Shown: positions 1 through 37,243 of the stretch, in pieces
Numbering within the stretch: position 1 is the stretch's first letter
How the letters are laid out: the number at the start of each line of letters is the position of its first letter
Assembly (NCBI GenBank): GCA_946409405.1
Contig: CAMJWL010000012.1
Location: 1 to 37,243 of the forward strand
DNA: 37,243 bases
DNA from: an uncultured Bacteroidales bacterium
Lineage (GTDB): Bacteria; Bacteroidota; Bacteroidia; Bacteroidales; UBA3824
Direction of reading: 5' to 3'
Translations under genes and position numbers: made by a program
The notes under the pieces: model-generated
What the model saw: only the letters and a program-made list of their open reading frames with translations
Database searches by the model: none
What the model was told of the DNA's origin: nothing

Positions 1-155
1 TTCACTTTTCCTAAGTAAATGTCACCTACACAAAACCGTCTGTTCCTCTTCTCCTTGTGAATCTCTACCAGCCGCTTGTCTTCAAGCAAGGCCAGTATCA
101 CTTCCGACTCTGTAGCATTTACAACTAAATCATTAGTTACTTGTTCGTTGTCCAC
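1..155 (-). CDS. rng: Ribonuclease G/E, N-terminal fragment (runs off the window)
   Basis: The minus-strand frame from a GTG at 155 translates to a protein containing EVILALLEDKRLVEIHKEK followed by FCVGDIYLGKVK. This is the typical beginning of Bacteroidota ribonuclease G/E, an endonuclease of RNA maturation and decay; the VGDIYLG segment is the start of its S1 RNA-binding domain. Only 51 codons are inside the window, so the catalytic part cannot be assessed. An in-frame TAA lies directly before the GTG (positions 156-158), so translation must start at this GTG or at a later codon. The gene lies downstream of the small ribosomal-type protein and HU on the same strand, a neighbourhood I recall from other Bacteroidales. 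Identity is by recognition of the N-terminal motif, not by alignment. Confidence 0.85.
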   Translation of the reverse strand, partial: MDNEQVTNDLVVNATESEVILALLEDKRLVEIHKEKRNRRFCVGDIYLGKV

Positions 156-222
156 TTAGTATCAGTTTTAGTTTATCTGTATGATACAGAGGTAATAGAG
201 TTAGGGGAAGTACAAGAAACTG

Positions 223-312
223 CTATTTCTTCTTGTGCCTGTCCTTGCGCAGACGTTTTTTGCGCTTGTGAGTAGCCATCTTGTGGCGTTTTCTCTTCTT
301 TCCGCTTGGCAT
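223..312 (-). CDS. 29-residue AURKAIP1/COX24-domain (mS38-like) ribosomal protein
   Basis: A complete 30-codon frame (ATG at 312, TAG at 223) encodes MPSGKKRKRHK, then MATHKRKKRLRKDRHKKK. Seventeen or more of the 29 residues are Lys, Arg or His. This is the short, highly basic protein annotated in Bacteroidota as AURKAIP1/COX24-domain protein; the domain corresponds to mitochondrial ribosomal protein mS38, so a role as a small-subunit ribosomal protein is likely. It is easily missed because of its length. It lies between HU (ends at 404) and the RNase G/E gene on the same strand. No strong promoter is visible in the 91 bases between it and HU, so co-transcription with HU is possible. Confidence 0.88.
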   Translation of the reverse strand: MPSGKKRKRHKMATHKRKKRLRKDRHKKK

Positions 313-403
313 TTTTTAATGATTTTTTGGTTAATTAAAATGTTGACTATTAATTAGATAACGAAGCCGCAGCACGTGCGACCCCGTTGTGGCAGACGCT
401 TGA

Positions 404-688
404 CTACTTGCCGTCCTTCTTAACCTCGCCTACGAATACCTTGGAGGGTTTGAAAGCGGGGATGTTGTGTTCCGGAATCACGATAGTAGTGTTCTTGGAG
501 ATGTTGCGCGCAGTCTTCTGTGCCCTCTTCTTGATTACAAAACTACCGAAGCCACGAAGGTACACGTTCTTCTCAGCCACCAATGCATCCTTGATGGAGT
601 CCATGAATGCCTCCACAGCCTTCTGAACTGTAACTTTCTCAATTCCCGTGTTCTTGGAAATCTCGTTTACGATGTCTGCTTTTGTCAT
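404..688 (-). CDS. HU-family DNA-binding protein
   Basis: A 94-residue protein of the standard HU/IHF size. It begins MTKADIVNEISKNTGI, the usual HU helix-turn-helix dimer body, and carries the beta-arm entry signature VYLRGFGSFVIKKRA at about residues 42-56, followed by the arm segment ARNISKNTTIVIPEHNIPAF, in which PEHNIPAF replaces the more common PATKVPAF. HU bends and compacts DNA in the nucleoid as a dimer. A -7 element TATATTTG lies 47-54 bases upstream of the ATG (735-742, minus). The gene heads a minus-strand group with the small ribosomal-type protein and RNase G/E. Nothing unusual is seen in the sequence. Confidence 0.95.
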   Translation of the reverse strand: MTKADIVNEISKNTGIEKVTVQKAVEAFMDSIKDALVAEKNVYLRGFGSFVIKKRAQKTARNISKNTTIVIPEHNIPAFKPSKVFVGEVKKDGK

Positions 689-734
689 TTTTTATGATAT
701 TTTTTATTCGTTATTTTTATGAATTTTCCGACTG

Positions 735-742
735 CAAATATA
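735..742 (-). promoter_or_regulatory. -7 element TATATTTG upstream of the HU gene
   Basis: On the minus strand TATATTTG matches the Bacteroidota -7 consensus TAnnTTTG exactly. The region about 19 bases further upstream reads TTTTA, a weak -33. It lies in a very AT-rich stretch about 50 bases before the HU start. Confidence 0.6.
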
Positions 743-821
743 AGAGTTTTTGAGAGATATATAAAATTTTTTAAGAGTTTTTTTTGCTTTTTTTTTGATT
801 TTCTGTCAAATACGAAAAAAA

Positions 822-859
822 ACGGTTGCATCGTGCGGCTTCCCGCGCTTTGCAACCGT
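822..859 (-). terminator. Intrinsic terminator of the ftsK-lolA operon
   Basis: On the minus strand, 40-odd bases after the lolA stop, ACGGTTGCA (859-851) and TGCAACCGT (830-822) form a perfect 9-bp stem around a GC-rich 20-base loop, followed by a run of T (plus-strand A 814-821). This is a textbook rho-independent terminator. The stretch 689-901 otherwise holds only this and the HU promoter. Confidence 0.88.
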
Positions 860-901
860 GGTATTGTATATATATAAGGCGTGTTTTTCTCTACGAAACT
901 C

Positions 902-1609
902 TTACCTCATGTCGTTGACCTCCGCGCCGGGGTACTTGGCGGGGTCGTAGGTGAAGAGCGCGTCTGCCATGGTGGCGTTGGGCTTGTATTCGGTGATTTC
1001 GATTATCTGGTCGCTGCCGTTCTTAAACTTGATGTCGATGCTCACAATCTGCGAGGTGGACTTCTCGATTGCAAGTTCTACGGTGTGGAACTCCTTGCCC
1101 TTGGGCTTTTCAGGATAGAGGTCGATAATCTGGCAGGTCTTCTTCTCAGATACCACCTTGCCGTCTTTCTTCACCTTCACGTCGCGCTGCTCCTCGCCTT
1201 TGAGGGCGTATTTGAAGCCTTTTTGATAGAGGTCGAAGATTTTGGTGGGGTTGCTGATGATGCTTTCCTCGTCTTCCTCCACCTCGGAGATGGTGATTTC
1301 GTTGGCGTCCTTGGAGTATGTCCACATTGTCTTGCCGTCGCTAAACATCTCAGTGCCAGCAAGTATCATCTTGTACATGCCGCCTTTGAGAAACATGAAT
1401 CCGCTCTTGGAGTCCTTGGTCTTCTCCGCCTTGTTTTCGAGCGTCCAGTCAAATGATGCGCGGAGCGTCTGGTATCCCTGCGTGGTCTGCTGCACCTTGT
1501 CGAGGATTTTCTTGGCGTTGGGGTCGTGTGCGTCGCCATCCTGCGCCATGGCGGGTGCTGCAAGTGTCATCGCCATCAATGCTGCTGCTATTATCTTAGT
1601 AATTTTCAT
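902..1609 (-). CDS. lolA: LolA-family periplasmic outer-membrane lipoprotein carrier
   Basis: A 235-residue protein starting MKITKIIAAALMAMTLAAPAMAQ, a signal peptide with a likely cut after AMA. An open frame continues upstream to 1900, but that part overlaps the ftsK end in another frame and is not protein-like, so I chose the ATG at 1609. The mature part starts DPNAKKILDKVQQ and has the LolA-like pattern of a helix, then strands such as GFMFLKGGMYKM, MWTYSKDANEITISEV and FHTVELAIEKSTSQIVSIDIKFKNG. LolA carries lipoproteins across the periplasm from LolCDE to the outer membrane. It sits 70 bases downstream of ftsK, an arrangement I recall from Bacteroides, and is followed by a strong terminator. 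Family assignment is from pattern; it could be an outer-membrane lipoprotein-sorting protein paralogue. Confidence 0.85.
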   Translation of the reverse strand: MKITKIIAAALMAMTLAAPAMAQDGDAHDPNAKKILDKVQQTTQGYQTLRASFDWTLENKAEKTKDSKSGFMFLKGGMYKMILAGTEMFSDGKTMWTYSKDANEITISEVEEDEESIISNPTKIFDLYQKGFKYALKGEEQRDVKVKKDGKVVSEKKTCQIIDLYPEKPKGKEFHTVELAIEKSTSQIVSIDIKFKNGSDQIIEITEYKPNATMADALFTYDPAKYPGAEVNDMR

Positions 1610-1679
1610 TTTTGATATGTGTTTTGTGGTTTGTAACTGCCTTAATGGTTGCAATGTGTAACAAATTATGAAAAAAAAA

Positions 1680-4466
1680 CTACAAAGAGCGGTCAAGGTT
1701 CTGTATGAATTGTTCGAGGGCGTATTCGGAATCGAGATAAACCTTGCGTGGCTTGCTGCCTTCGGCGGGGCCAACGATGCCGGCAGCTTCGAGTTGGTCC
1801 ATGATGCGTCCGGCTCGGTTGTAGCCGATTTCGAGTTTGCGCTGGAGCATGGATGTGCTGCCCTGCTGCGTGGTAACGATAATCCGCGCCGCCTCCTCAA
1901 ACATAGAATCCCTCTTGGACAAATCCACTGCCTCGCCTTCGTCGCCCGCCTCGATGTCGGGTTCGGGAAGTTCGTAGGTGGTGGGATAGCCGCGCTGCGA
2001 ACCTATGAACTCCGTTATCTTTTCGAGTTCGGGGGTGTCGATAAAGGCGCATTGCAAGCGTGTGATGCCGTCGCTGCCATACTGCACGAGCATATCGCCA
2101 CGACCTATCAGGTGGTTTGCGCCGGTGGTGTCGAGGATGGTCTTGGAGTCAACAGCCGACGACACCTTGAAGGCTATACGCGACGGGAAGTTTGCCTTGA
2201 TGGTACCCGTGATGATGTTTGTGGTAGGACGCTGCGTAGCCACAATGAGGTGTATGCCGATGGCGCGGGCGAGCTGGGCGATACGCGCAAGGGGCTTTTC
2301 AACTTCCTTGCCGGCGGTCATGATGAGGTCGGCAAACTCGTCGATTACAACGATGATGTACGGCAAGAACTTGTGTCCGCGCTCAGGGTTGAGACGTCGG
2401 GCGATAAACTTGGCGTTGTACTCCTTGATGTTGCGGCACTCCGCCTCTTTGAGGAGGTCGTAGCGGTTGTCCATCTCCACGGTGAGCGAGTTGAGGGTCT
2501 GTTTTACCTTGTCAACATCGGTGATGATGGCGTCCTCGCTCTCGGGAAGTTTGGCGAGGTAGTGTTTCTCTATCTTATTATAAAGTGTGAGTTCCACTTT
2601 CTTGGGGTCCACAAGCACAAACTTGACCTCCGCTGGATGTTTTTTGTACAGGATGGACGCAATGATGGCGTTGAGACCCACAGATTTACCCTGACCTGTG
2701 GCACCGGCAACGAGCAAGTGGGGGCATTTGGCGAGGTCTATCACATAACTCTCGTTGCTGATGGTCTTGCCGATGGCGAGCGGGAGTTCGTACTTGCTGT
2801 TTTGGAACGCCGCCGATGTTATCAGCGACTCCATGGTAACAATCTCCGGATTCTTGTTTGGCACTTCGATACCTACCGTGCCGCGTCCCGGAATAGGCGC
2901 GATGATACGGATACCAATAGCCTTGAGATCCATCATGATGTTGTCTTCGAGGCTCTTAATTTTTGAAATCTTGATGCCCGGCGCGGGCGTGAGTTCGTAA
3001 AGCGTTACCGTGGGGCCGATGGTCGCCTTTATCTTGATGAGTTTGATGCGGAAATCTTTGAGGATGTCAACGATTTTGGTCTTGTTTTCGGTGAGTTCCG
3101 CGTCAGAAACGCTCTTCTTGGAGTCGAGGTGGTTGAGCAACGACACGGGCGGCAACTTGTAGTCAGACAAGTCGAGCGTCGGGTCGTATGGCGGGAGGTT
3201 GTTGACGTCGGCAACTGTGATGTCGTGGTTGGTCTCCACTTCGAGAGGCATATTTTCGCCGTCGCTACCTGTCGCCGTTGCCGTAAATGCTGCCGTGCCT
3301 GGCGTTACCTCCGAGGGTTGCACGTCGGGATCGGGCGCGTCAAACTGCACTTCGTCTTCCGTTTCGTCGGTCTCGGTGGTGTCTTCCACCTCAAAGTCGA
3401 TGCCGTCGGTGCTGGCGGGTGCGGCGGTGTTTTGGCCGGGGGCAGAATTGTCGCCTATCACATAACGTTCCTTTACGGAGTTGGGACCATTGCTCTCGGT
3501 GGTGGTGTTTGGACGTATGGTTTGTGAGGAATTGGATGGCTGTTGAGGATTGTCGAAATCTATCTTCTGTTCCTTGCCCACGTAATCCTTGCCACCGCCA
3601 AAAATATCGCGCACAAAAGAGCCTATGCTCCTGCCGCCAGCGTCATTGCCGGGGGTGTTGATAGGACTATTGAGCGCATTGTCGTCGTCGCCACGGCTGT
3701 CGTCCTCAAAGATAACGTCGTCGTAATTGTCATTGGATTCCTTCTTGGAGCGGCGCGAAGACGTGGTGGTGGAACTTTGCTGACGCTCGGAGTTGAGTTT
3801 CTGAGTCTCGGTCATCGACTTGGCAAATGTGTTGGCATTTTTCCAAGCGGTCTTCACATTGCGGTGCTTGCGGAAGTCGTCGCAAAAAATCTTCACCCAA
3901 CTTACTGAGTTTTCAAATGTTACCATAATAACAGCACCGGCGATGATGAGTAAGAAAAGTACCGTGCCAAATTTGCCTATCACAGATTCGAGCCAATGGT
4001 CCACTTCGTAGCCGAACACGCCGCCAAAGAAAAACGCGCTGTCGCCAAATAGCATTGCAAGAAACACCGACAGCCACACCGTCCAAATCATCGAATGTTT
4101 TACCGCACCCCAAAACGGCACCGGCTCGTATTTGTAAAACCTAAAACCTACAAGCGCAAAAAGCCATACAAACACGAATGAAGGTATGCCAAAAAGGTTG
4201 TGTATGAAGATATGGGCGAGCAACGCGCCCGCCTTGCTGCCGCTGTTGGCCACCTGCACGTCGCTATTGAAAATAAAACGAAGGATGCCCATGTCAAATT
4301 TGCTTTGATCTTCCTTCCACGTGAACAGGTACGAAATGAATCCTACAAGCGCAACCAAGGAAACGAGCAACATCACAAGCCCCATTATGAACTTGAACTT
4401 CTCGTCTTTGGTAATGTTGATAGCCTTGTTGATAGGCGATACATATTCAGTTTTCTTACGCCCCAT
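1680..4466 (-). CDS. ftsK: FtsK/SpoIIIE DNA translocase
   Basis: This 928-residue protein moves chromosomal DNA at the division septum and supports dimer resolution. Four membrane segments are visible at about 27-47, 83-109, 125-145 and 165-185. A long acidic, Ser/Thr-rich linker follows (about 215-430). The motor then shows an alpha/beta region with GIEVPN near 532, Walker A GATGQGKS at 588-595, VDPKKVEL near 619 and Walker B IIVVIDE at 704-710, plus VATQRPTTNIITG near 742. The C-terminal winged-helix gamma domain (about 855-912, MLQRKLEIGYNRAGRIMDQL) reads KOPS sites. Length and order match family norms. The ATG at 4466 gives a charged N-terminus before the first membrane helix. A full TTTG-N20-TACTTTTG promoter lies just upstream, and lolA follows in the same transcript. 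Confidence 0.97.
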   Translation of the reverse strand: MGRKKTEYVSPINKAINITKDEKFKFIMGLVMLLVSLVALVGFISYLFTWKEDQSKFDMGILRFIFNSDVQVANSGSKAGALLAHIFIHNLFGIPSFVFVWLFALVGFRFYKYEPVPFWGAVKHSMIWTVWLSVFLAMLFGDSAFFFGGVFGYEVDHWLESVIGKFGTVLFLLIIAGAVIMVTFENSVSWVKIFCDDFRKHRNVKTAWKNANTFAKSMTETQKLNSERQQSSTTTSSRRSKKESNDNYDDVIFEDDSRGDDDNALNSPINTPGNDAGGRSIGSFVRDIFGGGKDYVGKEQKIDFDNPQQPSNSSQTIRPNTTTESNGPNSVKERYVIGDNSAPGQNTAAPASTDGIDFEVEDTTETDETEDEVQFDAPDPDVQPSEVTPGTAAFTATATGSDGENMPLEVETNHDITVADVNNLPPYDPTLDLSDYKLPPVSLLNHLDSKKSVSDAELTENKTKIVDILKDFRIKLIKIKATIGPTVTLYELTPAPGIKISKIKSLEDNIMMDLKAIGIRIIAPIPGRGTVGIEVPNKNPEIVTMESLITSAAFQNSKYELPLAIGKTISNESYVIDLAKCPHLLVAGATGQGKSVGLNAIIASILYKKHPAEVKFVLVDPKKVELTLYNKIEKHYLAKLPESEDAIITDVDKVKQTLNSLTVEMDNRYDLLKEAECRNIKEYNAKFIARRLNPERGHKFLPYIIVVIDEFADLIMTAGKEVEKPLARIAQLARAIGIHLIVATQRPTTNIITGTIKANFPSRIAFKVSSAVDSKTILDTTGANHLIGRGDMLVQYGSDGITRLQCAFIDTPELEKITEFIGSQRGYPTTYELPEPDIEAGDEGEAVDLSKRDSMFEEAARIIVTTQQGSTSMLQRKLEIGYNRAGRIMDQLEAAGIVGPAEGSKPRKVYLDSEYALEQFIQNLDRSL

Positions 4467-4502
4467 TGTAATTGGTTTTTAAACTACACAGTAAATTTTT
4501 TG

Positions 4503-4534
4503 CAAAAGTACAGATTTCTTTTGATTTTTGCAAA
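4503..4534 (-). promoter_or_regulatory. Promoter of ftsK-lolA (TTTG-N20-TACTTTTG)
   Basis: On the minus strand TTTG (4534-4531) and TACTTTTG (4510-4503) are separated by 20 bases, matching the Bacteroidota -33/-7 consensus in both boxes. The ftsK ATG is 37 bases downstream. Confidence 0.8.
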
Positions 4535-4598
4535 GAAAAATTTAAAAGGAAATTTTATGTTTTTTCATCAGATGCGACACCAATCTTGTTTAACTGTA

Positions 4599-6614
4599 TT
4601 ATCCCCTCTCCTCCAATGCCTTCTGATACTCAAACATCTTGTCCCTGAGACTTGCCGCCGCGATAAAGTCGAGTTTTTTGGCGGCGCGCTCCATCTCCTG
4701 ACGGGTTTCGCGCACAAGGCGTTCGAGGTCGCGTTTGGAATAGAATTTGGTTTCGGGTTCAGCCGCCTTTGCCATAACGGACGTAGAGGCTGTATCCTTG
4801 AAAGTATGTTCCGCATCATTTTTGGCAATCAAAACGCCGCCCGTAGCCTTGCGTATTTGCTTTGGCACGATGCCATGTTCGTCGTTGTACTGCATCTGCA
4901 CGGAGCGGTGGCGGTTGGTCTCCTCGATAGTGGTGCGCATCGAATCTGTCATCACGTCGGCATACATTATCACGCGGCCATGCACATTGCGGGCAGCGCG
5001 TCCGGCGGTCTGAGTGAGCGACCTCGCCGAACGCAAGAAACCCTCCTTGTCGGCATCCAAAATCGCCACGAGCGACACCTCCGGCACGTCCAAACCCTCG
5101 CGCAACAAGTTGACACCCACAAGCACGTCAAACGTGCCAGTCCTCAGACCATCCATAATCTCAATGCGCTCCAAAGTATCCACCTCGCTGTGGATGTATT
5201 TGGCACGGATGTCCATGCGGAGAAGGTATTTGGTGAGTTCCTCCGCCATGCGCTTGGTGAGGGTTGTTACCATCACACGCTCGTCGGTGGCCACCACCTG
5301 TTGGATTTCGTTGATGAGGTCGTCTATCTGATTGAGCGTCGGCCGCACCTCGATGGGCGGATCCAATAGACCCGTGGGGCGAATCATCTGTTCCACCACC
5401 ACGCCGCCGCATTTTTCGAGTTCGTAGTCGGCGGGAGTCGCGCTCATGTATATCACCTGCGGGCAAAGTTCCTCAAACTCAGTGAATTTAAGCGGCCTGT
5501 TGTCAAACGCCGCCGGAAGCCTAAACCCATATTCCACCAAGTTGGCCTTGCGGCTGCGGTCGCCGCCGTACATGGCGTGTATCTGACCGAGGGTAACGTG
5601 GCTTTCGTCTATCACAAGCAAGAAGTCGTCCGGGAAATAATCCAACAGGCAGAAAGGTCGGCTGCCCGGCTGTCGTCCGTCGAAGTAACGCGAATAGTTT
5701 TCCACGCCCTGACAATGGCCAAGTTCCTGGAGCATTTCGAGGTCGTTGTTCACACGGTCTTCTATGCGCTTGGCTTCGAGGCTCTTGCCCTCGTCCTTAA
5801 AAAATTGTATCTGCAATCCAAGGTCGATGCGTATCTGCCTCATCGCCTCTATAAGACGGTCGTGCGAGGTGATGAAATTTTTGGCGGGATAGATGGTGCA
5901 GGAGTCGCAGTTTTCGAGGGTCATATTGTTTGTAGGGTCAAACTTGATGATTTCGTCCACCTCGTCGTCCCAAAAACGGATGCGGTAGGCATAGTCGTCG
6001 TATGCCACAAAGACGTCCACCGTGTCGCCCTTCACACGGAAAGTGCCACGCTTAAAATCTATCTCGTTGCGGCTGTACAGGCTCTCAGACAACTTGTGGA
6101 GCAATTGGTTGCGCCCCACATTCTCTCCCCTACTAAAATGGACAACGTTGGCATGAAAATCCTCCGGGTTGCCCACGCCATACAGGCAACTCACACTCGA
6201 CACTATTATAATATCCCTCCTGCCCGACAGCAACGCCGTAGCCGCCGACATGCGAAGTTTTTCGATTTCGTCGTTGATGGAGAGATCCTTCTCTATATAA
6301 GTGTTGGTGGTGGGGATGAACGCCTCCGGCTGATAATAGTCGTAATAAGACACAAAATACTCCACCGCGTTCTCGGGGAAAAAACTCTTGAACTCGCCGT
6401 ACAACTGCGCCGCCAAGGTCTTATTATGACTAAGCACAAGCACGGGCTTGCCCACGTTCTGGATTACGTTGGCAATGGTGAAGGTCTTTCCCGAACCGGT
6501 AACACCTTTGAGAATCTGATACTTATCGCCGCGCTGCACCCCCTCGTAGAGTTGGCGGATGGCCTGCGGCTGATCGCCCGTGGGCTTAAACTCCGACGTT
6601 AACTTAAAATCCAT
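4599..6614 (-). CDS. uvrB: UvrABC excision repair subunit UvrB
   Basis: A 671-residue protein starting MDFKLTSEFKPTGDQPQAI. UvrB is the damage-verifying helicase-like subunit of nucleotide excision repair. Walker A GVTGSGKT is at 37-44, the beta-hairpin region YYDYYQPEAFIP near 92-103, the DESH box near 335, helicase motif VI TQTAGRAARN near 540, and a C-terminal UVR domain (LERLVRETRQEMERAAKKLDF) that contacts UvrC. Length equals the usual 660-680. The frame is open 20 codons further upstream, but the promoter-like TAGTTTTG (6644-6651) falls inside that extension, so the ATG at 6614 is preferred. It diverges from the phosphatase gene at 6740. No terminator-like hairpin is evident between its stop and the ftsK promoter. 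Confidence 0.97.
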   Translation of the reverse strand: MDFKLTSEFKPTGDQPQAIRQLYEGVQRGDKYQILKGVTGSGKTFTIANVIQNVGKPVLVLSHNKTLAAQLYGEFKSFFPENAVEYFVSYYDYYQPEAFIPTTNTYIEKDLSINDEIEKLRMSAATALLSGRRDIIIVSSVSCLYGVGNPEDFHANVVHFSRGENVGRNQLLHKLSESLYSRNEIDFKRGTFRVKGDTVDVFVAYDDYAYRIRFWDDEVDEIIKFDPTNNMTLENCDSCTIYPAKNFITSHDRLIEAMRQIRIDLGLQIQFFKDEGKSLEAKRIEDRVNNDLEMLQELGHCQGVENYSRYFDGRQPGSRPFCLLDYFPDDFLLVIDESHVTLGQIHAMYGGDRSRKANLVEYGFRLPAAFDNRPLKFTEFEELCPQVIYMSATPADYELEKCGGVVVEQMIRPTGLLDPPIEVRPTLNQIDDLINEIQQVVATDERVMVTTLTKRMAEELTKYLLRMDIRAKYIHSEVDTLERIEIMDGLRTGTFDVLVGVNLLREGLDVPEVSLVAILDADKEGFLRSARSLTQTAGRAARNVHGRVIMYADVMTDSMRTTIEETNRHRSVQMQYNDEHGIVPKQIRKATGGVLIAKNDAEHTFKDTASTSVMAKAAEPETKFYSKRDLERLVRETRQEMERAAKKLDFIAAASLRDKMFEYQKALEERG

Positions 6615-6643
6615 ATCGCTGTCTGGGTAATGATTAAATTTTG

Positions 6644-6651
6644 CAAAACTA
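6644..6651 (-). promoter_or_regulatory. -7 element TAGTTTTG upstream of uvrB
   Basis: An exact TAnnTTTG match on the minus strand, 30 bases before the uvrB ATG. The -33 is weak (TATG at the expected spacing). It lies back to back with the promoter of the divergent phosphatase gene; the two -33 regions are close together at 6671-6685. Confidence 0.55.
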
Positions 6652-6682
6652 ATAATTTTTTCGCAAAAAAACATAAAGATTG

Positions 6683-6713
6683 TTGCATAGAATAATATTT
6701 TTTTCTAACTTTG
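6683..6713 (+). promoter_or_regulatory. Promoter of the TPR/SpoIIE-type phosphatase gene (TTG-N20-TAACTTTG)
   Basis: TTG at 6683-6685 and TAACTTTG at 6706-6713 are 20 bases apart and fit the -33/-7 consensus. The ATG at 6740 follows 27 bases after the -7 element, which also argues against the in-frame ATG at 6680. Confidence 0.75.
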
Positions 6714-6739
6714 AGCATCTAACAAGACAGAATAACCAC

Positions 6740-8971
6740 ATGGTTAAATTTCTGATAATCAGCATATTAACATCGTTGCTGGCGATAGAATCGGGGCAAC
6801 AAGGCGACGTGCGTCCCAAGGACGACGGTACGTGGGCAGACAGTCTTGTCGCCGCCACTACCGCCCAAGACTCCCTGCGGATGTGCCATCAGGCGGCTCA
6901 GAGGTCAATTTTTGCAGACACCGTGCTAAAATATTCGCTCATCGAAGCGTCTATTGCCGAAAGGCTCAAAGACTCCGCCAACCTCGCCGACGCATACAGC
7001 ACAATCGCCTGGGCTTACTCCCACCACGGCAACAGCGACATGTCCGCCAAATACTACGAAAAAGAATACGCCCTCGTAAGCAAGACCAAAGACACCGTGC
7101 GCATAGCCAAAACCCTATACAACCTCGGCTGCACATACAACGACCTCAACAAGTTTTCGCGCTCGCTACATTACTACCAACAGGCGTTGATGCTGTTTGA
7201 AAAATTAGGCGACCACTCAAAAGCCTCGCAGATACAGCGCGACCTATCATACCGCGCCATCAACATGAAACAATACGACATCGCATACGAACAACTGCAA
7301 CCGGCTATCGACAACGACCGCAAATACAACGACTCCATATCCCTCGCCAAAGACTACTACACATGGATATGGCTGCACTTCAACGAGACCAAAAACAAAA
7401 ACTCCTCCTCTGAACTCAAAAGACTCGACCAACTGGCGGACACCATCGGCATGATAGCCCGCTCCTGCAAAGACAACATCGAAAAAGGCCTCTTGATGTT
7501 CGATTATTACCACATCAAGACCATACTCTACGGCAAACTATATACACTGGACAGGCAGAGATGGCGCATCGACTCCGCATACAGTTTTTGCGACAAAGCA
7601 CTCGAATACCAAAGCGCGGTCAGGTCGGTGGAAAGCATAGTGATGATACTCACCCAAAAAGCGCAGACATCGTACTTCGCCCAAGAAAGCCAGATAGGCA
7701 TCAACATCACGGACTACCTCAAACAGCGGTACATCGACTCCGTAGGCCTCAACCGCAAGATGGAAATCTACAAAGTGGCGTCGCAGTGCCACGAGGGCGT
7801 CGAAGACTTCGAGAAGGCATACGTGGACATGTGCGAATACGTCAAATGCTACATACAGTTTGTAAGCAGCCAAAACGTGATGGAAAACGCCGAGTTCACA
7901 TCGAAAGTCAACATGCTCAAAATGCAAAACGAACAGGAGTACGAACAAAAGCAAAGCCAAGAAAAAATGGAGCAACAGCGGCGCATCACCACACTTATTA
8001 TAATAGTGCTAATAATAGGCACCATCCTCCTTGGACTTACCCTCCGCGCCCTGCACCTAAAACGAGAAAACGTAAAAATACTCAACGACAAAAACCAGCA
8101 ACTAAGCCGACAGCAAGAAGAAATCATAGCACAGCGCAACGTCATCGAAGAACAGCGGCAGGCATCAGAACGCGCCAATCTTATAATGTACCAAAGCATC
8201 AGTTACGCCCGCCACATACAGAGCGCCGCGCTACCCAGCGAAGAGCACCTCAGAAGAATTTTCCCAGACCACTTCGTATATTACGAACCCAAAGACATCG
8301 TGAGCGGCGACTTCTACTACGCCACCCAAAACGCCGGACTCGACATCTTCGTACTCGCCGACTGCACCGGACACGGCGTACCGGGCGGCTTCCTGAGCAT
8401 GCTCGGCATCTCGGCAATCAAAGAACTCCTCAAAAACCCCGAAATAGACATAATGCCCGGCATCATACTCGACATGATGCGCGAATACGTCAAGCAGGCA
8501 CTCGCCAACGACGAAGAAGTGGCGGAGGCAATGGCCAACGGCGAAGAATCGTACTCCACAGCCGACGGCATGGACATGTCGATAATAGCCTACGACAAAT
8601 ACAACCACATCCTGCGCTTTGCCGGCGCATACCAAAGCCTCTACATAGCCCGCGACGGCGAAATCACCCGCCTCAAAGGCGACCGCATGCCCGTAGGAAG
8701 GCACATCAACGAATCGGCGATGTTCCAGACACAGTTTTTCAATACAAAGAAAGGCGACATGATATACATGTCGTCTGACGGCATACCGAGCCAAATAGGA
8801 TTTTCGGGAGTCAAGTTTATGTCCAAGAGGATGATAGACTTCTTCAAAAGCAACTACGCCCTGCCATGCGAAACCCAAAAGCGCAACCTCACCAACATAA
8901 TGAACGATTGGCTCTTTGGCGCAACACAGATAGACGACCTCTCCCTCGTAGGCATCAGGATTACAGAATAA
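6740..8971 (+). CDS. TPR sensor with C-terminal SpoIIE/PP2C-type serine phosphatase
   Basis: A 743-residue membrane protein. An N-terminal hydrophobic signal (residues 1-16) is followed by a periplasmic alpha-helical region with TPR-like units (about 60-200 clearest, for example AKTLYNLGCTYNDLNKFSRS). One membrane helix lies at about 417-436, then a coiled coil (440-480), then a phosphatase domain. The PPM metal-binding motifs are present: SGDFYY at 522-527, DCTGHGVPGG at 541-550, ADGMDMS at 608-613, SSDG at 678-681 and DDLSLVGIR at 732-740. Such proteins dephosphorylate Ser/Thr on partner proteins in response to an envelope signal. The start at 6740 follows the promoter at 6683-6713. Its stop codon directly abuts that of the convergent receiver gene. 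Substrate and signal are unknown; the receiver is a plausible functional neighbour only by position. Confidence 0.92.
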   Translation: MVKFLIISILTSLLAIESGQQGDVRPKDDGTWADSLVAATTAQDSLRMCHQAAQRSIFADTVLKYSLIEASIAERLKDSANLADAYSTIAWAYSHHGNSDMSAKYYEKEYALVSKTKDTVRIAKTLYNLGCTYNDLNKFSRSLHYYQQALMLFEKLGDHSKASQIQRDLSYRAINMKQYDIAYEQLQPAIDNDRKYNDSISLAKDYYTWIWLHFNETKNKNSSSELKRLDQLADTIGMIARSCKDNIEKGLLMFDYYHIKTILYGKLYTLDRQRWRIDSAYSFCDKALEYQSAVRSVESIVMILTQKAQTSYFAQESQIGINITDYLKQRYIDSVGLNRKMEIYKVASQCHEGVEDFEKAYVDMCEYVKCYIQFVSSQNVMENAEFTSKVNMLKMQNEQEYEQKQSQEKMEQQRRITTLIIIVLIIGTILLGLTLRALHLKRENVKILNDKNQQLSRQQEEIIAQRNVIEEQRQASERANLIMYQSISYARHIQSAALPSEEHLRRIFPDHFVYYEPKDIVSGDFYYATQNAGLDIFVLADCTGHGVPGGFLSMLGISAIKELLKNPEIDIMPGIILDMMREYVKQALANDEEVAEAMANGEESYSTADGMDMSIIAYDKYNHILRFAGAYQSLYIARDGEITRLKGDRMPVGRHINESAMFQTQFFNTKKGDMIYMSSDGIPSQIGFSGVKFMSKRMIDFFKSNYALPCETQKRNLTNIMNDWLFGATQIDDLSLVGIRITE

Positions 8972-9361
8972 TTAACTTTCAAACTCAAGTTTGCACTTTG
9001 CGCAGGCATATTCGATGGATACGCCGAGATTCTGACGGTAAATGGGCTTGGTGATAAAACCATACACATTGTGCATAGCCGCCGACTGCACCACCTCCGG
9101 CGCAGTAGTACCCGACACAAAAATCACCGGAGTCTTGCGAGTTTGTCCGATGATGCGCGCCGTGGAAATGCCATCGAGGTTGCCGTCGAGCTGTATGTCC
9201 ATCAAGATGCAATCTACATCGCGACTATCGCGGAGATGCTGTATGGCATCCTCGCCGGTACGTGCCACACCCGAAATCTCATAGCCGAGTTCCTGGATGA
9301 ACATTTGGAATATAGTGCAAAGCATCTTGTCGTCTTCTACGATAAGTATTTTTTTTGCCAT
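8972..9361 (-). CDS. Stand-alone CheY-like response-regulator receiver
   Basis: A 129-residue single-domain receiver. It has the acidic pair Asp10-Asp11 (ILIVEDDKML), the phosphoacceptor Asp55 (LMDIQLDGNLDG), the switch Ser83 (FVSG) and Lys105 (ITKP), so all catalytic residues are intact. There is no output domain, so it must act through protein contacts or phosphotransfer. The frame stays open to 9427, but the promoter TTTG-N19-TAAATTTG lies inside that stretch, so the ATG at 9361 (MAKKILIVED) is the start. It converges on the SpoIIE-type phosphatase gene with no base between the two stop codons. The cognate kinase is not in the window. Confidence 0.95.
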   Translation of the reverse strand: MAKKILIVEDDKMLCTIFQMFIQELGYEISGVARTGEDAIQHLRDSRDVDCILMDIQLDGNLDGISTARIIGQTRKTPVIFVSGTTAPEVVQSAAMHNVYGFITKPIYRQNLGVSIEYACAKCKLEFES

Positions 9362-9393
9362 ACTGATATTGTTTGGTTGTTGCAATCTTGCCG

Positions 9394-9424
9394 CAAATTT
9401 AGTAACTTGCAGCCGAAAAACAAA
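9394..9424 (-). promoter_or_regulatory. Promoter of the receiver gene (TTTG-N19-TAAATTTG)
   Basis: On the minus strand TTTG (9424-9421) and TAAATTTG (9401-9394) are 19 bases apart, matching both consensus boxes. The receiver ATG is 33 bases further on. The promoter lies directly next to coaX (start 9445 on the other strand), so the two genes share an 83-base divergent control region. Confidence 0.8.
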
Positions 9425-9444
9425 CACCTTTTCAATAATTTATT

Positions 9445-10188
9445 ATGAATTTAATAATAGACATCGGCAACACCACCGCCAAACTCGCCATATATGAAGG
9501 CAACAATCTGACACACAGCCACATCACCAACTCCAACCCCGACGCTGTGGCAGAAGCGATAACGCAGATTTGCAACAGTTACAGCGTACAAAACTGCATC
9601 GTTTCGTCGGTTTCGCTGCAATACAGCGACATTTTGGGCGCGTTAGACGGCATCGGCGGCGCGGTGCTGACGCTCGACGCAAGCACCAAGATACCCATCC
9701 GCAACAGTTACTCCACGCCCAAGACCCTCGGCAACGACCGGCTCGCGGCGGCAGTGGGCGCGGCTACGATGTTTCCGGGCTGCAACTGCCTGATAATCGA
9801 CGCCGGCACCGCAATCACATACGACTACCTGCGCGACGGCAGCGAATACCTCGGCGGCAACATCTCGCCAGGCATCGACATCAGATTCAAAGCATTGCAC
9901 CATTACACCTCGCGGCTGCCCCTAATCACCGACCCGCAGCCCACCGACACCTTCGGACTCTCCACCACGGAGGCCATCACAAACGGTGTCGTCAACGGCG
10001 TAATACACGAAATAGAAGGCTATATAAGCGACTTTGAGAAAAAAAATGTTAATTCCAAGATAATTTTAACAGGCGGAGGCAGTATTTATTTGTCTAAGAA
10101 ATTAAAAATCACGATATTTGCAGAGCCAAATTTAGTGATGTTTGGCTTAAATAGAATTTTAAATTACAATGTACTTAAAGACAATTAA
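9445..10188 (+). CDS. coaX: Type III pantothenate kinase
   Basis: A 247-residue acetate and sugar kinase/Hsc70/actin-fold enzyme that phosphorylates pantothenate, the first step of coenzyme A synthesis. The N-terminal phosphate loop IDIGNTTAKLA (about 5-15), the GNDRLAAAVGA segment (about 95-105), IIDAGTAITYD (about 116-126) and GGNISPGIDIRFKALH (about 136-151) are all typical of CoaX. The C-terminal adenosine-site ILTGGG is near 211. Length is normal. The next gene's ATG (10169) overlaps its last 20 bases, which points to one transcript with the outer-membrane, TPR and lptC genes. Codon choice shifts to a more AT-rich pattern in the last 50 codons, without any change of reading frame. Confidence 0.95.
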   Translation: MNLIIDIGNTTAKLAIYEGNNLTHSHITNSNPDAVAEAITQICNSYSVQNCIVSSVSLQYSDILGALDGIGGAVLTLDASTKIPIRNSYSTPKTLGNDRLAAAVGAATMFPGCNCLIIDAGTAITYDYLRDGSEYLGGNISPGIDIRFKALHHYTSRLPLITDPQPTDTFGLSTTEAITNGVVNGVIHEIEGYISDFEKKNVNSKIILTGGGSIYLSKKLKITIFAEPNLVMFGLNRILNYNVLKDN

Positions 10189-11527
10189 ACTTATCGCCCT
10201 GATAATTATACTTTCAGTGGCAGAGGCAAATGCGCAGAGCGTTACGAGTTCGCCATATTCGCGCTACGGCCTCGGCGACATCTACAATTCGGGCACGGGA
10301 CACGAAATAGCGATGGGTGGCACCACGGCGGCAGAGAGCAAGCCGGTGTGCATCAACACCACAAACCCCGCCTGCAACACCAACTTGCTCAGCCAATGTT
10401 TCCTGTTTGACGTTGGCGGGGACGTGAAATATACCGACATCTCGTCGGCATCAAAATCCGAAAAAACCTGCAAAGCCACATTCAAATACCTTGCGGGCGG
10501 TTTTGCTGCGAAACCGTGGTGGTACTTCGCCTTCTTTATGAAGCCATACAGTTCGATGGGCTACAGGTCGTACAGCGAAGAATCCACCGATTTCGACGGA
10601 CAGTCGTACATCTACAACAACACCTACAAAGGCAGTGGCGGTCTCAACAAAGTGGCGATAAGCACGGCATTCAAGTTCATGAAAATGTTTTCGGTAGGCT
10701 TCTCAGGCAACGTGCTGTTTGGCAGCATAGAGCGCACCCAAAACTCCGTCATGACGCGCTACGGCTACACAATCAACGAAAAGACATACCCCTACTCGTC
10801 GCAACTGTACATCAACGACAAGCGCGTAATGCACGGCGTGCAGGGCGACCTCGGATTCAGATTCGAGAAAAGCTGGCGGTCGTCCAAAGACAGCCTCCGC
10901 GACGCGCTGAGGATTTCGCTCGGCGCATTCGTCAACGGCAAGACAAAACTCAACGCCCGCAACGAAATCTTCATGGACGACTACCACCAATACTATGCGT
11001 ACCGCTACAGCAGCGTTACCTACTACACCGCCAAGTCGGACACTATAAGCAACGACACGGTATCCACCGCCAAAGTGTCGCTGCCCAAAGGATTCGGCAT
11101 AGGCGCATCGGTAGAGATAGCCGAGCAACTCACCATCAACGCCGACTACCGCACCCAGCAATGGAGCGACTTCGCGCTGCCAGACGACGCTTCCAACACC
11201 AAACTGCGCAACAGCCAGTACTATGGCTTTGGAATGCAGTATGTGAGGGAAAAATATTTTACTTCAAAATACTACCGCCAAATCATCTATAGAATTGGAG
11301 CGTACAAGGAGAAAACATACCTCGAAATCAACGGACAAGGCATCGACAACAAAGGAATCACCTTCGGACTCGGATTCCCCATCGGCTGGCGACTACTGCT
11401 CAACGCCAACGTCCAAATCGGCAAACGCGGCACAACGGAACACAATTTGTACGAAGAAAAATACTTCATGTTGCATCTTAACGCCATTGTGCGCGACACA
11501 TGGTTTGTAAAACGCAAGTTCCAGTAG
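10169..11527 (+). CDS. Outer-membrane beta-barrel protein (SPYSRYGLGD type)
   Basis: A 452-residue secreted protein with signal peptide MYLKTIKLIALIIILSVAEA and cleavage likely after ANA. The mature N-terminus SVTSSPYSRYGLGDIYNSGTG is a pattern I associate with Bacteroidota outer-membrane proteins related to the FadL/OmpP1 group. The rest alternates aromatic and polar residues as in transmembrane beta-strands (for example YYGFGMQYVREKYF, RLLLNANVQIGKRG) and ends with a strand-like LHLNAIVRDTWFVKRKFQ. Its ATG lies within the end of coaX. I recall the order coaX, this barrel protein, TPR protein, lptC from Bacteroides, which suggests an envelope role, but its cargo is unknown. Function beyond outer-membrane protein is not supported. 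Confidence 0.8.
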   Translation: MYLKTIKLIALIIILSVAEANAQSVTSSPYSRYGLGDIYNSGTGHEIAMGGTTAAESKPVCINTTNPACNTNLLSQCFLFDVGGDVKYTDISSASKSEKTCKATFKYLAGGFAAKPWWYFAFFMKPYSSMGYRSYSEESTDFDGQSYIYNNTYKGSGGLNKVAISTAFKFMKMFSVGFSGNVLFGSIERTQNSVMTRYGYTINEKTYPYSSQLYINDKRVMHGVQGDLGFRFEKSWRSSKDSLRDALRISLGAFVNGKTKLNARNEIFMDDYHQYYAYRYSSVTYYTAKSDTISNDTVSTAKVSLPKGFGIGASVEIAEQLTINADYRTQQWSDFALPDDASNTKLRNSQYYGFGMQYVREKYFTSKYYRQIIYRIGAYKEKTYLEINGQGIDNKGITFGLGFPIGWRLLLNANVQIGKRGTTEHNLYEEKYFMLHLNAIVRDTWFVKRKFQ

Positions 11528-11598
11528 TACAAAAAACTAAAAACGAAATAAAGAGAAATCACAGGTAAACTATTTTTAACACAAAAAAACATAATACT

Positions 11599-13260
11599 AT
11601 GAATAAGTTACAGATAACAAAAGTAGCCTTTGGACTTTCCGCGTTGCTGATAGCGGGCAACGTATCGGCACAATCGGCGGAAGACGTTGTAAAGGCCAAA
11701 TTCCCAGAGACGGCGGGCGACCTCGCCATCACAGAATCCACCAAGTACAATCCCGCCCTCAAAGTGAAGTACCGCGAACTCTTCACAAAGATGAACAAGG
11801 GCATCGAGGAAATCACCACAGTGGAACATATCGGCGTCAACGAAATGCCTGAACTCCAATTCTTTGACGCTAAGACGCTCAAAGACATGCAGAAAGCCGG
11901 CACCCTGCCCGACCTCAAAAACGCCATCCGCGCCGAACAGCAAAAAATCGCAAACCTCATGCGCGATGAGCAGTACGGAGCCGACTCCGCAAACTGCATC
12001 AGGCTCATGTCAACATTCCAAGAGTTTTGCAAGCAGAACGCATGGGAGGAAGCATATCCTTCTTGGTCTATCCTCTTCAAGGACTACCCCAAATGTTCGC
12101 AGACCGTGTATTCCAACGGCGTAAACATCGTAAAGAAAAAAATGCAGGTGGCAAAAACTGGCAAGGAGCAGCAGGTTTGGGTGGACACACTGATGATGGT
12201 CTATGACCAGCGCATCAAGTATTTTGCCGCAACGAGCAAACTCTACAACGAGGCATACTTGCTTGGACGCAAAGGCGTTGACCTCCAGAAATTCCGCAAA
12301 GACCCGGAAATTCCCTACCAGATTCTCATGAAATCCATCGACCTCGGTGGCAAAAACAGCGAATACGCCGTCATCCAGACCGCCATGCAGACCGTAATCG
12401 CAATGTACAACCTCGAGAAAATCGACGCTGCCACAGTGGTTGACAAATACCTCCTCTTCTCCGACCTCTTGGCACAGAAGAAGACAGACGACAAGGCAAA
12501 ACTCGCCGCCGCCACAGACGACAAGGCCAAGAAAAAAGCCGAATCTGACCTCGCTACCTGCGCACAGGTGGAAGGTGGCGTACTCGGTCTCTTCTCCAAC
12601 AGCACCGCAGCACAATGCGACGTACTCGTAAAGGCATTCTCCGGCAAATTCAAAGAGAACCCCAACGACCTCGAACTCTGCGACAAAATCGTCAAAGTAC
12701 TCGGTCAGAAGGGCTGCACCGACGCACAACTCTACGAAGACGCCGTATCCAAGGTTATCGCAAGCAACCCCACAGAATCGGCATGCTTCGGCTTTGCAAG
12801 GATGCTCGAAAAGAGGGGCAAGGAAGACGACGCCATCGAAAACTACAAGAAGGCAATCTCCCTCGCACAAGAAGACACGATGAAGGCAATCTACAATTGC
12901 TCCATCGCAAAACTCCTCCAGAAGAAAAACCAATATGCCAACGCCCGCACACACGCCCGCGAGGCCATCAACCTCAACCCCAACTACGGTCTCCCCTACA
13001 TCATCATCGCCACGATGTACGGCTCCAACCCCGTTGGCGAAGACAATTTTGAGAAGTCGATGACCTATTGGCTCGTTATCGACAAACTCCAGAAGGCAAA
13101 ATCCGTTGACCCCTCGGTAGCATCGGAAGCCCAGCAACTCATCAACCGCTACATCGGCTCCTGCCCCAAGAAGGAAGAAGCATTCATGCACAGCATCACG
13201 GCTGGCAAGACAGTTACCATAGGCGGCTGGATTGGCGAAACTACCACCGCAAGATTCTAA
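11599..13260 (+). CDS. Secreted TPR-repeat protein
   Basis: A 553-residue protein with signal peptide MNKLQITKVAFGLSALLIAG and a likely cut after VSA. The mature protein is almost entirely helical. A C-terminal TPR unit is visible at about residues 395-470 (ACFGFARMLEKRGKEDDAIENYKKAI, then ARTHAREAINLNPNYGLPYI). A charged Lys/Ala/Asp segment (about 297-316, KKTDDKAKLAAATDDKAKKK) interrupts the repeats. The protein probably works in the periplasm as a scaffold. It is the third gene of the coaX group, 71 bases after the barrel protein and 114 bases before lptC, and the gap after it holds a palindromic AT-rich repeat. No enzymatic motif is seen. Assignment to TPR is by pattern; the substrate or partner is unknown. 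Confidence 0.85.
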   Translation: MNKLQITKVAFGLSALLIAGNVSAQSAEDVVKAKFPETAGDLAITESTKYNPALKVKYRELFTKMNKGIEEITTVEHIGVNEMPELQFFDAKTLKDMQKAGTLPDLKNAIRAEQQKIANLMRDEQYGADSANCIRLMSTFQEFCKQNAWEEAYPSWSILFKDYPKCSQTVYSNGVNIVKKKMQVAKTGKEQQVWVDTLMMVYDQRIKYFAATSKLYNEAYLLGRKGVDLQKFRKDPEIPYQILMKSIDLGGKNSEYAVIQTAMQTVIAMYNLEKIDAATVVDKYLLFSDLLAQKKTDDKAKLAAATDDKAKKKAESDLATCAQVEGGVLGLFSNSTAAQCDVLVKAFSGKFKENPNDLELCDKIVKVLGQKGCTDAQLYEDAVSKVIASNPTESACFGFARMLEKRGKEDDAIENYKKAISLAQEDTMKAIYNCSIAKLLQKKNQYANARTHAREAINLNPNYGLPYIIIATMYGSNPVGEDNFEKSMTYWLVIDKLQKAKSVDPSVASEAQQLINRYIGSCPKKEEAFMHSITAGKTVTIGGWIGETTTARF

Positions 13261-13274
13261 CCAATGCATAATTT

Positions 13275-13335
13275 CATAATGCATAATGCATAATTAGGCG
13301 TCTGCAAGACACCCAATTATGTATTATGCATTATG
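13275..13335. repeat. 61-bp AT-rich palindromic repeat between the TPR gene and lptC
   Basis: Left arm 13275-13295 (three CATAATG-type units) pairs with right arm 13315-13335 along 21 bases with one G-T wobble. The inner part GGCGTCT / AGACACC adds seven more pairs with one mismatch around a GCA loop. The unit CATAATGCATAAT and its complement are built from a 7-base periodic ATGCATT pattern. Transcribed, it would fold as a long hairpin and could attenuate or process the operon RNA between its third and fourth genes. Confidence 0.85.
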
Positions 13336-13374
13336 TTTTTTTACAAGTACCTCAATCACTTCAATCACTTGATT

Positions 13375-13977
13375 ATGCGCACCACGAAAGGCAATTATGC
13401 ATTATATATTATGCATTATGCATTGATAGTGGCTATCGCCGCTATCACATCATGCTCCACCAAGATGCAGTCGCCCGACAATTACAACATAGACGAGACC
13501 TTCGCCGACATGTCAACCAAAGACCTGCACACCAAATATTATTCGCAGCACCGCTTGCAGACCACGATAGACGCGCCGATACTGGATCAGTTTTCGAGCG
13601 TCAAACAGCCATATTGGGAGTTTCCCAAAGGTGTCAAGGTTGTATTTTACGACGAACAATTGAGGGCGCAGAGTTCGCTCACGGCGGGATACGCGGTATA
13701 TTACACCAAGAAAAAACTATGGGAGGCGCGCACCAACGTAGAAATCATCAACGACGACGGCACAAAACTCAATTCCGAACAGATTTTTTGCGACGAAAAC
13801 GGCAAAAAAGTGTTTTCCGTCAAGAAAGTAACAGTTACCGACCCCGACGGCACGGTAATAGTAGGCAAACGCGGCTTTGAATCCGACATGGCTTTCAAAA
13901 ACTACAAGTTTCTCGACGTAAACGGTGTCGTTAACCTCAAAGAACAATACGAAGAGGCAAACAAAGAAGAAAAATAA
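13375..13977 (+). CDS. lptC: LptC-like lipoprotein, lipopolysaccharide export
   Basis: About 200 residues from the ATG at 13375 (MRTTKGNYALYIMHYALIVA). A lipobox ITSC is followed by STKMQSPDNY, so the protein is probably a lipoprotein. The body shows the beta-jellyroll pattern of LptC: TKYYSQHRLQTTIDAPIL, QPYWEFPKGVKVVFYDE, QSSLTAGYAVYYTKKKLWEA, VEIINDDGTKLNSEQIFCDE, then GFESDMAFKNYKFLDVNGVV. LptC passes LPS from the LptBFG transporter to LptA. Starts at 13333 and 13411 are also possible; 13375 gives a charged N-terminus and a complete signal. Most of the signal peptide (NYALYIMHYAL) is encoded by an ATGCATT-type repeat, so its sequence is of recent repeat origin. Fourth gene of the coaX group. 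Confidence 0.85.
   Translation: MRTTKGNYALYIMHYALIVAIAAITSCSTKMQSPDNYNIDETFADMSTKDLHTKYYSQHRLQTTIDAPILDQFSSVKQPYWEFPKGVKVVFYDEQLRAQSSLTAGYAVYYTKKKLWEARTNVEIINDDGTKLNSEQIFCDENGKKVFSVKKVTVTDPDGTVIVGKRGFESDMAFKNYKFLDVNGVVNLKEQYEEANKEEK
13393..13424. repeat. ATGCATT-type repeat inside the lptC signal-peptide coding region
   Basis: Positions 13393-13424 are a run of ATTATGCATT units closely matching the right arm of the palindrome 60-80 bases upstream. It is read in frame by lptC. Confidence 0.75.
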
Positions 13978-14014
13978 AAGAAAATCAAAAATCACAAAAT
14001 CATCAAATCAACAA

Positions 14015-14212
14015 ATGAAAAAGCATCCAATGGAAATCCTATGGATATGCATGGCGGCTATGTGCCTGATAATAGCCATCATACGCAACGTCAAATATGG
14101 ATTTGACGAAGCAACTGCCATGTATGTATTTTCTGTGATAGCGGCGCTGATGTTCCTATGGCGGCGACACCTAAGACAGCAAGAGGAGAAAAAAGACAAG
14201 GAGGAAAAATAA
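14015..14212 (+). CDS. Small two-helix membrane protein downstream of lptC
   Basis: A 65-residue protein starting MKKHPMEILWICMAAMCLII. Two hydrophobic segments (about 8-23 and 34-50) flank a short loop RNVKYGFDEATAMY, and the tail RRHLRQQEEKKDKEEK is strongly charged, so both ends probably face the cytoplasm. The frame is open upstream to 13925, but that part overlaps lptC and is a poor protein; the ATG at 14015 follows lptC by 37 bases. I recall a short membrane protein at this position after lptC in other Bacteroidales. No function is known to me; a link with the LPS export apparatus is suggested only by position. Confidence 0.75.
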   Translation: MKKHPMEILWICMAAMCLIIAIIRNVKYGFDEATAMYVFSVIAALMFLWRRHLRQQEEKKDKEEK

Positions 14213-14276
14213 CAACGACGGCACGGTGGAAAATCAAAAAAAATAGATTATATTTCCATATCCCAATTTTTTTTTG

Positions 14277-14284
14277 CATATTTG
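14277..14284 (+). promoter_or_regulatory. Possible -7 element CATATTTG before the VOC-domain gene
   Basis: CATATTTG matches TAnnTTTG at seven of eight positions, with TTTC about 20 bases upstream as a weak -33. It lies 31 bases before the ATG at 14315, after a run of nine T. Confidence 0.4.
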
Positions 14285-14314
14285 CGCAAAATAATCAAAA
14301 ACCACAAACATAAA

Positions 14315-15502
14315 ATGGCATTTCAGATAAGCGGAATACAACAAATCGGCGTAGGCGTGGAAGACGTTTACGCGGCTTGGGATTGGTACAGGCAGCATTT
14401 TGGGCAGGACGTATTGCTGAGCGACGCGCCGGGCGAGGCGTCGATGATGCAGCCCTACACGGCACACCGCCCTCAGACCCGCCACACAATACTCGCATAC
14501 AACATGCAAGGCGGCGGCGGCCTCGAAATTTGGCAATACACCTCGCGCAAACCCACCAAGGCTGGTTTTGAGATTGCGCTCGGCGACCTCGGCACCACCA
14601 TCGGCAAACTCAAATCAAAAAATCCGGCGGCGGCATACCTCTACTTCAAAACTAAGTCGCCCGACCTCTTGCTCTCGGGCTTTGGTCAAAACATGGCGGG
14701 ACGCGACCATTTCTTCATGCGCGACCCTTACGGCAACATGTTTGAAGTAGTGCAGAGCGACATTACCTTCCGCGAAACCGATTCAAAAATCGGCGGTGTA
14801 TATGGCGCGATAGTCGGCGTGAGCGACATGGACAAGTCCATCGACTTCTACAAGGACATACTCGGCTACGACACCGTGATATACGACAAGACCGACACCT
14901 TCGAGGATTTTGCGCGCATACCCGGCGGCGGCGACAAATACCGCCGCGTATTGCTCGGACATTCGCTCAAACGCAAAGGCCCGTTCAGCAACTTCCTCAA
15001 CGAGAGCCAGATAGAACTCATCCAACTCATCAACACCACCAAGCGTCAGCCAAGGAAGATATACGACTTTGAGACGCACCTGTGGGGCGATCCGGGTTTT
15101 ATCCAGATTTGCTACGACATCCGCAACATGAAAGACCTCAAAGAATACTGCGAGGGCAAGGGCTACCCATTCAAATGCGACTCCAACCCCGAAGCATACG
15201 AATCGGAGGCTAAGATATTCGACATGGGCGGAGCATCGGGACACTTCACCTACGTAGAAGACCCAGACGGCAACCTCATCGAATTTGTGGAAACCTACTA
15301 CGTGCCAATAGTAGCCAAACTCGGTCTCGGCATCAACCTCCAAAAACGCGACCCGGAGCGTCCCCTCCCCGACTTCATAATGGCGGGATTAAAATTCCTG
15401 CGCAAAGGCGAGGGCTACCCCGAATCGTCCACCGCCAAGGAAAAGACCCGCATCTCCGACGAGTGCGCCGCCGCCATGCGCAAAAAATACGGCGAAAACT
15501 AA
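14315..15502 (+). CDS. Protein with two VOC (glyoxalase-fold) domains
   Basis: A 395-residue soluble protein. Two VOC modules are visible. The first spans about 6-150 (QQIGVGVEDVYAAWDWYRQHFG at the start, FFMRDPYGNMFEVVQ at the end). The second spans about 160-330 (GAIVGVSDMDKSIDFYKDILGY at the start, FTYVEDPDGNLIEFVETY at the end). In many VOC enzymes the final Glu of these motifs and an early His bind a metal; here Glu144 and Glu323 are present, while the early positions are Gly or Val, so metal binding is uncertain. The start MAFQISGIQQ at 14315 follows a weak promoter; the upstream in-frame ATG at 14282 is less likely. It is 21 bases ahead of the PLP enzyme gene and is probably co-transcribed with it. 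The reaction is not identifiable. Confidence 0.85.
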   Translation: MAFQISGIQQIGVGVEDVYAAWDWYRQHFGQDVLLSDAPGEASMMQPYTAHRPQTRHTILAYNMQGGGGLEIWQYTSRKPTKAGFEIALGDLGTTIGKLKSKNPAAAYLYFKTKSPDLLLSGFGQNMAGRDHFFMRDPYGNMFEVVQSDITFRETDSKIGGVYGAIVGVSDMDKSIDFYKDILGYDTVIYDKTDTFEDFARIPGGGDKYRRVLLGHSLKRKGPFSNFLNESQIELIQLINTTKRQPRKIYDFETHLWGDPGFIQICYDIRNMKDLKEYCEGKGYPFKCDSNPEAYESEAKIFDMGGASGHFTYVEDPDGNLIEFVETYYVPIVAKLGLGINLQKRDPERPLPDFIMAGLKFLRKGEGYPESSTAKEKTRISDECAAAMRKKYGEN

Positions 15503-15523
15503 ACGATAATTATTGTATATACA

Positions 15524-16834
15524 ATGAGCAACAAATACCATTTTGTCTGCAAAAGTTGCGGACACAATATAGGCGACTTCAAGGCGTGGTTTGAAGCCGG
15601 ACAAAAATGCCCCAAGTGCGGCAAAAACTTCGTGGACGCCAAGTACGACACCGACCCACAAAAACTCCACGACCTCATCTACACCAAGGAAGACGTAGAA
15701 AGCCTTTGGCATTACTTCGACTTCCTGCCATTGGACCACAAGGAAAACATCATCTCGGCGGGCGAGGGCATTTCGCCTGTTGACCGTTGGGCGTTCCTCG
15801 AAGACTTTGCCAAAAAACAATACGGCATCAACCTCGAAGTCTATGTAATGCGCCACAATTTTAGCAATGCAACGCGCACCTTCAAGGACATCGCCGGCAC
15901 ACTCGGCGCATCGGTTTTGAAGGAATGTGGCATCAAGGAATACGCCGTGGCAAGCACCGGCAACACTGCCAACGCTTTCTCCCACTACCTCGCCAAAGCG
16001 GGTATCAATCTCTACGTATTCATGCCCGAAGACGCTGTAAAAGAGAATATTGCATCCGTAAGCGCATACGGCGAAAAAGCAGTGGTCTGCAAGGGCGACT
16101 ACGCCTTCGCCAAGAAAATTGCGGGCGAGTTCACCGCCAAAAACAACATCCTGATGACCATCGGCAACACCGACCCCATCCGCGTGGAAGCCAAAAAGAC
16201 TTGGGTATATGAATGGCTGCGCCTCACCGGCAAAATTCCCACAGCATACATCCAAGCGTTGAGCGGCGGCACGGGTCCCATCGCCGTAGAGAAAGGTCTC
16301 GACGAAGTGGAAGCCATCGGCATCCACACACGTCCGCGCTACATATCGGTACAGCCGAGCCTTTGCGAGCCGATGACTCAGGCATGGGAAAAAGCCAAAG
16401 CCAACAACTTCCCCGAAGGCTGGCAGCACGACTTCCCAAAACTCCAAAATCCGCCCACCAAGGTTCAGACCCTTGCAACCGGTGTACCCGGCACATATCC
16501 CGTCATTGCCGACATCACCAAAAAATCGGGCGGCGAGATTATCAGTTTCGACGAGAGCAAGGCCGCCGCAGTAGCCCGCCTCATCGCCTACAAGACTCAG
16601 GAACGCATCGGCCCCGCCTCGGCAATCTGCATGGGCGGCTACTTTGAGTCGCTTCGCAAAGGCCTCTTGAAAGATGGCGACGTAGTGATGATAAACATGG
16701 GCGAAGGCATCGAACGCGCTCCCGAATTTCTCGCGGAGTTGGTCTATAACGAAGACCGCGTATCCTCCGCCGACGAAATCCACCGCTTCGACCGCGCCGC
16801 CCTGGAACAAGAACTCTGGGACGCAGTAAAGTAG
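15524..16834 (+). CDS. Threonine-synthase-family PLP enzyme (threonine or cysteate synthase)
   Basis: A 436-residue fold-type II PLP enzyme. The N-terminus has a zinc-ribbon pattern, Cys9-x2-Cys12 and Cys29-x2-Cys32 (FVCKSCG, KCPKCG), as seen in some threonine synthases. The Schiff-base lysine is probably Lys121 in NATRTFKDIAG, where classical threonine synthase has GSFKDR. The substrate-binding STGNTA loop is at 144-149 and the PLP-phosphate SGGTGPIAV segment near 244. The enzyme therefore likely performs beta- or gamma-replacement or elimination on a phosphorylated hydroxy-amino acid. The family also contains cysteate synthase (O-phosphoserine plus sulfite), known from methanogens; many Bacteroidota make sulfonolipids from cysteate, so that is a real alternative. 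It lies 21 bases after the VOC gene and is ended by a strong hairpin. Confidence 0.85.
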   Translation: MSNKYHFVCKSCGHNIGDFKAWFEAGQKCPKCGKNFVDAKYDTDPQKLHDLIYTKEDVESLWHYFDFLPLDHKENIISAGEGISPVDRWAFLEDFAKKQYGINLEVYVMRHNFSNATRTFKDIAGTLGASVLKECGIKEYAVASTGNTANAFSHYLAKAGINLYVFMPEDAVKENIASVSAYGEKAVVCKGDYAFAKKIAGEFTAKNNILMTIGNTDPIRVEAKKTWVYEWLRLTGKIPTAYIQALSGGTGPIAVEKGLDEVEAIGIHTRPRYISVQPSLCEPMTQAWEKAKANNFPEGWQHDFPKLQNPPTKVQTLATGVPGTYPVIADITKKSGGEIISFDESKAAAVARLIAYKTQERIGPASAICMGGYFESLRKGLLKDGDVVMINMGEGIERAPEFLAELVYNEDRVSSADEIHRFDRAALEQELWDAVK

Positions 16835-16860
16835 TTGGTATGGAGTGCAGCGTTTCCCTC

Positions 16861-16894
16861 ACCAAAAATTAAAAGAATTACCAAAAATTAAAAG
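16861..16894. repeat. Direct repeat forming part of the terminator
   Basis: ACCAAAAATTAAAAG occurs at 16861-16875 (less its first base shared context) and again at 16880-16894, with AATT between, and a third inverted copy forms the right arm of the following hairpin. Confidence 0.8.
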
Positions 16895-16925
16895 AATAAT
16901 CCTTTTAATTTTTGGTAATTCTTTT
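16871..16925. terminator. Perfect 24-bp hairpin, bidirectional terminator
   Basis: The left arm 16871-16894 and right arm 16902-16925 are perfect complements over 24 bases, around a 7-base loop. Each arm begins or ends with AAAAG/CTTTT, and T-rich sequence follows on both strands. It lies between the convergent PLP-enzyme gene (stop 16834) and FloA-like gene (stop 16963) and can end both transcripts. Confidence 0.88.
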
Positions 16926-16962
16926 TTATTCATGTTATCCTCCCGCCGCCTCGGCGGTGGCA

Positions 16963-18429
16963 TCAGTTTTTATCGTCATTATCCGAAATCACATCCGCGT
17001 CGGTATCCTGCACGTGCGGCGTGTCGTCGGCAAGTTCGGTCTGCCGCGACAAATGATGCCCCGTAATGTCCACATTGGCAAGGCTTTGACGCATGAGAGT
17101 ATCCGCCTGTTTGTTTTTGAGGTCGGTGTATTCCTGTACGGAAATGTTGCCGTCCAAAAACGCGGACGCCATCGCCTTCTGTACTTTTTCCTCCGCCAAA
17201 ATCAACTCAGCCTTAGCCGCCTCCACCTGCGCTTTGGCTCGCGCAACTTTGAGCGACGCGCTCACATCGTTGCCAATCTTGATGTCTGATACATCTACCG
17301 ACCTAATTTCATACGCCGAACTCTCGCTGATTGCCGCCGAATTTTCTACGCGGTCGGCTACAAGATATGGGTTTTGGAGGATTTCGGTGTGGCTCTGCGC
17401 AAGACCTATCTGCGTGGCAAGTGCCTCGTTGACACGGGCAAGCACGGTGTCGGCACTTACACCACCAATGATGTTCTTTATCTGAGAACGGAGTGTAACT
17501 TTCACTTTCATAGTCAATTCCACACCGTCGCGAGCAATGCCGCGCACGCCGTCGGTCTCCACTACGATGGGGTTGATGGCAGGTTTGATGGCTTCTACAA
17601 CGTCCATGCCCGCAAGGTCTATCTTGCAGATGTCCTCAAACTCAAATCCGGTCAACTTTGCTTTTTTGGCGGAGATGTACGCCTCGATAGTTTTTTTGAG
17701 GTTGCCGCCAGCAAGGTAGTGCTTTTTGAGACGACCGAGGTCAAGTTCCGCCTTGATGTCGTCGCCAGCATTGTCGGCAATGTTCTTGGCCTTGATGAGG
17801 TCGCCAACGTTGCCGCCAGCAAGGTAAAACTCCGAAAGTTCTGGGATAGAAGTCTTTATCTGGGCGTTCATGGCGTTAATCTGCGCGTGAACGATTGCGC
17901 CGACGTCCACCTTACGGAGGTACAACTGCGCCATATCGTCAAATTTAATATCCTTAACGTTGGCAGCCATGGCTCTAATCATAGTGGCGACCACCACGTC
18001 GAGATCCACCTTAGCAAGATAATACTTCATCAATTCGGGAAGGCTCAGGGTCTTCAAGCCCGCGTTGTAAGCCGTTACCATCAGGTTGATGAGTTTTGCC
18101 TGCGGTATATTCTGCCAACGCATCTTGATAAGCAACAGCCACGAAATGTGCACTTTGGAAAGTTTGGCGTTGAACCACAACTTGATAGGCACCATCGCGA
18201 TGAAAAACCACACTATCAATCCCGCAAAACCAATGGTGATTACAAGAATCAGGAAACCATCCCAAAACGACACGCCCTCACCGTCATCTACGTCGATGAG
18301 AGAATCTTCCATGTCGAGGGATGCGTCTTGGTCGTTATCGTACACCTGCCGCGTGTCTGGCTCGTCGTAGCACGACGCGAGCGACAAGGTGGTGAGCATT
18401 ATCATTATATACAATAAATATTTTTTCAT
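16963..18429 (-). CDS. floA: FloA-like flotillin with lipoprotein signal and expanded repeats
   Basis: A 488-residue SPFH protein. Residues 1-20 look like a lipoprotein signal, ending in LASC (Cys20), then an acidic segment (21-54) and a membrane helix (57-82). The FloA hallmarks follow: PIKLWFNA, YNAGLKTLSLPELMKYYLA, HYLAGGNL at 237-244, CKIDLAGMDVVEAIKPAINPIVVET at 268-291, DGVELTMKVKVTLR, LARVNEALATQIG at 330-342, and an Ala/Glu/Lys coiled coil at 393-421. Bacillus FloA, as I recall, has about 330 residues; the extra length here comes largely from about five copies (120-280) of a 33-38-residue helical unit. FloA proteins organise membrane microdomains. The start at 18429 was chosen for the signal; it follows the long flotillin gene by 16 bases. 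No NfeD partner is present. Confidence 0.9.
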   Translation of the reverse strand: MKKYLLYIMIMLTTLSLASCYDEPDTRQVYDNDQDASLDMEDSLIDVDDGEGVSFWDGFLILVITIGFAGLIVWFFIAMVPIKLWFNAKLSKVHISWLLLIKMRWQNIPQAKLINLMVTAYNAGLKTLSLPELMKYYLAKVDLDVVVATMIRAMAANVKDIKFDDMAQLYLRKVDVGAIVHAQINAMNAQIKTSIPELSEFYLAGGNVGDLIKAKNIADNAGDDIKAELDLGRLKKHYLAGGNLKKTIEAYISAKKAKLTGFEFEDICKIDLAGMDVVEAIKPAINPIVVETDGVRGIARDGVELTMKVKVTLRSQIKNIIGGVSADTVLARVNEALATQIGLAQSHTEILQNPYLVADRVENSAAISESSAYEIRSVDVSDIKIGNDVSASLKVARAKAQVEAAKAELILAEEKVQKAMASAFLDGNISVQEYTDLKNKQADTLMRQSLANVDITGHHLSRQTELADDTPHVQDTDADVISDNDDKN

Positions 18430-18445
18430 TTCATTTGGATTTTTT

Positions 18446-20575
18446 CTATTGTTGTTGCGGGGTTTCGTAGCCCGTGGTGATGTCCTGCGCTGTTTCGGCA
18501 AGGAGATTGGCCTTGTGAAGTTCGTTAAAATTGGGACGGATGCCCTTGTTGTACTGTTCTACCATGGCCTTGCGGATGTTTGCCTCAGCTTCGGCGCGGG
18601 CGGCCTCGGCTTGGATGCGTCTAATTTCTGCATCTATCTGGGCATGACGGAGATTGAGTTCAGCCTTGACGTTCTGCCCTACCACAATGTCGAATATATT
18701 CACATCCAATAGGTCAAAACGGCACACCCTGTTGAGTTCCGATTCGTATATGCGGTCTGTTTTTACCTCCTTTTGCATGTTCTCCTCGTTAACACGGGAA
18801 AGCACCCTATGCGAAATGTCGGGGAGGGTTTTCAAGATTTCATCGAGGTTGGCAGCCGATTCGAGTTCCATTGTAACAGCCTCGTTGATGCGCTTAAACA
18901 AAATATCCTCCCTGTAACCAGAAAAGATAAGGTTGAGTTTGCCGCGCACAGTGGCGTTAATCTTAGGCGTTATCTGTATGCCTTCCTTGGTAACGCACGT
19001 AACGTCCGGCTCAACCCTGATTACACACGGAGTTTTGGCCCACTTTAATGCCATCTCCAACGTCCAATCATCCGATTCGCAGATTTTGGTAGCAAGTTTG
19101 AAATCAAGATTGAGATTGTCCTTGTCGCCAAGTTTGATGGCTTCGATAACATTCATCACGGTGCCAAACTTGATAAAATGCTTTTTGAGGTTTTCGTAAT
19201 TGATGCCACGGTCGAAGTCGGAGGGCTTGAGGTCGTTGATTTCCTCCATGGTCAATTCGCCCTCCTCACGGGCAAGGCGAAGGTTCTCCGCAAAATCCTC
19301 CTTGCATTTTTTCTCCACGTCCTTGGCGTACTTCAACCCCCTGACGTAATCGTACAAATCCGCCTCGGGGCGCGAATATTCCACGAGATGGTCTTTGGAT
19401 AGCGGAGTGCCGTCTTCGGAGGGAAGTTTGTGTTCAAGGGCGTAATGATACGCCTTCACAAACTTCACAACGTCGCAATGTGTGTTGGCGATGTAGTTCA
19501 TCAGTTCGTCGGGCGTGAGGTCAAGTTTGTACTCGTTTGCCTTAATCAACGCCTTCACGAGTTGTGTAACGTCGTTGCCCTGGATGTTTTGGCGGATGAG
19601 GTCGTTTTGGTCGATGCTGATGCCCTTGTTTGACGCCTTGATGATGTTGGATACCAACACGTCAAATTGGTCGTCGGTGAGCGAATACAAGTCCATCATC
19701 GAGAAAGTGATGTTGACACCCGCATTGTGAGCACGTATCATCACGTTGGTAAAACGGCTCACGTCGCGCTTCATATTATAAAGTGTCTTCAATATCTCCA
19801 CCGTTACCTTAAAACTGTCGGAATATTCTATGACGTTTGCCTTGTTGATGGAGAGGCTCTCCGACTCAGACATATAAACGCCTTCGTACTTGGCGCGGAT
19901 GAGCGAATGGATTATCGCCTTGAGACCTTCGTCGTCCACGCTGTTGATGAGGTTTTTTTCGTCTATTTCGATGTCGGCACGTTTGGCGAGGATGTCGAGG
20001 GTTACAAACTGGGCAAAATCCCTGCCCTTGGAGATGAACTCCTTGGCGGTGTCGAAGTCGATGCCGAGGAAGGCGTTTTTCTGATCCACCCACGCCCTCG
20101 CAAATGGCTCGAGTTCGTCGTTCTTTTTGCAAACGCCGTATGCAACAATCATATTGCCCACGTCAAACAGTTCGTCGGCCTCGCGGATAAACCTGAAACA
20201 ACGGAAAAACTTGTCGAAATCCTCTTCGGGAATAGTGTATTTGTCCTCGGCGTTCTTGTGCTTGGCGATGGTAAGGGCGATGTCGAGACCGTTCTCATTG
20301 TCGGAGAGGAACCCACCCGCCGCCGAGTAACACTTCTTGATGCGGTCCAACACCGCGATATAGTCCTCGTCCTTCTGGAAATTGAGCGCAAGCAGTTTGA
20401 AGACGTTCTTGGCAACCTTCTTGCGCCCTATCCCCTTGTTTTTGAGAAACTTGGTGAACGAAACCTTCGCCTTTCGGACGGGACTTTCGCTGCGGCGGTT
20501 GGTAACTATCACTATCACCGTAATAATGATACATACCGCCGCAAACGATACTATTATCCATTCCAAAGCATCCAT
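18446..20575 (-). CDS. Very long flotillin-like SPFH protein with helical repeats
   Basis: A 709-residue protein. One membrane helix lies at 6-25 (WIIVSFAAVCIIITVIVIV), followed by a basic stretch. Residues about 60-515 are helical, with roughly nine units of the FloA-type pattern, clearest as FDVLVSNIIKASNKGISI (305-321) and VTQLVKALIKANEYKLDL (336-353). From about 518 the sequence follows the FloA-like neighbour: VIRVEPDVTCVTKEGIQITPKINATVRG, then ILFKRINEAVTMELESAANLDEIL, RVCRFDLLDVNIFDIVVGQNVKAEL, and a heptad-rich tail RRIQAEAARAEAEANIRKAM at 652-671. The usual YLAGG motifs are lost. The protein is thus a diverged flotillin paralogue, probably co-assembling with its neighbour. It is 4 bases after the SPOR gene and 16 bases before the FloA gene. 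I know no described family with this layout. Confidence 0.85.
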   Translation of the reverse strand: MDALEWIIVSFAAVCIIITVIVIVTNRRSESPVRKAKVSFTKFLKNKGIGRKKVAKNVFKLLALNFQKDEDYIAVLDRIKKCYSAAGGFLSDNENGLDIALTIAKHKNAEDKYTIPEEDFDKFFRCFRFIREADELFDVGNMIVAYGVCKKNDELEPFARAWVDQKNAFLGIDFDTAKEFISKGRDFAQFVTLDILAKRADIEIDEKNLINSVDDEGLKAIIHSLIRAKYEGVYMSESESLSINKANVIEYSDSFKVTVEILKTLYNMKRDVSRFTNVMIRAHNAGVNITFSMMDLYSLTDDQFDVLVSNIIKASNKGISIDQNDLIRQNIQGNDVTQLVKALIKANEYKLDLTPDELMNYIANTHCDVVKFVKAYHYALEHKLPSEDGTPLSKDHLVEYSRPEADLYDYVRGLKYAKDVEKKCKEDFAENLRLAREEGELTMEEINDLKPSDFDRGINYENLKKHFIKFGTVMNVIEAIKLGDKDNLNLDFKLATKICESDDWTLEMALKWAKTPCVIRVEPDVTCVTKEGIQITPKINATVRGKLNLIFSGYREDILFKRINEAVTMELESAANLDEILKTLPDISHRVLSRVNEENMQKEVKTDRIYESELNRVCRFDLLDVNIFDIVVGQNVKAELNLRHAQIDAEIRRIQAEAARAEAEANIRKAMVEQYNKGIRPNFNELHKANLLAETAQDITTGYETPQQQ

Positions 20576-20579
20576 ATTC

Positions 20580-23195
20580 TTAATTCTTTTTTACGCCGTT
20601 AACAAATGTGGCCACGTAGCCATCCTTGAAGCCCTGACCAGCGAGATTTTTCTTGAGAGTCTCCGCCTGTTCGCGGGTGGGGCAGTCGCCCACGGTATAT
20701 ACCGTGTATTTGCCCGACTGAGAGGTATGAACCGTGTAACCCTTTGTCTTCAAGTTGTTGATACGCTTTTGCGTGTCGGGGTTGGGATTTCCTACAAACG
20801 CGCCTATCTGCACACGATATACAGTGCCTTTCACGATGTTATCAATGTTGTCGTCGCCAGTAGGACGACCGATGTTTTGTCCGTTCACAATCTTAACGAC
20901 GTATGCGTCCGTGTAGCCCGACTGTTTGAGCGTGTTGAGATTGGCAGCGGTGATGTTTCTGTCGTTGGAAATACCAGTGTAATAACGGTAAAGGCCGGCA
21001 TTGTTCTGGTCGTAGTAGAGTTCGTTGACATTGAACGTACCCATGCCCTGCAATGTGGGCAGCGCGGCTATCTGCACGGCGTAAACCGTGGAGCCAAGCA
21101 TCGAGAGCGGCAATGCATCGCCGGTGCGCTTTACGCTGTTGTCAACAACGATGGGGGTGTTGCCGCCAAGACCGGCGTTGAGGGTTTTGAGTTCCTTCTG
21201 CACGTTGGCCTGGTAGTTGGTAGTTTTTTCGGCAACCTTGCGGGCGGCGGTGAGATCCACCTTCTTGCCGTTGGTAAATGCCACTACCTGAGCGTTTTTG
21301 TAACCCTCATTCTTGGCGAGCGAAGATGCGGCGAGGGCTGCGTCGTAGGTCTGGAACGTGCCTATATAATAGCGCATCGGGGTAATGCCTTTGAGGTTTT
21401 GCGCGAGGAAGTTGGATATTGTGGGGAAGTCAACCGGCTCCACCATCTCCTTGTAAATGCCCGCCTCAACGCTAAACACCGTGCCTTGCGGGAATGTGTA
21501 GGGCTTCATGCGTTGGTCGTCGCGGGTGTAATTGAACGTGCCGATAACAGCCGCGTTGGACGATGCCACGTCGGGCGTATGGGTTTTGGAGGCTGTGTTT
21601 TTGGCGGGCGTTGCAGTGGTGGTGCTAGAAGCCTTGCCCGTAGAACCGGAAGTAGTGTTGGTCTTGCTGCCAGTGGTAGTATTGGTGGTCTTGCTGCCGG
21701 TGGCTGGATTGGTCTTAGTGCCAGTGGTCTTGTTGTTGCCAGCAACGTCCACTACTTGGTTGGCGGGTTTGGTGTCTTTGGGAGTAGTGTTGGTGGCGGG
21801 TTTTGCGTCCGTCTCGCCCGATTCGTCCATCATAAAGTCCATTGCAATGTCGTTATGACGCTCCACGGCAGCGGATACAAGCGACCTGCGCTCGCGTTCG
21901 GGCTTTTCGTCAAGGTAAAGCGCAATGGCGTTTTCCATGTATTGAAGTGCTTGGAGTTTTGCCTCGTTGCCTTCCGACAGAAGGGTGTATTTCTCCACAT
22001 TGCTCAATTGTTTTGCAGCCATCTCCTCGTAGGTCTTAGACATGTTGTAGAGGTCTTCGGCGTTGCGCTCCCAACGCTCGCCAAGCGCGCTCTTGTCCAT
22101 GTACGTGCCTACGTTGTTCTTTTGGATGCGGAAGGCGGGGATGTACTTCTTGTATATTTCATAGAGTACGTTGTTGTTGGCAGTGGCGAGAGTAATGGCC
22201 CTCAAGAGGTTGCTGCACTCGCTGAGTTCGCTCTCCTGCGCCATCTGCTCGTAATACTCGTGTACCGCCTTGTTTTCTACGTTGGAATACACGCGGAATG
22301 TGTCTGCCTCGCTGCCCTTCTCTACCGCCGTGGCGTAATAATTGGCTATCGCAGCCTCATCGAGCGAAATTTTGTCTATCTTCTGACGGTCTGCGTCGGT
22401 GAGTCCGAGTTTGGGAGCGAGTTCGTGGTAACGCAACTTATAGAGGTTGGAGTCCTTGTCGAAGTCGTAATGCTCGAAGGCTACGAGTTTCGGGATGTCC
22501 ACTTTCTTGGTGGTGTCTGGCGCAAACTGCTTGTGTATGTCGATGTACTGAGTGTAGTCGATCTTGGGGTCGCCCTTGCAGACTGCGAGCGCAAGTTCCT
22601 GATAATGAACAGCGTTCACAAGGTTGGTGTAGATAGCGCGGTTGGCCTCCAAGGTGTTTTCGGAGGTGATGTGCGCCTTGATGGAGTCGGCAGTGTGGTA
22701 GAGTTGGTAGGCGCGTTCCGACATGCTGCGGGCGGTGCGGAGACTCATCTGCGAGGTGTCCTTGCTGAGTTGCATTATCTTGTCGAAATACACGGGACGG
22801 TACAGGGACGCCGCTTTTTCAAATGTTTTGAGGGCGGTCAACTCCTGCGAGGCGGCTTTTGCGGCGAGTTTTGCCGACTGTTTCTGGATTTTTGCCGACT
22901 GACCCGAAATAATTTTCAGGTCGTCAGACTGTTTTTGGATGGCGACGGCAAGCACGGAGGCCTCTTCCGCCTTGGTGCGGTATTTCTCCGCCTTGTCGAG
23001 TTTGGAGAGTTCCTTCTCGTTAAACATCTCGCGGTAATACCCCTGTTTACAGAGCCTGAACCCGTCGTCGTCCGAGTGGACTATCTGTATATTACTGATA
23101 TTGAGTGCGTTGTAATTGTTTACTTCCTCCGGCATAAATCCCGCAGCAAGCAAAGCCGGGGCAGACAATGCCAATATTATTTGCAAAGTTTTCAT
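20580..23195 (-). CDS. Secreted helical protein with three SPOR-like repeats
   Basis: An 871-residue protein with signal MKTLQIILALSAPALLAAG. Residues about 60-455 are helical, with coiled-coil character at 65-130 (Lys/Ala/Gln/Ser-rich) and TPR-like spacing later. A low-complexity linker (460-545) is rich in Thr, Ser, Lys, Gly and Asn. Three SPOR-like repeats follow: about 572-643 (TVFSVEAGIYKE, MRYYIGTFQTYDAA), 702-772 (TVYAVQIAALP, LYRYYTGISND) and 790-867 (TVYRVQIGAFVGN, YTVYTVGDCPTREQAETLKK). SPOR domains bind peptidoglycan lacking stem peptides, as found at division sites. The protein probably lies in the periplasm or on the outer-membrane inner face. It heads the operon with the two flotillin genes; a -7 box TACATTTG is 30 bases upstream. 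Confidence 0.88.
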   Translation of the reverse strand: MKTLQIILALSAPALLAAGFMPEEVNNYNALNISNIQIVHSDDDGFRLCKQGYYREMFNEKELSKLDKAEKYRTKAEEASVLAVAIQKQSDDLKIISGQSAKIQKQSAKLAAKAASQELTALKTFEKAASLYRPVYFDKIMQLSKDTSQMSLRTARSMSERAYQLYHTADSIKAHITSENTLEANRAIYTNLVNAVHYQELALAVCKGDPKIDYTQYIDIHKQFAPDTTKKVDIPKLVAFEHYDFDKDSNLYKLRYHELAPKLGLTDADRQKIDKISLDEAAIANYYATAVEKGSEADTFRVYSNVENKAVHEYYEQMAQESELSECSNLLRAITLATANNNVLYEIYKKYIPAFRIQKNNVGTYMDKSALGERWERNAEDLYNMSKTYEEMAAKQLSNVEKYTLLSEGNEAKLQALQYMENAIALYLDEKPERERRSLVSAAVERHNDIAMDFMMDESGETDAKPATNTTPKDTKPANQVVDVAGNNKTTGTKTNPATGSKTTNTTTGSKTNTTSGSTGKASSTTTATPAKNTASKTHTPDVASSNAAVIGTFNYTRDDQRMKPYTFPQGTVFSVEAGIYKEMVEPVDFPTISNFLAQNLKGITPMRYYIGTFQTYDAALAASSLAKNEGYKNAQVVAFTNGKKVDLTAARKVAEKTTNYQANVQKELKTLNAGLGGNTPIVVDNSVKRTGDALPLSMLGSTVYAVQIAALPTLQGMGTFNVNELYYDQNNAGLYRYYTGISNDRNITAANLNTLKQSGYTDAYVVKIVNGQNIGRPTGDDNIDNIVKGTVYRVQIGAFVGNPNPDTQKRINNLKTKGYTVHTSQSGKYTVYTVGDCPTREQAETLKKNLAGQGFKDGYVATFVNGVKKN

Positions 23196-23224
23196 CGTAA
23201 GTATAGATTTTTGTTATTTGAGGA

Positions 23225-23232
23225 CAAATGTA
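23225..23232 (-). promoter_or_regulatory. -7 element TACATTTG of the SPOR/flotillin operon
   Basis: An exact TAnnTTTG match on the minus strand, 30-37 bases before the SPOR gene ATG. A -33 at consensus spacing is not clear in the T-rich upstream stretch. No other -7 box is apparent in the short gaps between the three genes of the operon. Confidence 0.55.
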
Positions 23233-23348
23233 ATACATTTTCTACAAAATAAAAAAAACAATTAGAAAAAAATTTTGTTTTAATAATTTTATGATAAAGA
23301 GGCAAAAGAAAACGACACGATTAGTACATAAAAAATAGACATGTTTAA

Positions 23349-23380
23349 TTTGCATTGAATCATAAATTTATATATTTTTG
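23349..23380 (+). promoter_or_regulatory. Promoter of the nucleotidyltransferase gene (TTTG-N20-TATTTTTG)
   Basis: TTTG at 23349-23352 and TATTTTTG at 23373-23380 are 20 bases apart and match both consensus boxes; the ATG at 23410 is 30 bases downstream. The rest of the 214-base divergent gap (23196-23409) is AT-rich with nothing else that I recognise. Confidence 0.8.
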
Positions 23381-23409
23381 TAGCCGCAAACATTGGTTAA
23401 CAATTTGAG

Positions 23410-24531
23410 ATGACACTACAATCAACATCATACCAAAAATTCATCATACTGCTCCGCAATGCGCTGAATATCAGCAACGAACTTCCAACGGAAGTTTCGG
23501 CAGAGGAGTGGAAGGAGATTTATAAATTTGCAAAACAGCAGGCGTTGCTCGGCGTTGTCTTTGAGTGCGTGAAAAAATTGGAAGGCAAAACCGCACCGTC
23601 TTTTACGATGCAGATGCAATGGGTTTCCGCCACAGAACAAATCAGAGGCTTGAACAAAAAATTTTATGCTGAATGTCAACGGCTTACAAGGCTTTTTGAG
23701 GACAATGGCAGAAAGACCGTCATCCTCAAAGGTCAGGCAAATTCGATATTATATCCCGACCAATTCATCCGTCATCCCGGCGACATCGACATCTACGTAG
23801 AGGGCGGCAAGAAGAGCGTCATACAACTCCTTGATACGATGGGGCTTCTGTCAAAGGAGGAAGAGGAATTGATGGCCTATCACCATGTACACCTCGAACA
23901 CCAAGACAATGGCATTGTAGTTGAGGTGCATTTCCGCCCGTCGTCAGGATTTTACAATCCCTTTCGCAACCAGCGTCTGCAAAATTACCTGCTCGAAGAA
24001 GTCAAGGCGTTATTCCTTACCGAAAAAGGCTTCTATGTTCCGACAATGAAATTTGCATTGGCAATGCAACTCGCTCATTTACAGAGGCATTTTATAGAAG
24101 GAAACATAGGTCTCAGACAGATAACCGACTATTACATACTCCTGAAAAACAGCACACCCGACGACCGCAACGACATTGCCAACATGCTTGACAAATTTGG
24201 AGCAAAGCGTTTTGCCGGAGCGTTGATGTATCTATTGCAAGTGATTTTCGACCTTGACAAGAGCCTGATGCTCTGCACTTCTGACGAAAAACGTGGCGAA
24301 ACGCTTTTGGCTGAGGTTATCAACGGCGACGAATACGTAAAGCAACGCGCCGAAAGTAAAGCAAGTGGTTTGGCTAATCTGATGGAGCGCAAAATCCACA
24401 CGTTGAAATTTTCGACACTCTATCCGAGCGAAACATGCTGGTATTTTTATTACAAGAGTCGCGAATTTTTTGCCAAACTGCCACTGAGAATCAAAAACAG
24501 ATCCTGGTCGTTACAATTAATAAGAAAGTAG
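23410..24531 (+). CDS. Nucleotidyltransferase-fold protein (NTP_transf_5 type)
   Basis: A 373-residue soluble protein. The segment TVILKGQANSILYPDQFIRHPGDIDIYVEGGKK (103-135) has the layout of the uncharacterised nucleotidyltransferase family NTP_transf_5: Lys107-Gly108, then the metal-binding Asp125 and Asp127 in GDIDIYV. A His-rich stretch HHVHLEHQDNGIVVEVHFRP (about 157-176) supplies the likely third acidic residue and matches the family. The remainder is helical. Members of this family often sit near polysaccharide or peptide-modifying genes, but here the gene stands alone with its own strong promoter, so the substrate cannot be named. Codon use is more AT-rich than the neighbours, which may mean later acquisition. 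It is followed by a 178-base gap with homopolymer tracts. Confidence 0.8.
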   Translation: MTLQSTSYQKFIILLRNALNISNELPTEVSAEEWKEIYKFAKQQALLGVVFECVKKLEGKTAPSFTMQMQWVSATEQIRGLNKKFYAECQRLTRLFEDNGRKTVILKGQANSILYPDQFIRHPGDIDIYVEGGKKSVIQLLDTMGLLSKEEEELMAYHHVHLEHQDNGIVVEVHFRPSSGFYNPFRNQRLQNYLLEEVKALFLTEKGFYVPTMKFALAMQLAHLQRHFIEGNIGLRQITDYYILLKNSTPDDRNDIANMLDKFGAKRFAGALMYLLQVIFDLDKSLMLCTSDEKRGETLLAEVINGDEYVKQRAESKASGLANLMERKIHTLKFSTLYPSETCWYFYYKSREFFAKLPLRIKNRSWSLQLIRK

Positions 24532-24604
24532 CCCTTTTTTTGCGGAAAATCATCGACCAAAAAGCCACTTTCATCGAAAGACACCCCAATTCGTCTAAAA
24601 AACC

Positions 24605-24635
24605 GGGGGTGTTGGTCGAAAAAAAAAACACCCCC
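24605..24635 (+). other. Hairpin with A10 and C8 tracts upstream of the receptor gene
   Basis: GGGGGTGTT (24605-24613) and AACACCCCC (24627-24635) form a perfect 9-bp stem. The loop and right arm contain ten A (24619-24628) and a run of eight C (24631-24638). It ends 14 bases before the receptor -7 element. It could end transcription from the gene before it or affect promoter spacing if the tracts slip. Confidence 0.55.
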
Positions 24636-24648
24636 CCCAAATCCGCTA

Positions 24649-24656
24649 TATCTTTG
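24649..24656 (+). promoter_or_regulatory. -7 element TATCTTTG of the TonB-dependent-type receptor gene
   Basis: Exact TAnnTTTG match, 54 bases before the ATG at 24710. The expected -33 position falls in the A/C homopolymer tracts and does not contain TTTG, so the promoter may need an activator. Confidence 0.6.
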
Positions 24657-24709
24657 CAGCGTAATCAAAAACAAAACAGAATCAATAACGCATTTAAAAT
24701 ATAAAAGCC

Positions 24710-27247
24710 ATGAAAACATTTTACAAATTCATCCTCGCTGCGATGATAGCAATGATAGCAAACACAGTGTTTGCGCAGACCACCGTCAAGGGCATCGTAA
24801 TAGACTCCCTCAGCAAGGAGGGCGTGCCTTTTGCAACCGTGGCAGTCAACAAGCCCGGCGACATGACCAACTTCGCAATGACCGGCATCACCGACCTGGA
24901 CGGCGCGTTCTCCGGCGTTGTCAAGAGCAAAGGCACATACCTGATGACCATCCGCTCCACCGGCAAGCAGCCCATCGTCCGCACCATCAACATCAAGGGC
25001 GAAAAGACCCTCGACCTCGGCAAACTTCTCATGAAGGATGCCATCGACACCCTCGGCACCGTGGAAGTAGTAGCCCAAAAGGCACTCGTATCCGCCGAAG
25101 CCGGCAAGATAAAGTACAACGCCGAGGGCGACCCCGACAACAAGACCTCCACCGTGCTCGACATGCTCCGCAAAGTGCCCATGGTAACCGTGGACGGCGA
25201 AGACAACATCTCCATCAACGGCAACAGTAGTTTCGTGGTCTATATGAACGGCCGCAAAAACACAATGCTCACCGACAACCCAACCGACATGTTCAAGGCG
25301 ATGCCTGCATCATCGGTAAAAAACATCGAAGTAATCACCGACCCGGGTTCCAAATTTGACGCGGAAGGCGCGGGCGGCATCATCAACCTCATCACCGAAA
25401 CCAACACCAAGACAAACCAGGTATCGGGCAACATCACCGCCAACATCACCAACCGTCAGCAAGGCGGCGGCGCGGGCATCTCGGTGCAGAGCGGCAAATT
25501 TGCGGCGTCGCTCCGCGTAAACGCCAACCACGGCCAATCCGAAATGACAATGGACAACGAACAAATCCAAAACAGCGGATTTGGCGAGGGCGTTACCACC
25601 AAAAGTAGCACCAACACCCACACCGACAACGACGGCACAAGGAATTTCAGCAACCTCGGATTGGAGGCAAGTTACGAAATAGACAAGAGCAACCTCATCG
25701 CAATCTCCGGCGGACTCACCACTTTTGGCGGCGACAGCGACTCCAAATCGGCAATTACAACAGCCTTTGCCGGCACAGAAACCATCAACAAGATGACCTC
25801 CGAATCAGACAACAACTTCAAGTCGTACAACTTCGGAGTTGACTTCCAGCACCTCTTTGGCGGCAACGCCGAGAAAAACCTCACCTTCTCGTACAAACTC
25901 TGGGGCAACACCAGCAAAAACAACAGCCTCTCAAACAACTACAACCCGCTCACCATAGACGACTTCCTGATGGACTACACCGGACGCAAGACCAAAAACC
26001 AGACTGGCAGCGCGGAACACACGTTCCAGATAGACTATTCCGCACCCATCAACCAGACCTTCACCATCGAGGCGGGCGGCAAATACATCTTCCGCCCAAA
26101 AAAATCTGACGGCACCACATACATGAACAACAACGGCACGCTCACCCTCCTGCCCGACCAAACAGTAGATTACACCAACAACGACAACATCGGCGCACTC
26201 TACACCCAAATCTCCGCAAAACTCTCGCCCAAAGTAAGCCTCCGTGGCGGCGTCCGCTACGAATACACCAAGCAAAACGTGGAGTACAACAACAACCACG
26301 ACCGCGACTTCTCCATCGACTACAACACCGTGGTGCCATCGGCTACGCTCAACTACGCTATCTCCATGTCGCAAAACCTGAGCCTCACCTACAACCTGCG
26401 CATCAGCCGTCCCAACGAGCGTCAACTCAACCCATACCACGACTACTCAAACATCACGTCGGTATCGTTTGGCGACCCGTCCCTCGAAGTGCAGAAATAC
26501 CACAACTTCGGCGTAAGTTACGGCTACTTCTCCATGAAGCAAAACATCAACCTGAGCCTCCGCTACAACACCTGCGACAACGGCATCACGGCATGGCAGT
26601 TTTACCCCACAGCCATCGACATCGCCACGCTGCCCTTCTCCATCAAGGACGAAGACATGAACCGCCTCCTCTCCACCTACACCAACGCCACCGAGACACA
26701 CACTTTGAGCGGCAACCTCTATTACAGCCTCCAAATCTCCAAAAACGCGAGGTTCTTCACCAACTCGTCTGTTAACTACTCCGAGATGAAAAACCCGATT
26801 TCACAGACCTCCAACGAGGGATGGAGCGGCAACTTCTACGGCAACTTTCAATACACATTCCCCATCAAACTCAAAATGGGCGTGGGCGCAATGGTATCCA
26901 CCAAGCGCAAAAACATCAACGGATACAGCAAAGGCATGAACATCGGCATGCTCTCCCTCGAAAAGAGTTTCCTCAAAGACCGCCTCACCGTCTCCTTCTC
27001 GGCTATGCTCGACCTGAAGCACGGCATGGACATGGTGATGGAGAGCCACACCAACGGACAAGGCTACATCACCAACAGCAAAATGACCAACAGCATGGGC
27101 AGGTTTGGCGTGTCGGTTTCATACAAGTTTGGCAAGCAAATCCAAGTGAAACGCGCCAAAAACTCCATCCAAAACGACGACTTCGAGCGCACCGAGCAAA
27201 GCGGCGACGATACACCCTCGATGTCCCAAGGCGGAGGCAGGATGTAA
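24710..27247 (+). CDS. TonB-dependent-receptor-like outer-membrane protein (OMP_b-brl_3)
   Basis: An 845-residue protein with signal MKTFYKFILAAMIAMIANTV and a cut after FAQ. A carboxypeptidase-regulatory-like beta-sandwich follows (about 25-105, VKGIVIDSLSKEGVPFATVAV). A plug-like domain comes next (about 115-235, including STVLDMLRKVPMVTVDGEDN, SSFVVYMNGRK, SVKNIEVITDPGSKFDAEG and GGIINLITE). The rest is a large beta-barrel, with the typical ISRPNERQLNPYHDYSN near 563. This is the layout of the outer-membrane-beta-barrel family related to TonB-dependent receptors. The C-terminus is Gln/Asp/Gly-rich rather than a final Phe strand. It is not followed by a SusD homologue, so carbohydrate import by the Sus mechanism is not supported. 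The LytS/LytTR genes follow on the same strand, separated by a terminator-like hairpin. Confidence 0.88.
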   Translation: MKTFYKFILAAMIAMIANTVFAQTTVKGIVIDSLSKEGVPFATVAVNKPGDMTNFAMTGITDLDGAFSGVVKSKGTYLMTIRSTGKQPIVRTINIKGEKTLDLGKLLMKDAIDTLGTVEVVAQKALVSAEAGKIKYNAEGDPDNKTSTVLDMLRKVPMVTVDGEDNISINGNSSFVVYMNGRKNTMLTDNPTDMFKAMPASSVKNIEVITDPGSKFDAEGAGGIINLITETNTKTNQVSGNITANITNRQQGGGAGISVQSGKFAASLRVNANHGQSEMTMDNEQIQNSGFGEGVTTKSSTNTHTDNDGTRNFSNLGLEASYEIDKSNLIAISGGLTTFGGDSDSKSAITTAFAGTETINKMTSESDNNFKSYNFGVDFQHLFGGNAEKNLTFSYKLWGNTSKNNSLSNNYNPLTIDDFLMDYTGRKTKNQTGSAEHTFQIDYSAPINQTFTIEAGGKYIFRPKKSDGTTYMNNNGTLTLLPDQTVDYTNNDNIGALYTQISAKLSPKVSLRGGVRYEYTKQNVEYNNNHDRDFSIDYNTVVPSATLNYAISMSQNLSLTYNLRISRPNERQLNPYHDYSNITSVSFGDPSLEVQKYHNFGVSYGYFSMKQNINLSLRYNTCDNGITAWQFYPTAIDIATLPFSIKDEDMNRLLSTYTNATETHTLSGNLYYSLQISKNARFFTNSSVNYSEMKNPISQTSNEGWSGNFYGNFQYTFPIKLKMGVGAMVSTKRKNINGYSKGMNIGMLSLEKSFLKDRLTVSFSAMLDLKHGMDMVMESHTNGQGYITNSKMTNSMGRFGVSVSYKFGKQIQVKRAKNSIQNDDFERTEQSGDDTPSMSQGGGRM

Positions 27248-27285
27248 CGCAAATATCCTAAAAACCTAATATTTATGCTACGACC

Positions 27286-27325
27286 GACGACGGGCAACGG
27301 CTTTTCTTCTCACCGCCCCGTCGTC
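27286..27325 (+). terminator. Terminator or attenuator between the receptor and LytS-type kinase genes
   Basis: GACGACGGG (27286-27294) and CCCGTCGTC (27317-27325) form a perfect 9-bp stem with a 22-base loop, followed by TTTATTAAAA. The kinase ATG lies only 22 bases later and no promoter box is evident between, so the hairpin may act as a partial terminator within one transcript. Confidence 0.65.
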
Positions 27326-27346
27326 TTTATTAAAACAACAATCACC

Positions 27347-28348
27347 ATGAAAAAAGACCTCATCCTGATATTCACAAGCCTTGGTGTACTCCTGATGCTG
27401 ATGTACCGCCCGCTGTGGGAACTCTTTGTTAACGGCAACACCATGGCGGCAATGGGCAACCTCAATTGGACTGTGATGCACTCCGCGCCGTTCCTGATAG
27501 CATTCTACGTATGCTATATATGGCTGATACCCAAATACTTGTTCAGCAACTGTCTCAAAACATTCTGGGTGGCAAACTTGGTGCTGTTTTTGGCGATATT
27601 CTTCCTCAAATTCCCAATACTGCGCATGTTTAACCCCGTGGATTTCAAGGGCTACATGACCTTCTTCGTCCCCAACCTCTTGACCGACTGCCTTGTAATA
27701 GGCACGGCGATTGGCATCCGCTATTACATCAAAAGCGTGGAAGACCTCGAAAAAGAGCGCGACAACCAGAAGGCAGAACTCCAATGGCTCAAAAACCAAC
27801 TCAACCCGCATTTCCTCTTCAACACGATGAACAACATATCGAGTCAAATCTACACCAACCCCGACGAAGCCCAAGAAAACCTCGCCCGCCTGAGCGACAC
27901 ACTCCGCTACGCCCTCTACGAAACCGCCGCCGACCGCGTGCCATTGTACGGCGAGATAGAGTTTATGGAAAACTACATCTACCTCATGAAACTCCGTTGC
28001 TCCTCCAAGACCACCATCTCCACCGATTTTCCAGCGCACACCACCGGCATACAAATACTCCCGCTGTTGTACATATCCCTGATAGAAAACGCCTTCAAGC
28101 ACGGCGTAAGCAACAAGGAAGAATCGTTTATCAAAATATCCCTGCATCAGGATCAAAACAAACTGGTATTTGACGTAGAAAACAGCAACTTCCCCAAAAA
28201 ACAGGAAAACCGCAGCGGACACGGCATCGGCATCGGCAACCTCAAACGCCGCCTCGAACTCGCCTACCACGACAAGCACTCCTTCACCTACGGTCTCAAC
28301 AAGGAAGGCAACTACTACGCCAGGCTTGAAGTGGAAATTGAGAGTTGA
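27347..28348 (+). CDS. LytS/YehU-type sensor histidine kinase
   Basis: A 333-residue membrane kinase. Four membrane segments are visible at about 5-22, 45-65, 72-92 and 105-125. The His_kinase domain starts near 140; the phosphorylated His155 lies in LKNQLNPHFLFNTMNNIS, the N box in LIENAFKHG (245-253) and the G box in GHGIGIGNLKRRLELAY (291-307). It is predicted to phosphorylate the LytTR regulator encoded 69 bases downstream. The extracytoplasmic loops are short, so the signal may be sensed in the membrane. The ATG at 27347 (MKKDLILIF) is preferred over 27275, whose extra residues lie across the hairpin. Translation may depend on read-through of that hairpin. Confidence 0.93.
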   Translation: MKKDLILIFTSLGVLLMLMYRPLWELFVNGNTMAAMGNLNWTVMHSAPFLIAFYVCYIWLIPKYLFSNCLKTFWVANLVLFLAIFFLKFPILRMFNPVDFKGYMTFFVPNLLTDCLVIGTAIGIRYYIKSVEDLEKERDNQKAELQWLKNQLNPHFLFNTMNNISSQIYTNPDEAQENLARLSDTLRYALYETAADRVPLYGEIEFMENYIYLMKLRCSSKTTISTDFPAHTTGIQILPLLYISLIENAFKHGVSNKEESFIKISLHQDQNKLVFDVENSNFPKKQENRSGHGIGIGNLKRRLELAYHDKHSFTYGLNKEGNYYARLEVEIES

Positions 28349-28364
28349 GAGAGTAAAGATTAAA

Positions 28365-28383
28365 GTTGATAGTTGATAGTTGA
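28365..28383 (+). repeat. Short tandem repeat (GTTGATA)2.7 at the LytTR gene promoter
   Basis: GTTGATA is repeated at 28365-28371 and 28372-28378, then GTTGA at 28379-28383. The last copy supplies the -33 GTTG of the promoter. Confidence 0.75.
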
Positions 28384-28410
28384 AAATATCAATTAAAAGC
28401 ATTAACTTTG
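28379..28410 (+). promoter_or_regulatory. Promoter of the LytTR regulator gene (GTTG-N20-TAACTTTG)
   Basis: GTTG at 28379-28382 and TAACTTTG at 28403-28410 are 20 bases apart. The ATG is at 28418, only seven bases after the -7 element, so the transcript would be nearly leaderless. Confidence 0.65.
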
Positions 28411-28417
28411 CAGCATC

Positions 28418-29164
28418 ATGGAACTAAACTGCGTAATAATAGACGACGAGCCGCAAGCCGTCGAACTTATCAAAAACTACATATCCCGCACACCATACCT
28501 GACGCTCGTGGCGGGCTACACCGACAGCGTGGAGGGGCTTTCGAAGATAACGGAAACTCCTCCCGACGTCTTGTTTCTCGACATCCAGATGCCCGACCTC
28601 AACGGCATGGAACTCTCCAAGATGGTGCCTAAGCACACCAAAATCATCTTTACGACCGCATTCAAGCAATACGCCTTCGAGAGTTACGACGTGAGCGCGA
28701 CCGACTACCTGTTGAAGCCCATCAGTTACGCCAAATTCTTGAAAGCCACACAAAAATGCCTCGAATGGTTTGAGATGAAGGAATCGGCAGAGCAATCCGC
28801 CGCCGCCACTCCCCCACCCCAGCCGCCGCAAAACACCACAAGCGACATTTTCGTCAAGAGCGACGGAATGATGGTGCGAGTAAACCTCTCGCAGTTGCTA
28901 TACGTCTGTGGATTGAAAGACTACGTAAAATTTGTGATGCAGCCGCCCACCAAGCCCATCATCACCCTGATGACCATGAAATCGCTCGAAGAAATACTCC
29001 TGCCCTACGGCTTCATGCGCATCAACCGGTCGTACATCGTAGCCATAGACAAAATAAAGTCTGTAGACAAAAACGACTGCATCTACATCGGCGACGAAAT
29101 CATCCACGTTACCGACGTTTACCGCAACGACGTGTTCAAAAAACTGTTTGCCATATCATCATAA
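28418..29164 (+). CDS. LytTR-family response regulator
   Basis: A 248-residue regulator. The receiver domain has Asp9-Asp10 (VIIDDEPQAVEL), phosphoacceptor Asp55 (LFLDIQMPDLNG), a Thr switch (FTTAF) and Lys in YLLKPIS. A Pro/Gln/Ala-rich linker lies near 125-140. The LytTR DNA-binding domain follows (about 143-245, IFVKSDGMMVRVNLSQLLYV, then FMRINRSYIVAIDKI). It would bind pairs of direct repeats upstream of its targets as a dimer. It is probably partnered with the LytS-type kinase encoded just before it. It has its own promoter and is only 20 bases ahead of the esterase gene, so it is likely co-transcribed with it. A target site is not visible with confidence. Confidence 0.95.
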   Translation: MELNCVIIDDEPQAVELIKNYISRTPYLTLVAGYTDSVEGLSKITETPPDVLFLDIQMPDLNGMELSKMVPKHTKIIFTTAFKQYAFESYDVSATDYLLKPISYAKFLKATQKCLEWFEMKESAEQSAAATPPPQPPQNTTSDIFVKSDGMMVRVNLSQLLYVCGLKDYVKFVMQPPTKPIITLMTMKSLEEILLPYGFMRINRSYIVAIDKIKSVDKNDCIYIGDEIIHVTDVYRNDVFKKLFAISS

Positions 29165-29184
29165 ATAACCCAAATCCAATTACT

Positions 29185-30417
29185 ATGAAAAGAACAGCAT
29201 TAATTACAATGTGCCTCGCGCTATCGGCTACATTTGCAACGGCACAGACTACACCGCCCCTCGTTTTCGGCAAGGAAAACACCGGTCATGCCATCCAGCC
29301 CGGCGTATCTCCCGCACCGTCCACATTAAGCAACGCAATACACCGCCTTCCCGACCCGTTCAGGTTTCAAGACGGCAGCCGCGACACCACCTACGCAGCA
29401 TGGGAACGCCATCGCAACGAAGTGGCGCGTATGGTGCAAGACTACGAAATCGGCAACCGCCCTTCGTTTGACCGCGTAACTTCCTCCTTCAGCAAGGCAG
29501 ACTCCACCATTACCGTCCGCGTAGAATCGTCGGGCAGGAGCATGGAGTTCACTTCCAAGATTATCATCCCAAAAGGCAAAGGCCCGTTCCCGGTAGTCGT
29601 CGGCATGAACTTCCCGTCGGGCAGCATCCGTCCCAACTTCGTGGAAGGCTGCATCCTCGTGCCTTTCAAGCACGACCAAGTAATCAAGAGTAGCCATCAG
29701 GCTATAAGGGACACTGCGGCGGCGTTTTATAAGATGTACCCCGAATACACCAACACGAGCGGCAACTATTCGGGATGGTCGTGGGGCATCAGCCGCCTCA
29801 TCGACGCGCTCTACCAACTTAAAGACCAACTCCGCGCCGACGTGAACCACATTGCAGTAACCGGCTGCTCGTATGCCGGCAAGATGGCTATGTTTGCGGG
29901 CGCGTTTGACGAGCGTATCGCCCTCACCATCATCCAAGAATCGGGCGGCGGCGGCATCAACTCTTGGCGCGTGAGCGACTACTACACCCTCGCCGTAGGC
30001 GGCAATGTGGAGCGCGTGGAAAACACCAACTATTCGTGGTTCAGCCCAAAATTCAAGGAAGATTTCAACGGCAAAGTAGCACTCCTGCCATACGACCACC
30101 ATCAGATAATCTCGATGATTGCCCCCCGCGCCGTCCTCATCCTCGGCAACCCCGATTTTGAATGGCTCTGCGACTATTCGGGCTACGTATCGAGCGCGGC
30201 AGCCGCCAAAGTATGGGACACGTTTGGCATCGGCGACCGTTTTGGGTACGTCATAGAAGGCAAGCACAACCACTGCATGGCTTGCGACTCGCAAAACGAA
30301 GCAGTAAAAAGTTTCGTCGCCAAATTCCTTTTTGGCAAAGATGCCAACACAAATATCAGGGAAGGCGGACAGTTTAAGGATGTCAATGTAGATATTTGGA
30401 CTAAGGATTGGAAATAA
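29185..30417 (+). CDS. CE15-like glucuronoyl esterase-type hydrolase
   Basis: A 410-residue secreted alpha/beta-hydrolase. The signal MKRTALITMCLALSATFATA ends before QTTPP. The nucleophile elbow GCSYAGK is at 227-233 (Ser229), ESGGGG at 252-257 with the likely acid Glu252, then WR at 261-262, and the catalytic His in GKHNHC (361 or 363). The spacing and the Ser/SGGGG-WR/HxHC motifs resemble CE15 glucuronoyl esterases, which cleave esters between lignin and glucuronoxylan. CE15 usually has GCSRxGK; here Tyr replaces Arg, a residue tied to the oxyanion site, so the substrate may differ. There are no other polysaccharide genes near it. It follows the LytTR regulator by 20 bases and ends nine bases from the convergent barrel-protein gene. 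Confidence 0.8.
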   Translation: MKRTALITMCLALSATFATAQTTPPLVFGKENTGHAIQPGVSPAPSTLSNAIHRLPDPFRFQDGSRDTTYAAWERHRNEVARMVQDYEIGNRPSFDRVTSSFSKADSTITVRVESSGRSMEFTSKIIIPKGKGPFPVVVGMNFPSGSIRPNFVEGCILVPFKHDQVIKSSHQAIRDTAAAFYKMYPEYTNTSGNYSGWSWGISRLIDALYQLKDQLRADVNHIAVTGCSYAGKMAMFAGAFDERIALTIIQESGGGGINSWRVSDYYTLAVGGNVERVENTNYSWFSPKFKEDFNGKVALLPYDHHQIISMIAPRAVLILGNPDFEWLCDYSGYVSSAAAAKVWDTFGIGDRFGYVIEGKHNHCMACDSQNEAVKSFVAKFLFGKDANTNIREGGQFKDVNVDIWTKDWK

Positions 30418-30426
30418 AAATCAAAA

Positions 30427-31083
30427 TCAGAAATGCCTATATTGCCTCCCCGCAACATGAAAACTAACACCTAACGAGATGCAGAGAGCCTGGTTTTTGA
30501 TCTTGCGCTCCTTGCGGTTTGAGATGTTGGCGAGACCGTATTCGTATGAGATTTCAGCCAGCCACTTAAATTCGCCCAAGCCCAATTCGCCGCCGAAGGC
30601 AAGGCGTGTGCCAAAGTCCATGACCTTGTAATACTCCTTGTTGCCATGCGATTCGCTCACCTTGTCGCCGCTATAAACCTGGCGTTCGGTAGCGAAACTG
30701 GTATAAAGCCCCGTACCTACATAGACCGGGACGTATGGCGCATAGTAACGGATGTTTGGCACCATTTTAAAATAGGAAATATCCGATTCAAACTTGGTCT
30801 TATTGTCGTCCATGGTGTACTTCTCGCCCTGCAAGGCATAATAGCCCTCGGCAACGGCACGGAGCGCGGCGTCCATAAAATTCCACGAGAAAGAGCCGCC
30901 CGCCACCAACCCCGGCTGAAAATCAAGGATGCCCTTGTTTTTGCAGCCGGTGTTGCGGGTGCTTGTGGCAATCACACCGCCCTTGATTTCCAACGTATGT
31001 TTTTGCGCACAGACCGCCGTGGCAGTGCATACAAGCAATGCCATTACAACAAATGTCTTTATGTTAAACCAATCTTTTCGCAT
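30427..31083 (-). CDS. Small outer-membrane beta-barrel protein
   Basis: A 218-residue secreted protein. The signal MRKDWFNIKTFVVMALLVCT ends near AVCAQ. The mature part alternates strands and loops: KHTLEIKGGVIATS, GLVAGGSFSWNFMDAALRAVAEGYYAL, PVYVGTGLYTSFATER, GTRLAFGGELGLGEFKWLAEISYEYGLANI and QALCISLGVSFHV, as in eight-stranded outer-membrane barrels of the OmpW/PorT-like type. The ATG at 31083 overlaps the end of folP by 25 bases; the next in-frame Met (31044) would avoid the overlap but lose the charged part of the signal. It is the third gene of the SPOR-folP group. No function beyond outer-membrane location is supported. Confidence 0.75.
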   Translation of the reverse strand: MRKDWFNIKTFVVMALLVCTATAVCAQKHTLEIKGGVIATSTRNTGCKNKGILDFQPGLVAGGSFSWNFMDAALRAVAEGYYALQGEKYTMDDNKTKFESDISYFKMVPNIRYYAPYVPVYVGTGLYTSFATERQVYSGDKVSESHGNKEYYKVMDFGTRLAFGGELGLGEFKWLAEISYEYGLANISNRKERKIKNQALCISLGVSFHVAGRQYRHF

Positions 31084-31895
31084 ATTCTGATTGCTTCCAT
31101 TGCGGGTTTTACATCGTGAACCCTTAGTATTTTTGCGCCCTTGGAGAGAGCAATTGTATTAAGTACGGTGGTGCCATTGAGAGCGTCGTTAGGATTACCA
31201 CCTAACAACTTGTATATCATCGACTTGCGCGAAATTCCAACGAGAATCGGCAATTCCAGCACCTTAAACTCGTCGAGATGCTGCATGAGTTCGTAGTTTT
31301 GGTCGAGCGTCTTGGCAAAACCAAAACCTGGGTCGATGATTATATCGTTGGCACCGAGAAGTTTGAGTTTCTCCACCTGCGTGGCAAAAAAATTGATTAT
31401 CTCGTCCATCATATTGTCGTAATGACAATGGTCTTGCATGGTCTGCGGCGTGCCTTTGATGTGCATCAGCACGTATGGCACGTGCAGATTTGCCACAGTA
31501 GCAAGCATCTGCGGATCCATAGTGCCGCCCGAAATGTCATTTACCATAGCCGCACCACACTCCTCCACGGCAAACTTTGCCACATCTGCCCTGAATGTAT
31601 CAACAGACACAATGGCATCTGGGAAATCCTCGTTGATGATACGCATTGCCATGGCGATGTCTTCCTTCTCCATTTCTGGCGGAATGTCGGCGCAGCCCGG
31701 CTTGGTGCTGTACGCGCCGATGTCTATAATAGACGCACCTTCCTGCAGATGCCGCGCCACCTTCACCTCTATCAGGCCTTCGCTGTGGCAGCGGCTCTTG
31801 GCGTAAAACGAATCGTTAGTAACGTTGATAATGCCCATTACCTGCGGCTTGGCGAGGTCGATGAGCCGTCCTTTGCAATTGATTGTGGTGTGCAT
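31059..31895 (-). CDS. folP: Dihydropteroate synthase
   Basis: A 278-residue TIM-barrel enzyme that joins p-aminobenzoate to dihydropterin pyrophosphate in folate synthesis. The pterin and phosphate sites are clear: QVMGIINVTNDSFY at 18-31, IIDIGAYSTKPG at 56-67, VSVDTFRADVA at 97-107, AAMVNDISGG at 115-124, IIDPGFGFAKT (mid-protein) and LVGISRKSMIYKLLGG. In the first loop Asn replaces the usual Pro (NVTPDSF to NVTNDSF). The ATG at 31895 is supported by MHTTINCKGRLIDLAKPQVMG; upstream open frame to 32069 overlaps the SPOR gene and is not protein-like. It follows the SPOR gene by 13 bases. Confidence 0.96.
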   Translation of the reverse strand: MHTTINCKGRLIDLAKPQVMGIINVTNDSFYAKSRCHSEGLIEVKVARHLQEGASIIDIGAYSTKPGCADIPPEMEKEDIAMAMRIINEDFPDAIVSVDTFRADVAKFAVEECGAAMVNDISGGTMDPQMLATVANLHVPYVLMHIKGTPQTMQDHCHYDNMMDEIINFFATQVEKLKLLGANDIIIDPGFGFAKTLDQNYELMQHLDEFKVLELPILVGISRKSMIYKLLGGNPNDALNGTTVLNTIALSKGAKILRVHDVKPAMEAIRICEKIGLT

Positions 31896-31908
31896 CGTGC
31901 GAGATGGA

Positions 31909-32943
31909 TTATTTGTTGTTATATACGTCGCGGATTTCCTTGATGCGGTCGCCGTTTTTGTAAGCCACCACAAACGCGCCGTCCACGCCCTTGCCACGCA
32001 GCGTGATGGCTGTTTTTTTGGCCTCCTCGTAAGTCGTGTAATACCCCACGGTGTAACGGTAGATGCCATTCTGCACCTCGTTGTTGATGATGTCGTCGGT
32101 GGGGCAAATCTGACGGAGTTTTGCGATGGAGAGCGGGATTGCGTCGGCGGCTATCTGCACCTTGTAGATGATGCGGTCGGTGGTGTTGTTGCCCTGCACA
32201 AAACTGAATCCCTCGTCGTCCATAGTGTCGGCGTTGTCGCTCGGCTGCGACGTTTCTGCCAATCCGTCCGACTCATCAGCCACGTTTGCATTGCTGCCGT
32301 CATTGTTGCTGACCACTTCCACCGATGGAGTGTCGGGCTTTTCGTTGAAAGCGAGGAGCAGTTTGTACGCCTCTATCTGGTAGCGAATGGCCCTGAGTTG
32401 GTTGGCATTGGCGTCCTGCTTAATCTTGGCGAGTGCCTTCTGGTCTACTTTTTTGCCTGTGGGAGCGGCTTTGAGAGCCTTGTCGGCCTTCGCCCAGGTG
32501 TCGGCGGCAAAGGTAGTAAGATCGCTGATGTCGCCCTGGATGTCGCTGGCACCGATGCTTGCAAGTTCCTTGATGTTGGCGGCAAAAATGCCATATAACG
32601 TGGCGTATCCCTTCTCATATACATTGTAAGCGTTCACCTGCTGCGTATAGATGGGCTGCTCTAAGGCTGCCGCCTCCTTGTTTTTCTTCTTGGCTTCGCC
32701 CTTGGACGCCGACTTGGCTTCAGCGCGGAGTTTGTCGGCCTGCGCCTGTTTGGTGGCGGCTTGTCCGAGTTGCACCTTCGCCCTCTCTATCTGCTGCAAC
32801 GCCTGGTTCATTTCAGATGCGTCGGAGGCAGAAAGTTGCTCCGAAATCTGGTCCAACATCGCTTCGTCAAGCTCCTGCGCGTTTGCCGAGGCAACAAAGA
32901 GAAGCGACGCCGCTATCGTCATGATAAAAATAATCTTTCTCAT
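31909..32943 (-). CDS. Secreted helical protein with one C-terminal SPOR-like repeat
   Basis: A 344-residue protein. The signal MRKIIFIMTIAASLLFVASANA ends before QELDEAMLDQ. Residues 25-190 are helical, with a Lys/Ala-rich coiled coil (about 60-100). A Ser/Asp/Asn-rich acidic linker is at about 205-245, and a SPOR-like repeat is at about 256-335 (RIIYKVQIAADAIP, IYRYTVGYYTTYEEAKKTA, VDGAFVVAYKNGDRI). The plan mirrors the 871-residue triple-SPOR protein at 20580-23195, with one repeat instead of three, so the two are probably paralogues. It is likely periplasmic and peptidoglycan-binding. It heads the group with folP and the small barrel protein, from the promoter at 32985-33015. Confidence 0.85.
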   Translation of the reverse strand: MRKIIFIMTIAASLLFVASANAQELDEAMLDQISEQLSASDASEMNQALQQIERAKVQLGQAATKQAQADKLRAEAKSASKGEAKKKNKEAAALEQPIYTQQVNAYNVYEKGYATLYGIFAANIKELASIGASDIQGDISDLTTFAADTWAKADKALKAAPTGKKVDQKALAKIKQDANANQLRAIRYQIEAYKLLLAFNEKPDTPSVEVVSNNDGSNANVADESDGLAETSQPSDNADTMDDEGFSFVQGNNTTDRIIYKVQIAADAIPLSIAKLRQICPTDDIINNEVQNGIYRYTVGYYTTYEEAKKTAITLRGKGVDGAFVVAYKNGDRIKEIRDVYNNK

Positions 32944-32984
32944 AATCGTTTTTCCTTTTTTTTCTGTTATTGTCAATTAGTCGG

Positions 32985-33015
32985 CAAAATTACCTTTATT
33001 TATTATATAATGCAA
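32985..33015 (-). promoter_or_regulatory. Promoter of the SPOR-folP group (TTG-N20-TAATTTTG)
   Basis: On the minus strand TTG (33015-33013) and TAATTTTG (32992-32985) are 20 bases apart. The SPOR gene ATG is 42 bases downstream. Confidence 0.75.
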
Positions 33016-33040
33016 CAAAAGTTCCATTTATTATGTAGAA

Positions 33041-33093
33041 AACATAAAAAAAAATAAAAAAACGTCCGAAGCATTGTATCAACGCTCCGGACG
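33041..33093 (-). terminator. Intrinsic terminator of the SPFH-GYF gene
   Basis: On the minus strand CGTCCG (33093-33088) pairs with CGGACG (33068-33063); inner AGC/GCT and TTG/CAA pairs extend the stem. A T-rich run follows (33062-33041). It separates the SPFH-GYF gene from the SPOR-folP group. Confidence 0.85.
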
Positions 33094-33145
33094 GTAAATA
33101 AAAACTAACTATGAATGAACTAACTATAAAAACCAAAAAAGTACA

Positions 33146-34285
33146 TTATGCACCTGGTGCCGGCGGGGGCGGAGGCGTTGCGCCGCCAAAGAGACCGGCG
33201 AGTTCGGGAACGGTGTTTGCCGCAGCCCAATTTGCCATGCCCTGCTTCCACACCTGCGTGTCGCCTGTCATCTGTCCCTGTGCCACCATCTGCTGCAACA
33301 TCTGAATCGGGAAGGGACCCATCTGCTGACCGTTGACAAACACATGGTACTGCGACATCATCGGCGGGGGTGTTGTCTGTCCGTAGCCCTGTGCATAGCC
33401 GCCTTGATTCATCATCTGCTGGTTCATCATCTGCTGCTGGTTCATCATGTTGTTCATCATCATCATGCCCATCATGCCTTCCATGCCGCCGCCACCGTTG
33501 CCGCCGTTGGCTGCTGCGGTCTTCATAGCGTCAGCCATGGACATCTGCTGGTACCTGTTCATGTCGCCGAGCATGTTCATGCCAGTGCCTTCGTCGAGTT
33601 TCTTCTGCAACTCTTCGGGCAGCGAGATGCTGTTGATGAGGAATTGAGTGAACTGCAAGCCGTACTCGCTGGTGTTGAGGTTCTTCATGCAAATCTCGCC
33701 GAGAGTCCTGTAATTGGCGGCGAGGTCGAGAAGCGACACCTTGCTCTCACCAATGGCGGTGATGAGGTTGTTGATGATAAGGCTGCGGAGTTCTTCGGCA
33801 ATCTCGCCTACGCGGAAATTGCTCTTGGTGCCAGAAACCTTCTGCACAAACAATCCCGGATCAACCACCCTGAACGAGTATGTGCCAAAAGCGCGGAGGC
33901 TCACACGTCCAAAGTCCTGGTCGCGCACGTAGAACACATTGGGTGTGCCCCACTTCTGCGCCGTAAAGGTCTTGGTGTTCACAAAGTACACCTCGCATTT
34001 GAACGGAGAATCAAGGCCATACTTCCAACTTTTCAGTTTGGTAAGCACGGGAATGTTGTTGGTGGTGAGTTCGTAACGACCCGGCTGAAAAATATCGCCG
34101 AGTTCTCCCTCGTTAACAAATACCGCGGCCTGCGACTCCCTCACGGTGAGTTGTGCGCCATTTTTGATTGCGTTGCCACGGCAATCGTACTGGTGGAGAA
34201 TAGTGTCTTGGCTCTGATCCTGCCACTCGATGACGTTAATGAGTTCGCCTTTGACGAAATCAACTATTGATCCAATAATACCCAT
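33146..34285 (-). CDS. SPFH-domain protein with C-terminal GYF_2 domain
   Basis: A 379-residue protein without a membrane helix. The N-terminus MGIIGSIVDFVKGELINVIE and the following SPFH domain (about 20-230: AVFVNEGELGDIFQPGRYEL, FRVGEIAEELRSLIINNL, YGLQFTQFLINSISLPEEL) match the YdjI-type SPFH proteins of Bacillus and relatives. Residues 255-305 are low-complexity, rich in Met, Asn, Gln and Gly. A GYF_2-like domain is at about 312-360 (YHVFVNGQQMGPFPIQMLQQMV, then WKQGMANW), usually a peptide-binding module. It ends with a Pro-rich tail. SPFH proteins of this type attach to membranes as scaffolds. The ATG at 34285 is preferred over the in-frame TTG two codons upstream. It has its own promoter and terminator and lies upstream of a SPOR gene on the same strand. 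Confidence 0.9.
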   Translation of the reverse strand: MGIIGSIVDFVKGELINVIEWQDQSQDTILHQYDCRGNAIKNGAQLTVRESQAAVFVNEGELGDIFQPGRYELTTNNIPVLTKLKSWKYGLDSPFKCEVYFVNTKTFTAQKWGTPNVFYVRDQDFGRVSLRAFGTYSFRVVDPGLFVQKVSGTKSNFRVGEIAEELRSLIINNLITAIGESKVSLLDLAANYRTLGEICMKNLNTSEYGLQFTQFLINSISLPEELQKKLDEGTGMNMLGDMNRYQQMSMADAMKTAAANGGNGGGGMEGMMGMMMMNNMMNQQQMMNQQMMNQGGYAQGYGQTTPPPMMSQYHVFVNGQQMGPFPIQMLQQMVAQGQMTGDTQVWKQGMANWAAANTVPELAGLFGGATPPPPPAPGA

Positions 34286-34333
34286 AGTCAATAAAGGTTT
34301 AGAATTATGATATTGTTGTTATTATTTACGGTG

Positions 34334-34364
34334 CTAATATATTAACATTTTTTTATCCGTCAAA
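34334..34364 (-). promoter_or_regulatory. Possible promoter of the SPFH-GYF gene (TTTG-N19-TATATTAG)
   Basis: On the minus strand TTTG (34364-34361) and TATATTAG (34341-34334) are 19 bases apart; the -7 box differs from TAnnTTTG at one position. The ATG is 48 bases downstream. Confidence 0.55.
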
Positions 34365-34392
34365 ATTTTTTCACTTTTTTTAGTTGTAATTT

Positions 34393-37227
34393 TTAATCAA
34401 ACATGAACATCACCTCGTCTTTTAAATTGAATGGTATCTCCGAATCGCCTACAAAAGTGGCTGCAAGGTCGTTTTTTTTGCGTTGGAACCTCTGGATTTT
34501 TTCTTCCACAGTGCCTTTGGAGATAAAACGGTATGCCATCACGGAGTTTTTCTGCCCCATGCGGTGCGCCCGCGCTATCGCCTGTTCCTCCACGGCGGGG
34601 TTCCACCACGGGTCTATTATAAATACGTAGTCGGCTTGTGTGAGGTTCAATCCCGTGCCGCCCGCCTTGATGGATATGAGGAACACAGGCACATTGTCGC
34701 CCTCAAACTTGCGCACAGCATCCTCCCTATTGTCGGTGCTGCCCGTGAGCATCGAATATCCTATACCAAGCGCGTCGAGATTGCGGGCGATGTGGTTAAG
34801 GTGTTGCACGAAGGAGGAGAACACCAATACTTTATGTCTCTGACCTATAACGTTTTGCAGGGCGCGGATTACCTCGTCGGTCTTGCCAGAACCGCCGTCG
34901 TAGCCGTCTTCTATTAAATAAGGTGTGCATGCTATCTGCCTCAGCCGCGTCAACGACTGCAAAACCATCACCGTGGATTTCTCAAAAATGCCCTGCTCCA
35001 TGATTTCAAGTATCGAATTGCGGGTGCGCGACTTCTCCGCCTCGTATATCTTTTGCTGCGAGTCGGTCATTTCGCAGAGGATGGTCTGCTCCACGAGGTC
35101 GGGCAAATCTTGCAACACCTGCTGCTTGGTGCGGCGGAGCATGAAGGGTGAGATTATTTTTTTTAACTTGACCGATGTTTCGCCGTCGAGTTTTTTCTCT
35201 ATGGGGCTTACATAATACCGCTTAAACGACGACAGGCTGCCGAGCAAACCAGGGTTGATGAAGTTGACCTGCGACCAAAGGTCAGACAACGAGTTTTCCA
35301 ACGGTGTGCCGGTCAACGCGAGTCGGTGTCGGCATTTGAGTTGCATGATGCTCTGATAGGCTTGGGACTCAGGGTTTTTTACGGTCTGACTTTCGTCCAG
35401 CACTATATAATTAAAAGTGCAGTCCGACAATTTCTCGATGTCGTTGCGCAAGGTGGCGTAGCCGGAGATTACGATGTCGAATAGCGGGAACGATTTGATG
35501 TGATCCATCCTGTTGTTGCCCGTAAACTCCAAAATCTTCAGATGCGGCACAAATTTCTTGGCCTCGCTCACCCAGTTGTATATCAGCGACTTGGGCACAA
35601 TCAGCAAGGAGGGTATCTTTTTGCTGAACGCAAACAGCCCTTCCGAAAAATCGCCCGCCTCCACCGCCGGACTATCCGACAACAAACTCAACGTACACAG
35701 CGTCTTGCCAAGTCCCATGTCGTCGGCAAGGCACGCGCCAAAATTGCAGTCCCTCATCATCCTGAGCCAATTGAACGCCACTATCTGATACGGGCGGAGG
35801 GTCGCCTTCACTTGCGAGGGCTGGCGGAGGGGTATTTTGTCGAAGTTGTCGAGTTTTTGGCGCAAGGCGGCTACGCGCTCCTCCACCCTGCCGTCAAGCG
35901 GCAACATATCGAGCGCGGAATATTGATAGGAGTGCAGTTGGATGCGGTTGTCCTTTTTATTGACCTCGCAGGCTCGCAACACGCCTTTGTAACGCTCAAA
36001 CCATTCGTCGGGCAACATGATTATGGAGCCGTCGGGCAGTTTAAACTCATGGATGTCGTTCAAGATATACGGCCTGAGCGCAACAAACGGCACATCCATA
36101 TTGTCGAGTTTTACGGTGGCATAGATGTCAAACCAGTCGTTGGCATAGGTTACCTTGAAGTCCAAGTGGACGCTGCCAGTATAATAACGGTGCGCCGACT
36201 TATTGACGTTGCTCTTGATGCCAGCCTTTGCAAGCCGCTCCTTGTTGGCAAGGATGGCGTTGACGGCGCAGTCGTACTGAAACTTGACGAGGTTTGACGA
36301 ATGTTTGATTCTATAAGTGCCAGGACGTTCCCTGCCGCCAAAAATCTCCGCCGCAGCCGCCTCTATTTGTTTTTCACGCTCCATATTGCGCACAAATTTC
36401 TCAAAATAATAGTCGCCGCCGTTCTCGTAAAACTTTACTACAATGATGTTTGCGCTCGTTGGGTCAAAATCCATGTCGTCGTACTTGAATTTGAGGCTGA
36501 TGACCGCGCCGCCAGTAATGTCGTTTTCCACCGACACTACGGCGCAGATTTTTGAAACTATGTCGATGATGCGGAAACCCTCAGCCTCCACGATGGCATT
36601 GGTGGCGATGGCACTTTTTACAAACTTTTGGAAGTATTCGAGTTCGGCGCGTTTTGGCACGGAGATATAGTCTTTCCCTACAAAAGGCGTCAGTTTATTG
36701 GCGTTGATGTCGCTAAATCGCAATAATTTCTTGTCTATCAATATATTGCAAGGCGAATCGGAAAGTACCACCACTTCTTTTTTTCGCAAGGAGACATTTT
36801 TGCCGCTGCACCTCGCCGTCAGATAATAACGTGTCTCCTCGTCGTCGCGCTCAAAATTGAACACGGCATGGGCGCGTTCCGGCATTATCTCTACCTCGTC
36901 TTCGGGCAGCACGGCGCGGATGTTGGGGCATATAAAGTAAATGCCTACGCCATTTTCTATGCAGAGGTCGATTATCTTCTCCACGTTGCCGTCCAACAAA
37001 TCGGGGTTTACGCGCCCGTGCTTGCGGAGCATCTTCTCGTTGCAGTCGGCGAGGTTGGCTATCTTCCTCTGATATTCTGGATACATATGTTCCTCGCCCT
37101 TGATATTCTCTGGCGACACCTTCATTTTAAACTCGTACAGGTCGCGGTCCTTGTTTTGCTCCACCATAAACGGCAGCAAGATGTGTCCCGTGTCAGAGTA
37201 GTAACGTATGATGACAATGAATTTCAA
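34393..37227 (-). CDS. SNF2-family DEAD/DEAH-like helicase
   Basis: A 944-residue ATP-dependent DNA translocase. Residues 1-470 are a family-specific N-terminal part without known motifs. The ATPase core then shows LRPYQIVAFNWLRMM near 477, Walker A DDMGLGKT (502-509), motif II DESQ (611-614, in place of DEAH), motif III LALTGTPLENS (636-646), motif V ISIKAGGTGLNL (851-862) and motif VI QAIARAHRMGQ (882-892). Length suits the Bacteroidota SNF2 type. An in-frame stop lies five codons upstream, so translation begins at TTG 37227 or, less likely, at ATG 37167; the N-terminal KFIVIIRYYSDTGHILLPF resembles the usual start of the family. The target is unknown; it has no visible phage-defence partners here, though upstream context is cut by the window. 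Confidence 0.92.
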   Translation of the reverse strand: MKFIVIIRYYSDTGHILLPFMVEQNKDRDLYEFKMKVSPENIKGEEHMYPEYQRKIANLADCNEKMLRKHGRVNPDLLDGNVEKIIDLCIENGVGIYFICPNIRAVLPEDEVEIMPERAHAVFNFERDDEETRYYLTARCSGKNVSLRKKEVVVLSDSPCNILIDKKLLRFSDINANKLTPFVGKDYISVPKRAELEYFQKFVKSAIATNAIVEAEGFRIIDIVSKICAVVSVENDITGGAVISLKFKYDDMDFDPTSANIIVVKFYENGGDYYFEKFVRNMEREKQIEAAAAEIFGGRERPGTYRIKHSSNLVKFQYDCAVNAILANKERLAKAGIKSNVNKSAHRYYTGSVHLDFKVTYANDWFDIYATVKLDNMDVPFVALRPYILNDIHEFKLPDGSIIMLPDEWFERYKGVLRACEVNKKDNRIQLHSYQYSALDMLPLDGRVEERVAALRQKLDNFDKIPLRQPSQVKATLRPYQIVAFNWLRMMRDCNFGACLADDMGLGKTLCTLSLLSDSPAVEAGDFSEGLFAFSKKIPSLLIVPKSLIYNWVSEAKKFVPHLKILEFTGNNRMDHIKSFPLFDIVISGYATLRNDIEKLSDCTFNYIVLDESQTVKNPESQAYQSIMQLKCRHRLALTGTPLENSLSDLWSQVNFINPGLLGSLSSFKRYYVSPIEKKLDGETSVKLKKIISPFMLRRTKQQVLQDLPDLVEQTILCEMTDSQQKIYEAEKSRTRNSILEIMEQGIFEKSTVMVLQSLTRLRQIACTPYLIEDGYDGGSGKTDEVIRALQNVIGQRHKVLVFSSFVQHLNHIARNLDALGIGYSMLTGSTDNREDAVRKFEGDNVPVFLISIKAGGTGLNLTQADYVFIIDPWWNPAVEEQAIARAHRMGQKNSVMAYRFISKGTVEEKIQRFQRKKNDLAATFVGDSEIPFNLKDEVMFMFD

Positions 37228-37243
37228 TGTATTTCTTTTTTAA

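Follow-up and report, generated by a model that had tools for sequence, protein, structure and literature searches.

A conserved SPOR-flotillin operon of uncultured Bacteroidales encodes a predicted lipoprotein-type FloA paralogue and a giant FloA-family protein, and may specify an NfeD-independent scaffold

The closest described systems are the FloA flotillins of S. aureus and B. subtilis, paired SPFH proteins such as HflK/HflC, whose SPFH part is periplasmic, Band_7 and NfeD pairs of the QmcA-YbbJ type, and the SPOR proteins CwlC, RlpA and DedD. For S. aureus FloA, one study reports that the PHB-S1 subdomain recognises microdomain lipid and that the coil also drives multimerisation (PMC11222466). 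The origin of SPFH4 by loss of NfeD, and of SPFH3 (HflK/C) by duplication, is offered as possible in another paper (PMC2636767), and a third gives a Gln and an Arg of RlpA as reference residues for SPOR glycan contact (PMC6895207). In the accessible open-access literature, most subscription papers being outside the search, no paper was found whose listing points to a wall-binding partner beside flotillins or to a lipoprotein-like flotillin.

The window analysed here is a stretch of 37,243 nucleotides (contig CAMJWL010000012.1) from a group of uncultured Bacteroidales whose named relatives come from ruminant stomach and horse faeces. It holds a three-gene operon on the reverse strand, in the order SPOR gene, giant FloA-family gene and a third gene whose product we will refer to as FloL (Table 1); the coordinates and the intergenic gaps of 4 and 16 bases given in a first-pass annotation were re-derived and are correct. 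That annotation described the products as a SPOR protein, a diverged SPFH protein and a FloA-like flotillin; the SPOR and SPFH folds hold up in structure models as predicted, while the third protein is not an ordinary FloA and the giant is mostly alpha-solenoid. The motif type of the weak candidate promoter occurs 28 times in the window vs. 21.6 expected by chance, and a search for an upstream TTTG at the usual spacing from it gave no match.

Table 1. Features of the operon and its flanks (positions in the window)
Feature	Position	Strand	Evidence or remark
SPOR gene	20580..23195	-	871 aa; homologues in 18/18 genus genomes
Helical N-domain of SPOR protein, residues 44-430	21906..23066	-	common to SPOR proteins at FloA loci, other Bacteroidales families
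SPOR unit 1, residues 571-647	21255..21485	-	profile comparison; model strands 572-581, 607-614, 636-641
SPOR unit 2, residues 702-776	20868..21092	-	profile comparison; structure model
SPOR unit 3, residues 790-871	20583..20828	-	Pfam SPOR, E 2.2e-12
Giant FloA-family protein	18446..20575	-	709 aa; Pfam FloA, E 1.1e-31; AlphaFold2 model
Alpha-solenoid of giant, residues ~32-514	19034..20482	-	AlphaFold2 model and repeat search
SPFH domain of giant, residues ~515-636	18668..19033	-	AlphaFold2 model
FloL, predicted lipoprotein-type FloA paralogue	16963..18429	-	488 aa; Pfam FloA, E 3.9e-81; clade support 100/99
Predicted FloL signal peptide, lipobox-like SLAS-C, Cys20	18370..18429	-	lipobox rule
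PHB-S1-type helical repeats of FloL, five in tandem, residues 111-276	17602..18099	-	repeat search
FloL coiled coil, shortened to 33 residues	17176..17274	-	coil measurement; canonical FloA 58
TAnnTTTG-type motif, weak candidate promoter	23225..23232	-	~30 bases upstream of SPOR gene start
20-pair stem, terminator-like on both strands	16875..16921	.	between FloL and convergent PALP-family gene

Conservation of the operon and the absence of NfeD

Among 18 genomes of the genus, the giant and the SPOR gene are present in all and FloL in 17, being absent from the listing for G011, a genome 61% complete. All three genes stand in the same order on one contig in 14/18 genomes; the operon is broken at contig ends in G003, G011, G012 and G015 (the pieces of the last coming from two contigs), and the gap between SPOR gene and giant is 2-37 bases at 17 genus loci. 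The SPOR-flotillin order pointed out at first pass is thus conserved in relatives, and the linkage recurs in other Bacteroidales families.

NfeD is directly upstream at 42/45 canonical FloA loci. Neither FloL nor the giant has the features of canonical NfeD-FloA (an adjoining NfeD, a pair of PHB-S1-type repeats and a coil of 58 residues), and profile searches found no NfeD at the window's locus, in the rest of its own genome (88% complete) or at the fetched operon loci of the genus. An assembly gap as the cause was rejected for the locus, as the operon lies on one contig in those 14 genomes with no NfeD-profile match there. Away from the operon, NfeD is present in 6/18 genus genomes, including 5/8 near-complete ones, adjoining a Band_7 gene at all three loci examined; searches of G002 (99% complete), G001 and G016 found none. 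Since other Bacteroidales have NfeD placed between a SPOR gene and FloA, its absence is most likely a secondary loss. The first-pass remark on the missing NfeD therefore stands for the locus and its own genome, with its reading corrected to probable loss, and NfeD kept elsewhere in genus genomes could act in trans.

Architecture of the three proteins

The FloL start is placed at ATG 18429 because relatives share the N-terminus it gives (MKKYLLYIM...SLASC); the longest ORF starts at TTG 18501 and encodes 512 aa. FloL belongs to the Pfam FloA family (PF12127; 273 bits, cut-off 34) and scores 270 bits against the FloA equivalog NCBIfam NF010186, below its cut-off of 393. A lipobox-type start is found in 27/29 FloL vs. 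0/47 canonical FloA, under a loose rule devised after viewing the sequences, which allows Glu before Cys (3 of the 27); both FloL of family f104 are without it. The linker that follows has 33-45 aa, with a median of 11 acidic and 1 basic, and the 40 residues past the transmembrane segment (TM) have 6 basic and 0 acidic (27 FloL measured in each case). Rather than an ordinary FloA, the third gene is thus predicted, from its signal-peptide and lipobox pattern, to encode a lipoprotein-type, five-repeat FloA paralogue, presumably acylated.

Canonical FloA was defined by 2 repeats and <350 aa, and FloL by 5 repeats and 390-515 aa, so the repeat numbers 2 and 5 are no independent findings. With the class rule set aside, 51/52 FloA-tagged proteins of <366 aa have 2 repeats (the remaining one is a cut piece), and 29/35 of 390-515 aa have 5, the exceptions being the upstream proteins of L093 and L102, together with L098, L106, L118 and L121. 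Repeats were not used for the lipobox, the tree (computed on the sequence from SPFH onward) or coil length, which is 33 in 29/29 FloL and 58 in 47/47 canonical FloA. The tree left out 8 "other" proteins and short rows, and L173 (317 aa) was dropped as a false FloA-tagged match. All FloL fall into one clade (support 100/99); an origin of FloL inside this genus was rejected, as 13/29 members of that single clade are from 8 other families. The four class labels require 6 changes on the tree, not 3. That the FloL label needs 2 is due solely to L059, a fragment of a FloL that carried the label "odd". The many long branches among giants limit what the tree can say about their origin.

The giant consists of one N-terminal hydrophobic helix, an alpha-solenoid, an SPFH domain and a shortened coil (37 residues in 21/24 measured giants and 51 in 3; 2 more are cut off). 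It also belongs to PF12127 (110.6 bits, cut-off 34) and lies below the NF010186 cut-off (108 vs. 393 bits). Within the longer solenoid, four units (219-248, 273-301, 305-335 and 337-364) are recognised as FloA PHB-S1-type repeats. Its Band_7 match has merely E 0.12, and a non-SPFH nature was rejected on the SPFH fold of the model (pLDDT 79.6, pTM 0.49) and on structural matches; the description as a 709-residue diverged SPFH protein is borne out by this fold and by the FloA-family score. Unlinked giants of f45, f66 and f70 are without an N-terminal TM.

The SPOR protein comprises a signal-peptide-like N-terminal helix, long-helix bundles (residues 54-207 and 252-427 of the model), a low-confidence linker (436-551) and three SPOR units. 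The proposal of a secreted protein with three SPOR-like repeats is supported by Pfam for unit 3, which is a SPOR domain by its score above the PF05036 cut-off of 21 bits and its fold, and by profile-to-profile matching and the model for units 1 and 2, which give no match and 15.9 bits, respectively, against Pfam SPOR. Relatives' single units exceed the cut-off in 3/8 cases (unit 1, 2/5; unit 2, 1/3). Pairwise, the three units match with E 1.3e-6, 1.2e-8 and 4.1e-6, and strand-helix units occupy all three positions in the model. Judged by eye against RlpA (PMC6895207), units 2 and 3 have Gln at the glycan-contact position and units 1 and 2 the Arg; Glu replaces the Gln in unit 1, and unit 3 is without the Arg. 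The N-domain aligns with those of SPOR proteins from other families (hhalign probability 99.8, E 1.5e-29, 369 columns) at 16-22% identity, and its profile matches 44/295 genomes of the order, 22 of them above 150 bits. SPOR homologues without FloA nearby occur at L191, L194 and L196.

A possible scaffold and its alternatives

Sequences and models show directly how the genes are ordered and that this order is conserved, the signal-peptide and lipobox pattern of FloL, the numbers of repeats, the shortened coils, the lack of NfeD at the locus, and the SPFH and SPOR folds. From these we tentatively propose a flotillin scaffold of two subunits, independent of NfeD, whose genes lie with that of a periplasmic wall-binding partner. 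This reading is close to evenly balanced, if slightly on the doubtful side, and its acylation, topology, co-assembly, glycan binding, contact and site are predictions. FloL and the giant, as FloA-family paralogues, would co-assemble, as HflK/HflC do, on the inner membrane at its cytoplasmic side. FloL would contribute a longer PHB-S1 arm and, in the periplasm, a tail made of acylated Cys20 and ~39 residues, most of them acidic or neutral; the alpha-solenoid of the giant would lie in the cytosol and could perhaps receive clients. The secreted SPOR protein would hold peptide-stripped glycan via its SPOR units and meet the FloL tail with its helical N-domain, and the membrane scaffold would thereby be tied to sites of wall remodelling or splitting. 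In favour of the scaffold are the gene order kept across the genus, the SPOR gene upstream at most FloL/giant loci fetched outside it, the SPOR N-domain family recurring beside FloA-family or NfeD genes, the excess of SPOR genes next upstream at canonical FloA loci, the short coils, the lipobox-type start and acidic linker of FloL, and the folds. For the periplasm-to-membrane organising system suggested at first pass, the acidic, presumably acylated FloL tail now offers a candidate physical link; adjacency of genes is no proof of contact. The short coil could mean weaker assembly and not a new partner, because the coil drives S. aureus FloA multimerisation. Against the scaffold also counts that some lineages split its parts, as in SPOR-less FloL/giant loci, unlinked giants and FloA-less SPOR homologues. 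So do the residue differences at glycan-contact positions of SPOR units 1 and 3, the two f104 FloL without a lipobox, the 38/45 canonical loci at which no SPOR gene is next upstream, and the NfeD kept elsewhere in genus genomes. A stronger version, which we hold to be doubtful, would be a trans-envelope flotillin system with an acylated acidic FloL tail in the periplasm and a solenoid partner flotillin, the mixed cage being placed at stripped peptidoglycan by the triple-SPOR protein: a FloA-derived, NfeD-free HflK/HflC counterpart evolved within Bacteroidales.

Co-regulation only is rather unlikely: FloL and the giant would do the usual flotillin job, either as a microdomain scaffold or as a holder of unfolded membrane proteins. 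The SPOR protein would be a wall protein of its own, induced under the same conditions and making no contact with them. Outside the genus, the SPOR gene is upstream in the same run at 14/19 fetched FloL/giant loci in 8 families (the 665-aa protein of L104 counted as a giant), and the five loci without it (L091, L092, L097, L108 and L110) are in keeping with mere co-regulation. So is the varied architecture of SPOR proteins upstream of NfeD-FloA elsewhere, TPR-PD40-SPOR among them; those at canonical loci whose N-domain was compared mostly differ in architecture. Against it, FloL gained a conserved acidic N-terminal tail, and the same SPOR N-domain family recurs beside such genes: a FloA-family or NfeD gene is next in the run for 18/22 strong matches, a count biased by 11 of the 22 being the window or profile rows chosen at FloA loci, and for 7/11 matches that did not seed the profile.

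An HflK/HflC-like regulator seems improbable. In this reading FloL and the giant would form a cage that regulates a membrane protease, FtsH or a different one, the SPOR gene being a bystander. The pairing of SPFH paralogues without NfeD would suit it, given the origins by loss or duplication considered possible in PMC2636767, and chains of HflK/C and prohibitin are among those to which the SPFH part of the giant aligns. However, no protease gene was found among the window genes scanned, and the SPOR linkage is left without explanation. The expected topology of FloL and the giant is moreover cytosolic, vs. periplasmic for the SPFH part of HflK/C. Chance neighbourhood kept by slow rearrangement alone is very improbable, for although one genus supplies much of the evidence, the linkage recurs in families with those distant N-domains and is more frequent than in an internal control. 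Among 45 canonical FloA loci (hand-picked from the matches listed), the SPOR gene is next upstream in 7/45, and not in 38/45, vs. 2/322 for other genes there (Fisher p 8e-6).

The locus bears on how bacterial flotillins choose their location and act without NfeD, and the scaffold reading suggests a testable answer, i.e., a wall-binding partner encoded beside them. A natural experiment is offered by lineages that have NfeD-FloA alone, a lineage in which the three flotillins all lie side by side, and another that has the NfeD-free pair only. A lipoprotein-like flotillin, if true, would give the family a new topology.

Comparison with known systems

FloL and the giant share with the FloA (YqfA, SPFH5) of S. 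aureus and B. subtilis, which goes with NfeD, the Pfam family, the N-terminal TM, the helical PHB-S1 region, the SPFH domain, the coil and a conserved C-terminal helix. Unlike that FloA, FloL has a predicted lipoprotein-type signal peptide and an acidic linker, its repeats number five and not two, and its coil spans 33 residues and not 58; the giant is mostly solenoid, and the locus has a SPOR gene upstream and no NfeD. HflK/HflC and other paired SPFH proteins resemble the locus in having two diverged SPFH paralogues side by side and no NfeD, but both proteins here are of the FloA family (PF12127) and not SPFH3, with solenoid and repeat expansions. The Band_7 and NfeD pair of the QmcA-YbbJ type resembles the locus in the SPFH fold but keeps NfeD, and a separate pair of this type is present in at least 3 genomes of the genus. 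CwlC, RlpA and DedD share the C-terminal SPOR fold, whereas here three SPOR units follow a long helical N-domain and are encoded together with flotillins.

Operon layout and conservation in the genus

In the window, the genes for a SPOR protein, a very large FloA-family protein (the giant) and a lipoprotein-type FloA paralogue (FloL) follow one another head to tail, and the first-pass annotation of three same-strand genes with gaps of 4 (SPOR-giant) and 16 bases (giant-FloL) is borne out by their minus-strand coordinates. A convergent PALP-family gene lies downstream, beyond a 20-pair stem. Elsewhere in the window a second SPFH protein adjoins a protein whose single SPOR-like unit scores slightly under the Pfam cut-off; this neighbour also matches the profile of the SPOR protein's N-terminal domain weakly (3.1e-5).

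Coordinates of the features discussed
Feature	Sequence	Position	Strand	Remark
SPOR protein gene, 871 aa	window	20580-23195	-	first of three head-to-tail genes
Giant gene, FloA-family protein, 709 aa	window	18446-20575	-	second gene
FloL gene, FloA relative, 488 aa	window	16963-18429	-	third gene
SPFH protein, 381 aa	window	33149-34291	-	Band_7_1 and GYF_2
SPOR-like protein, 355 aa	window	31912-32976	-	adjoins the 381-aa SPFH protein
SPOR protein, 1,442 aa	locus L169	858-5186	+	five SPOR units
FloA-family protein, 799 aa	locus L210	708-3107	+	six repeats

The family of the window genome consists of one genus, with 18 genomes in the comparison; the giant and the SPOR gene are present in all 18, and FloL in 17. 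The SPOR-flotillin order, on whose conservation in relatives the annotation had made its reading depend, is kept on a single contig in 14/18 genomes, and contig ends interrupt the operon in G003, G011, G012 and G015. The SPOR-giant gap spans 2-37 bases (17 loci), and the giant-FloL gap up to 108 (15 loci, by ORF coordinates with unrefined starts). In G015 (loci L055 and L056, on two contigs) one contig has a complete giant, and the other has the tail of a second, distinct giant with FloL after it, so this genome may contain two copies or represent two strains. Searching named genomes with the giant alignment returned 21 loci: 4 in more distant records and 17 that are genus-like by identity (44-77%). 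The 17 are all from uncultured Bacteroidales, one titled UBA3824 and the others naming sheep, goat, yak, red deer, RUG (rumen) or horse faeces in their titles.

Architecture of FloL and the giant

Both the giant and FloL exceed the Pfam FloA cut-off, and both remain under the NCBI FloA equivalog cut-off of 393 bits (108 and 270 bits, respectively). The description of the third gene as FloA-like holds at the Pfam level. Phylogenetic analysis of the sequence from the SPFH part onward puts FloL in a single clade (100/99), adjoining other non-canonical FloA proteins (99/96) and separate from canonical FloA. Sixteen of the 29 FloL proteins come from the genus and 13 from eight other families.

With canonical FloA as its seed, a profile of the helical repeat (31 residues) counts two copies in the canonical proteins and five in FloL, numbers by which the classes are partly defined; with that rule set aside, two repeats are found in 51/52 FloA-tagged proteins below 366 aa and five in 29/35 of 390-515 aa. 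We equate this region with PHB subdomain 1 of Staphylococcus aureus FloA, described in PMC11222466 as the six-helix segment after the TM, where variants lacking helices 1 and 2 did not bind staphyloxanthin. Unlinked giant-like FloA solenoids of 655-721 aa occur in families f45, f66 and f70 (L112, L114, L115, L117), where simple hydropathy, applied to these four, gives no hydrophobic N-terminal segment; L113 and L116 hold similar proteins, and those of L118 and L119 are cut. A six-repeat protein is encoded by a genome from another order of the class (L210), so repeat expansion may have arisen more than once.

A lipobox-like Cys ends the signal peptide in 27/29 FloL versus 0/47 canonical FloA, by a loose rule that we made after viewing the sequences (Glu precedes Cys in three FloL); the two exceptions belong to family f104. 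An acidic linker of 33-45 residues, a TM segment and a basic stretch follow (27 measured), from which a periplasmic tail and a cytosolic SPFH part would be expected. The coil from SPFH domain to C-terminal helix measures 58 residues in 47/47 canonical FloA, 33 in 29/29 FloL, and 37 in 21/24 measured giants (51 in three; two further giants are cut). Maps at 8 A from the S. aureus study place the OB domain of NfeD against the FloA coil, and deleting part of the coil blocks multimers (PMC11222466).

The SPOR protein and its linkage to FloA

The SPOR protein comprises a helical N-domain, a low-confidence linker and three SPOR units, in agreement with the three repeats first proposed; for unit 3, both the sequence (1x60, 2.1e-4) and the fold match solved SPOR domains. 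At the RlpA glycan-contact places, located by eye from PMC6895207, unit 2 holds both Gln and Arg, unit 1 lacks Gln and unit 3 lacks Arg, so each unit plausibly, though not certainly, binds glycan.

FloA loci in other families encode SPOR proteins that share this N-domain (hhalign E 1.5e-29, 369 columns). A domain of the same family lies in the middle of SPOR proteins of 1,895-2,240 aa (L197, L198, L199, L203, L204, L205, L207), those of L198, L199 and L205 being directly upstream of NfeD-FloA; a five-unit SPOR protein likewise immediately precedes NfeD and FloA in L169. The gene orders in other Bacteroidales are SPOR-NfeD-FloA with a matched N-domain (L167, L198, L199, L201, L202, L205, L206), SPOR-NfeD-FloA-giant (L107, L109), SPOR-NfeD-FloA-giant-FloL (L090) and, without NfeD, SPOR-giant-FloL/FloA (L093, L102 and L105, and also L104, where the final gene is cut). 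Outside the genus, a SPOR gene lies upstream in the run at 14/19 loci with FloL or a giant (one unrelated gene intervening in L103) and is lacking at five (L091, L092, L097, L108, L110); another 16 loci that were retrieved, whose FloA paralogues are odd, unlinked or partial (L094, L095, L106, L112-L124), have none.

The N-domain profile matches 44/295 genomes of the order. Among the 22 matching above 150 bits, a FloA-family or NfeD gene is next in the run in 18, a count biased by the 11 that are the window or profile seeds chosen from FloA loci; the exceptions are G220, G073 and G033, and G027, which ends at a contig edge. Because 7/11 unseeded genomes are linked (G008, G144, G100, G179, G072, G034, G271), and because a SPOR gene is next upstream of canonical FloA in 7/45 loci, picked by us among the matches listed, versus 2/322 other genes (p 8e-6), a SPOR gene adjoining FloA is, as judged from gene order, a recurrent arrangement.

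Probable origin of the operon and a possible assembly

Together with this linkage and control, the gene orders of other Bacteroidales make it most likely that the genus lost NfeD and canonical FloA and retained the paralogue pair. NfeD occurs in 6/18 genus genomes; in the three loci inspected (L211, L213, L215) it lies outside the operon, beside a Band_7 gene.

The open-access literature searched returned no paper joining NfeD with SPOR, on a FloA-NfeD flotillin in Bacteroid- taxa, or on a flotillin/SPFH gene cluster in Bacteroidetes; the two matches joining flotillin with SPOR domain, one of them also mentioning a lipobox, concern, by listing, Gram-positive surface proteins and a Bacillus pellicle proteome. 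Flotillins are already known; this architecture and the SPOR partner are not known to us.

The similar coil lengths of the co-encoded SPFH paralogues (33 and 37) suggest a mixed FloL-giant assembly, to which FloL would contribute the periplasmic tail and lipid recognition, and the giant its solenoid, while the SPOR protein would supply the address. According to PMC2636767, SPFH5 (YqfA/FloA) shares operons with NfeD, and SPFH4 may have arisen via NfeD loss and HflK/C via later duplication; compared with SPFH4 and HflK/C, the pair in the window would be a parallel case, starting from FloA.
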